Shown here: positions 1 to 39,559 of the stretch, piece after piece
Position numbering within the stretch: the first letter of the stretch is position 1
Layout of the letters: each line of letters opens with the position of its first letter
DNA from: Prolixibacteraceae bacterium
Lineage (GTDB): Bacteria > Bacteroidota > Bacteroidia > Bacteroidales > Prolixibacteraceae
Length of the DNA stretch: 39,559 nt
Direction: 5' to 3'
Assembly (NCBI GenBank): GCA_019163175.1
Contig: JAFLKN010000071.1
Coordinates: 1 to 39,559 of the forward strand
Notes under the pieces: model-generated
What the model saw: only the letters and a program-made list of their open reading frames with translations
The model's database searches: none
Told to the model about the DNA's origin: nothing
Translations under genes and position numbers: made by a program

Positions 1-262
1 CTTCAGGTATTTTTCTTTGATTCCCGGTTCCAAGGCAGTCAGGACATTTCATCATTTTACCGTGAGATTTTTGGAATAATGCCGGATTGTCTTCCCGGTC
101 AGGATCTTCAAGCATTCGTTTAAATTGAAGTGCACGGTCGCGCATTTCTATTGATCCAACCTGATGGTCGAGCATGGCGCCAAAAGCTTCGCGCACCAGA
201 AATAACGTTTCACGGTCCATCCGGAGCGACTGTTCGTTGTGGTCTGTTTTAGTGAGTTTCAT
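1..262 (-). CDS. Partial small protein with CxxCxGxG motif
   Basis: An open frame starts with ATG at 262 on the minus strand and runs off the left edge, giving 87 visible residues. The N-terminal two thirds is charged and probably helical. Near the edge it carries CPDCLGTG, one copy of the CxxCxGxG zinc-binding signature known from DnaJ-type zinc fingers; a single copy suggests a small zinc ribbon rather than DnaJ. It lies 7 bp after the stop of the gene at 270-707 and in the same direction, so it is probably the next gene of that small-gene operon. Function unknown. Confidence 0.6.
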   Translation of the reverse strand, partial: MKLTKTDHNEQSLRMDRETLFLVREAFGAMLDHQVGSIEMRDRALQFKRMLEDPDREDNPALFQKSHGKMMKCPDCLGTGNQRKIPE

Positions 263-269
263 TGATATA

Positions 270-707
270 TTATTTTGATTTGGTTTTATGAATTCTCGCA
301 AACTCTTTAAAAAGACGGTTTGATTCCTTTTCAATTTTTGATATCAATGCTGCTGGAGTTTCAGCATATACATATTCAATTCTACAGTGGCCAGGGTGGT
401 GTTGATATCCAGAAATTTCACCATTCGAATCAAACTTAAAATTGTCACAGATTGGAATATGAATTTCTGCTAAAAATCCAAATAGTTCAAAATCACATAC
501 TGCTTCGAAAATATCTTCCTTATACTCTTCAAAATATTGTGACTTAAATATTTCTGGAAATAGTTTATTCCATACTCTATCGTCAAAATATTCAACCATT
601 TCTATTAATTCGCTTGTATTTTCAAGTACTGAAGCGATCCATATTAGTTTGTTAATATGAGCTCCTCGTGTATCTTCAAATCTTTTAACTGCATTTTTAT
701 TCGTCAT
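270..707 (-). CDS. Hypothetical protein, 145 aa
   Basis: I do not recognise a family. The protein is acidic and aromatic-rich in the middle (residues about 40-85) with a Lys-rich C-terminal helix; there is no signal peptide or membrane segment, so it is probably cytoplasmic. It starts 1 bp after the stop of the upstream gene at 709-984, which shows it belongs to a leftward operon of small genes. The DNA is more AT-rich than that of its operon neighbours, which may mean a separate origin (a cargo gene in the mobile element). A role in the element is inferred from context only. Confidence 0.6.
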   Translation of the reverse strand: MTNKNAVKRFEDTRGAHINKLIWIASVLENTSELIEMVEYFDDRVWNKLFPEIFKSQYFEEYKEDIFEAVCDFELFGFLAEIHIPICDNFKFDSNGEISGYQHHPGHCRIEYVYAETPAALISKIEKESNRLFKEFARIHKTKSK

Positions 708-708
708 T

Positions 709-984
709 TTATTGGTTTTGGAGGTTAATAAATTCGTTCATTAATTTTTCGAATCCCGGATAGCTTTCGTTTGGAATAAGGGTCTTGATCCTGTCGTGGT
801 TTCGTTCAAAAAATCCCCTCATTTTCTCGTCGCTATCATACTTGTAATAATCCAGGTACTTCTTTAAATGTTCCCTGGCTTGCCTAACTGCTGCCTGATC
901 GACACGTGTATAACCTTTCTTTTCGATCTTGTTTTGAATGCTGATCAACTTCAGGATATATCGTTTGGCATCGGCGGCATACAT
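709..984 (-). CDS. Hypothetical small helical protein, 91 aa
   Basis: A basic, mostly helical protein with no signal peptide, membrane segment or familiar motif. It sits in the leftward operon, 3 bp downstream of the gene at 988-1197 and 1 bp before the gene at 270-707. Tight packing of several proteins under 100 residues is typical of phage or integrative-element early regions, but the sequence itself does not reveal a function. Confidence 0.6.
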   Translation of the reverse strand: MYAADAKRYILKLISIQNKIEKKGYTRVDQAAVRQAREHLKKYLDYYKYDSDEKMRGFFERNHDRIKTLIPNESYPGFEKLMNEFINLQNQ

Positions 985-987
985 GGC

Positions 988-1197
988 TCAGGGGTTTATA
1001 ATTATTCCAATCATTTCATCACGTAGCCTGATGACAGTAAGTTCTTCGTTAACCGGAATCATGGCCAGATTCATTGCAAGAGCAAACTCTTCGTGTTCCA
1101 AACAAATGCGGTCAATTTCGCGGGCAATAGCCGGAAGATCTCCGCCATACACAATGCTGCTGTTGTGTTCACCAATTTTGATCTGTAGTGTAGTCAT
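988..1197 (-). CDS. Hypothetical small protein, 69 aa
   Basis: Unrecognised. The N-terminus alternates hydrophobic and polar residues (a beta-strand pattern), followed by an acidic helical stretch around residues 25-40 and a hydrophobic C-terminus. Its start overlaps the stop of the upstream gene at 1194-1412 by 4 nt (ATGA-type overlap), implying translational coupling in the leftward operon. Confidence 0.55.
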   Translation of the reverse strand: MTTLQIKIGEHNSSIVYGGDLPAIAREIDRICLEHEEFALAMNLAMIPVNEELTVIRLRDEMIGIIINP

Positions 1198-1412
1198 GAT
1201 CTTGATTTTCTGAGTTCTGTGTCAATACGGTTAAACATTTTGTCGCACAAAGCGCGTTCTGGCTTGAATACTTCAGCATCTATAAGCTTATTGTGCTTCA
1301 GTTGAACCAATCCACACTGGAGTAATTCCATTTCCTGATCAGTTAAATCATGAAGCGCGAAGGTGGCCGATGCACCTGGCACAATTGGTTTTGATGTAAT
1401 TTCTGCATACAT
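1194..1412 (-). CDS. Hypothetical small protein, 72 aa
   Basis: Unrecognised. This is the first gene of the tight leftward run (1412 down to 1). The 274 nt before it hold no gene but contain a 9-bp inverted repeat (1441-1475) and a tRNA-like sequence (1492-1558). A helical segment around residues 22-50 contains LTDQEMELLQCG. There is no signal peptide. It is probably part of the mobile element. Confidence 0.55.
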   Translation of the reverse strand: MYAEITSKPIVPGASATFALHDLTDQEMELLQCGLVQLKHNKLIDAEVFKPERALCDKMFNRIDTELRKSRS

Positions 1413-1440
1413 AGTTTTAGGTATTTGTTTGTTTTTGGTG

Positions 1441-1475
1441 AAATCGGGGCACCGTTAAGGATTATACCCCGATTT
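1441..1475. repeat. 9-bp inverted repeat (hairpin)
   Basis: AAATCGGGG (1441-1449) and CCCCGATTT (1467-1475) are perfect complements around a 17-nt loop. It lies between the tRNA-like sequence and the first gene of the leftward operon. No long T-run follows on the minus strand, so it is not a convincing intrinsic terminator for leftward transcription; it could instead be a leader structure or processing site. Confidence 0.45.
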
Positions 1476-1491
1476 TGCTATATCCACCGTG

Positions 1492-1558
1492 TGCCTGACT
1501 CTGGATTCGAACCAGCGATCACTTATTTAATAAGTAGATCTACCCTATGTACTCAGGC
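1492..1558 (-). tRNA. Degenerate tRNA-like sequence, possible UAA anticodon
   Basis: Read on the minus strand, 67 nt begin with GCCTGAG and end with GTCAGGC plus a discriminator A, a 7-bp acceptor-like stem with one mismatch. U8 and A9 are present. A canonical T arm (CTGG, TTCGAAT, CCAG) lies in the right place. The middle can fold as a 5-bp anticodon stem with a 7-nt loop ATTAAAT, which would place UAA as the anticodon. Against a normal tRNA: it is shorter than usual, the D arm does not pair properly, position 32 is A, there is no long variable arm as expected for Leu, and no encoded CCA. It may be an atypical mobile-element tRNA, a decayed tRNA, or an attachment-site relic. Confidence 0.4.
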
Positions 1559-1686
1559 TCCTGTCGGTCTTTCCCGTCTGCCAGCATTATAAAGCGTGGA
1601 GTTAACCACCTGCTTTTCAATTTCAATTTGGTTATTTTTTCATTTCGGGCTCCTTTCGTTCAGTTGGTTTGGTATATCAATCAAGT

Positions 1687-2250
1687 TCAAATTCCTAATT
1701 GAGTTGCCATCGCAATAAGCGCAACCGTGTTTGTTACCTCAAATTTTTCGTGTAGTTTGCTTACCCGCGATTTAATTGCCGGAAGCGACATATAGAGTGA
1801 TTCGGCAGTTTGCTCCATGCTTTTGCCCTGCATCAGCGACCGGATTGTTTCAATCTCGAATGATCGTAAACCCGAAGCACGGCCACACAATAGGCCACGG
1901 TGTGGGCAGTTGCTTTCGGAGCACATGTTATTGAAGGCATCAGGAGTGAAGCTGTCACCAACGATATCCGAAACATGGTCTAGTCCTCCAACCACGCATC
2001 GATACCAACGATCGAACGATTCTGAAGCCTTTTTAACTCCAATTTTAGATAAGTAAGCCAGGCTTTGCTTGTCGTTTAAAAAAGCCTTCCAGATAGGTTG
2101 CTGAATTGAAGAGTCACATTCGTCGAATCGGCGAACATCTGCATGGGCAATTACCCATTTTTCATTTTCGTACCAAAACGGTTCCATTCCGTTACCGAAT
2201 ATTCCGGCTGGTATTGGTGATTTGTCTTTTTTTAGTAAATTTGTCTCCAT
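1687..2250 (-). CDS. LuxR-type HTH regulator with Cys cluster
   Basis: A 187-residue protein from ATG at 2250; a longer frame uses a GTG at 2343 but would overlap the upstream gene, so I prefer 2250. Residues about 130-185 form a LuxR/FixJ-type HTH (IETIRSLMQGKSMEQTAESL, then KSRVSKLHEKF). Just before it is a Cys/His cluster (C110, C115, H117, C122) that could bind metal. The N-terminal 100 residues match no sensor domain I know, and there is no receiver domain. Similar Cys-cluster-plus-LuxR proteins are, from memory, frequent in Bacteroidota mobile elements. It is probably a transcriptional activator of the leftward element genes; that role is inferred. Confidence 0.7.
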   Translation of the reverse strand: METNLLKKDKSPIPAGIFGNGMEPFWYENEKWVIAHADVRRFDECDSSIQQPIWKAFLNDKQSLAYLSKIGVKKASESFDRWYRCVVGGLDHVSDIVGDSFTPDAFNNMCSESNCPHRGLLCGRASGLRSFEIETIRSLMQGKSMEQTAESLYMSLPAIKSRVSKLHEKFEVTNTVALIAMATQLGI

Positions 2251-2265
2251 AAATATTTGATTTAT

Positions 2266-2310
2266 AAACCCGCACGATTTGTCGAAGATGAATGCGGGTT
2301 TTGTTTTTTT
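2266..2310. repeat. 9-bp inverted repeat followed by T-run
   Basis: AAACCCGCA (2266-2274) and TGCGGGTTT (2293-2301) are perfect complements with an 18-nt loop, and on the plus strand are followed by TGTTTTTTT. It sits between the RHH gene and the LuxR-type gene, which are both leftward. In shape it is a rightward intrinsic terminator, possibly stopping antisense transcription. On the minus strand it could act as an attenuating hairpin between the two genes. Confidence 0.5.
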
Positions 2311-2497
2311 ACTGTGGCTGTAAATCTTTTTCAAGCCTTTCACTTATTGCCAGTTTGATATATTGTGAATCACTCATATTCATTTTGCTGGCATTTTCAT
2401 TCACATCAAGCTTCATTTGAGCCGGAACCTTAATACTAATCCTTGCTTCATTTCGCTGAATTAGAAGATTCATCCTTTTTACTGTTGTGGCGGTCAT
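2309..2497 (-). CDS. Ribbon-helix-helix DNA-binding protein, 62 aa
   Basis: After a short basic N-terminus, residues about 19-25 (RISIKVP) form a beta-strand with the alternating pattern of Arc/CopG-type proteins, followed by two helices with MSDSQYIKLAISERLEK, the usual second helix. It is the first leftward gene from the divergent promoter at 2498-2586 and faces the XRE repressor. This position suits an early regulator (Ner/Cro-like) or an antitoxin-type autoregulator; no toxin partner is visible next to it, so the former is more likely. It is cytoplasmic and probably dimeric. Confidence 0.7.
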   Translation of the reverse strand: MTATTVKRMNLLIQRNEARISIKVPAQMKLDVNENASKMNMSDSQYIKLAISERLEKDLQPQ

Positions 2498-2525
2498 ACT
2501 TTATTAATACATTAGTAGGACAATG

Positions 2526-2582
2526 TTAGATATTATCTAATTAATAAGCAAGAAAATATCTAACTAAAATTAGATATTTTCT
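2526..2582. promoter_or_regulatory. Repeated TTAGATA operator half-sites in divergent promoter
   Basis: Two symmetric elements lie between the divergent RHH and XRE genes. The first, TTAGATATTATCTAA (2526-2540), is a perfect 7-bp inverted repeat with a 1-nt centre. The second has 13-bp arms (2551-2563 and 2570-2582) around CTAAAA, and each arm contains the same TTAGATA half-site. The last arm ends 4 nt before the XRE ATG at 2587. Four copies of one half-site, adjacent to the repressor start, are what an autoregulated lysogeny-type operator looks like. That the XRE protein is the binder is inferred. Confidence 0.65.
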
Positions 2583-2586
2583 AAGT

Positions 2587-2985
2587 ATGAGCGTAAAATT
2601 AAGATTATCAGCGTTTTTAGAATTAAATAAAATTTCACAAAAGGAAATAAGTGAGCTTCTTGGGATAAAGCCTGGTACAATAAGTGGAATAATTAGCGGC
2701 AAGTCTAAAATTACGACCGATCAATTAGCAATACTAGCGGCTCATTTTAATAATTTAGATTTAAGATGGCTTTTAACAGGAGAAGAATCCATTCCCATCA
2801 AATCTGAAGATGGAAACATTAGTTATTACAAAAACAACATATTAAATGTAGCCAATGAGCCATGCGCTAACTGTGCTATTCTTCAGAAAAAAATTGATAA
2901 TCTGAACGACAAATACATTTATCTGCTCGAAAATGGAGTTCCCAAAAAAGAGATCCCATCTACGAGTAGTAAAAAAATCGGGTAG
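2587..2985 (+). CDS. XRE-family (cI-like) transcriptional repressor
   Basis: 132 residues. The N-terminal 60 residues form an HTH_3/XRE domain (KISQKEISELLGIKPGTISG, then a second hydrophobic helix and LRWLLTGEE, a common ending of this domain in Bacteroidota). The C-terminal part has a CxxC (CANC) and a predicted short coiled coil (LQKKIDNLNDKYIYLLENG), probably for dimerisation. There is no peptidase (LexA-type) domain, so induction would not be by RecA-driven self-cleavage. It is divergent from the RHH/LuxR operon across the operator array at 2526-2582. Probable role: master repressor of the mobile element. Confidence 0.8.
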   Translation: MSVKLRLSAFLELNKISQKEISELLGIKPGTISGIISGKSKITTDQLAILAAHFNNLDLRWLLTGEESIPIKSEDGNISYYKNNILNVANEPCANCAILQKKIDNLNDKYIYLLENGVPKKEIPSTSSKKIG

Positions 2986-3064
2986 TTTGCAAAAGTACCA
3001 ATTTGAGTTGCCGCTAGTATGGTGGGCTGGAGATGAAATTAATGTTATAGAAATTGTTGAATAA
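2933..3064 (+). CDS. Possible 43-aa protein overlapping the repressor end
   Basis: ATG at 2933 opens a frame offset from the repressor gene, overlaps its last 53 nt, and continues 79 nt past its stop to TAA at 3062-3064. The product is basic at the N-terminus, then reads SLQKYQFELPLVWWAG and an acidic hydrophobic tail. The part beyond the repressor stop has no stop codon and a plausible protein composition, and the next gene starts 12 nt later. It may be a true small gene in the operon, or the tail of a longer ancestral repressor reached by frameshift. Confidence 0.4.
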   Translation: MEFPKKRSHLRVVKKSGSLQKYQFELPLVWWAGDEINVIEIVE

Positions 3065-3076
3065 AAATTATATACT

Positions 3077-3394
3077 ATGATTGACAAAGAAAGTTTTCAA
3101 TGGATTTCTCCAAACGGTACTGAAACAGAACCGAAAAGTGTCGAACTTAAATATTTCTATTCTCCATCATTCAAATTTTGGGTGAAAGAAACAGACACAG
3201 ATGTTAAACCGAAACCATTAATGGCCATACTTTGCTATGAAATAACATCGCAAACAGGCCAAGTTGCGCACATGACATTTGCTGAATGTTTAGGAGAAAG
3301 CAATATGATTGATGTATACTGGATTCAAGGAACCAATTCAGAATGTACGGCTAGACATATGGATAGCGGGGAATTAACAAGGGATTCAGAATAA
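3077..3394 (+). CDS. Hypothetical protein, 105 aa
   Basis: Unrecognised family. No signal peptide or membrane segment; many aromatic and Thr/Glu residues suggest a small beta-rich cytoplasmic protein. It follows the repressor and the possible small gene at 2933-3064 in the same direction, so it is likely co-transcribed with the repressor and could be an immunity, exclusion or cargo gene. It is the last gene before the apparent edge of the mobile element. Confidence 0.6.
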   Translation: MIDKESFQWISPNGTETEPKSVELKYFYSPSFKFWVKETDTDVKPKPLMAILCYEITSQTGQVAHMTFAECLGESNMIDVYWIQGTNSECTARHMDSGELTRDSE

Positions 3395-3412
3395 CGTAGA
3401 GTATTTAGAACT

Positions 3413-3440
3413 GCGCCAACATTGCGCCAGTTCCGCGCCA
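3413..3440. repeat. Three GCGCCA direct repeats at exact 11-bp period
   Basis: GCGCCA occurs at 3413, 3424 and 3435, so all copies face the same side of the helix. No gene is present in 3395-3647. Phased short repeats are typical of protein-binding arrays such as recombinase arm sites or iterons. The place fits an element end: mobile-element genes lie to the left and housekeeping or secreted-protein genes to the right. The boundary role is inferred. Confidence 0.45.
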
Positions 3441-3533
3441 AAAGTGGCCTAAAAACGCCCGTTACAAAAGACTTAAATAATTGATTATGAGTATATCAAA
3501 AAATAATGCGAAGGTCTGGCCCCCGCTACTAGG

Positions 3534-3561
3534 AGCTCTGGTGAAAACCAGAGCTTTTTTT
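3534..3561 (+). terminator. Rho-independent terminator
   Basis: AGCTCTGGT, a GAAA tetraloop and ACCAGAGCT form a perfect 9-bp stem (3534-3555) followed by seven T. It would end rightward transcription from the repressor operon, although it lies about 140 nt after the last gene, with the phased GCGCCA repeats in between. Confidence 0.85.
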
Positions 3562-3579
3562 GTGCTTTTAAGTTTTCTG

Positions 3580-3619
3580 AAAAAAAATAAAAAGCTGTTT
3601 TAGTCTTACCCAAAACAGC
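3580..3619 (-). terminator. Leftward terminator of the secreted-protein pair
   Basis: On the minus strand GCTGTTTT (from 3619) and AAAACAGC (ending 3594) pair around a 10-nt loop and are followed by TTTTTATTTTTTTT. It lies 29 nt after the stop of the gene at 3648-4271 and, with the terminator at 3534-3561, makes a back-to-back pair between convergent transcription units. Confidence 0.75.
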
Positions 3620-3647
3620 CTTTCATATTAAATTGAAGCTTTTTACT

Positions 3648-4271
3648 CTACCTTATATTTCCTACCGAATTCTTTGCCGTATCATGTTTTGTTCGGGCTG
3701 CAACTACTTTGTATGTTCCTCTTTCTACGAGAAGACCAAAGTAAACTTGAACTTTCGCTGCATCTTTAGATACTCCGTCTAAGATCAAAGCCAATTCATA
3801 TTCTCCATCAGATAAATTCGAAGGCATTTTAAATTCATTTCCGGCATCGCGAACTTGCCATATTACCTTTCCGTTGCTGTAACCCGATACAGCTGCCGAA
3901 ATAACAGCACCTCCAGGCAATGCACCTCCCAATAAAGAAGCACCCTGCGCTATAGCACCTCCGGCGGAATGCAAGCCAGCATTTACTTTGGCCACTTCAG
4001 ATGATGGCATTTCAGAAACTTTGCTTTTGGCTGCATCTATCAGAAAACCTTGCTTGTTTGGAAAAATTACAAATGAACCCCCGGCGGCATGAAGTCCGGC
4101 ATTTACTTTTTCGCCAAAAGTAGCGCCCTGTGTTTGTTTCGAGACAGTTACATTCATCGAAATCCGGTTAGGCATTCCTCCGTTAATGTTATTCACTGAC
4201 TTCTCGGTCTGCCCAAACGACAGAACAACCGAACTAACTAATAAAACGAGCGTAATTGAAGCTTTTTTCAT
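3648..4271 (-). CDS. Secreted protein, paralogue of the upstream gene
   Basis: 207 residues with a clear signal peptide (about residues 1-20, cleavage after SFG). The mature part has SKQTQGATFGE, two copies of an AGLH(A/S)AGG motif (around residues 57-67 and 98-107), a Gly/Ala-rich hydrophobic stretch, an IFPN motif and a C-terminal beta-rich part with SDGEYELALIL. The upstream neighbour at 4296-4949 shares SKQTQGATFGE, IFPN and the (S/T)DG(E/S)Y block in the same order, so the two arose by duplication. They are 24 bp apart and form one leftward operon. Family and function are unknown; it is periplasmic or surface located. Confidence 0.75.
   Translation of the reverse strand: MKKASITLVLLVSSVVLSFGQTEKSVNNINGGMPNRISMNVTVSKQTQGATFGEKVNAGLHAAGGSFVIFPNKQGFLIDAAKSKVSEMPSSEVAKVNAGLHSAGGAIAQGASLLGGALPGGAVISAAVSGYSNGKVIWQVRDAGNEFKMPSNLSDGEYELALILDGVSKDAAKVQVYFGLLVERGTYKVVAARTKHDTAKNSVGNIR
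4111..4142. repeat. Direct repeat copy A, shared with 4810-4841
   Basis: A 32-nt stretch, identical to 4810-4841 except for one base, encodes the SKQTQGATFGE motif of the two tandem secreted proteins. The rest of the two genes has diverged strongly, so this segment is either under tight selection or has been homogenised by recombination. Confidence 0.7.
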
Positions 4272-4295
4272 GATTTGTAGTTTTTATGGGTGAAA

Positions 4296-4949
4296 CTATT
4301 GAACGGTTTTTGCATACGAAGCGGCGGCGGCTCCGCCACCTGTACCACTCAAACTGGAAACGGATGATATGGCATAATTTGTTCCCTGTTTTTCTAAGAA
4401 GAAATTGCCTCCAGCCTTTACGATCTTTCCTTTGGTTTTGCCTCTTAAATTATTTGAAGGTGTAACCTCGGTAGTTGTTGTCATTTCTTCGTTATCTGGT
4501 TCATACGAAATCTGAACCAGATAACTTCCGTCAGTCCAGTCAGCAGGTAATTCGTAGAAACGAATGTCTTTTTTGTCGATTCCCCGCATTTGTCCACCTG
4601 GATTTTTCCCGCCTTTTACAATAATTCCGCCAATAGGCGTACCTGCCATACGATTTTTAGATACCATTCCAGCCTCAACTTGTACAAAGCTTCCATTGGC
4701 TGGTTTAGTTTTGTAAGCAATCCCATTCGGAAAAATAACAGCTATTCCATCTTCCGTAGAAACAATTTCTATTTTGTTTCCTTTTATCGATCCATCCCAA
4801 CCCTTTCGCTCGCCAAAAGTAGCGCCCTGTGTTTGCTTCGAAATTCCATTTTCTTTGATACCTTTTTGATTCGTCGTTTCCACCTGTCCAAAGACAGATG
4901 AGAATGAACCTGTCAACAATAGAATGAGTAGAATTTTAGTTGTTTTCAT
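4296..4949 (-). CDS. Secreted protein, paralogue of the downstream gene
   Basis: 217 residues, signal peptide at about 1-22 (cleavage after VFG). The mature region contains SKQTQGATFGE, then VIFPNG, a Gly-rich segment with GGIIVKGGKNPGG, a LPADWTDGSYLVQISYE block and a Gly/Ala-rich C-terminus. It is the first gene of the two-gene operon. There are no enzyme motifs, lipobox or type IX tail. A structural or adhesive envelope role is possible but not shown. Confidence 0.75.
   Translation of the reverse strand: MKTTKILLILLLTGSFSSVFGQVETTNQKGIKENGISKQTQGATFGERKGWDGSIKGNKIEIVSTEDGIAVIFPNGIAYKTKPANGSFVQVEAGMVSKNRMAGTPIGGIIVKGGKNPGGQMRGIDKKDIRFYELPADWTDGSYLVQISYEPDNEEMTTTTEVTPSNNLRGKTKGKIVKAGGNFFLEKQGTNYAISSVSSLSGTGGGAAAASYAKTVQ
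4810..4841. repeat. Direct repeat copy B, shared with 4111-4142
   Basis: Second copy of the near-identical segment encoding SKQTQGATFGE; it differs from copy A only at 4836 (c instead of t). Confidence 0.7.
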
Positions 4950-5057
4950 GTAATTTTTATAAAGCTAGATTTACCTGCATCCTTCCCGCCGATCTGGTTT
5001 TTTGCGTTCATTACGATCAACAACAAATCTCGATTTGTTTAAGTTCCGGAATCGCAT

Positions 5058-5094
5058 AAAAAAAGCTGTTTCAGAATAAGTTGAAACAGCTTTT
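5058..5094 (-). terminator. Terminator after the DUF4395 gene
   Basis: AAAAGCTGTTTCA (5061-5073) and TGAAACAGCTTTT (5082-5094) pair over 13 bp with an 8-nt loop; on the minus strand the hairpin is followed by seven T. It lies 19 nt after the stop of the gene at 5114-5554. The stem resembles the one at 3594-3619 (AGCTGTTT core). Confidence 0.85.
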
Positions 5095-5113
5095 AACCAA
5101 GATAATTTATAAA

Positions 5114-5554
5114 CTACTTCTTATAAAAAGGAAGAATCAAATAGGTGTAAATCATACATCCGACACAGATGGCAAATAGAAATTCCAGACTTGCGAAAAA
5201 GATAAGCATACCGGAAATCACTATGGACGCAAGTTTCAAATCAAAAATGAATAATCCGGAAATTACAGCTGTCATTAAAAATCCTAAACGAGCAGCAAAA
5301 ATTTTTGGAGCTTTGTCAATAAGCTTAACCGGCAAACTTAGTGTATTACTTAAATAATGACTTGCAAAGTTTAGCGGGCTAAATTTTATTTCGGTAAAAG
5401 CACGAATAAAGAAGTCCGCCATCAGAAAAACGAGTAGAACAGCCGAATTCATTAAAAAAGCCAACAGAATGATTCCGATAGCAAACATGGCATTAAATCG
5501 AGTAACTTGTTCATTCACTCGTTGATCTGAAATTGGGCAAACTAAGTTCTTCAT
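5114..5554 (-). CDS. DUF4395 family membrane protein
   Basis: 146 residues from ATG at 5554; a TTG three codons upstream is less likely. The N-terminus MKNLVCPISDQRVNEQVTR matches the usual opening of DUF4395 proteins, followed by hydrophobic segments at about residues 25-48, 90-110 and 115-143 in an inner-membrane topology. DUF4395 has no established function; members often sit near thiol/redox or sulfur-related genes, but no such neighbour is present here. It is a single-gene unit closed by its own terminator. The 250 nt upstream hold no other gene that I can see. Confidence 0.75.
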   Translation of the reverse strand: MKNLVCPISDQRVNEQVTRFNAMFAIGIILLAFLMNSAVLLVFLMADFFIRAFTEIKFSPLNFASHYLSNTLSLPVKLIDKAPKIFAARLGFLMTAVISGLFIFDLKLASIVISGMLIFFASLEFLFAICVGCMIYTYLILPFYKK

Positions 5555-5804
5555 AACAATCAAATTTTAATTACTGTGTAAACATTTATTTCAGGATTTA
5601 GATTAATAAATCTCAAAATAAAAGACAAAAATGTATTTTATTTTGAATGATGTGTAACTATTCCCAAAAGAATTGCCTATTCTTAAAAAATAATTAAGAC
5701 TGCTATATCCATTAATTCTGAAAAATGGCCGGGATACTTTTATTACAGGGAGAAAATTCAAATCATATTTCTAACTTTATCGCTCCTAAATATTCAGAAA
5801 TAAG

Positions 5805-7190
5805 ATGTTTCAAGCTGAAATTTATATTCAAAGAAGAAAAATACTTTGCGAAAAAATTGGTTCGGGCTTAATCCTTTTTTGGGGTAACGACGAAAGTCCG
5901 ATGAATTATCCCGACAACACCTATCACTTCAGGCAACACAGTTCTTTTCTTTATTATTTCGGGATTGATTTTCCTTCGATTGCTGCAGTGATAGATGTTG
6001 ATAATCAGCGTGTAATAATTTTTGGCGACGATTATACAATCGATGATATTGTTTGGATGGGGCCGCAGCCAACCATTGCACAGCGTGCAATGGTAAGTGG
6101 TGTGGAAGAAACTCTGCCAATCGTAAAATTATATACCATCCTGAAAGAGGCACAGGCATCGCGTAAATACATCCATTTTTTGCCTCCTTATCGCCCTGAA
6201 AATAAGATTAAGCTGCTTCGTTTTCTAAACATCAGGCCCGACCAGGTTAACCTTAATGCATCGTCAGATTTAGTAAAGGCGGTAATCAGTCAGCGTGAAA
6301 TTAAATCAGCTGAAGAAATTGAAGAAATCGAAAAGGCAGTTGATCTGTCAGTTGATATGCATGTTGCAGCCATGAAAATTGCCTGTGCAGGAATGACTGA
6401 AGCTCAGGTAGCAGCCAAGGTTTACGAAGTAGCACTGGCACAAAACTGCAACATCTCATTTCCGATTATTGCCACCATTAACGGGCAAACTCTTCACAAC
6501 CATTCGCATTTAAATACACTTAAAGAAGGCGATTTATTTTTGCTCGATGCCGGGGCCGAAACACAAAGACATTATGCCGGTGATCTTTCGAGCACGTTTC
6601 CGGTTAGTAAACAGTTTAGTTCTGTTCAAAAAGAAATTTATCGTGCAAGCCTGAAAGCCCACGAAGCTGCCATTGCAACAATAGCGCCAGGAGTCAGGTT
6701 TAAAGAAGTGCATTTGGCTGCATGTCGCTCTATCGCTTTATCTATGAAGGAACTGGGATTAATGAAGGGTGACGTTGACGAGGCTGTTGCTGAAGGTGCG
6801 CATGCCTTATTTTTCCCTTGTGGAACGGGCCATATGATGGGGCTGGATGTGCATGACATGGAAGATTTGGGCGAAGTTTGGGTTGGATACGACGGAGAAG
6901 CCAAAAGCACACAGTTTGGAATGAAATCGCTGAGATTAGCGAAAGAACTTCGTCCCGGGCATGTTTTTACAATCGAACCTGGGATCTATTTTATTCCGGA
7001 ACTGATAGATTTGTGGAAATCGGAAGGAAAACTAAATAACTTTTTCAACTGGAGTGAAATTGAAAAATTCAGATATTTTGGAGGGATTCGGAATGAAGAA
7101 GACTTTCTTGTAACAGAAAAAGGCTTCAGGCTTTTAGGCAAACCGAAGCCTAAATCGATTGAAGAAGTTGAGCATTTTCGCAGTTCTTGA
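5805..7190 (+). CDS. pepP: Aminopeptidase P (Xaa-Pro aminopeptidase, M24B)
   Basis: 461 residues, the usual length. An N-terminal creatinase-like domain (about 1-165) precedes the pita-bread catalytic domain (about 175-440). All five expected metal ligands are visible: D248 (LLDAGAE), D260 (AGDLSSTFP), H343 (GTGHMMGLDVHD), E391 (FTIEPGIY) and E431 (GGIRNEED). H350 lies in the same conserved block. The enzyme removes N-terminal residues before proline, using two Mn or similar ions, in the cytoplasm; there is no signal peptide. It stands alone, 99 bp before the glycoside hydrolase gene. Confidence 0.93.
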   Translation: MFQAEIYIQRRKILCEKIGSGLILFWGNDESPMNYPDNTYHFRQHSSFLYYFGIDFPSIAAVIDVDNQRVIIFGDDYTIDDIVWMGPQPTIAQRAMVSGVEETLPIVKLYTILKEAQASRKYIHFLPPYRPENKIKLLRFLNIRPDQVNLNASSDLVKAVISQREIKSAEEIEEIEKAVDLSVDMHVAAMKIACAGMTEAQVAAKVYEVALAQNCNISFPIIATINGQTLHNHSHLNTLKEGDLFLLDAGAETQRHYAGDLSSTFPVSKQFSSVQKEIYRASLKAHEAAIATIAPGVRFKEVHLAACRSIALSMKELGLMKGDVDEAVAEGAHALFFPCGTGHMMGLDVHDMEDLGEVWVGYDGEAKSTQFGMKSLRLAKELRPGHVFTIEPGIYFIPELIDLWKSEGKLNNFFNWSEIEKFRYFGGIRNEEDFLVTEKGFRLLGKPKPKSIEEVEHFRSS

Positions 7191-7289
7191 AGTATTGGCA
7201 GATTATTTTTCGAATCAAATTAAAGTATTTGCCATTGTTTGTTAAAAGTTGTTAATTTTAGGGATTCCTAATTATACCTAACTAGAGAT

Positions 7290-9380
7290 ATGCCTGACGG
7301 ATCTTTTGAAAGAAGAACATTTCTGAAATTGATGGGTACCGGTTTGGGGGCGAGTTGTGTTCCTCTTTCTGGTTTTTCTCAGCTATTTCAACTTCCAACC
7401 GCTGTAAGTCATATCGATTTTGCACTTGGTAAACCTGAATGGATTTTACATGACGACGGTACTTTTGATATTTATGCAGGAACTATTCGCCTGACTAACT
7501 GTCGCCCCTCAATTAATGGCCAAAGTATTTTTGTGCGCAACACTTTCATGGGCGATTCACCCAAAGGGAAGCGGATTATTTATGAAGTTGACGACGGATT
7601 TGTTATGCTCGATTTGCGAACGCATTCCAATACCATTTCGATTGGAGCAGAATTGAGTGGGATGAAAAATGCGCCAACATGGTTTAATCCATTGGGCGAA
7701 GGATACCTTACAGGCGCAAATCGCTTTTTTAAGCAAGGACTAGGTACCGGAGGCCAATCCGGAATTTTCGATATACGTAAATCGAGCACTAAAAAATCCA
7801 CCAAATATCCTGAAGAAGAAGCATGGTCGTATGACAGTTTCATGATGACCGGATTAATTGCAGAGAATGGAGATACACTCTCAATCGGGGCGTATGAACA
7901 GGCTGATTTTATTCAGAGAAGTTCAATCTTTAACCGTCCGCGTCGAAAGGGACTTGGCGATAATCATTTTGGTGACGAAGCCGTGTTTTTTGAATCGGGA
8001 TTTGCTACCGAAAACATTCCTTTAAAGGATGAATTTATAAAATTACCCGACCTGTTTATTTATACCGGCAATCAGCCTTATGGAACGATGCAGAATCTGG
8101 CATGGAGTATTTCTGAGCAAAATCAGGCGCGACGCGATACCGACACCAATTATTTCTGGACTTCAGCACAGGATTTTAGAACATCCTTCAGCTACAAATA
8201 TTTACTTGACCAACTCAAAATTCTGGATGAAATTAAGCCCTCCATTCCATTGCAAACAGTACATGTTGGTTCAGGATACTGTATTCCGGGCGATTGGCTC
8301 GATACACTCGACAATTGGCCAAAATCGATGGAAGATGTTGCCAGAGAGATTTTCAGGCGTAGATACCGTGCCGGAATTTATGTGGCTCCATTCGTTGCCC
8401 ACGAAAAAAGTAGAATTTTCAGAAATCATCCGCGCTGGATATTGAAAGATTACGATGATAAGCCAATTGAAATGGGCAGCGATTCGGAAGGAAAACTTTA
8501 TGCCCTTGATGCAAGTCATGAAGATGTAAAGGGTTATTTGACTAAAGTGTTTCGCAGCTTCAGGAAAATGGGGTTCACTTACTACGAACTCGATTGCCTT
8601 GAATGGGGTTTGAAAGATTCTTCGGAAGCCCAACACGCGAAAAAGGGTAAATCTTCGGTTCAGATGTTGAGGGCGATAATGGAAATAATCAGGGAAGAAA
8701 TTGGAGCCGGTAGTTTTATTACTGCAAATAAAGCACCTTATTCGCCTTTGATTGGCTTTGTTGATTCGGTGAGAATTGATCAGGACCACAGCTGGAAATG
8801 GGACGAAGAAATAACCGGCCATATACTTCAGGAAAGCTACAGTACCCAATATTTTAATAATGTATTTTGGCAAAACGACCCTGATGTCGTCTTTTTGCGG
8901 AATTACAAATCTGATTTCACCAACGACGAGCAAAAAAGTTTGGCTCTTTGGGCTGGTTTTACTGGTGGTGCTATCGGTATTTCGGATAATTTTAAAACAA
9001 TGGAACCCGAGAAATTGCAATTGTGGCGCTTCCTTGAACCCAACAAACGACCTCAAAGTGCCATCCTTCCGTTCTGGGGAGCTGATGTGAAAAACAAGGT
9101 CGCCATCCGGAAACTGAAAAAGGAAAGAGCATGGGCAGTGTTGATTCTGAATGATTCCAGCAAATCAGTCTCAGAGACATATCAAATGTACGACCTAATT
9201 GGACTGAAAGAGGCTTGGGTATTTGTTTGGGAACCCGGATTTAGCCTGGGTCTGGGAAAAGGAAGCCGTTTATCTGTCATGTTAAGTGGTCATGAGTCAA
9301 AACTTTACTATATCTCCGAAGAAAAGGAAAATCCGGCACTGAACCTGACTATTTCCGGTCAGGAATTCTCGAACGATTAG
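7290..9380 (+). CDS. Exported clan GH-D (alpha-galactosidase-like) glycoside hydrolase
   Basis: 696 residues with a Tat-type leader: R8-R9 in ERRTFLKLMG followed by a weakly hydrophobic stretch. An N-terminal beta-sandwich (about 45-290) precedes a TIM barrel (about 300-590) and a C-terminal beta domain. The pattern fits clan GH-D (GH27/GH36/GH31-like): the strand YYELDCLEWG puts D435 as likely nucleophile, and DSVRIDQDHSW puts D497 (or D499) as acid/base. The Lys usual two residues before the nucleophile in GH27/GH36 is replaced (E-L-D), so I do not assign a substrate with certainty. It is probably periplasmic, acting on alpha-galactosides or related glycans. Confidence 0.75.
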   Translation: MPDGSFERRTFLKLMGTGLGASCVPLSGFSQLFQLPTAVSHIDFALGKPEWILHDDGTFDIYAGTIRLTNCRPSINGQSIFVRNTFMGDSPKGKRIIYEVDDGFVMLDLRTHSNTISIGAELSGMKNAPTWFNPLGEGYLTGANRFFKQGLGTGGQSGIFDIRKSSTKKSTKYPEEEAWSYDSFMMTGLIAENGDTLSIGAYEQADFIQRSSIFNRPRRKGLGDNHFGDEAVFFESGFATENIPLKDEFIKLPDLFIYTGNQPYGTMQNLAWSISEQNQARRDTDTNYFWTSAQDFRTSFSYKYLLDQLKILDEIKPSIPLQTVHVGSGYCIPGDWLDTLDNWPKSMEDVAREIFRRRYRAGIYVAPFVAHEKSRIFRNHPRWILKDYDDKPIEMGSDSEGKLYALDASHEDVKGYLTKVFRSFRKMGFTYYELDCLEWGLKDSSEAQHAKKGKSSVQMLRAIMEIIREEIGAGSFITANKAPYSPLIGFVDSVRIDQDHSWKWDEEITGHILQESYSTQYFNNVFWQNDPDVVFLRNYKSDFTNDEQKSLALWAGFTGGAIGISDNFKTMEPEKLQLWRFLEPNKRPQSAILPFWGADVKNKVAIRKLKKERAWAVLILNDSSKSVSETYQMYDLIGLKEAWVFVWEPGFSLGLGKGSRLSVMLSGHESKLYYISEEKENPALNLTISGQEFSND

Positions 9381-9475
9381 TCATCACCAAAAAAGTCATG
9401 GTTTTAGTCAATTTTTAGTTTAAAATTGGCTGCTTCAATGCATTTTTCTAATTTCACGCTTTTAATTTTATTCGG

Positions 9476-9913
9476 ATGACAATTCCAAAACTTACTATTA
9501 CAACTCCAATAGAAGTGATCGAGCATTACCTTAAAAATACAATGATCGAGCACCTCGGAATCCGTTTAACTGCCTTTGGCGAAGGTTGGGTTGAAGCAAC
9601 TATGCCTGTTGATCACCGCACTTCTCGTCCGGGAGGATTACTTCACGGAGGAGCTAATCTGGCTCTGGCCGAAACTATTGCCGGATTCGGCTCTATGCTT
9701 ACTCTGGATGTTCAGGAATACGACATCAGAGGTATTCAGGTGAGTGCAAGTCACACCGGAAAAGGAGATGGAAATGTTGTTTATGCGAGGGCAGAAGTGC
9801 TGCATTTAGGAAAAAGAACTCATGTGTGGAATGTAGATATTCGGTCAGAATCCGGAAAACTTCTTTCTACCGCACGGGTGACCAACATGATTGTAAAAAG
9901 GAATGAAAAATAA
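9476..9913 (+). CDS. menI: 1,4-dihydroxy-2-naphthoyl-CoA thioesterase (hotdog)
   Basis: 145 residues with a single PaaI/YdiI-type hotdog fold. The signature LLHGGANLALAETIAGFGS holds the conserved HGG (57-59) and the likely catalytic E66. Hydrolysis of DHNA-CoA to DHNA comes between MenB and MenA in menaquinone synthesis, and the gene overlaps menF by 11 nt at the head of the men cluster, which decides the specific name over generic thioesterase. Cytoplasmic. Confidence 0.85.
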   Translation: MTIPKLTITTPIEVIEHYLKNTMIEHLGIRLTAFGEGWVEATMPVDHRTSRPGGLLHGGANLALAETIAGFGSMLTLDVQEYDIRGIQVSASHTGKGDGNVVYARAEVLHLGKRTHVWNVDIRSESGKLLSTARVTNMIVKRNEK

Positions 9914-11009
9914 TACGAGCACTGCCACTATTCTCGATCAGTTAATCGAAAAAGAAATTGCTTTTGCCTGTTGGTTTCATCCGAGGGAGTCTCGTTTAGG
10001 GCTAATTGTCGGAAACGCATCTGATGTGGTATTTTTTGATCGGTTTGACCAGCTAAACGGAGAAGCAGGTTTTGTTTTTGCACCATTTTCTATAGCCGAA
10101 ACCAGTCCGGTTATTTTGCTTAAGCCAGCTGCCTTTTTCGAGGATTTTACTGCACGCAATAATTTGACAACTTCTGATTTTGAATCTTTTGAGTCATGTC
10201 AGGAAAATAAAGATTGCACAATCCAGTCGAAAGAGGATTATTTGAAATTGGTGGAGAATACCGTTGCTGAGATTCGCGAAGGATTGCTATCAAAAGTAAT
10301 TATCTCTCGTCAGATACCGGTAAAACGGACAAACACTTCGCTCGGAACTACCTTCTTGCAGTTGCACGATCAAACTCCGAATGCATTTACCTATCTGGTA
10401 AATCTGCCTGTTGCCGGAATATGGATGGGTGCAACTCCTGAAATATTGATAAAATCGGAAGGAGAATATTTCGAGACTGTATCGCTGGCTGGAACTCAGG
10501 TTCGTAAATTTGATAACGAAGAGTATTACTGGAGTACAAAAGATATTGAAGAACAAGCCTTTGTGTCCAGATATATGTTGGATGTTTTCTTTAATTTCGA
10601 CATCCATAAGTACAAAACAAAAGGTCCCGAAACTCTGGAAAGTGGAAAAGTTGCCCATTTGAAGACTTCATTCTTTTTCCCGGCTGAAAAAATTTCGGAT
10701 TGCCTTGGAAGTTTCATTGCAGAGTTACACCCAACACCGGCAGTTTGTGGACTTCCAAAGGACTTGGCTGACGAATATATCCGGACCAAAGAGGCATACA
10801 AACGCAAATATTATACGGGCTATCTGGGTCCATGGCGCTTAAACGGACAGGTTTCGCTTTTCGTCAATTTGCGTTGTATGGAGATTACGCCTTCAGAATA
10901 CATTTTATATGCGGGCGGTGGAATAACTTCGCGCTCGGTTCCTGAAAAAGAATGGGATGAAACCAACCAAAAGGCAAAAACCCTGTTGTCTGTAATAAAT
11001 CCTGAATAA
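9903..11009 (+). CDS. menF: Isochorismate synthase
   Basis: 368 residues with a chorismate-binding domain over the C-terminal two thirds. Visible motifs: K131 in KVIISRQ (position of the water-activating Lys), AGTQVR (196-201), STKDIEEQ with E216/E217, HPTPAVCGLP (276-285) and KEAYKRKYYTGYLG with E297, matching the Mg and chorismate site. It converts chorismate to isochorismate, the committed step to menaquinone. It overlaps menI by 11 nt and is 5 bp before menD, so it is translationally coupled. Membership of the men cluster argues against an anthranilate synthase or siderophore (EntC-type) role. Confidence 0.92.
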   Translation: MKNNTSTATILDQLIEKEIAFACWFHPRESRLGLIVGNASDVVFFDRFDQLNGEAGFVFAPFSIAETSPVILLKPAAFFEDFTARNNLTTSDFESFESCQENKDCTIQSKEDYLKLVENTVAEIREGLLSKVIISRQIPVKRTNTSLGTTFLQLHDQTPNAFTYLVNLPVAGIWMGATPEILIKSEGEYFETVSLAGTQVRKFDNEEYYWSTKDIEEQAFVSRYMLDVFFNFDIHKYKTKGPETLESGKVAHLKTSFFFPAEKISDCLGSFIAELHPTPAVCGLPKDLADEYIRTKEAYKRKYYTGYLGPWRLNGQVSLFVNLRCMEITPSEYILYAGGGITSRSVPEKEWDETNQKAKTLLSVINPE

Positions 11010-11014
11010 CAAAA

Positions 11015-12697
11015 ATGATTTCAGATAAAAAACATATTCAGCAACTTGCCGCCCTGCTCCTGAAAAAGGGAATTACCGATATCGTAATTTCTCCCGGAAG
11101 CCGGAATGCACCAATGATTAACACCTTTGTAGGCATTCGTGATTTTAATTGCCGAAATGTTGTGGACGAACGTAGCGCTGCTTATTTCGCAATAGGATTG
11201 GCTTTGGCCAAACAGAGGCCGGTTGCATTGGTTTGCAGTTCCGGGACAGCAACACTGAATTTTGCTCCCGCCATTGCTGAAGCTTTTTACCAGAATATTC
11301 CGTTGATTGTGCTTACAGCCGACCGACCCGATTATTGGATTGATCAGGCAGAAAGTCAATGTATCAGGCAGGAGAACATTTATCAGAATTTTACCAAAAA
11401 AGGCTTGAGTTTACCTTTGGGCGAATCGGAAAAAGAACTTTGGTTTGCTGCCCGACAAATTAACGAATGCCTGAATCTGGCAGTTACAGGAACGACAGCG
11501 CCAATTCATATTAATATTCCACTGGAAGAGCCATTGCATCAATTGGTTGCGGCAGAACTTCCGGAAATTAATGAAATTGGAATTGCTGAAATCCAATCAT
11601 GCATTGCCGAAAATGAACTTACACGATTGGCTGAGACAATTAACCAGTCCAAAAAAATACTGATTCTGGTTGGGCAACAAAATTCCAATCCGGAACTGGG
11701 AAACATACTTGCTGAAATCGTTGAGAAAACGGGTGCCGTTGTTTTGCACGAGCACTTGTCGAACCTTTCCAACCCTCAGTTTTGCGGAAGTATTGATACC
11801 TTGATGGCTGCTATTCAGGACGAAAATCTGGAAGATTTTCAGCCCGATTTGCTCATCAGTTTTGGCGGGCAATTCGTTTCCAAAGCGCTTAAACAGTTTC
11901 TCCGGAAAAATAAACCATTGCAGCACTGGCACCTGAGTTTGGGTGGAGAACATTTTGATACCTATCAGTCATTGACTAAAGTGATCAAAGTTGATGCGAC
12001 AGATTTTTTCGGAGGGCTATTGAAAAGCATTTCAAGTGCAGATCAAAACTATTTACAACTTTGGAAAAGTAAAGAAGAAAGAGTCAATCATCTTCGTGAT
12101 GAATTTGTTGAAAACCTTGAATTTAGCGATTTGAAAGCCTTTGAACTGATCGGCCTAAAAATTCCAAATAACTCGGTTATTCATTTGGGCAACAGTTCAC
12201 CTGTTCGCTATGCTTTAATTCACAACCGGGTTGAAAATACAGACTATTTCAGCAATCGGGGCACCGCCGGAATCGATGGCTGCCTATCTACCGCTGTTGG
12301 GTTTGCCAGTGAATCGGATAAACTGAATACAATTATACTGGGTGACTTGTCATTTTTTTATGATTCGAACGCTCTTTGGAACAAATACATCGGTAACAAT
12401 TTACACATCATCGTTATTCACAATGGCGGTGGAAATATTTTCGGAATGATTAAAGGGCCGTCGGATTCACCAGCTTTTGCACAGCACTTTTTCGCCGGAA
12501 ACACCCATAAAGCCGAAGTGCTCGCTAAAGCATTCGGGTTGGATTATTTCAAGGCCGAAAATGAACTTGAACTTTCACAGGCATTGGTTGAATTCTATTC
12601 ACCGAAGCAACAGAAAGTTGCTCTGCTGGAGGTTTTTACAAATGCGGAGGTGAATGTGAGGACGTTTCGTGAGTTGTTTACACAAGTGAAATCTTAA
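11015..12697 (+). CDS. menD: SEPHCHC synthase (MenD)
   Basis: 560 residues, the normal length for this thiamine-diphosphate enzyme, which joins isochorismate and 2-oxoglutarate. The N-terminus has SPGSRNAPMI and CSSGTATLNFAPAIAEAFYQ (Pyr domain), and LIVLTADRP follows. The C-terminal PP domain has GDLSFFYDSNALWN and IIVIHNGGGNIF, the ThDP/Mg-binding region. It directly follows menF. Confidence 0.95.
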   Translation: MISDKKHIQQLAALLLKKGITDIVISPGSRNAPMINTFVGIRDFNCRNVVDERSAAYFAIGLALAKQRPVALVCSSGTATLNFAPAIAEAFYQNIPLIVLTADRPDYWIDQAESQCIRQENIYQNFTKKGLSLPLGESEKELWFAARQINECLNLAVTGTTAPIHINIPLEEPLHQLVAAELPEINEIGIAEIQSCIAENELTRLAETINQSKKILILVGQQNSNPELGNILAEIVEKTGAVVLHEHLSNLSNPQFCGSIDTLMAAIQDENLEDFQPDLLISFGGQFVSKALKQFLRKNKPLQHWHLSLGGEHFDTYQSLTKVIKVDATDFFGGLLKSISSADQNYLQLWKSKEERVNHLRDEFVENLEFSDLKAFELIGLKIPNNSVIHLGNSSPVRYALIHNRVENTDYFSNRGTAGIDGCLSTAVGFASESDKLNTIILGDLSFFYDSNALWNKYIGNNLHIIVIHNGGGNIFGMIKGPSDSPAFAQHFFAGNTHKAEVLAKAFGLDYFKAENELELSQALVEFYSPKQQKVALLEVFTNAEVNVRTFRELFTQVKS

Positions 12698-12707
12698 AAC
12701 AAATAGT

Positions 12708-12890
12708 ATGAGCAAGTCAAAACTAATTTTTATGGCAGTGTTGATGATTGTTGCATCAATACTAATAGTGTTTCTATCGGAGCATGGAGTAGAAAAATCG
12801 ATACAGCAATTTTCGGGTTTTTTTGCAGGAATATTATTTGCAGCAGGATTTTTCCTCTTTTTTAATCAGATTTCGAAAAAGAAGGTTTAA
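12708..12890 (+). CDS. Small membrane protein, 60 aa
   Basis: Two hydrophobic segments (about residues 5-24 and 34-53) separated by a short charged loop, with a KKKV tail. It is 10 bp after menD in the same direction, so it is probably in the men operon. There is no recognised family. Menaquinone synthesis ends at the membrane, but a functional link is only positional. Confidence 0.6.
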   Translation: MSKSKLIFMAVLMIVASILIVFLSEHGVEKSIQQFSGFFAGILFAAGFFLFFNQISKKKV

Positions 12891-12921
12891 AGATTTTCAA
12901 TTGAAAAGCTTGCATGTTTTC

Positions 12922-13002
12922 GTCCCGAAGGGACAGCTTATTTCAGCCCAATGGACGTGCCTTGGGATACTTAATGGATGAAAATGTTCGCCCTGAAAGG
13001 GC
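12922..13002. repeat. REP-like array of three short stem-loops
   Basis: Between the small membrane gene and menB are GTCCC-GAA-GGGAC (12922-12934), a CCCAA/TTGGG stem (about 12947-12966) and GCCCT-GAA-AGGGC (12990-13002). Two GAA-loop hairpins flanking a central one, set in noncoding DNA, resemble dispersed REP-type palindromes of Bacteroidota; I remember similar CGTCCCGAAGGGAC / GCCCTGAAAGGGC words in other genomes of the phylum, without being able to search here. It would lie in the mRNA leader of menB. Confidence 0.55.
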
Positions 13003-13027
13003 AGGTTAAAACAAATTACATACGATA

Positions 13028-13852
13028 ATGACTATAACAAGACAATGGCAAACCATACGCGAATACGAAGATATTTTCTTCGATTATTTCGACGGAATCG
13101 GAAAAATAACCATCAACCGCGAACGTTACCGCAATGCGTTCCGGCCAACAACAGTAAATGAAATATCGGATGCCCTAAAAATCTGCCGCGAGGATCAGCG
13201 CATCAATGTGGTAGTTTTGACTGGTGCTGGCGACAAAGCTTTTTGTGCCGGTGGCGACCAAACTGTAAAAGGCAAAGGTGGCTACATTGATAAAGACGGA
13301 ATTCCACGCCTGAATATTCTCGAGGTTCAGAAGCAGATTCGCTCGATGCCGAAACCTGTAATCGCGATGGTGAACGGTTTTGCTATTGGTGGCGGACACG
13401 TTTTGCATGTAGTTTGCGACATCAGCATTGCCAGCGAAAATGCCATCTTCGGGCAAACCGGTCCTAAAGTTGGGAGCTTCGATGCCGGACTGGGTTCGTC
13501 TTACCTGGCAAGCATTGTGGGGCAAAAGAAAGCACGCGAAATTTGGTTTATGTGTCGCCAATATTCGGCTGCCGAAGCGTTGGAAATGGGATTGGTCAAC
13601 AAAGTGGTTCCGTTCGATCAATTGGAAGATGAAGTTGTCGCCTGGGCACAGAAAATGCAGGAACATAGTCCGCTGGCATTACGAATGCTGAAACTTGGAT
13701 TGAACGCCGAACTGGATGGACAAATCGGAATTCAGGAATTTGCCGGAAATGCGACTTTGCTCTATTACCTCACTGAAGAAGCACAGGAAGGCAAACATGC
13801 GTTCCTCGAAAAACGCAAACCAGACTTCAAGAAGTACCCTAAATTTCCGTAA
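13028..13852 (+). CDS. menB: 1,4-dihydroxy-2-naphthoyl-CoA synthase
   Basis: 274 residues of the crotonase fold. It has AFCAGGDQ (71-78), the oxyanion-hole strand [11 protein letters not shown] (117-127), and [12 protein letters not shown] (143-154), the block specific to MenB; the Gln-Thr-Gly there is what bicarbonate-dependent MenB enzymes carry. C-terminal [13 protein letters not shown] is also typical. It closes the ring of o-succinylbenzoyl-CoA to DHNA-CoA. It is separated from menD by the small gene and the hairpin array. Confidence 0.95.
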
Positions 13853-13927
13853 TTGATCAATTAGCAAAACACGCCAAATCGTAAGTTGTGATTTGGTATG
13901 TTGTCCAAATAAAAAACTTCCTTGATT

Positions 13928-14668
13928 ATGGTTCAGCGAATTCCAGAAATCGTTTATAAATATCGTGATTGGAATAATAGTTTTCACAAGAATATATTGC
14001 TGCATAACGAGCTGTATTTGGCTTCGCCAAAGGATTTTAATGATCCATTTGATTGTAAGATTCCAATAAATTTTACAGATATGACTGAAATGGAAATGTC
14101 AAGATTTCCAGTCGACTCTGACCTAAGAAGGGATCCAATTGCATTTCAGGTGACTTACGAAAAATTGCAGGCAGAATTGATGGATAAACATTATGGAATA
14201 TTCTCGGGAAGTTCAAAATGGAATGGGATTCTTCTTTGGTCTCATTATGCAAATAATCATCAAGGATTTTGTGTAGGATTTAAAGAAGAAAAACTTCGCT
14301 ATTTCGGTGGATTTGGTCGGACTGGAATTGTAAAATACAATACAGATTTTCCGAAAATCAATTATAAAATAGAAAAATCTCAAAAAGAGAAATTTGACCG
14401 AATTGTTATTCAAACTACTACAAAATCTGAAGAATGGGAATACGAAGAGGAGTACCGTTTAATAAAAGCCTTTACTAAACCTCCTCTGCCATTTGAGCGT
14501 TGTGAGCAAATTCCTGACGATGTCATTTCAGATGTCACGCTGGGAATAAACATTTCGATTGAAAATAAAGAGGAAATCATTGAAGTATGCAGGCAAAAGG
14601 GAATTCTTGTCTACCAGGCAAAAAAGGTACCTTTTAAGTTCGAAATAGATCGTGAAAAAATTGATTAG
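13928..14668 (+). CDS. DUF2971 family protein
   Basis: 247 residues from ATG at 13928. The N-terminal LYLASPKDFNDPFDCK, the central GILLWSHYANNHQGFCVGF and the WEYEEEYRL block are the standard DUF2971 landmarks. The biochemical role of the family is not established; members are often found near defence or mobile genes. Here it sits 75 bp after menB and 5 bp before menA, apparently inserted in the men cluster and probably co-transcribed with menA. There is no signal peptide. The local DNA is more AT-rich than in its men neighbours, consistent with insertion. Confidence 0.8.
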   Translation: MVQRIPEIVYKYRDWNNSFHKNILLHNELYLASPKDFNDPFDCKIPINFTDMTEMEMSRFPVDSDLRRDPIAFQVTYEKLQAELMDKHYGIFSGSSKWNGILLWSHYANNHQGFCVGFKEEKLRYFGGFGRTGIVKYNTDFPKINYKIEKSQKEKFDRIVIQTTTKSEEWEYEEEYRLIKAFTKPPLPFERCEQIPDDVISDVTLGINISIENKEEIIEVCRQKGILVYQAKKVPFKFEIDREKID

Positions 14669-14673
14669 AAAAG

Positions 14674-15585
14674 ATGGCATCACTAAAAAGTTGGGTAAAA
14701 GCTGCACGTCTGCGAACACTTCCGTTGGCTATGTCGGGCATTTTGATGGGAGCGGCACTTTCGTTTCTTGACAATGGATTTAATTTGACAGTGACTGTTT
14801 TGGCTATCGTTACGGCTTTGTTTATCCAGATTTTCTCGAATTTTGCTAACGATTATGGCGATTCGCAAAAGGGAACCGACAATCAACATCGGGTGGGGCC
14901 GAAGCGAACGGTTCAGAGTGGAGAGATTAGTCCACAGCAAATGAAAGTTGGAATGATTGTTCTGATTTTGCTTAGCCTGACAACCGGAATCTGGCTGATT
15001 GCTGAAGGAACCAAAGGCCTTGACATTACTACTTTTCTGTTGTTTCTGGTGTTCGGAGTTGTGGCACTGATTGCAGCTTATCGTTATACCGCAGGAAGTA
15101 ATCCATACGGATACGCTGGTTTTGGCGATATTGCAGTATTTCTGTTTTTCGGAATTTTGCCGGTTGCCGGAACCTATTTTCTTAATAGTCATCAACTTTC
15201 AGCTGAAATTTTTCTTCCAGCGTTAAGCATTGGGTTTTTTAGTACTGGTGTTTTGAACCTTAACAACATGCGCGACATTGAGAACGACCGCAACTCAGGA
15301 AAAAATACAGTGGTAGTGCGTATGGGAAGTTCAAAAAGTAAAATCTATCATTTCTGGCTGATTCTAACCGGCTTATTGACTTCTGTACTATTTGTAGTTT
15401 TGAATGGAAAGTCAACTCTTCATTGGCTTTTTCTACTGTCTTTTCCCCTGTTTCTGAATGATCTGATGCAGATCAGTAAAATAACCTCACCTAAAAAATT
15501 CGATCCTTTCCTAAAAAAATTATCGTTGGCTACTTTGTTGTTCACCGTGCTGTTTGGCTTGGGGATTATACTGAGTCATTCATAG
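14674..15585 (+). CDS. menA: 1,4-dihydroxy-2-naphthoate polyprenyltransferase
   Basis: 303 residues, UbiA superfamily, about eight or nine membrane helices. Both Asp-rich prenyl-diphosphate sites are present: NDYGDSQKGTD (about residues 67-77, followed by HRVGPKRTVQSG) and NNMRDIENDRNSGK in the second half. It joins a polyprenyl chain to DHNA to give demethylmenaquinone in the inner membrane. It is the last gene of the rightward men cluster and convergent with upp. Confidence 0.93.
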   Translation: MASLKSWVKAARLRTLPLAMSGILMGAALSFLDNGFNLTVTVLAIVTALFIQIFSNFANDYGDSQKGTDNQHRVGPKRTVQSGEISPQQMKVGMIVLILLSLTTGIWLIAEGTKGLDITTFLLFLVFGVVALIAAYRYTAGSNPYGYAGFGDIAVFLFFGILPVAGTYFLNSHQLSAEIFLPALSIGFFSTGVLNLNNMRDIENDRNSGKNTVVVRMGSSKSKIYHFWLILTGLLTSVLFVVLNGKSTLHWLFLLSFPLFLNDLMQISKITSPKKFDPFLKKLSLATLLFTVLFGLGIILSHS

Positions 15586-15694
15586 TCAATCCTTAATGGC
15601 CAAAGATTATTTGCATTATTTACTGCAAATTACAACAATTGATGACCTTGCTTTAATGATTATAAATGCCAGGATAACAAGGAATGACAGGAGT

Positions 15695-16357
15695 TTAATG
15701 TGAATCAATCTTTGCTCCGAATGCTAAATCGCCAGCATCGCCTAGTCCTGGAACAATATACGACATGGGTGTCATTTCGGGATCAACTGCGCCAATCCAT
15801 AAGGTAACATTTTCAGCAGTGATATTTTTGACTACATGCGCAACTCCCTGAGCACTGGCAATAACTGCAACTAAATGTACATGTTTGGGAGCTCCTTTTT
15901 GAAGCAGTGCGTGATAGCCAATTTCCATTGAAGCTCCTGAAGCCAGCATCGGATCAGAAAGAATAAGATCCTTTCCATCGAGCGATGGAGAGGCCAGATA
16001 TTCGAATTCGATGTGGAATTCACCAGCTTCGTCGTATTTCCGGTAAGCCGAAATAAATGCATTTTCGGCGCGATCAAAAATGTTCAGTAATCCTTGCTGT
16101 ACGGGTAAACCGGCACGTAAAATGGTAGCAAGAACCGGGTGTTGTACAAGGGTAGAAACAGGTGCTATTCCGAGCGGAGTTTTTATGTCGGTAGTTTCGT
16201 AATCCATTACCTTGCTGATTTCGTAGGCAAAAATTTCGCCCAGACGCTGCAGGTTTTTGCGGAAACGCATTGGATCTTTTTGAATTACTTCACAGCGGAT
16301 TTCAGAAATGAACTGGTTGAAAATGGAATTCGATTCCCCAAGTATGATTACCTTCAT
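15695..16357 (-). CDS. upp: Uracil phosphoribosyltransferase
   Basis: 220 residues. The PRPP-binding segment SDPMLASGAS (134-143) and the uracil-binding C-terminal block GLGDAGDLAFG (204-214) are present; RAGLPVQQGL (81-90) is also characteristic. It salvages uracil to UMP using PRPP, in the cytoplasm. PRPP loop residues differ slightly from the enterobacterial ATGGS version, as in other Bacteroidota. It lies 55 bp after the end of the seven-gene operon and could be read through from it. Confidence 0.93.
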   Translation of the reverse strand: MKVIILGESNSIFNQFISEIRCEVIQKDPMRFRKNLQRLGEIFAYEISKVMDYETTDIKTPLGIAPVSTLVQHPVLATILRAGLPVQQGLLNIFDRAENAFISAYRKYDEAGEFHIEFEYLASPSLDGKDLILSDPMLASGASMEIGYHALLQKGAPKHVHLVAVIASAQGVAHVVKNITAENVTLWIGAVDPEMTPMSYIVPGLGDAGDLAFGAKIDSH

Positions 16358-16412
16358 GATTGAAAAAGTTTGGGCGAAAGTAGTTAAAATATCAATATCT
16401 AGAATTCAAATT

Positions 16413-17507
16413 TTAAGTAAAAACAACATCCCCATCCCCATCTTGTATCTCAGGATATTTCTGATATAAACCTGAAAGTTCTTTGGGAATTGCGATCAAC
16501 CGCCTGACCCTTTTTTTGAACAGAAAGGGATGAGAAACCGAGTTCATTTGTTGTACCAATTTGGGCGAAAAGACAGTTAGTGTAACCGCTTTTTGCCGCA
16601 CTGTTTCGCAATAAATTGCCTTTACAATCAGCGGTGCAGCATCGTCTTCAAAATAAGCATACGGAACTTTCAGGTGTCCATCTCTTACAGAAATGAATAG
16701 TAGTCCGAAGAGTTGGTTCGCACCTTCAATTTTTACAAAATACTGATTGAAATTTTTAACAAGGTGTGAGAAGGGATATTCAATTTGAGAATTTAACTGT
16801 TCATCATTTTGCTTTATCCAGGGATGCTGAATAATCCATTCGAGTTCAGTGCCCGATCTACGTGTAAATTCATTGCCGGAATGGGTTTCGATGAACTTAT
16901 TCAATTCCGGATTCAGCGCTGTTAGATAGTCTAATTTAAGGCTGTTGTTCCTGATTTTTGAATGACGTATTTTCTGAAAGGGAATCAATAGGAAATTGAG
17001 GATTTGATCCGTCAGGTTTAGTAAGAATTTCAATTTTCGCAGGGTGGGAAATTTGGCTGGAACCACTTCGTGAAGATTAAATTTCAGGAATCCACGAATT
17101 CCGGGCTCTGTTTCAGGGAAATCGAACCTATTTGTTTTTTCAAGAATACGTTGGGTATGCGGTGTACAATCTGTCATAAACATACGGTGATTGCAAACAG
17201 AAAAAGCCCTCAGGAATAATGGAATTGCAAGGTGCTTTCCTTTTTCCGGATCGACCCACCAGCAAGAGTTTGAACTTGCGGGCTGGGTGGCATCGCCGTG
17301 TATAAAATCGGGAAGTAATCCGACCAGACCTGTCAAAGTGTTATTTTCGTGTGCAATAATTAGGGCAATGTCTTCCGGATTTGCACGTGGATTTTTCGAT
17401 TGCGCAGTTGCCCGTAGAAAAGTTATTGGCTTGGGCGATAGATTTTGCCAGAGATTTCCGGCAACAAAATCAGGCAATCCGGCAACTGTTATTTCGGTAA
17501 TCTGCAT
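16413..17507 (-). CDS. Large acyltransferase-like protein (GNAT-type), last operon gene
   Basis: 364 residues from ATG at 17507; this start overlaps the carrier-protein stop by one base (TAATG), giving tight coupling, so I prefer it to an upstream ATG that would overlap more. The N-terminal half contains a GNAT-like region: a beta-strand LTGLVGLLPDF, then WWVDPEKGKHLAIPLFLRAF in place of the acetyl-CoA loop, and a following MFMTDCTPHTQRILEKTNRFDF. A second divergent GNAT-like half (about 200-360) is suggested by similar strand and helix spacing. Given its fusion-like coupling to the carrier protein, it may accept the acyl chain from the carrier. The exact function is unknown. Confidence 0.6.
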   Translation of the reverse strand: MQITEITVAGLPDFVAGNLWQNLSPKPITFLRATAQSKNPRANPEDIALIIAHENNTLTGLVGLLPDFIHGDATQPASSNSCWWVDPEKGKHLAIPLFLRAFSVCNHRMFMTDCTPHTQRILEKTNRFDFPETEPGIRGFLKFNLHEVVPAKFPTLRKLKFLLNLTDQILNFLLIPFQKIRHSKIRNNSLKLDYLTALNPELNKFIETHSGNEFTRRSGTELEWIIQHPWIKQNDEQLNSQIEYPFSHLVKNFNQYFVKIEGANQLFGLLFISVRDGHLKVPYAYFEDDAAPLIVKAIYCETVRQKAVTLTVFSPKLVQQMNSVSHPFLFKKRVRRLIAIPKELSGLYQKYPEIQDGDGDVVFT

Positions 17508-17746
17508 TATGCTTGTTTTGCTTGTACGCAATCAACAAAATCGCCAATCGAGCTGATCCCAATGATTTCCATAATATCGAATGTGACTCCAAATTCCCTT
17601 TCGATGCTGGCGATGAGGGTGACATGGGTCATTGAGTCCCACTTTTCGAGGTCAGTGGCCGCCGTTTTTTCAGTAATGACAGTGCATTCACCAAATATCG
17701 TTTGACAAATAGATTCTATTCTGGAGAAAATTTCTGATCTGCTCAT
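17507..17746 (-). CDS. Free acyl/peptidyl carrier protein
   Basis: 79 residues with the four-helix carrier-protein pattern. The phosphopantetheine attachment site is S38 in KWDSMTHVTLIASIEREF, the usual DS(M/L) motif at the start of helix II, and acidic EREFGVTF follows. It is not the fatty-acid AcpP: the sequence is less acidic and its genetic partners are an adenylation enzyme and acyltransferases. Overlaps of 4 nt with the GNAT upstream and 1 nt with the gene downstream show one operon. A phosphopantetheinyl transferase is not in the window and must act in trans. Confidence 0.88.
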   Translation of the reverse strand: MSRSEIFSRIESICQTIFGECTVITEKTAATDLEKWDSMTHVTLIASIEREFGVTFDIMEIIGISSIGDFVDCVQAKQA

Positions 17747-18513
17747 ATATTCGATTTTAAATACCGGTACAAAAAGAATTGATTTATGGGCTGAAAGCCG
17801 AATTTTAAATACATGGGTTCGCCCGATTGTGTTGCGTGTAAAATTACCGGTTTTTTTGATTTTTGTGCGAGTTGCGATAGAATATGATGAACTAACAGAC
17901 TGGCAAATCCCTGCTTTTGAGCTGATTTTTCAGTAGCAATCAAATACAATCCGGTAGATTCTGTCGATTCAAAAACCAGGATAGTGCTTACACCGATTCC
18001 ATCCTTTTGCATCAGATAGGCATCAAATTCGGGTAAGGCAGTCAAACTTTTCAGCAGAGACTCCTCCATCCTTAGAGGAGATACTAATTCTGTATTCACA
18101 ATTTTTAGCCATTGTTCAAGCTCCGATACACTTTCAGGTTTTACGATTTCGATTGCATCGGGCAGTTCTTGCGGAGTGAGGTTTTGCAAATTGGAGAGCA
18201 CCATTCCTTTCCATGCAGTAAACGGATAAAAACCTTGCTGCCTGAGAAAAGGATCGATCTGGCGAATGTTTTCATCGCCTGCAATTAGCAGTTCAGGCAA
18301 TTGACCGGACTTGACTTTCTCGGAAAAAGTTGATGATACGTCGGGTACAATAATGTTTTGATCGACCTGATATACCAAACGGGGCCAATATCCGGAGGCA
18401 TTTTTTGAAACAGACCAATGTTTCTGTTTGTCAGTTTCCAGGCCACAGATTTGACTGATCGAATCGTAAAACTCGTATAAATTGCTCCCGATATGTTTGG
18501 CGATGCTATTCAT
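17743..18513 (-). CDS. GNAT-family acyltransferase
   Basis: 256 residues. The C-terminal part is a recognisable GNAT domain: strand TGLYLIATEKSAQ, then the CoA-pyrophosphate loop QKQGFASLLVHHIL (Q-x-x-G-x-A), and YLKFGFQPINQFFLYRYL at the end. The N-terminal 110 residues look like a degenerate second GNAT half. It overlaps the adenylation gene by 8 nt and the carrier gene by 4 nt. The substrate is unknown; likely roles are transfer of the carrier-bound (amino)acyl group or N-acylation of it. Confidence 0.75.
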   Translation of the reverse strand: MNSIAKHIGSNLYEFYDSISQICGLETDKQKHWSVSKNASGYWPRLVYQVDQNIIVPDVSSTFSEKVKSGQLPELLIAGDENIRQIDPFLRQQGFYPFTAWKGMVLSNLQNLTPQELPDAIEIVKPESVSELEQWLKIVNTELVSPLRMEESLLKSLTALPEFDAYLMQKDGIGVSTILVFESTESTGLYLIATEKSAQKQGFASLLVHHILSQLAQKSKKPVILHATQSGEPMYLKFGFQPINQFFLYRYLKSNI

Positions 18514-20005
18514 AAATCAGGTTTGAGTAATCCTCAAAGAGGCGTGATTTGTCAATTTTACCGTTTGAATTAAGCGGAAATTGGCCAATGCTGATTATTT
18601 TTTCGGGAATGAAAATGGCCGGTAGAACAGCCCGGAGTTTATCTTTTAGAATCTCAGGCGAGATTTCGATTTTCTCGACAAACGCAACAATGCCTGTAGT
18701 TCCTGTTCTCGACTGGTATCCGGATACTTTGGATTTTAACCCATTGGCTACTTCGCTGATGGCCAGTTCGATCTCTGCCGGTTCAATCCGGTATCCGCTA
18801 ATCTTCAACTGATCATCTTTCCGACCGCAAAAGAATAAATATCCACCTTCATCCTGAATAACCAAATCGCCACTGCGGTAATATTTCTCCTGAATACCAT
18901 TTTCGTTATGCACAAAAAAAGTGCTGTAATCGGCTTTTGAAACGGAAATGTAGCCCTCCATAACCTGATCGCCTCCAATGCAGAGTTCTCCCTTTTCGCC
19001 ACAGCCAACGATTTCGTCATTTTCATCCAGAATTAAAATGTTGACGGTTTTTAAAGGTTTCCCAATCGAAATAGCCCCATTGTAAATCCGCTCCTGAAGT
19101 TGATCGATTTCGGTCCGGTGAATGGTGCAGGTAATGGTGGTTTCGGTAGGTCCGTATATGTTTGATATTTCAGCATTTGGTACGCACAAAGCCCAGTCTG
19201 AAATCAAATTGAAAGGCAAGGATTCGCCTCCAAAATGGGAGTGTTTCAGCGCATTGAACCGAAGTGATTTTAAGTAGGGGCGAAGATAATGAAGAACGGA
19301 AGGTGTAAATTGAGTCCAGGTAATTTGCTGTTCCTGAAGTATTTTTACTATCGAAAGGTATTTAATACTCCTTGGAGGAATGGTATAAACGCTTGCGCCA
19401 AGCAACAAAGGAATAACATATCCGGTAAATGCAGCATCGGAGGTGAGGTCGTACGTTTGCAGGAACCGATCTGCTGAAGTTAAATCAGGATAGAGTTCCA
19501 GAAACCCTTCAACAAAAGCATTTAGATTTTTAACGTTGATCGGGACTCCTTTAGGTTTGCCCGTACTTCCGGAAGTAAAAAGAATGTACGCACGATCGGA
19601 CTGCAAAGAAACTGCTTGCGTTATGGTGCTTTTCAGACCTTTATTGCACAGCGTTTCTGCCTGAAATTCATGCGCTGAAAGTTCTGTTTCCGAATCGAAA
19701 ATGTACTTTAATCCTGATAGTTGAATTTTTTCTGCATTAACAGGTGCTGGGTGATGCGGATGAAGCGGCACAAAATAACATCCTGAGAACCAGATAGCAA
19801 AAATAGCCGCAAAGGTTTCAATCGAGTTGTGGCAAATTACCCCGACCGGAATGCCTGTGTCACCAACGTATTCCTGTAACATAATCTGGCTTCCATTGAT
19901 GTACTCAACGAATTCACGATAGGAATAAAACCTTCCTTCGATGCAGAACGCATTTTTTGAGGCATTCTCAGAAAAGCTGGCATTAAATTTCTCCCAAAGA
20001 TTCAT
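18506..20005 (-). CDS. Stand-alone amino-acid-type adenylation enzyme
   Basis: 499 residues, ANL superfamily, with all core motifs: A3 FTSGSTGKPKG (143-153), A5 NIYGPTETT (282-290), A7 YRSGDL (376-381), A8 GRKDDQLKISGYRIEP (394-409) and catalytic K483 in NSNGKIDK. D186 in YDLT corresponds to the Asp that holds the alpha-amino group in NRPS and DltA-type enzymes, so an amino acid is the likeliest substrate. No carrier or condensation domain is fused; the free carrier protein is two genes downstream. DltA (D-Ala activation) is the nearest known parallel, but DltB/DltD are absent. It is not MenE: the men genes are in another operon and the motifs are amino-acid type. Confidence 0.85.
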   Translation of the reverse strand: MNLWEKFNASFSENASKNAFCIEGRFYSYREFVEYINGSQIMLQEYVGDTGIPVGVICHNSIETFAAIFAIWFSGCYFVPLHPHHPAPVNAEKIQLSGLKYIFDSETELSAHEFQAETLCNKGLKSTITQAVSLQSDRAYILFTSGSTGKPKGVPINVKNLNAFVEGFLELYPDLTSADRFLQTYDLTSDAAFTGYVIPLLLGASVYTIPPRSIKYLSIVKILQEQQITWTQFTPSVLHYLRPYLKSLRFNALKHSHFGGESLPFNLISDWALCVPNAEISNIYGPTETTITCTIHRTEIDQLQERIYNGAISIGKPLKTVNILILDENDEIVGCGEKGELCIGGDQVMEGYISVSKADYSTFFVHNENGIQEKYYRSGDLVIQDEGGYLFFCGRKDDQLKISGYRIEPAEIELAISEVANGLKSKVSGYQSRTGTTGIVAFVEKIEISPEILKDKLRAVLPAIFIPEKIISIGQFPLNSNGKIDKSRLFEDYSNLIYE

Positions 20006-21030
20006 TGTCGTCGAACTTTATTTTTCCCCAAAATTGTTTTTAAATAATACCAGATGTATTCTGTTCGGATAAGTTGTTTCGCATTGCTGAAATTCCCGGA
20101 TTCCATCGGGATGCGTTGAATGTGATTGGCTATATGCTCGTCTTTGATTCCGGCCGTTCCAAAACTCAAATCCCAGATTTTTGATTGATTGGCCTTCTCA
20201 AAAACGGAATCAAGCACTTTAAAGTCGGTAAACGGAAAGGCAAAAGTCTTTAATTCAGGATTTATTTCCTGAATAAGAAAGTACATGCTTGCTATTATTT
20301 GTCGGTAAATTTCTTCTTCCGAAGAAAGGAAAAATTCACGATGATCCATGCTGTGTGCTCCGATTAAAAAACCGTCAGCCTGCAATTCTTTAATTTGCGC
20401 CATAGTCATGTAGGGCTGATGGCTTGTCAGAAAATGATTAAAGTCGATACTGAAGATTGCTGCGACACGATCGAGCAGCGGATGATCCGTGTATACTGCC
20501 CGGCGAAGAAATTCCTGGAGATTTTTACTGGGTTGCTCTTGTTTTACGAGGAGTTCTGCTTCCTTCTGTTCCGCTAGTTTAAATTGATTTTCATTTATAG
20601 CCTTTAAAATCAAACTTGCTTTGTGGCGATGGAAAAGTGATTTATTATCGACGAACGATGGATTTATAAAAAAAGCAGCATCGATACCTTTTCGTTTCAG
20701 GATCGGAGCAATTATATGAAAACACTCAGCCAGTCCGTCATCGAATGTTGGAAAGAACAACTTTGGCCTTAATATCTCGGGTTGCTGCGAATACTGCAGA
20801 ACATCTTTTATTGACGCCGATTTGAAGTTTTTCAATAAAAAGTCAAGGTCACGTTCAAATTCAGAAACTGTTGGAACACGGTACAATTGCGATAAATGCG
20901 AATTCGGAACATCTGAAACTGCGTGCCAGAAAGGGAAAATAAAGCGTTTCCTGTTGAAAGGTATTCCTTTTTCAAGTGGCAGAATTCTGCTTAATGGCGA
21001 TAGTGTATTTTTGAATCGTGAGTTGCTCAT
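20002..21030 (-). CDS. NodB-type polysaccharide deacetylase
   Basis: 342 residues. NodB homology motifs: TFDDGL (95-100) with the catalytic base and metal Asp pair D97/D98, and GAHSMDH (224-230) with metal ligands H226 and H230; FAFPFTDF is the motif 3 equivalent. A helical insertion of about 75 residues separates motifs 1 and 2. No signal peptide is evident, so it probably works in the cytoplasm on a lipid- or nucleotide-linked sugar, or on a small molecule. It overlaps the adenylation gene by 4 nt. Freeing an amino group on a sugar would make an acceptor for the neighbouring acyltransferases. Confidence 0.85.
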   Translation of the reverse strand: MSNSRFKNTLSPLSRILPLEKGIPFNRKRFIFPFWHAVSDVPNSHLSQLYRVPTVSEFERDLDFLLKNFKSASIKDVLQYSQQPEILRPKLFFPTFDDGLAECFHIIAPILKRKGIDAAFFINPSFVDNKSLFHRHKASLILKAINENQFKLAEQKEAELLVKQEQPSKNLQEFLRRAVYTDHPLLDRVAAIFSIDFNHFLTSHQPYMTMAQIKELQADGFLIGAHSMDHREFFLSSEEEIYRQIIASMYFLIQEINPELKTFAFPFTDFKVLDSVFEKANQSKIWDLSFGTAGIKDEHIANHIQRIPMESGNFSNAKQLIRTEYIWYYLKTILGKNKVRRQ

Positions 21031-21037
21031 CGGGTTT

Positions 21038-21952
21038 CTATTTTATCAACCACCGCAAAGGGATGGGCAACCGGTTTAATTTCAAACTGTAATAATGTTC
21101 CGTTTGGGCGCCAAAGCCTGCATAAAATCTGGCGATTCCCGGAATGGACGATCCTTCAAAGTCGAGGGTTAAATCAGTGCCGGAATGTTCCCGGATAAAC
21201 TGATCGACGATCTGGTACATTGAACTGTTCGCTTTTCCTTCGTTCGACGAGGCGGCATTCAGATAAGTAACTCGCTGTCCTGCAACTAAAAAAAATGCAG
21301 CAGAACAAAGTATATTCTCCTGACTATAGGCCGCATAAATCATTCCTTTCCCATGGCTTGTTCCGTATTCAATCAACCGTTTTAAAGTTTGCATCGATGG
21401 CTTGGAAAGTTTATTCTCAGTCGCCAGATTTTTCAAATCCAGATATTCTTTGGTCTGCAATCCTTTAATTACAACTACTTTGTTGTCTTCGGCTTTTCGA
21501 ATTTGACGGCGGGTATGTTTCGAGAAATTATTCTTCAGTTCGTCGTAGGTTGAGCTCAGGTTCAGGATGAGATTTGTACGTTGGCTAAGGTGAAAACCAT
21601 CGGGAATATCAGATGAATGATTGGAGTTTAATTGAATAGCCACGTAGCTAAAATGCTCTTTAATGTAATTCATAAAGATATGTTGAACCGATCCGCTTGC
21701 TTCAGGAAAAATACCATGTTGTTGGGCAAAAATGGGTTGAAGTAGAAAATTAATACCGAGTTTTTTCCTGATGTTTAAAGGCATGATAAAATCGTAATCT
21801 CCAATGATTAGGCCATCCCATCCGGGAGAAATCAGATCAAGGTAATCGGATTGGGCGTACACTAACGGAACGACTGCGCGGGCAACACATGAATCCCATT
21901 TGCCGTAATCAACATCCTTATTTTTTACCAGTCTGACTTCAGGATTGCTCAT
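21038..21952 (-). CDS. FemAB-like (BioF2-type) acyltransferase
   Basis: 304 residues. The central KHTRRQIRKAE segment and the C-terminal LDFEGSSIPGIARFYAGFGA block are the hallmarks of the FemAB-like Acetyltransf_6 family, which includes peptidoglycan-bridge aminoacyl transferases and exosortase-associated FemAB proteins. Such enzymes move an aminoacyl group to an amine acceptor, classically from aminoacyl-tRNA. Here an amino-acid adenylation enzyme plus carrier protein in the same operon suggests a carrier-bound donor. It overlaps the gene upstream by 14 nt and is 7 bp before the deacetylase. Confidence 0.8.
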   Translation of the reverse strand: MSNPEVRLVKNKDVDYGKWDSCVARAVVPLVYAQSDYLDLISPGWDGLIIGDYDFIMPLNIRKKLGINFLLQPIFAQQHGIFPEASGSVQHIFMNYIKEHFSYVAIQLNSNHSSDIPDGFHLSQRTNLILNLSSTYDELKNNFSKHTRRQIRKAEDNKVVVIKGLQTKEYLDLKNLATENKLSKPSMQTLKRLIEYGTSHGKGMIYAAYSQENILCSAAFFLVAGQRVTYLNAASSNEGKANSSMYQIVDQFIREHSGTDLTLDFEGSSIPGIARFYAGFGAQTEHYYSLKLNRLPIPLRWLIK

Positions 21953-23282
21953 AGGTATATTTTAATCCCGTTTCCTTAATCTGTTCAAAAACTTTCCGCC
22001 AACCCGCCCACTGGCCTGATTCTTTGAGCGACTCATTATGCCACAAACTAATAAACGTTCCATCAACTTTTTTTACTTCAAGCATGAGCTCTTCTATTAG
22101 CTGACTGGCTTTTTCAGGATTGAGGTGCATATAATTTTTTAAAGTCACATCCATAACCTGAAACGGAAAAATCATTAATTCAGTACACTGGTTTTTACTA
22201 AGATCGAAAAATGGGAATGGAGTACAGGTTCCGGCACGGAATCCGGTCAGACTGGCAAAACCCATGGTATAATCGTTGGCAATGCCCAATTTCAGAAGAT
22301 TTTGATAGGTCTTCGGGAATCTGAGTTTCAGGTAGTGCTGGCGGCTCTGTGTAACCGGATGATCAATGATGTCTTCCAAACGGTCTTTTTCTTTTTCGAA
22401 CAACCAAATTTTTTGGTTTGATGCAAATGAAGGATGTATGCCGACATCGCAAACCGAAGATATATTGGAAATTAATTGCCTGAAATTTTTGTTTTTGTGT
22501 GAAATATTCTTGTCGTATTTGTTTCGATCGCCGACCAGAAAGAAAAACAGAATATATGCCAACTGCCCTTTATAAGTGTCCAGAATATATTTGTAGGTGT
22601 CGTAAGGATCGTTCTGAAGACCAAGAAAAACCACCAATCGCTGTTTCAATTCATTCCATTGGAGGTGCAGCGCTGCTTTCACGATTGCCCCGAATGATAC
22701 GAGCGGACTTTTATTTTTAAATGCCCAGGCATTATCTACGTCAATTGTTGTAAGGAACTGAAAGGATCGCCGTTGAAAGGAAAACTCCGGAAAATGTTTT
22801 GAAATTTGTTTTGCAACAAGGAAGGCCATCAAATCAACTATGGGTTTTTGATGCATTTGCAGTCGCGCCAAAAGGTTTTCAGAATCAGTGAAACGGTCAT
22901 ATTCGTCTGAACTTTCCGAAAGATATTCTTCGTATCGCGTAACCAAATAAAATGTGCAGGCGAACGGATCGAAAGGTAAAAATGAATCAATTGATGTAGG
23001 AAAAAACAATTGTAGTTGCTCGTATTCGATAGATTCAATTTTTTGATCCTCAACTGTGGCTTCGTATAAAAGTGAATGTGAGTGCAGAAATAATCCGGAG
23101 GACAAATTTGTTTGCGAGTAATTTATCTTCGGAAGATCAGATTGTGTGAATTCACTTTGCTTTTGTGTAAAGGAAACTTCGATACCCAAAATTGTTCGAA
23201 AAATAAACCCAAAAGTAAATTCAACCCGTGGAGTAATTTCGGGCACAAAAATTAGAACCGGAGTATGTTGGGCTTTTTCCAC
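21939..23282 (-). CDS. DUF7033-type polysaccharide deacetylase-like protein
   Basis: 447 residues, first gene of the seven-gene operon. The N-terminal 165 residues match the DUF7033-type domain seen in front of Bacteroidota deacetylase folds (LPFDPFACTFYLVTRYEEY). The barrel has TIDVDNAWAF (179-188) as motif 1, GIHPSF with H283 as motif 2, FRAGTCTPFPFFDL near 348-361, and SLWHNESL near the C-terminus. Compared with NodB enzymes the second His of motif 2 is missing (H-P-S-F-A-S), so activity may differ. There is no signal peptide. It starts 72 bp after radC, and a promoter probably lies in that gap. Confidence 0.8.
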   Translation of the reverse strand: MEKAQHTPVLIFVPEITPRVEFTFGFIFRTILGIEVSFTQKQSEFTQSDLPKINYSQTNLSSGLFLHSHSLLYEATVEDQKIESIEYEQLQLFFPTSIDSFLPFDPFACTFYLVTRYEEYLSESSDEYDRFTDSENLLARLQMHQKPIVDLMAFLVAKQISKHFPEFSFQRRSFQFLTTIDVDNAWAFKNKSPLVSFGAIVKAALHLQWNELKQRLVVFLGLQNDPYDTYKYILDTYKGQLAYILFFFLVGDRNKYDKNISHKNKNFRQLISNISSVCDVGIHPSFASNQKIWLFEKEKDRLEDIIDHPVTQSRQHYLKLRFPKTYQNLLKLGIANDYTMGFASLTGFRAGTCTPFPFFDLSKNQCTELMIFPFQVMDVTLKNYMHLNPEKASQLIEELMLEVKKVDGTFISLWHNESLKESGQWAGWRKVFEQIKETGLKYTYEQS

Positions 23283-23354
23283 AAGATAAAATTAGTTTCA
23301 AATTCCGGATTTCAAATACCAGAATAGAGCGATTGGGAAAAAATAAGATTTTAC

Positions 23355-24044
23355 TCAAATAATTCCTTCATCGGCGAAGCTAAAATACGCATCATTTCCG
23401 ATAATCAGGTGGTCAAGTACCGGAATGTCCATGTGTTTGCCGGCTTCTTTTATTTTTCTGGTTATTTCTTTGTCTGCCTCGCTAGGCATCAAATTTCCCG
23501 AAGGGTGATTGTGGCATAGAATAATTGAACAGGCCAGTTTGTCGAGTGCCATTTTCAGAATGATTCTTACATCAATAATTGTTCCTGAAAGGCCACCCTG
23601 ACTGACCATCAATTTATCTATTACCAGATTGTTGCGGTTAAGCAAAAGTACCCAGAATTCTTCGTGGGGAAGATCGCTCAGCAAAGGTTTAAAGATCGTG
23701 GCGGCATCGGAGCTGGTCACTACTTTGGGTTTTTCATCGGGCTCCGATTCCTTACGTCGCCTACCAAGTTCAAGAGCTGCCATAATCGTAATGGCCTTAA
23801 CCTCGCCAATTCCTTTAAATTTCTTCAGGTCGTTAATGGTTTTCTTACCCAGTTCGTTGAGGTTATTGTTTACCGAAGCCAAAATCCGTCGCGAAACTTC
23901 TACTGCCGATTCATCAAGATTCCCTGAACCAATAAGTATGGCAATTAATTCGGCCTCGGAGAGAGAGCGAATTCCTTTGGTTAACATTTTTTCGCGTGGG
24001 CGATCTTCAACTGCCCATTCCTTGATACTTAGTTTTTTATACAT
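23355..24044 (-). CDS. radC: RadC family JAMM-domain protein
   Basis: 229 residues from ATG at 24044 (MYKKLSIKEWAVEDRPREKM, the normal start of Bacteroidota RadC; an upstream ATG would add 17 unusual residues). An N-terminal helix-hairpin-helix (LKKFKGIGEVKAITIMAALE, about 74-93) precedes a JAMM/MPN+ core with H178, H180, S188 and D191 in CHNHPSGNLMPSEAD, expected to hold zinc. The historical label is DNA repair protein, but that role is disputed; it may be a metalloprotease or nuclease-associated factor. It lies 66 bp after the protease gene. Confidence 0.92.
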   Translation of the reverse strand: MYKKLSIKEWAVEDRPREKMLTKGIRSLSEAELIAILIGSGNLDESAVEVSRRILASVNNNLNELGKKTINDLKKFKGIGEVKAITIMAALELGRRRKESEPDEKPKVVTSSDAATIFKPLLSDLPHEEFWVLLLNRNNLVIDKLMVSQGGLSGTIIDVRIILKMALDKLACSIILCHNHPSGNLMPSEADKEITRKIKEAGKHMDIPVLDHLIIGNDAYFSFADEGII

Positions 24045-24110
24045 AGGAGGTGGTTTATGATTAACTAAGTTATGAAACTGGGCTGAATTTGCCAAATTGT
24101 TGTTTAAAAT

Positions 24111-25817
24111 CTACTCCTTTTGTATTAATATGGATTGACCATTTACAACCAATATATAGGAACCCGAAGTTTGCTTACTCAAATCCAACTTCTGGGCACC
24201 AGACACATTCTTTTTTTCCAATATGAGTTTTCCATCAATAGCGTAGAGGGCCACTGTCGATTTTTTATCAGCAGGAATTCCATCAATGCTTATTAATCCA
24301 CTTGTAGGATTGGGGTAGATACGGACACTTGCATCTGTCAACGATTTAGTTGACATGGCTAATTTCTTCACCAGAACCTTTACTAAATCAGGAGTTGAAT
24401 TTGCAATGGTATTGTCGACCCTCAAAGAAAAAGTCAATATAGTATCATTCAGTACAAAGGGAGCAAAAAAGCTGGGCTTTGACGATTTTGCATCATTTAG
24501 TTTTATTCCAGCAGGCGCTACCCACTGATAGCTCAGTGTACCTTTCTCCGGATCTGTAGACTGAGTTCCATCTAAAGTAACCTGAGCAAGTGAATTTACT
24601 GTCAGATCAATTCCTGCATTCGCCAATGGCAAACCTTTAGGGAATAACTTGATTATCATCCGGTGGTTGTCATTAAAAATACTTTTACCCGGAGTTAGTG
24701 ATTTTAAATAAAAATACCATTGCGTGTCCTTTGGGTCTAAACCCCAACCCCAATTGAAGTGAAAATAGTTTGAGTTCTTATACCCGTCGCAGATGTAAAC
24801 ATGAGCGCTGGGGTTACCGCCAGATGTTCCTGTTGAGGAATACCAAATGGGGCGATAGGAATTCAATTCTGATTTTAGGAGATTTTCCCATTCGGTATCC
24901 GTGCCTTTATAAAATTCTCTCTCGTATTTTGTTGCTTCAGTTGAATAGTTAAAATATTTAATCCATCTATCTTTTGAAAAATATTCAGAATTTGAACCTG
25001 CCAGTCCAAAATCAGTTTCAAAAGCCACTCCGCAATGATAGATTAGTTTTTGTGCTTCTTTGCTGAAACTGCCACTGGTGTTTGGCTTGTTTGTCATTTG
25101 CTCCCAGGCGTAGGTTGTGGCGCCAAAATCAACCGACTGGGTTCCAAATGTTGAATTTGGATAGGAATGGTTGTCATTTCCTTTTTTTGGAAAATTCCAG
25201 TATTTCATTAATTGAGCCACCGCAATGGGTAAACAGCCTGCTGCCGCACGCCCATTATAGATGCTATCCTTCGGGATTGCCGGGCTCGGTGGGCACAAAC
25301 CGTTGTATGGATGTACCTGATGCCACCAGGTCTGCGTGAGTGGTCTGACGGAGGTGGTATCTTCGGCGGTAACTCCTGATAGCAGATCATTCCATTTAGA
25401 ATTGGTGAGACTATCTGCCTTCAGGTTATTCTTTTTGATATAGGCGATCTCAAGTTTTCTGCTTTCCATCCAGTCAGTTAAAGCCGGAGGAAGATTGTTA
25501 GGATTAAAATTACTGCTAGTGGAATATCCTAGAATTGGCCATACCCGATTATCGGCGGCCACAATTACAAAACTTCTATTAATGGTGTCATTCAGGATAT
25601 AATACAGCGTATCCTTGTTGCTTACGGCAGCATTAATTAGAGGGAATTGATTTTTTTTCTCATCAGGACTGGCTGATTTTAGTGTAGCCTGATAGATAGA
25701 CTTTAAGTGTGATTTTGCAATTTTCTTTGCTGTTTGAATAGAAACTGATTGTGCAAATAAAACAGACGATGACAGAACAAATACTAGTGATAGAGTAATG
25801 ATTTGATACTTTTTCAT
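24111..25817 (-). CDS. Secreted C10 (streptopain-like) cysteine protease, T9SS cargo
   Basis: 568 residues from ATG at 25817; residue numbers here count from four codons upstream. A signal peptide (ending FAQ) is followed by a Spi-type propeptide (about 30-155). The papain-fold domain has catalytic C199 (AAAGCLPIAVAQ) and H343 (SAHVYICDGY), with NWGWG after it. A PKD-like domain (about 402-487) and a type IX sorting tail (YPNPTSG at 505-511, SGSYILVV near the end) follow. It should cross the outer membrane by the type IX system and be activated by propeptide removal. Similar enzymes include SpeB and the Bacteroides Bfp proteases. Confidence 0.9.
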   Translation of the reverse strand: MKKYQIITLSLVFVLSSSVLFAQSVSIQTAKKIAKSHLKSIYQATLKSASPDEKKNQFPLINAAVSNKDTLYYILNDTINRSFVIVAADNRVWPILGYSTSSNFNPNNLPPALTDWMESRKLEIAYIKKNNLKADSLTNSKWNDLLSGVTAEDTTSVRPLTQTWWHQVHPYNGLCPPSPAIPKDSIYNGRAAAGCLPIAVAQLMKYWNFPKKGNDNHSYPNSTFGTQSVDFGATTYAWEQMTNKPNTSGSFSKEAQKLIYHCGVAFETDFGLAGSNSEYFSKDRWIKYFNYSTEATKYEREFYKGTDTEWENLLKSELNSYRPIWYSSTGTSGGNPSAHVYICDGYKNSNYFHFNWGWGLDPKDTQWYFYLKSLTPGKSIFNDNHRMIIKLFPKGLPLANAGIDLTVNSLAQVTLDGTQSTDPEKGTLSYQWVAPAGIKLNDAKSSKPSFFAPFVLNDTILTFSLRVDNTIANSTPDLVKVLVKKLAMSTKSLTDASVRIYPNPTSGLISIDGIPADKKSTVALYAIDGKLILEKKNVSGAQKLDLSKQTSGSYILVVNGQSILIQKE

Positions 25818-25914
25818 GGAATTATACAAAATAAATCGTTTTCTAAATATAACAAAATGTTTCTGATTTATTTAGTCTTCCTATTCGCAAATTGTATTTA
25901 TTGAGCTCAATCCG

Positions 25915-28197
25915 TTAAATCAATTTCCGTATTTTTTCCATCAGCAATTGCTTCTTTACAGGTTTTAAAATATAATCATTGCATCCGGCAAGTTTGGCTT
26001 TTTCTACATCTTCCTTGAGGGCATATGCTGTTTGTGCAATGACAGGTAAATCCGGACGTAGTTTTTTAATCTGAATAGTAGCTTCAAAACCATCCATTTC
26101 AGGCATCTTCATGTCAATGAGTACCAAATCAATTTCAGGATTATTTTTTACAACCTCTATCGCCTTTAACCCATTGTTGGCATCCAAAATATGTAATCCC
26201 TCTAGTTTCAGGAGGGTTTTCAGGAACATTAAGCTATTGATGTCATCTTCTACAATCAAAATAAGTGTGGGTTTTGGTGCAGTTTCGTGTTCAGGTTTGG
26301 CGCCAAGTGGACTCGCGACAGCTTTTCTTTCAATAAATGGAATTTGGAAATAGAATATAGAACCTTGTCCGACCTCTGATTCAACCCAGATTTTTCCACC
26401 AAGCATTTCGATAAACGATTTTGAAATGGACAGCCCCAGACCAGATCCTTCATAGGCGCGGGTGAGTGAGTCGCTACCTTGCCTGAAACGGTCAAAAATT
26501 ACTTTGATTTGGTCATCGGAAATACCGACTCCTGTATCCTTCACATAAAACTGAAGCAGCGATCCGTTCTTTATGTAACCAAAATTGATAGCTCCCGATT
26601 TTGTGAATTTCATCGCATTATTAATCAGATTTGATAAAACCTGAGTCAGTTTCGCCAGATCGGTTTGTATGTAACTATTTTCATCTGGGAAAGGAGTTTC
26701 AATTGACAACCGCAGACCTTTTCCCTTGGCCTCACCTGTGAATGATATAGCTAAATCTCTTAATAATTGATTTAGATGGATTTCCTGAATCTGTATTTCC
26801 ATTTGTCCGGATTCTATTTTTGAAATATCTACAATATCGTTAATTATATTGAGCATACGTTGCCCGCTTTGCTCTATAATGGTGATATAACTATCTTTAA
26901 GACTTGAGGGCAGATCGGGTGTTTTGAGTAATTCGGCAAATCCAAATATGCCATTCATCGGGGTGCGGATTTCGTGGCTGATGTTTGACAGAAAGGCAGA
27001 TTTTAGCCTGTCGCTTTCCTCGGCCTTCTCTTTGGCAAGTAGCAGTTCAGTGTTTAGCTTCCGTCGTTCTGTAATGTCTTCTTTGATGGCCAAATAGTGC
27101 GTGATTTCATTTTTGCTGTTCAGAACAGGTGAAATGGTGGCAGACTCCCAATATAAATCGCCGTTTTTCTTTTTATTCTGAAATTCGCCTTTCCATATTT
27201 TTCCTTTTCTGATGGTCGACCACAGTTGCTCATATTTTTGTGGCGATTTTTCCCACGAACTAAAAACACTGGTTTTCTGGCCAATAAGGTCTTTCTCGGA
27301 ATAGCCAGTTAGTGTAAAAGTTACCGGATTAGCGTATTCAATAATTCCTTCAGCATCAGTAATTACAATCGATTCGGGACTTTGATTAACGGCTCTCGTC
27401 AGCTTCCGAAGTTCATGTTCATTCTTTTTCCTTTCATTTATATCTTCAAAAATATGTATTGATCCGCTACTCCCATTGATGTCATACAAAGAAGACCCAC
27501 TGATTCTGATCCAGATTTTTCTTTTGTCCTTCCGTACTAGTTCAAACTCGAACGTTTTGTGCTTTTTTTGTTCTGTTGAGATGTTTTCTTCCTCAATGTA
27601 ATTTGGCGAAATATGACTAAAAAGTGTTTCGTTAAGTGTTTTCGCAATGAGTTCTTCGGCTAAATACCCGGTAAGTTCACAGGTTTTTTTATTGACGAAT
27701 AAAATAACATCGTTGTTGTCGACGAGCAAAACACCCTCGTTCATATTTTCGACCAACTGTTTCAATTGCTTATCGTGATAACTTAAAAAGGAGTTCGATT
27801 TCTGATATTCCTTCATAAGGTCAGATTCGCGAAGGGCGCGGCTAACCACAAATCCTAACTTTTCCAGCTTATTTTTCAGTACATAATCGGTTGCACCTTT
27901 TCGAAGTGATTCAATGGCCATATCTTCATTCATTTGGCCACTTACAAAAATAAACGGGATAGGCTGATAATGAGCCTTAACTAGTTCCAGTGCATTAAAG
28001 CCACTGTAACCTGACAACTCAGATTCAGATAGAATGAGATCAATTTTACTATTTTCGAGATGATACCTGAACTCCTGCTCATTGGTGGATTTGAAGCAAA
28101 CAAAGTCGATATTTTCTTTCTTTAAATGCTGCTCAACCAAAAGCAAATCTTTCGGATTACCATCCAGATGGAGAATATGATGAACGAATAGAGCCAT
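25915..28197 (-). CDS. Hybrid histidine kinase REC-PAS-PAS-HisKA-HATPase-REC
   Basis: 760 residues, no membrane segment, so a cytoplasmic sensor. Order: receiver-like domain (1-120), two PAS domains (about 140-255 and 262-378), HisKA with H408 (SNISHEIRTP), HATPase_c with N524/N527, D554 (DTGVGIS) and GSGLGLS (585-590), then a C-terminal receiver with D695 (LIDMKMPEMDG) and K745. The first receiver has E58 where the phosphorylatable Asp should be (LILSESELSG), so it may be locked or ligand driven. No output domain or partner gene is adjacent. The regulated target is unknown; the flanking protease and GH2 genes are candidates. Confidence 0.92.
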   Translation of the reverse strand: MALFVHHILHLDGNPKDLLLVEQHLKKENIDFVCFKSTNEQEFRYHLENSKIDLILSESELSGYSGFNALELVKAHYQPIPFIFVSGQMNEDMAIESLRKGATDYVLKNKLEKLGFVVSRALRESDLMKEYQKSNSFLSYHDKQLKQLVENMNEGVLLVDNNDVILFVNKKTCELTGYLAEELIAKTLNETLFSHISPNYIEEENISTEQKKHKTFEFELVRKDKRKIWIRISGSSLYDINGSSGSIHIFEDINERKKNEHELRKLTRAVNQSPESIVITDAEGIIEYANPVTFTLTGYSEKDLIGQKTSVFSSWEKSPQKYEQLWSTIRKGKIWKGEFQNKKKNGDLYWESATISPVLNSKNEITHYLAIKEDITERRKLNTELLLAKEKAEESDRLKSAFLSNISHEIRTPMNGIFGFAELLKTPDLPSSLKDSYITIIEQSGQRMLNIINDIVDISKIESGQMEIQIQEIHLNQLLRDLAISFTGEAKGKGLRLSIETPFPDENSYIQTDLAKLTQVLSNLINNAMKFTKSGAINFGYIKNGSLLQFYVKDTGVGISDDQIKVIFDRFRQGSDSLTRAYEGSGLGLSISKSFIEMLGGKIWVESEVGQGSIFYFQIPFIERKAVASPLGAKPEHETAPKPTLILIVEDDINSLMFLKTLLKLEGLHILDANNGLKAIEVVKNNPEIDLVLIDMKMPEMDGFEATIQIKKLRPDLPVIAQTAYALKEDVEKAKLAGCNDYILKPVKKQLLMEKIRKLI

Positions 28198-28423
28198 TAC
28201 AATTTAGGTTTAAATACTTTCGTGAATAGGATTTCCAGACACAACATTACTCTCCCTTTCCCATTCATGAAATACGACTAGAATTGGTCAAAGTTATAAC
28301 AATTGATTTTCATCTGTGTTTAGCTGAATTTATAAATTTTACCTAAATCCAGTTCCAGACCAATTCTATTTCAGCACTTTCACTCTTTTGTGTAGAAATT
28401 TTAAGGCAATTGTCAACCGAAAT

Positions 28424-31400
28424 TTATTTCCTGAATGGTTCAAAAATCAGCTTAAAATGTTTTTCTGAAGGCATCACCCTGTATTTATTCAGTACTGAAA
28501 TCGCAGTGCAACCAACTCCACTCAATTCATAATCCAGATTCAAGGTTACTCCGTCGAATGGTTTTAGCTGGAATGGATAAAGTGCACGCGACAGGTTGTC
28601 TGATTGTACGTTTTGAGCACTGAAATTAAATAATTCGGATGAGGAAATCCGGACACCGACTCCCTGTTCATTTTGCAGGCTTGCCCAGCGAACATCGGTT
28701 TTGTTTCCATTTTCCTGTGGAATCAGGTATGGCACATATTGGTCGGCCACCGAACCTGAATAAATACCAACTTTTGCCCCGGTTTTGCGGTCGGGATAAG
28801 TTTCGAATGGTCCGCGACCATACCATTTCACCTGATTGAATGACGGGTTCAGCACCAGATGAATTCCCGTGCGCGGAAGCCATTCGGGCATTTTCCCGCA
28901 TGGAGTTACCGTGTGATCTAGTTCTATTTTCCCGGTTCCCCAGATGGTATAAACATAGCGATTTTCGAAGGAGGTACTTAAATCGGCATTCGAAGTATGG
29001 CTTTCAATGGTCAACTTGATTTTTCCTGCTTCTTTGTCCCAATTGATGCGATCGGCTTTGGTCGTCAACTGATCGAGACCGTGTGCAAACCAGGCATTCG
29101 ATTGCCCTGATCCCATTCCCGGAGTCCGCGCCAATCCCGCTTGCCAGATTGTCCAGTTGTCGATATCGTTCGCCAGCGGTGCACGCCACAGGTTGAGATT
29201 CAGGCCTTCTTTCAGCAATTCACTTCCTTCATAATTTACCGAATTCAGGCTGCCAGTTTGTTTGTTGAAATGATATTCAAAATTTGATCCTTTCACCTTT
29301 ATTTGTTCATTGTCTGCTAAAATTTCAGGAACAATTTCGGTTTCAACAACTTCGTTATCTCTGGCTATTCTGGTTTCCAACGGAAGCTGATCCCAAGCCA
29401 GTTCGAACCCTTTTGCAGCCCAGGGTTTATCCGCTTTCTGGCGGAAACTCACCAACAGGAAATACTCTTTCAACGGTTCTTTCGTCAAGGGCAAATACGG
29501 AATGGTGTATTTGGCTTTCGACAAAGGCACGACCGATGTTTCCAAAGTTCCTTCTTTGATTACTTTTCCCTCGCACTGAATTTGCCAAATAGCATCCAGC
29601 TCGCTGGTATTGGTAAAATGCAAGCGGTTCCAAATTTCTACTTCGCCTTTCCATTCGTTAAGTAGCTTCACCGAAACAGGTTGAGCCGATTTCTTGATTT
29701 GCCACATTTCGGGCTGGGGAGTGCGGTCGGGCCAAATGGTGCCGTAAGTGCGGCCGCCAACGCCCATACTGAAGTACTCCTGTCCGGTTTTCTGTTCATC
29801 AAAATCGAGCCAGCAAAGAGCCGATTTTTTAGTCGCTTCCGTCGGATTGAGCAAATCCTGAACATTTATCGCTTTGTCGAAAATGGCCAACTGATCGAAT
29901 GCTGCATTGCTGTAGTGGTTGGGATTTTCCTGCGCTTCAATTTCGGGATTCCGGCCAAGGTTAATGGGGAATGGCTTGTTTTCAATGGTCAGTGAGCAAG
30001 CTGTTTCGGCTTTCTTTTCGCCGTCAATATAAAGCTGAAGTTTTTTTCCGTCGTAAATTCCGGTTAGCAAATGCCAGTTGTTTTGCCAGTTTTCAGGAAG
30101 AGTAGTTTTTACACTGGTTTTCTTCCGGTCACCCACGTAAAATTCAAGCTCTGCTTCGCTTATTTGTTCGACTCCAAACTGGTAAAAACCTTTCGAAAGG
30201 AAAGTGCCGTTTCCATTCCATTCGCGTGGTTTTACCCAAAAAGAAACAGTCAAAGCTTTTCCGGAGATATCGAGTTTGGGGTCGCGGTACAATTCTACCC
30301 AGGTGTCGGTTCCAGTGAGTCGAACCGCTTGTCCGAATTTACCGGCAACCAGTTGGGTTTTGCCCATCAATGCAGCAGAAATATCGTTTCCTGACGCATC
30401 GGGCGTGCCAATGTATTTTTCGCGAAGTCCAGGGCTTACAAAATCCCAAATGGCGCCACCCATCAGGCGAGGATATTCGTAAATCACTTCCCAGTATTCG
30501 TCGAGTCCGCCCATGCTATTGCCGGAAGCCGATAAATATTCGTCCATAAACGAGGGGCGCGGGTCAACCGATTCGGGCGACTGGCCAAAGAAAACCTTCA
30601 GTTCAAAAGGTGTTCCATAGCGTGGACCAATAATATCTTCACATTTCACCGGATTGTTTTTGCCTGGCTGATCGTTGTCATTTCCTCCGTACATCCAGTC
30701 AGGGCGACTTGGATCCAATCGTTTACCGGCTGCAATTACTTCGCAGATGTTGAAGCCCGAACCGCTTTCATTTCCGGCGCTCCAAAAGATTATGCTTGGA
30801 TGGTTGCGGTCGCGAAGTACCATTTTCTCGGCGCGCTCCACATACGATTTGGTCCACTCGGGCAGGTTCGAGATAAATTCGGTGGCATGTGCCTCCACTC
30901 CAGCTTCGTCCACAATATAAATGCCGATTTCGTCAGCTAGTTTCAGGTATTCTTTTACCGGTGGATAATGGCAGGTGCGTACACAGTTGATGTTGAACTG
31001 TTTCATCAGGTAAAAATCTTTGCGTATCGTTTCCACGTCCATCGTGTGCCCCAGATCGGGATGTTGCATGTGGCTGTTTACACCATTCAGTTTTACAGGC
31101 ACGCCATTCACGTAATAAACCTGATGCCTGACTTCAACTTCTTTGAAACCAATTCGGTCGGCCAATGCTTCCGTAGTTTTTCCTGAAGGATCGAGTAACT
31201 CGAAGCCAATGTGATATAGGTTGGGTTTTTCGTCTGACCATTTCATTGGCGATTTAACCGGCGCGTTTAAGCGAATTTTTGTTTTTTCGCCTGCACCCAG
31301 CGTAATTTTTGCTGAAGTCAGATTCTCCAAAACCGGCTGGTTATTTTGGTCAAGCAAAGTCACTTTAACCTGGTAATTCTGGATTGGTGCAGAAGAATAA

Positions 31401-32212
31401 TTCTGAATTTCGGCTTCCACTTTGAGCGTGGCATTTTCGTATTTCTCGTCCAGATCGGTCACCACATAATAATCACGGATGTGCACTTTCGGTGTGGCCA
31501 TCAGGTAAACACTCCGGAAAATACCGGCCAGACGCCACATATCCTGATCTTCGTTGTAAGTTCCGTCGGAGTATTGGAAAACCATCACCGAAACTGTGTT
31601 CTTTCCCGGTTTCACCAGTTTGGTAACATCAAATTCGGCGGGTTCGTTCGCACCCTGATTGTAGCCGACTTCCTGACCATTTACCCAAAGAAAATAAGCC
31701 GAAGCCACGCCTTCGAAATGGAGAAAAAGTTGCTTGTCTTTAAATCCTGCGGGAACAGTAAAAGTCTTTCGATACGAGCCAACCGGGTTATAGTCGCGTG
31801 GAATTTTGGGCGGTGCAGATTTGAATGGTTGTGCCACATTGCGGAATATTTTTTCGCCCCAACCCTGCATTTGCCACATTCCGGGTACGGTAATTTCTGC
31901 CATTCCCTTTTCGTTAAAATCACTCCTGAAGAAGTTTTTGTTGATGCCATCGGGATTGACGGTATACAAAAATTTCCATTTACCATCGAGCGAAAGAAAT
32001 CCTGAAGATTGTTCCGGAGAATTGACGACGGCCTTTGTGAGAGTGGAATAGGGCAGAAGCGGAACATGTCCTTCTTCCTGATTTAAGCCGATCATCTGCG
32101 GATTTTCGATGTAGTCGTAGATGTTTTCGAGGAAAGGTTTGTGCTGAGCAACGAGCGATTGAATGCTGAAAACCAGCAAAATGGCCAGCGTGGAGAATGT
32201 GATTCGGTTCAT
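28424..32212 (-). CDS. GH2 beta-galactosidase-like enzyme with inserted LamG domain
   Basis: 1262 residues, signal peptide ending near residue 22. LacZ-type order: sugar-binding domain (about 70-240), immunoglobulin-like domain (245-355), TIM barrel from about 358, with acid/base E482 (WSAGNES) and nucleophile E558 (FMDEYLSASGNS). After GGAIWDFVSPGL (585-596) a concanavalin/LamG-like domain of about 185 residues (611-797) is inserted; LacZ sequence resumes at WPDRTPQPE (827-835), then the last Ig-like and C-terminal beta-sandwich domains. It is probably periplasmic or surface located and acts on beta-galactosides or a polysaccharide. It stands divergent from the DUF1566 gene, with no susCD pair nearby. 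Confidence 0.92.
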   Translation of the reverse strand: MNRITFSTLAILLVFSIQSLVAQHKPFLENIYDYIENPQMIGLNQEEGHVPLLPYSTLTKAVVNSPEQSSGFLSLDGKWKFLYTVNPDGINKNFFRSDFNEKGMAEITVPGMWQMQGWGEKIFRNVAQPFKSAPPKIPRDYNPVGSYRKTFTVPAGFKDKQLFLHFEGVASAYFLWVNGQEVGYNQGANEPAEFDVTKLVKPGKNTVSVMVFQYSDGTYNEDQDMWRLAGIFRSVYLMATPKVHIRDYYVVTDLDEKYENATLKVEAEIQNYSSAPIQNYQVKVTLLDQNNQPVLENLTSAKITLGAGEKTKIRLNAPVKSPMKWSDEKPNLYHIGFELLDPSGKTTEALADRIGFKEVEVRHQVYYVNGVPVKLNGVNSHMQHPDLGHTMDVETIRKDFYLMKQFNINCVRTCHYPPVKEYLKLADEIGIYIVDEAGVEAHATEFISNLPEWTKSYVERAEKMVLRDRNHPSIIFWSAGNESGSGFNICEVIAAGKRLDPSRPDWMYGGNDNDQPGKNNPVKCEDIIGPRYGTPFELKVFFGQSPESVDPRPSFMDEYLSASGNSMGGLDEYWEVIYEYPRLMGGAIWDFVSPGLREKYIGTPDASGNDISAALMGKTQLVAGKFGQAVRLTGTDTWVELYRDPKLDISGKALTVSFWVKPREWNGNGTFLSKGFYQFGVEQISEAELEFYVGDRKKTSVKTTLPENWQNNWHLLTGIYDGKKLQLYIDGEKKAETACSLTIENKPFPINLGRNPEIEAQENPNHYSNAAFDQLAIFDKAINVQDLLNPTEATKKSALCWLDFDEQKTGQEYFSMGVGGRTYGTIWPDRTPQPEMWQIKKSAQPVSVKLLNEWKGEVEIWNRLHFTNTSELDAIWQIQCEGKVIKEGTLETSVVPLSKAKYTIPYLPLTKEPLKEYFLLVSFRQKADKPWAAKGFELAWDQLPLETRIARDNEVVETEIVPEILADNEQIKVKGSNFEYHFNKQTGSLNSVNYEGSELLKEGLNLNLWRAPLANDIDNWTIWQAGLARTPGMGSGQSNAWFAHGLDQLTTKADRINWDKEAGKIKLTIESHTSNADLSTSFENRYVYTIWGTGKIELDHTVTPCGKMPEWLPRTGIHLVLNPSFNQVKWYGRGPFETYPDRKTGAKVGIYSGSVADQYVPYLIPQENGNKTDVRWASLQNEQGVGVRISSSELFNFSAQNVQSDNLSRALYPFQLKPFDGVTLNLDYELSGVGCTAISVLNKYRVMPSEKHFKLIFEPFRK

Positions 32213-32494
32213 GGTTGTGGGTTAAGTGTCAGTGGTACAATTATAGAAAATTGTTGTGTGGTTTGCAAATTCGATTTAACTGCTGAGTTAAAAAAGAGCT
32301 TCAGCTTTGTCTGATTGTTCTTTTGTACCCCAGTTTGAATATTTCAAAAAGGTAAATGTGATTCATTTCTCAATGCTTAAGTGGCAAAAAACCATTATTG
32401 AGTGACATATTCATGCCATTAAGTGATTTCATTTTCTGAAGGATTTCATACATCGCATTTTTGTTTCCGATAAAATAACGAAAACAGCAATACG
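32213..32494. other. Divergent intergenic region, GH2 / DUF1566
   Basis: 282 nt without a gene. It must carry promoters for both the leftward GH2 gene and the rightward envelope locus. I see no convincing operator palindrome, riboswitch or clear Bacteroidota TTG/TAnnTTTG pair. Confidence 0.5.
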
Positions 32495-33733
32495 ATGAAA
32501 GCAAAAATCAGGATTGAAAGTATAACATCAACATTGGTGAGTGCATTAATTCTTCTGAACATGAGTTTGGCAGGATGTTCGAAAGATGATACTTCAGAAA
32601 CAACAATAACCGGAGATTTAACAACCGTTCCGCGAACAGCGGCCTCGAAAGGCAGCTATCCCATTGTAGGCACAAGTCAAACCGGAATTTGGGATGGTAC
32701 TGGCAACATTTTCACCCCTGTTTTGGGAGAAGCTTTTTTCGGACAGGATGCTCAGTTTGCACACACAACTCCTGTTTACACCAAAAGCAGTGACGGACTT
32801 ACTGTAAAAGATGAAGTTACCGGTTTGACCTGGCAGAAAAGTTATGACAGTGGCACCTATTACTGGGCTGCCTCTCAAAATGTGGCTGACAATCTGAACA
32901 CTCAGAAATATGGCGGTTTCAGCGACTGGCGATTGCCGACTATCAAGGAGCTTTACTCTTTATGGAATGCAAGTGCCGGTTGGCCCTGGATTGATACAAA
33001 ATATTTTGATATTAAATATACAGATGAACAAGACCTTAGTCACGCCATTTTCTGGAGCAGTGACAAATATACAGGAGTGATGGGCAATGTAAGCGGGGAA
33101 ACGCCCGGCGCAGAACTTACTTTCGGTGTGAATTTCGGTACCGGACACATTAAATCGTATAGTATAAGTGTCGGACCAAAGCACCAGGTTCGTTGTGTAC
33201 GAGGCAATCTTGCGTATGGCGTAAATTTATTCCAAAACAATAACGATGGAACAATTTCTGATTTGGCAACCAGTTTGATGTGGCCAAAAGCCGACAATGG
33301 TTCCGGAATGGATTGGGAACATGCATTGGCCTATGCTCAAACGCAGAATAAGGCAAACTTCCTGGGACACAACGATTGGCGTTTGCCCAATACAAAAGAA
33401 TTACAAAGTCTGGTGGATTACACACGATCTCCAGGTGCAACAAACCCAGCCAATGTGGGACCGGCAATCAATGCCATGTTCAGTTGTACGGCTATTCTGA
33501 ACGATGGCGGAAAGGCCGACTATCCCTATTACTGGACAAGTACATCGGCAATTTCAAATCCAACCGGCACTTACAACAATGCCTGGTATGTGGCTTTTGG
33601 CCGGGCAGAAAATGGAAGCGGCGAAGACCTTCACGGGGCCGGTGCAGTGCGTTTCGACAAGAAGATAGTTGGAACGGGTGAAGGAGAAGAACGGGTGCTT
33701 AACTATGTGAGATTGGTAAGAAATATTCAATAA
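32495..33733 (+). CDS. DUF1566 (Lcl-type) lipoprotein
   Basis: 412 residues. Signal peptide with lipobox LAGC (C28), so it is anchored in a membrane, probably the outer one. Two DUF1566 repeats follow: the first has GLTWQKSYDS, DWRLPTIKELYSL and VRCVRG (about residues 106-236); the second has SLMWPKAD, DWRLPNTKELQSL and YVRLVR at the end (about 255-411). The Lcl/DUF1566 fold occurs in adhesins such as the Legionella collagen-like protein and often binds glycans. It is the first gene of the rightward envelope locus, 9 bp before the deacetylase gene. Confidence 0.85.
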   Translation: MKAKIRIESITSTLVSALILLNMSLAGCSKDDTSETTITGDLTTVPRTAASKGSYPIVGTSQTGIWDGTGNIFTPVLGEAFFGQDAQFAHTTPVYTKSSDGLTVKDEVTGLTWQKSYDSGTYYWAASQNVADNLNTQKYGGFSDWRLPTIKELYSLWNASAGWPWIDTKYFDIKYTDEQDLSHAIFWSSDKYTGVMGNVSGETPGAELTFGVNFGTGHIKSYSISVGPKHQVRCVRGNLAYGVNLFQNNNDGTISDLATSLMWPKADNGSGMDWEHALAYAQTQNKANFLGHNDWRLPNTKELQSLVDYTRSPGATNPANVGPAINAMFSCTAILNDGGKADYPYYWTSTSAISNPTGTYNNAWYVAFGRAENGSGEDLHGAGAVRFDKKIVGTGEGEERVLNYVRLVRNIQ

Positions 33734-33742
33734 ACGAAGATT

Positions 33743-34681
33743 ATGAAATCTCACCTGAAATTGATGATAATAGTGGCTTTGATACTTGTTATCAATTCAA
33801 TAAACGCTCAAACCAATACGGCTCCATTAAATAGCAGTATTCCAATCGAAATGCTTTTCCCACAAGGCAAATCCAAAGCATTGATTTTGAGTTTTGATGA
33901 CGGTCAAGTTGCCGACAAACACCTGGTGAAATTGATGAATGATTATGGTCTTGTCGGAACCTTTCATCTCAATTCAAACAAACTTGGCACAAAGGATTAT
34001 CTCACCAAAGAAGAAATTAAAACGCTGTACAAAGGACACGAAGTATCTGGTCATACGGCAAATCACCCTGGTTTGACTACGTTGTCGAAAATTGACGTGA
34101 TTTATGAAGTAGTGGAGGATAGAAAAGAGCTGGAACGATTAATGGGTTATCCCGTTCGTGGAATGTCGTATCCATTTGGTAATACGAATGATTTTGTAAT
34201 TGAGGCAATTACCGGTTTAGGTATTGAATACGCAAGAACAGTAGGCGATACATACAATTTTAGTATGCCCACTGAATATCTCAAATGGCAACCTACCATT
34301 CATCTGTTCGGAAAAACAAATTACATCCCCAATGACACAGCAAACGACAAAAGAGAATTGGAACAATTTTATCAGCTTACAACAGATTTTCTAGAGGCGA
34401 ATTCATTGGCCTTGTTTTACGTGTGGGGACATAGTTGGGAATATGAAGGTCCCGAAAACAAATGGGAAGAAGTGGAGAAGTTCTTCAAAATGATTTCCCA
34501 AAATCCGGAAATATACTATACCACACAAATAGGTTTAGTGGATTATAGCAATGCCTTTAAAAACCTAAAATTCTCAGTCAATAAAGATATGGTTACCAAT
34601 GTAAGTTCGATAGATGTGTTTGTAAAAATAGGTGGCAAAGTATATACAATAGAAGCTGGTAGCACAAAACAGTTGAATTAA
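33743..34681 (+). CDS. Secreted polysaccharide deacetylase
   Basis: 312 residues with signal peptide (cleavage after INA, residue 22). NodB motif 1 is SFDDG (50-54), motif 2 SGHTANH with H104/H108, motif 3 RGMSYPFG (139-146), and FYVWGHSWEYE supplies the late His. All catalytic elements are intact, unlike the DUF7033 protein. It acts in the periplasm or at the surface to remove acetyl groups from a polysaccharide. A small C-terminal beta domain (about 265-312) is present. It is coupled to the DUF1566 gene by a 9-bp gap. Confidence 0.9.
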   Translation: MKSHLKLMIIVALILVINSINAQTNTAPLNSSIPIEMLFPQGKSKALILSFDDGQVADKHLVKLMNDYGLVGTFHLNSNKLGTKDYLTKEEIKTLYKGHEVSGHTANHPGLTTLSKIDVIYEVVEDRKELERLMGYPVRGMSYPFGNTNDFVIEAITGLGIEYARTVGDTYNFSMPTEYLKWQPTIHLFGKTNYIPNDTANDKRELEQFYQLTTDFLEANSLALFYVWGHSWEYEGPENKWEEVEKFFKMISQNPEIYYTTQIGLVDYSNAFKNLKFSVNKDMVTNVSSIDVFVKIGGKVYTIEAGSTKQLN

Positions 34682-34706
34682 TTAAAAAAACATTGATGAA
34701 ACGACC

Positions 34707-34766
34707 ATGAGTAAACTTTCCAAACAAAAGCGAATGATTATTGTGGGAGTTCCATTTGACCATTAA
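34707..34766 (+). other. 19-codon leader-type ORF before the receptor gene
   Basis: In the 102-nt gap between the deacetylase and receptor genes, ATG at 34707 opens a 19-residue frame ending in TAA at 34766, 17 nt before the receptor ATG. The product is basic (MSKLSKQKRMIIVGVPFDH). It could be a leader peptide, a decayed gene fragment or chance. Confidence 0.15.
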
Positions 34767-34783
34767 AAACAAATTATTAACAA

Positions 34784-37138
34784 ATGAAAAAATACATTTT
34801 TATACTTTCCATTTGCATCACCCAACTATCCTTTGCTCAAAACAACCGACAAAAAATCAGGGGTATCATCACCGACAAACTATCACAGACCACACTTCCG
34901 GGTGCTGCTGTGCAGATCATCAACAGGGCTGACAATAAAGGAACCACCTCAGACGGAAATGGGAATTATTCACTTTCGGATATTGCTCCCGACAGGTATG
35001 AATTGAAAGTATCCTATCTGGGATACAAGGATGTTCAGTTATCCAACATCGTAGTGACTTCGGGTAAAGAAACAATACTGGATATAGCCATGGAAGAGAA
35101 GGTAACCGACCTGAGCGAGGTTGTTATAACGGCCAACAGCAAAGAAAAGGCCATCAACAATCTGATTCCTGTTAGTGCCCGCACTTTTTCTACGGAAGAG
35201 GTGAACCGATATGCCGGTGGGCGGAGCGATCCGGCGCGACTGGCAGCCAATTTTGCCGGAGTGAGCGCTCCAGATGACAGCCGAAACGATATTGTGATAC
35301 GGGGCAATTCTCCGGTAGGTGTTTCGTGGCGCATCAACGGGATGAACGTTACCAATCCTAACCATTTTGCCACAGTAGGAACAACAGGTGGTGCGGTGAG
35401 CGCATTAAATACCAATCTGCTGAAGAGTTCCGACTTCTTAACTTCGGCCTTTCCGGCTGAATATGGAAACGCGACAGCCGGGGTTTTCGATCTGGGTTTC
35501 CGCAGCGGAAATTCGCAAAAAAGTGAAACAACTTTGCAGGCAGGTCTGATTACCGGTCTGGAAGCTACCACCGAAGGGCCGATCAACAAAGAAAAAGGTT
35601 CGTCGTATCTGGTGGGCTACCGCTATGCTTTGGCAGGAGTTGCCCAGGCCGTGGGTGTTGATATTGGCACAACCGCTTTGCCTTCTTACCAGGATTTGTC
35701 ATTTAATGTGAACAGTGGCAATACTAAATTGGGCAGGTTTACCTTGTTTGGAATATTGGCAACAAGCAGCATTAATATTTCCGGCGGAAATTCAAGTTCA
35801 TTGTATGGAAACGGAGGCGGGCATGATTTGAGCAGTCAGATTGGCATCGTCGGGTTGAAGCATTTCAAACAACTGAACAGCAAATCTTATTTTAGTTCTA
35901 ATATCGGACTAAACTATTCAAATTCGGAACAATCTGATTATGGCTTCGATCGCCAAACAAGCGAATCGTATATAAATCAAGAAAACAATGTAGCCAAAAC
36001 CGGATACAATTTCTCAACAAGTTTCAATTCAAAAATAAACTCAAAACTGTTTCTGAAAATAGGTATTCAGGATGAGTTGATTGGGCTGAACCTTTATTAC
36101 AGGACAAAAGACAGAATTGATTCTGATTGGAAACAGGTTTGGGATTACAACAGTTACACCAATCTGGCACAGGCCTACGCACACTTCAAATATAGTTTTA
36201 ACGATAAGCTGACGCTCAACGCTGGCCTACATTCTCAACTGTTCTTCCTGAACAATTCAGTTTCTGTTGAACCGCGCCTGGGACTGAAATACGACATCAA
36301 TGGCAAAAGTTCATTCAGTCTTGGCTACGGACTTCATTCTCAAATGCAGCCGATCAACGTTTATTTCCTTCAGTCACAAAATGCCGATGGCTCAACCAGC
36401 TATAACAACAAGAGTCTGGATTTTACAAAAAGCCATCATTTTGTTTTGGGATACGACTTGCAACCTTTCCATGACTGGCGGTTAAAAACTGAAGTCTATT
36501 ATCAATCGCTCTACAATGTTCCGGTAAACACATTTTCGAGCAGTTATTCTATGCTGAATACCGGGGCAAGTTTTAAAACCGATTTGGAAGACAATCTTAC
36601 AAACAGTGGAACCGGAACAAACTATGGCGCAGAACTGACCATTGAGAAGTTTTTCAGTAAAGGATATTACGGGCTTTTCACATCTTCAGTCTACAGTTCA
36701 AAATACACGGGAAGCGATGGACTCGAACGAAACACAGCATTCAACGGAAAATATGTTTTCAATATTTTGGGCGGAAAGGAATGGAAAGTTGGAAGCGAGA
36801 AGCGGAACAAAATTTCGACCGACCTGAAATATACCTACGCAGGAGGAAGAGCATACACCCCTATTGATTTAACAGCCTCAAATTCAACTGGTCGTGAGCA
36901 ATTGTCGACCGATGCCTACTCTGCTTTTTATCCCAATTATTTCCGGTTGGATTTAAAAGCAAGTTACACGTTAAACAGTAAGAAGAAAAAACTATCCCAT
37001 TCGTTTTCATTGGATTTGCAGAATGTAACCAATCACAAAAACGTTTTTTCACAAAGCTACGACGACAGAATTAAGGCAATCAATACAACCTATCAGCTGG
37101 GGTTTTTCCCGAACTTTGTTTATAAAATTCAGTTTTAG
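34784..37138 (+). CDS. TonB-dependent receptor-like outer membrane protein
   Basis: 784 residues. Signal peptide ending at SFA-Q (about residue 19), then a CarboxypepD_reg-like beta-sandwich (about 23-110, with GAAVQIINRADNKGTTSDGNG), a plug domain (about 118-240, with IVIRGNSPVGVSWRINGM), and a long beta-barrel ending in an aromatic residue (YKIQF). No SusD partner follows, so it is not a classical SusCD pair. It could import a small ligand or serve as an export/assembly porin. Its place between a deacetylase and a CotH protein suggests a role in the same envelope process. Confidence 0.85.
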   Translation: MKKYIFILSICITQLSFAQNNRQKIRGIITDKLSQTTLPGAAVQIINRADNKGTTSDGNGNYSLSDIAPDRYELKVSYLGYKDVQLSNIVVTSGKETILDIAMEEKVTDLSEVVITANSKEKAINNLIPVSARTFSTEEVNRYAGGRSDPARLAANFAGVSAPDDSRNDIVIRGNSPVGVSWRINGMNVTNPNHFATVGTTGGAVSALNTNLLKSSDFLTSAFPAEYGNATAGVFDLGFRSGNSQKSETTLQAGLITGLEATTEGPINKEKGSSYLVGYRYALAGVAQAVGVDIGTTALPSYQDLSFNVNSGNTKLGRFTLFGILATSSINISGGNSSSLYGNGGGHDLSSQIGIVGLKHFKQLNSKSYFSSNIGLNYSNSEQSDYGFDRQTSESYINQENNVAKTGYNFSTSFNSKINSKLFLKIGIQDELIGLNLYYRTKDRIDSDWKQVWDYNSYTNLAQAYAHFKYSFNDKLTLNAGLHSQLFFLNNSVSVEPRLGLKYDINGKSSFSLGYGLHSQMQPINVYFLQSQNADGSTSYNNKSLDFTKSHHFVLGYDLQPFHDWRLKTEVYYQSLYNVPVNTFSSSYSMLNTGASFKTDLEDNLTNSGTGTNYGAELTIEKFFSKGYYGLFTSSVYSSKYTGSDGLERNTAFNGKYVFNILGGKEWKVGSEKRNKISTDLKYTYAGGRAYTPIDLTASNSTGREQLSTDAYSAFYPNYFRLDLKASYTLNSKKKKLSHSFSLDLQNVTNHKNVFSQSYDDRIKAINTTYQLGFFPNFVYKIQF

Positions 37139-37217
37139 AGTTTCTAAGTTGTATTGTGGGCCGGCAAATTTGAATACTATTTGGAACAGGTAAAGTTATT
37201 ATACCCAATTAATTTTA

Positions 37218-38573
37218 ATGATAATGATACATTCTTACAGACTTACTGCACTTTTACTGATCTTGCTTCTGGATGGGTGCAATAAATCAGACGATAGTGA
37301 AAAAGTTATTTCGATTGATACTCCGGATTGGACAGAGACTACACACGGAAAATCGGCCACTACTGATTATTCCATCGTTTTCCCTCAGGATAAAGTACAG
37401 CGTTTAGATATTACGATCAGCAATGACGATTGGGATGCAATACAATCCGACCTTTCCAATATGCCCCGAACCAGACCAGGTGAGACTATCGATGGTACCT
37501 TTGAGCCGATCTGGGTAAGCTGTGATTTATTCTTCAATGAAAAGCAATGGTATAAGGTTGGAATTCGGGTAAAAGGAAATTCCAGCTTACAGACAACCTA
37601 TTCTTCAGGGATAAAGAAATTCTCTTTCAAACTTGATTTCGACCAATTTGAGGATACCTATCCTAATATCAAAGATCAGCGATTCTATGGTTTTAAGCAG
37701 CTAAACCTGAATAACAATTTCGATGACAAATCGCTTATGCGCGAGAAGGTCGCCGGGGATTTGTTCCGGGAGTTCGGACTACCAGTAGCAAAGTCGGCAT
37801 ACTACGAAGTATATATAAACTACCAGGGCAAATCCCAATATTTTGGATTATACACTTTGGTTGAAGAGGTAGATAATACGGTAATCAAAACCCAATTTAC
37901 CAATGGCGATGGAAATCTGTATAAACCTGAGGGTGCAGCAGCCAGTTTTGCCTTGGGGAAATACAATACCACTGATTTCTACAAGAAAACGAACGAGTCA
38001 ACCAGCGATTGGTCTGATGTAAAAGCCTTATACGATGCCTTGCATAGTGGATTACGGATCACTGATTCCAAGGCTTGGAGAGTGTCGTTAGAGTCGAAAA
38101 TAAATATGGATTTGTATATCAGATGGCTTGCAGCCAATACGGTTATGCAAAACTGGGATACTTACGGTAGAATGACCCATAACTACTACCTCTACAACGA
38201 TCCATCCACATCAAAATTGGTTTGGATACCCTGGGATAATAACGAGGCGCTGCAGGATGGAAAAATGGGAGGAAGTATTGCGATCAATCTTAGCGGTGTA
38301 ACCAGCGAATGGCCACTGATCAGTTTTATCGCTTCCGATGAAACATACTTTGCCCTTTACAAGCAATATGCCAGGGAGTTTGCATCTACAGTTTTCGAAC
38401 CTTCAAAGATGTATGCCAAATACGATTATTACACTAATCTGATTGGGGAATCGGTGAAAAAAGAGGAATCCGGTTATACCTTCCTGAAAAATGGGGCAAG
38501 CGATTTTTCCTCAGCCATAAGTCAGCTTAAACTGCATGTCGACAAGCGTTTCTCAGCTGCCGCTTCACTCTGA
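37218..38573 (+). CDS. CotH-kinase family lipoprotein
   Basis: 451 residues. Signal peptide with lipobox LDGC (C21). The CotH domain (about 60-430) has VGIRVKGNSSLQ, FGFKQLNLNN-type strand (GFKQLNLNNNFDD), ADLFREFGLP-like region, EVDNTVIKTQF, and the presumed catalytic end NYYLYNDPSTSKLVWIPWDNNEAL with the metal-binding Asp. CotH enzymes are atypical protein kinases that phosphorylate secreted proteins (shown for Bacillus CotH on CotB/CotG). A substrate in this locus is not evident; the receptor or the DUF1566 lipoprotein are candidates. The in-frame ATG at 37224 is an alternative start. Confidence 0.88.
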   Translation: MIMIHSYRLTALLLILLLDGCNKSDDSEKVISIDTPDWTETTHGKSATTDYSIVFPQDKVQRLDITISNDDWDAIQSDLSNMPRTRPGETIDGTFEPIWVSCDLFFNEKQWYKVGIRVKGNSSLQTTYSSGIKKFSFKLDFDQFEDTYPNIKDQRFYGFKQLNLNNNFDDKSLMREKVAGDLFREFGLPVAKSAYYEVYINYQGKSQYFGLYTLVEEVDNTVIKTQFTNGDGNLYKPEGAAASFALGKYNTTDFYKKTNESTSDWSDVKALYDALHSGLRITDSKAWRVSLESKINMDLYIRWLAANTVMQNWDTYGRMTHNYYLYNDPSTSKLVWIPWDNNEALQDGKMGGSIAINLSGVTSEWPLISFIASDETYFALYKQYAREFASTVFEPSKMYAKYDYYTNLIGESVKKEESGYTFLKNGASDFSSAISQLKLHVDKRFSAAASL

Positions 38574-38673
38574 AAAGGGTTTCAGGAAGCACGCCTGTAT
38601 GCAGGTTGCGAGTAATTAACAGCATTGCTTGCCAAAAGCGAACATTTAGATCAAAAAAAACTAATTTCATAGT

Positions 38674-39559
38674 ATGAAATCAATGCGAATAAATAGCAAA
38701 AAAATTGAAGCTTGGATTTATGTTTTAATCTGGACATTTGTTTTTTCGGTGCCCTATTTCAGTGAACGTGGATCGGGGCAAATCAACTGGAATGAGGTAT
38801 TAAAAAATTGGATGCGTGTTTTTGGATATCTCGTTATTTTCCTGATCAATGTTTATTTTCTGGTACCTCGCTTTCTTTTAAAGAAGCGCTACCTGAATTA
38901 TTTTGTTTTAGTATCGGCCCTCATCGTAATGGTGATTGGGATCAGTATTATTTCGCCAACTGGCCCGCCACCACATGCTGGTTCCGGAATAGAAAGACAG
39001 GAAATTGATGCTCCCAGGCAAAAACCACCTTTTATGGCTTTTGCGGATAATCTTATTATTTGCATTTTAATTGTAGGGGCAGGCACAACGATAAAACTGA
39101 TGTCGAAATGGTTAAATGAAGAGCAACTAAGAAAAGACGCAGAAAAAGAACAGCTTAAAACCAACCTGGCTTTGTTACGGCACCAGGTTAGTCCGCACTT
39201 CTTTATGAATACGCTCAATAACATTCATGCCCTTGTTGAAATTGATTCGGGAAAGGCACAGGATGCTATCGAACGGTTGTCAACACTGATGAGGTATTTG
39301 CTTTATGATTCGGCTCAAAGCACCATTGAACTGAAAAAGGAGATCGATTTTATCAACAGCTTTGTTTCGTTGATGCAGCTCAGGCATTCGGATGAGGTTG
39401 ACGTTAAAATACGGATTCCAGATCAGATTCCGGAGATTAAAATACCACCGATGCTGTTTATTTCGTTGCTCGAAAATGCATTTAAACATGGCCTAAGTTA
39501 TCCCTTGAAATCATATATTTATCTTGAAATGCAAATCCATGGAAATTCCCTGGTATGTA
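38674..39559 (+). CDS. LytS-type sensor histidine kinase, partial at right edge
   Basis: ATG at 38674 opens a frame that runs off the window after 295 codons. Four membrane segments (about residues 12-29, 48-66, 73-94, 125-143) precede a coiled linker and the His_kinase domain, with H175 in LLRHQVSPHFFMNTLNNIH and the N-box PPMLFISLLENAFKHG (258-273). A LytTR-family response regulator normally follows and is expected just outside the window. It lies 100 bp after the CotH gene and may sense envelope state for this locus. Confidence 0.88.
   Translation, partial: MKSMRINSKKIEAWIYVLIWTFVFSVPYFSERGSGQINWNEVLKNWMRVFGYLVIFLINVYFLVPRFLLKKRYLNYFVLVSALIVMVIGISIISPTGPPPHAGSGIERQEIDAPRQKPPFMAFADNLIICILIVGAGTTIKLMSKWLNEEQLRKDAEKEQLKTNLALLRHQVSPHFFMNTLNNIHALVEIDSGKAQDAIERLSTLMRYLLYDSAQSTIELKKEIDFINSFVSLMQLRHSDEVDVKIRIPDQIPEIKIPPMLFISLLENAFKHGLSYPLKSYIYLEMQIHGNSLVC

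Follow-up and report, generated by a model that had tools for sequence, protein, structure and literature searches.

In Porphyromonas and Tannerella, the Wbp/Vim pathway makes the linking sugar that anchors the cargo of the type IX secretion system (T9SS); within it, VimE is the presumed deacetylase, and VimA attaches Ser or Gly (PMC7468200). The main text of that paper, which concerns VimA, has 0 occurrences of 'tRNA' and of 'carrier protein'. Prevotella intermedia has an N-alanyl-deoxyhexose T9SS linker, of which a methylated form exists, and is described as having neither VimA nor VimE, with an alanine-transfer pathway that the same source calls unknown (PMC11969387). The chemistry of the T9SS linking sugar is described as known for three oral species. 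Here, we analyse an operon whose genes, judged by their kinship, resemble a tailored form of the anchoring-sugar enzyme set with an extra carrier-protein branch.

The window, which is the whole 39,559-nucleotide stretch that was analysed, contains seven minus-strand ORFs of the same orientation, g1 to g7, all found in its ORF list. The original prediction had described seven leftward genes with overlaps at almost every junction; its coordinates are right, and five of the six junctions overlap, by 14, 4, 8, 4 and 1 bases, with a single gap of 7. The listed g7 ORF extends to a TTG at 17531; we take its start as the ATG at 17507, where it overlaps the stop codon of g6. The gene-neighbourhood search that the prediction had proposed found the set conserved: the complete g1–g7 arrangement is seen again in 3 of the 38 named loci (L036, L037 and L038) and in L111, a locus in a genome of another family, and g2–g7 recur in a third family (L119). 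Because of this recurrence, the arrangement is not a product of chance. In L034, L043 and L045, a contig edge cuts off the locus inside the gene set.

The first gene, g1 (21939–23282), encodes a DUF7033, VimE-like carbohydrate de-N-acetylase that matches PF23019 at 93.7 bits (Pfam) and the VimE model NF053580 at E 1.1e-51 and 175.8 bits, short of an equivalog cut-off of 440 that 4 of the 149 genomes of the order reach. A hidden Markov model of g1 (83 rows, 70 distinct) matches the VimE of genome G105 at 200 bits, within a bcp-recA-FemAB-VimE locus (L146). The catalytic residues of g1 are intact, and its metal-binding residues D181, D183, H283, H316 and H415 are conserved across the 83 aligned rows (70 distinct sequences) and kept in three of four VimE proteins. 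Our literature search found no paper on DUF7033.

The second gene, g2 (21038–21952), encodes a VimA/FemX-like aminoacyltransferase with a weak, below cut-off FemAB match by sequence (E 2e-4) and no NCBIfam match at E 0.01 or better. A model of g2-type proteins matches the VimA-like protein of the same recA-FemAB-VimE locus in G105 (131 bits, E 5e-42, in a two-sequence search), and the two share a DFEGS-IPG-RF-FGA motif. The AlphaFold model of g2 (pLDDT 92.1) has a FemX/FemA fold, with Sbb17, FemX and FemA as its best PDB matches (Foldseek E 5e-13 to 1e-12) and MprF further down. The solved structures nearest to this fold are aminoacyl-tRNA-dependent transferases, and, judging from this fold, aminoacyl-tRNA is the most likely amino-acid donor of g2. 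By sequence, g1 is a VimE homologue and g2 a VimA homologue; we do not claim strict orthology, because g1 reaches 175.8 of 440 bits and g2 has no NCBIfam match at E 0.01 or better. The original prediction knew of no named pathway with this gene set; that does not hold for the core, whose homology places it beside the Wbp/Vim linking-sugar pathway.

Because g1 and g2 are homologous to VimE and VimA, an aminoacylated sugar is the likeliest product and the anchoring of T9SS cargo its likeliest use. Our main reading, to which we give a probability of roughly 0.53, is a Vim-type operon that tailors the amino sugar of the T9SS anchor and has been extended by a carrier-protein branch. The VimE-like g1 would take one N-acetyl group off an activated amino sugar, freeing a first amine, and g2 would put an amino acid on the freed site, probably from aminoacyl-tRNA. 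The NodB-type g3 would release a second amine, while g4 would activate an amino acid and load it onto the carrier g6, made holo by a phosphopantetheinyl transferase (PPTase) such as an Sfp-type one elsewhere in the genome. The carrier-bound amino acid, which might first be N-acylated there, would then be transferred to the second amine by g5, g7 or both. The product would serve this organism as its T9SS linking sugar, and the PorU sortase would join cargo C-termini to the free amino group of this sugar. We infer the substrate, both amino acids, the g2 donor, the way g5 and g7 share the work, and the role in anchoring. The original prediction had left a choice among glycan, lipid and small molecule, which narrows here to an aminoacylated sugar as the likeliest product. 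It had also passed the carrier-bound amino acid through the FemAB and GNAT proteins together; since the FemAB protein most likely uses tRNA, the carrier branch probably carries out a second acylation and does not supply g2.

The remaining genes provide the second deacetylase and the carrier branch. The NodB-type polysaccharide deacetylase g3 (20002–21030), which marks the variable cassette, matches PF01522 (6.1e-13) and carries TFDDG and HSMDH motifs. The stand-alone adenylation enzyme g4 (18506–20005) matches PF00501 (7e-55) and has as its best NCBIfam model TIGR01733, an amino-acid adenylation domain, at 286 bits against a cut-off of 317. Alignment with other adenylation enzymes places the aspartate for the substrate's amino group at D190 in TSDAAFT (codon 19436–19438) and not, as predicted, at D186, a neighbouring aspartate in TYDLT. 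The aligned pocket code, at what we take to be the code positions, is DATQHGIITK; the amino acid could not be read from it. Next come the GNAT N-acyltransferase g5 (17743–18513; PF13673, 1.2e-7, over cut-off) and the free carrier protein g6 (17507–17746; PF00550, 1.7e-6), whose phosphopantetheine site is Ser38 (codon 17633–17635), as predicted. A PPTase-superfamily protein is encoded elsewhere in the genome (G000:C12, about 65.3–65.9 kb). The last gene, g7 (16413–17507), belongs to no described family and has no Pfam match at E 0.1 and no NCBIfam match at E 0.01; its AlphaFold model (pLDDT 79.3, pTM 0.78) is a tandem GNAT fold that most closely matches tandem GNATs and FemX in the PDB (E about 2e-7 to 3e-7). 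Pfam and NCBIfam thus support the predicted identities of the DUF7033 protein, NodB deacetylase, adenylation enzyme, GNAT and carrier, and the predicted folds bear out the FemAB-like g2 and the acyltransferase-like g7. An amino-acid-type adenylation enzyme beside a free carrier, and two deacetylases with FemAB and GNAT transferases whose target would be an amine, likewise hold up.

An adenylation enzyme with a free carrier could also load an amino acid for the charge modification of a lipid or polymer, as Dlt- or Alm-like systems do. The g4 protein does match two DltA models, at 196.2 and 201.6 bits, but below their cut-offs of 559.85 and 476, and its pocket code differs from the DLMLLCVIFK of its relatives in L112, L114 and L116. 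An MBOAT (DltB-type) gene lies near more distant g4 relatives (L117 and L121), whereas the Pfam scan of the operon found none and none was seen in loci of the same operon type; the original prediction's concern about a DltB-type partner in relatives thus applies to those distant loci and not to this operon type. A Dlt pathway has no place for two deacetylases and a VimA homologue. We rejected a Dlt system on the missed DltA cut-offs, the differing code and the lack of an MBOAT gene in the operon, and consider the wider charge-modification explanation improbable. Still less probable is that the carrier serves to build a small molecule for secretion, either a peptide or an N-acyl amino acid amide. 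The pairing of a stand-alone adenylation enzyme and carrier with GNATs, and the resemblance of the g7 fold to the tandem GNAT of clavulanic acid biosynthesis, would fit it; against it, condensation, thioesterase and transporter domains are all absent from the Pfam scan of g1 to g7, and in 27 loci the g1–g2 core occurs without any insert before upp. A modular NRPS was rejected, as no condensation domain occurs in the seven proteins.

Those 27 loci define a site of variable content. The g1–g2 pair occupies a slot with the order radC-g1-g2-[variable]-upp; in the window, its usual left neighbour radC (23355–24095; PF04002/PF20582) and right neighbour upp, encoding uracil phosphoribosyltransferase (15695–16357; PF14681, NF001097), are on the minus strand as well. 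Matches to radC and upp occur in 22 and 21 of the 38 named loci, respectively, upp was not found behind the gene set in L036, and g2 was not seen in 12 of the 38 within the stretch covered per locus. The slot is empty in 27 of the 34 complete loci, with a g2–upp distance of at most 219 bp and a g3 match in none; it is filled in the other 7 fetched loci, as in the window, with a distance of at least 1952 bp and g3 in all 7. Long and short alleles interleave in the g1 tree, where the window groups with the short L031 (support 96/97) and the long L034 with the short L039 (98/87); in the g2 tree, six long alleles form one clade (100/99), separated from nine short alleles (94/100). Judging from the trees, g2 and the genes that follow it were exchanged while g1 stayed in place. 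Related slots contain methyltransferases (L046, L054 and L099). We tentatively suggest that the slot beside upp is a swap site that rewrites the anchor chemistry of the entire T9SS surface proteome, where in the seven-gene form the cargo-receiving (or second) amino acid would come from a carrier protein and not from tRNA. The cassettes, exchanged among relatives, could then, with the same doubt, each combine a second deacetylase with one of the following: a GNAT, a tandem GNAT, a sulfotransferase, a methyltransferase or the carrier-protein amino-acid branch. If true, a protein-anchoring sugar would be made with the help of a carrier protein, a route that we did not find in the literature: our search returned no paper joining the linking sugar, adenylation and type IX secretion, and none matching the combination of O-antigen, adenylation and carrier. 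The operon's genes are not the subject of the Flavobacterium collinsii paper in its available part.

We next consider how the g1 lineage is distributed. We define this lineage (tier 1) by matches above 200 bits, and tier 2 by weaker DUF7033 matches of at most 170 bits. The lineage occurs in 106 sampled Bacteroidia genomes, and all 106 have a T9SS marker match, three of them weak: PorU is matched at E 1e-30 or better in 96, the other 10 have SprA, and the weak PorU matches (G095, G129 and G155, 3e-34 to 9e-45) are in genomes where PorU was the sole marker scored. It occurs in 0 of the 11 Bacteroidia genomes negative for both PorU and SprA, some of which are small or incomplete and perhaps related by lifestyle. 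Across the order sample, the lineage is present in 77 of 141 marker-positive versus 0 of 8 negative genomes (p 0.0024). A first PorU contingency for the order (107/134 PorU-positive versus 3/15 PorU-negative) was softened because 7 of the 15 PorU-negative genomes turned out to be SprA-positive; PorU scoring covered just the top candidates per genome, and the stricter double-negative set was used instead, with SprA searched in 33 genomes in total. T9SS can do without the g1 lineage, which is missing from most T9SS genomes outside the order; the phylum sample has it in only 22 of 241 PorU-positive genomes, none outside the class.

Among the 134 PorU-positive genomes of the order, 5 have both tiers, 70 tier 1 only, 32 tier 2 only and 27 neither (p 7e-10), a mutual exclusion that is only suggestive because tier 2 is not all VimE. 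The idea that every tier-2 protein is VimE was rejected: the VimE cut-off is reached in just 4 of 149 genomes, and many tier-2 genes are surrounded by glycan-type or unrelated genes. In another class, 8 genomes from three families have a tier-2 gene about 19–35 kb away from PorU; in the four whose surroundings were read (three at both ends, one at one end), the genes in between the two are bordered by housekeeping genes, and this proximity is not counted as evidence. A WecB-like epimerase gene is located upstream of g1 in L049, L060, L071 and L104, and by motif only in L092, and resembles a predicted T. forsythia epimerase described in PMC7468200. The window's genome has no WecB-type epimerase match, so this gene is uninformative about the window's substrate.

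These distributions bear on a further explanation, that the operon decorates an ordinary amino sugar of LPS O-antigen or capsule, with no part in T9SS anchoring and a co-occurrence due to shared ancestry. Tier-2 paralogues also occur in O-antigen-type glycan loci, where these other DUF7033 deacetylases adjoin flippase-, glycosyltransferase- and epimerase-like genes; cassette exchange at a fixed site, as seen here, is typical of surface-glycan loci; many T9SS genomes lack the g1 lineage; and Wbp genes besides the dehydrogenases were unrecognised in the stretches read. Against it, the window's operon is flanked by radC and upp and contains no glycosyltransferase, flippase or polymerase gene (Pfam scan), it pairs a VimE-like with a VimA-like gene, and a T9SS marker accompanies every g1 carrier, three weakly. 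We judge this explanation unlikely, though a serious one. Service to an exosortase (PEP-CTERM-like) sorting system is scarcely credible: such loci are reported with VimA-related proteins and deacetylases (PMC7468200), but PF09721 has 0 matches in the genome at E 0.001 (assembly 95.76% complete), and g4 scores 160.3 bits against the exosortase-associated ligase TIGR03098, whose cut-off is 592.35. We rejected an exosortase partner, in agreement with the predicted absence of exosortase from the locus; DltB, also predicted absent, is not in the operon. The genome does encode a PorU sortase (G000:C12:10099-13362; 1246 bits, cut-off 420), as required for the proposed T9SS anchoring.

If the main reading holds, a candidate linker locus is present in about half of the broad order sample (77/149 genomes), with radC-g1-g2-upp as its simple marker, and its modular form brings in an amino-acid ligase and a carrier protein; the amino-acid donor becomes directly testable with soluble enzymes. 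Among known systems, Wbp/Vim of Porphyromonas gingivalis and Tannerella forsythia shares the DUF7033 deacetylase, the VimA-type transferase, PorU in the organism and the proposed swap of a sugar N-acetyl group for an amino acid. It differs in gene order (recA-vimA-vimE there, radC-g1-g2-upp here), in that g1 is under the VimE cut-off, in the second deacetylase and whole adenylation, carrier and GNAT branch found here, and in that reading about 97 kb around the two NDP-sugar dehydrogenases of the window's genome by eye brought up no recognisable WbpB, WbpD or WbpE. The P. intermedia linker likewise has an amino acid on the linking sugar, and the slot methyltransferases would make methylation possible. 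Exosortase A loci combine a deacetylase, a FemAB protein (TIGR03019) and an AMP ligase (TIGR03098); the present operon resembles them in this combination and differs in missing both cut-offs and in the lack of an exosortase. In DltA-DltC and AlmE-AlmF-AlmG, as in the operon's carrier branch, an amino acid is activated, loaded on a free carrier and moved to a surface glycan or lipid; unlike them, the operon has no DltB/MBOAT gene and instead combines GNAT-fold transferases, deacetylases and a VimA homologue.

The operon's seven open reading frames, g1 to g7, were confirmed at their predicted positions. All are read from the minus strand; at the junctions, neighbouring frames overlap by 14, 4, 8, 4 and 1 bases, and one pair is separated by 7 bases. 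g1 matches DUF7033, g2 weakly matches FemAB, g3 matches Polysacc_deac_1, g4 AMP-binding, g5 GNAT and g6 PP-binding, and g7 has no family match in Pfam or NCBIfam. The carrier serine of g6 is S38, as claimed, and the substrate-binding aspartate of g4, originally placed at D186, is D190 by alignment. Its equivalent is missing in two weaker g4 relatives in the g4 alignment (loci L081 and L105), which we take to be fatty-acid-type ligases. As an observation, the original prediction of this operon is sound; its interpretation, an aminoacylated glycan, lipid or small molecule, can be sharpened to that of a Vim-type operon whose carrier-protein cassette is swappable and which probably serves the predicted sugar that anchors type IX secretion (T9SS) cargo.

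Across relatives, the order radC-g1-g2-upp recurs. Among 38 named loci, several on contigs that end early, 26 have a match to g2, 22 to radC, 21 to upp and 11 to g3, and 3 have the full set. We compared slot lengths in 34 distinct loci where a single stretch of sequence spans g1, g2 and upp, with twice-fetched places removed beforehand and with only L032 and L033 exceeding 90% likeness in g1. In 27 of the 34, there is no g3 match and the g2-upp spacing is at most 219 bases; in the other seven, g3 is present and the spacing is at least 1952 bases. The cassettes consist of a deacetylase with a methyltransferase (L099, and L046 from the isolate Maribellus sp. YY47, where the methyltransferase is on the opposite strand), with a tandem-GNAT-like g7 relative (L050), with a g7 relative and a methyltransferase (L054), with a GNAT, a sulfotransferase and a 256-aa ORF that by eye is of the same methyltransferase type (L052), or with an adenylation enzyme, GNAT, carrier and tandem GNAT (L037, L038 and the window). 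From the contents of the seven filled slots, the second deacetylase is always accompanied by at least one further tailoring gene. The methyltransferases of L046, L054 and L099 (and, by eye, L052) lie between g3 and upp, some with zinc-ribbon-like N termini, and the L052 sulfotransferase is another tailoring gene of the slot. A WecB-type UDP-GlcNAc 2-epimerase gene lies upstream of g1, either adjacent or one ORF away, in L049, L060, L071, L092 and L104, with the order radC-wecB-g1-g2-upp in L104 and in L092, where g2 is split and the epimerase is recognized by motif only.

At E 0.01, g1 matches a single NCBIfam model, VimE (NF053580; E 1.1e-51), with 175.8 bits where the cut-off is 440; we therefore sought true VimE in a sample of the order. 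The cut-off was passed in 4 of 149 genomes, none of which contains the g1 lineage. In one of the four, G105 (L146), the genes run bcp-recA-FemAB-PIG-L-VimE-glycosyltransferase (PIG-L called by Pfam; bcp, recA and glycosyltransferase by eye), which we take to resemble the vim genes of P. gingivalis; no FemAB gene was seen near VimE in the other three loci. The PIG-L family deacetylase gene, at L146:9190-9822, sits between the VimA-like and VimE genes. An HMM of the window's g2 and 60 g2-type rows from fetched loci (52 distinct, some places fetched twice), built without L146, scores 131 bits against the FemAB protein of that locus, with which g2 shares the motif DFEGS-IPG-RF-FGA; a g1 HMM of 83 rows (70 distinct) matches the VimE of L146 at 200 bits. 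Five metal-type g1 residues are kept across the 83 rows and in three of the four VimE proteins. By these sequence comparisons, the operon core is Vim-type. The VimE at L129:6452-7825 (G087), above the family cut-off with 692 bits, has Ser, Gln and Asn where g1 has D183, H283 and H316; this genome has SprA and no PorU (sortase) match, as if the deacetylase had decayed together with the sortase.

Trees of g1 and g2 differ in how they arrange the alleles. In the g1 tree, long and short alleles interleave with support, whereas in the g2 tree one clade unites six long alleles, those of the window's group, and another unites nine short ones. Consequently, g2 and the genes behind it appear to have been replaced while g1 stayed. 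Elsewhere in the order sample, two other families hold g1-g7 (G043, L111) and g2-g7 (G007, L119); the only g1 homologue found in G007 is a weak one elsewhere in the genome. The carrier form is rare: at E 1e-60, 15 of 149 genomes have a g4 relative. Within the same order, L117 and L121 have Dlt-like gene sets, in which an MBOAT protein is encoded close to a g4-like adenylation enzyme, joined in L121 by a carrier; in L113, two g4-like genes form a tandem pair. L033 and L034 come from MAGs that bear the titles Odoribacter and Chitinophaga pinensis; in both, g1 is 72% identical to the window's and groups with Prolixibacteraceae, and these titles or bins may be wrong.

The window's genome contains PorU, adjoined by PorV-like and GldJ-like genes (L140, neighbours by eye). 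Defined as over 200 bits, the g1 lineage occurs in 77 of 149 genomes of the order sample and in 30 of 345 of the phylum sample (including the window's genome), every one of the 30 within the class. The two samples together give 106 distinct carriers. A PorU match at E 1e-30 or better is present in 96, weak in G095, G129 and G155, three genomes scored for PorU only; the remaining 10 all have SprA. The lineage was found in none of 11 Bacteroidia genomes negative for PorU and SprA (8 from the order sample, 3 others). Counter to the link, however, it occurs in only 22 of 241 PorU-positive genomes of the phylum sample, and neither g1 type occurs in 27 of 134 PorU-positive genomes of the order sample. 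g1 accompanies T9SS, and T9SS can do without this g1, a pattern that fits lineage-specific linker chemistry but would also be expected from an indirect link. At 24111-25829 on the minus strand, immediately upstream of radC and the operon, a C10 peptidase with a Spi inhibitor propeptide, PKD domain and T9SS sorting tail is likely T9SS cargo. Outside the class, in three families, a DUF7033 gene lies on the PorU contig about 19-35 kb off (G315, G355, G389, G393, G405, G425, G459 and G490).

We infer both the anchoring role and the chemistry of the operon, in which two deacetylases would pair with two transferase sets, g1 and g2 serving one amine and g3 with g4, g6, g5 and g7 serving another. The g2 model (20 sequences, pLDDT 92.1, pTM 0.87) is nearest, among solved structures, to the aminoacyl-tRNA-dependent Sbb17 and Sba18, FemX and FemA, followed by MprF; from this fold kinship, g2 probably uses its own tRNA-borne amino acid. 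The g7 model (7 sequences, pLDDT 79.3, pTM 0.78) is nearest to tandem GNATs and FemX, more weakly (E about 2e-7, TM about 0.35-0.5), and the carrier branch has two candidate transferases. Most likely, g4 charges g6, and g7 or g5 then transfers the acyl group; g5 may, as originally suggested, acylate the aminoacyl carrier beforehand. For g4, the window and L037 share the pocket code DATQHGIITK, as does L034 over its available length; the code of L036 and L038 is DATKHGG(I/V)TK. The window's genome has an Sfp-type PPTase (PF01648, 34.4 bits, cut-off 25) and two NDP-sugar dehydrogenases; no other Wbp enzymes were recognized in the stretches of it that were read, and WecB has no match in it.

Veith et al. 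2020 (PMC7468200) propose that VimE and VimA replace the 2-N-acetyl group on a sugar from the Wbp pathway with serine or glycine, yielding a sugar amide-linked to T9SS cargo C termini. The P. gingivalis sugar sits within a pentasaccharide linker, according to PMC13086638, and PMC11969387 describes Prevotella intermedia as carrying an N-alanyl sugar and as lacking VimA and VimE. Set beside these systems, the operon is new as a variant, a putative Vim-type core joined by a swappable carrier-protein cassette.
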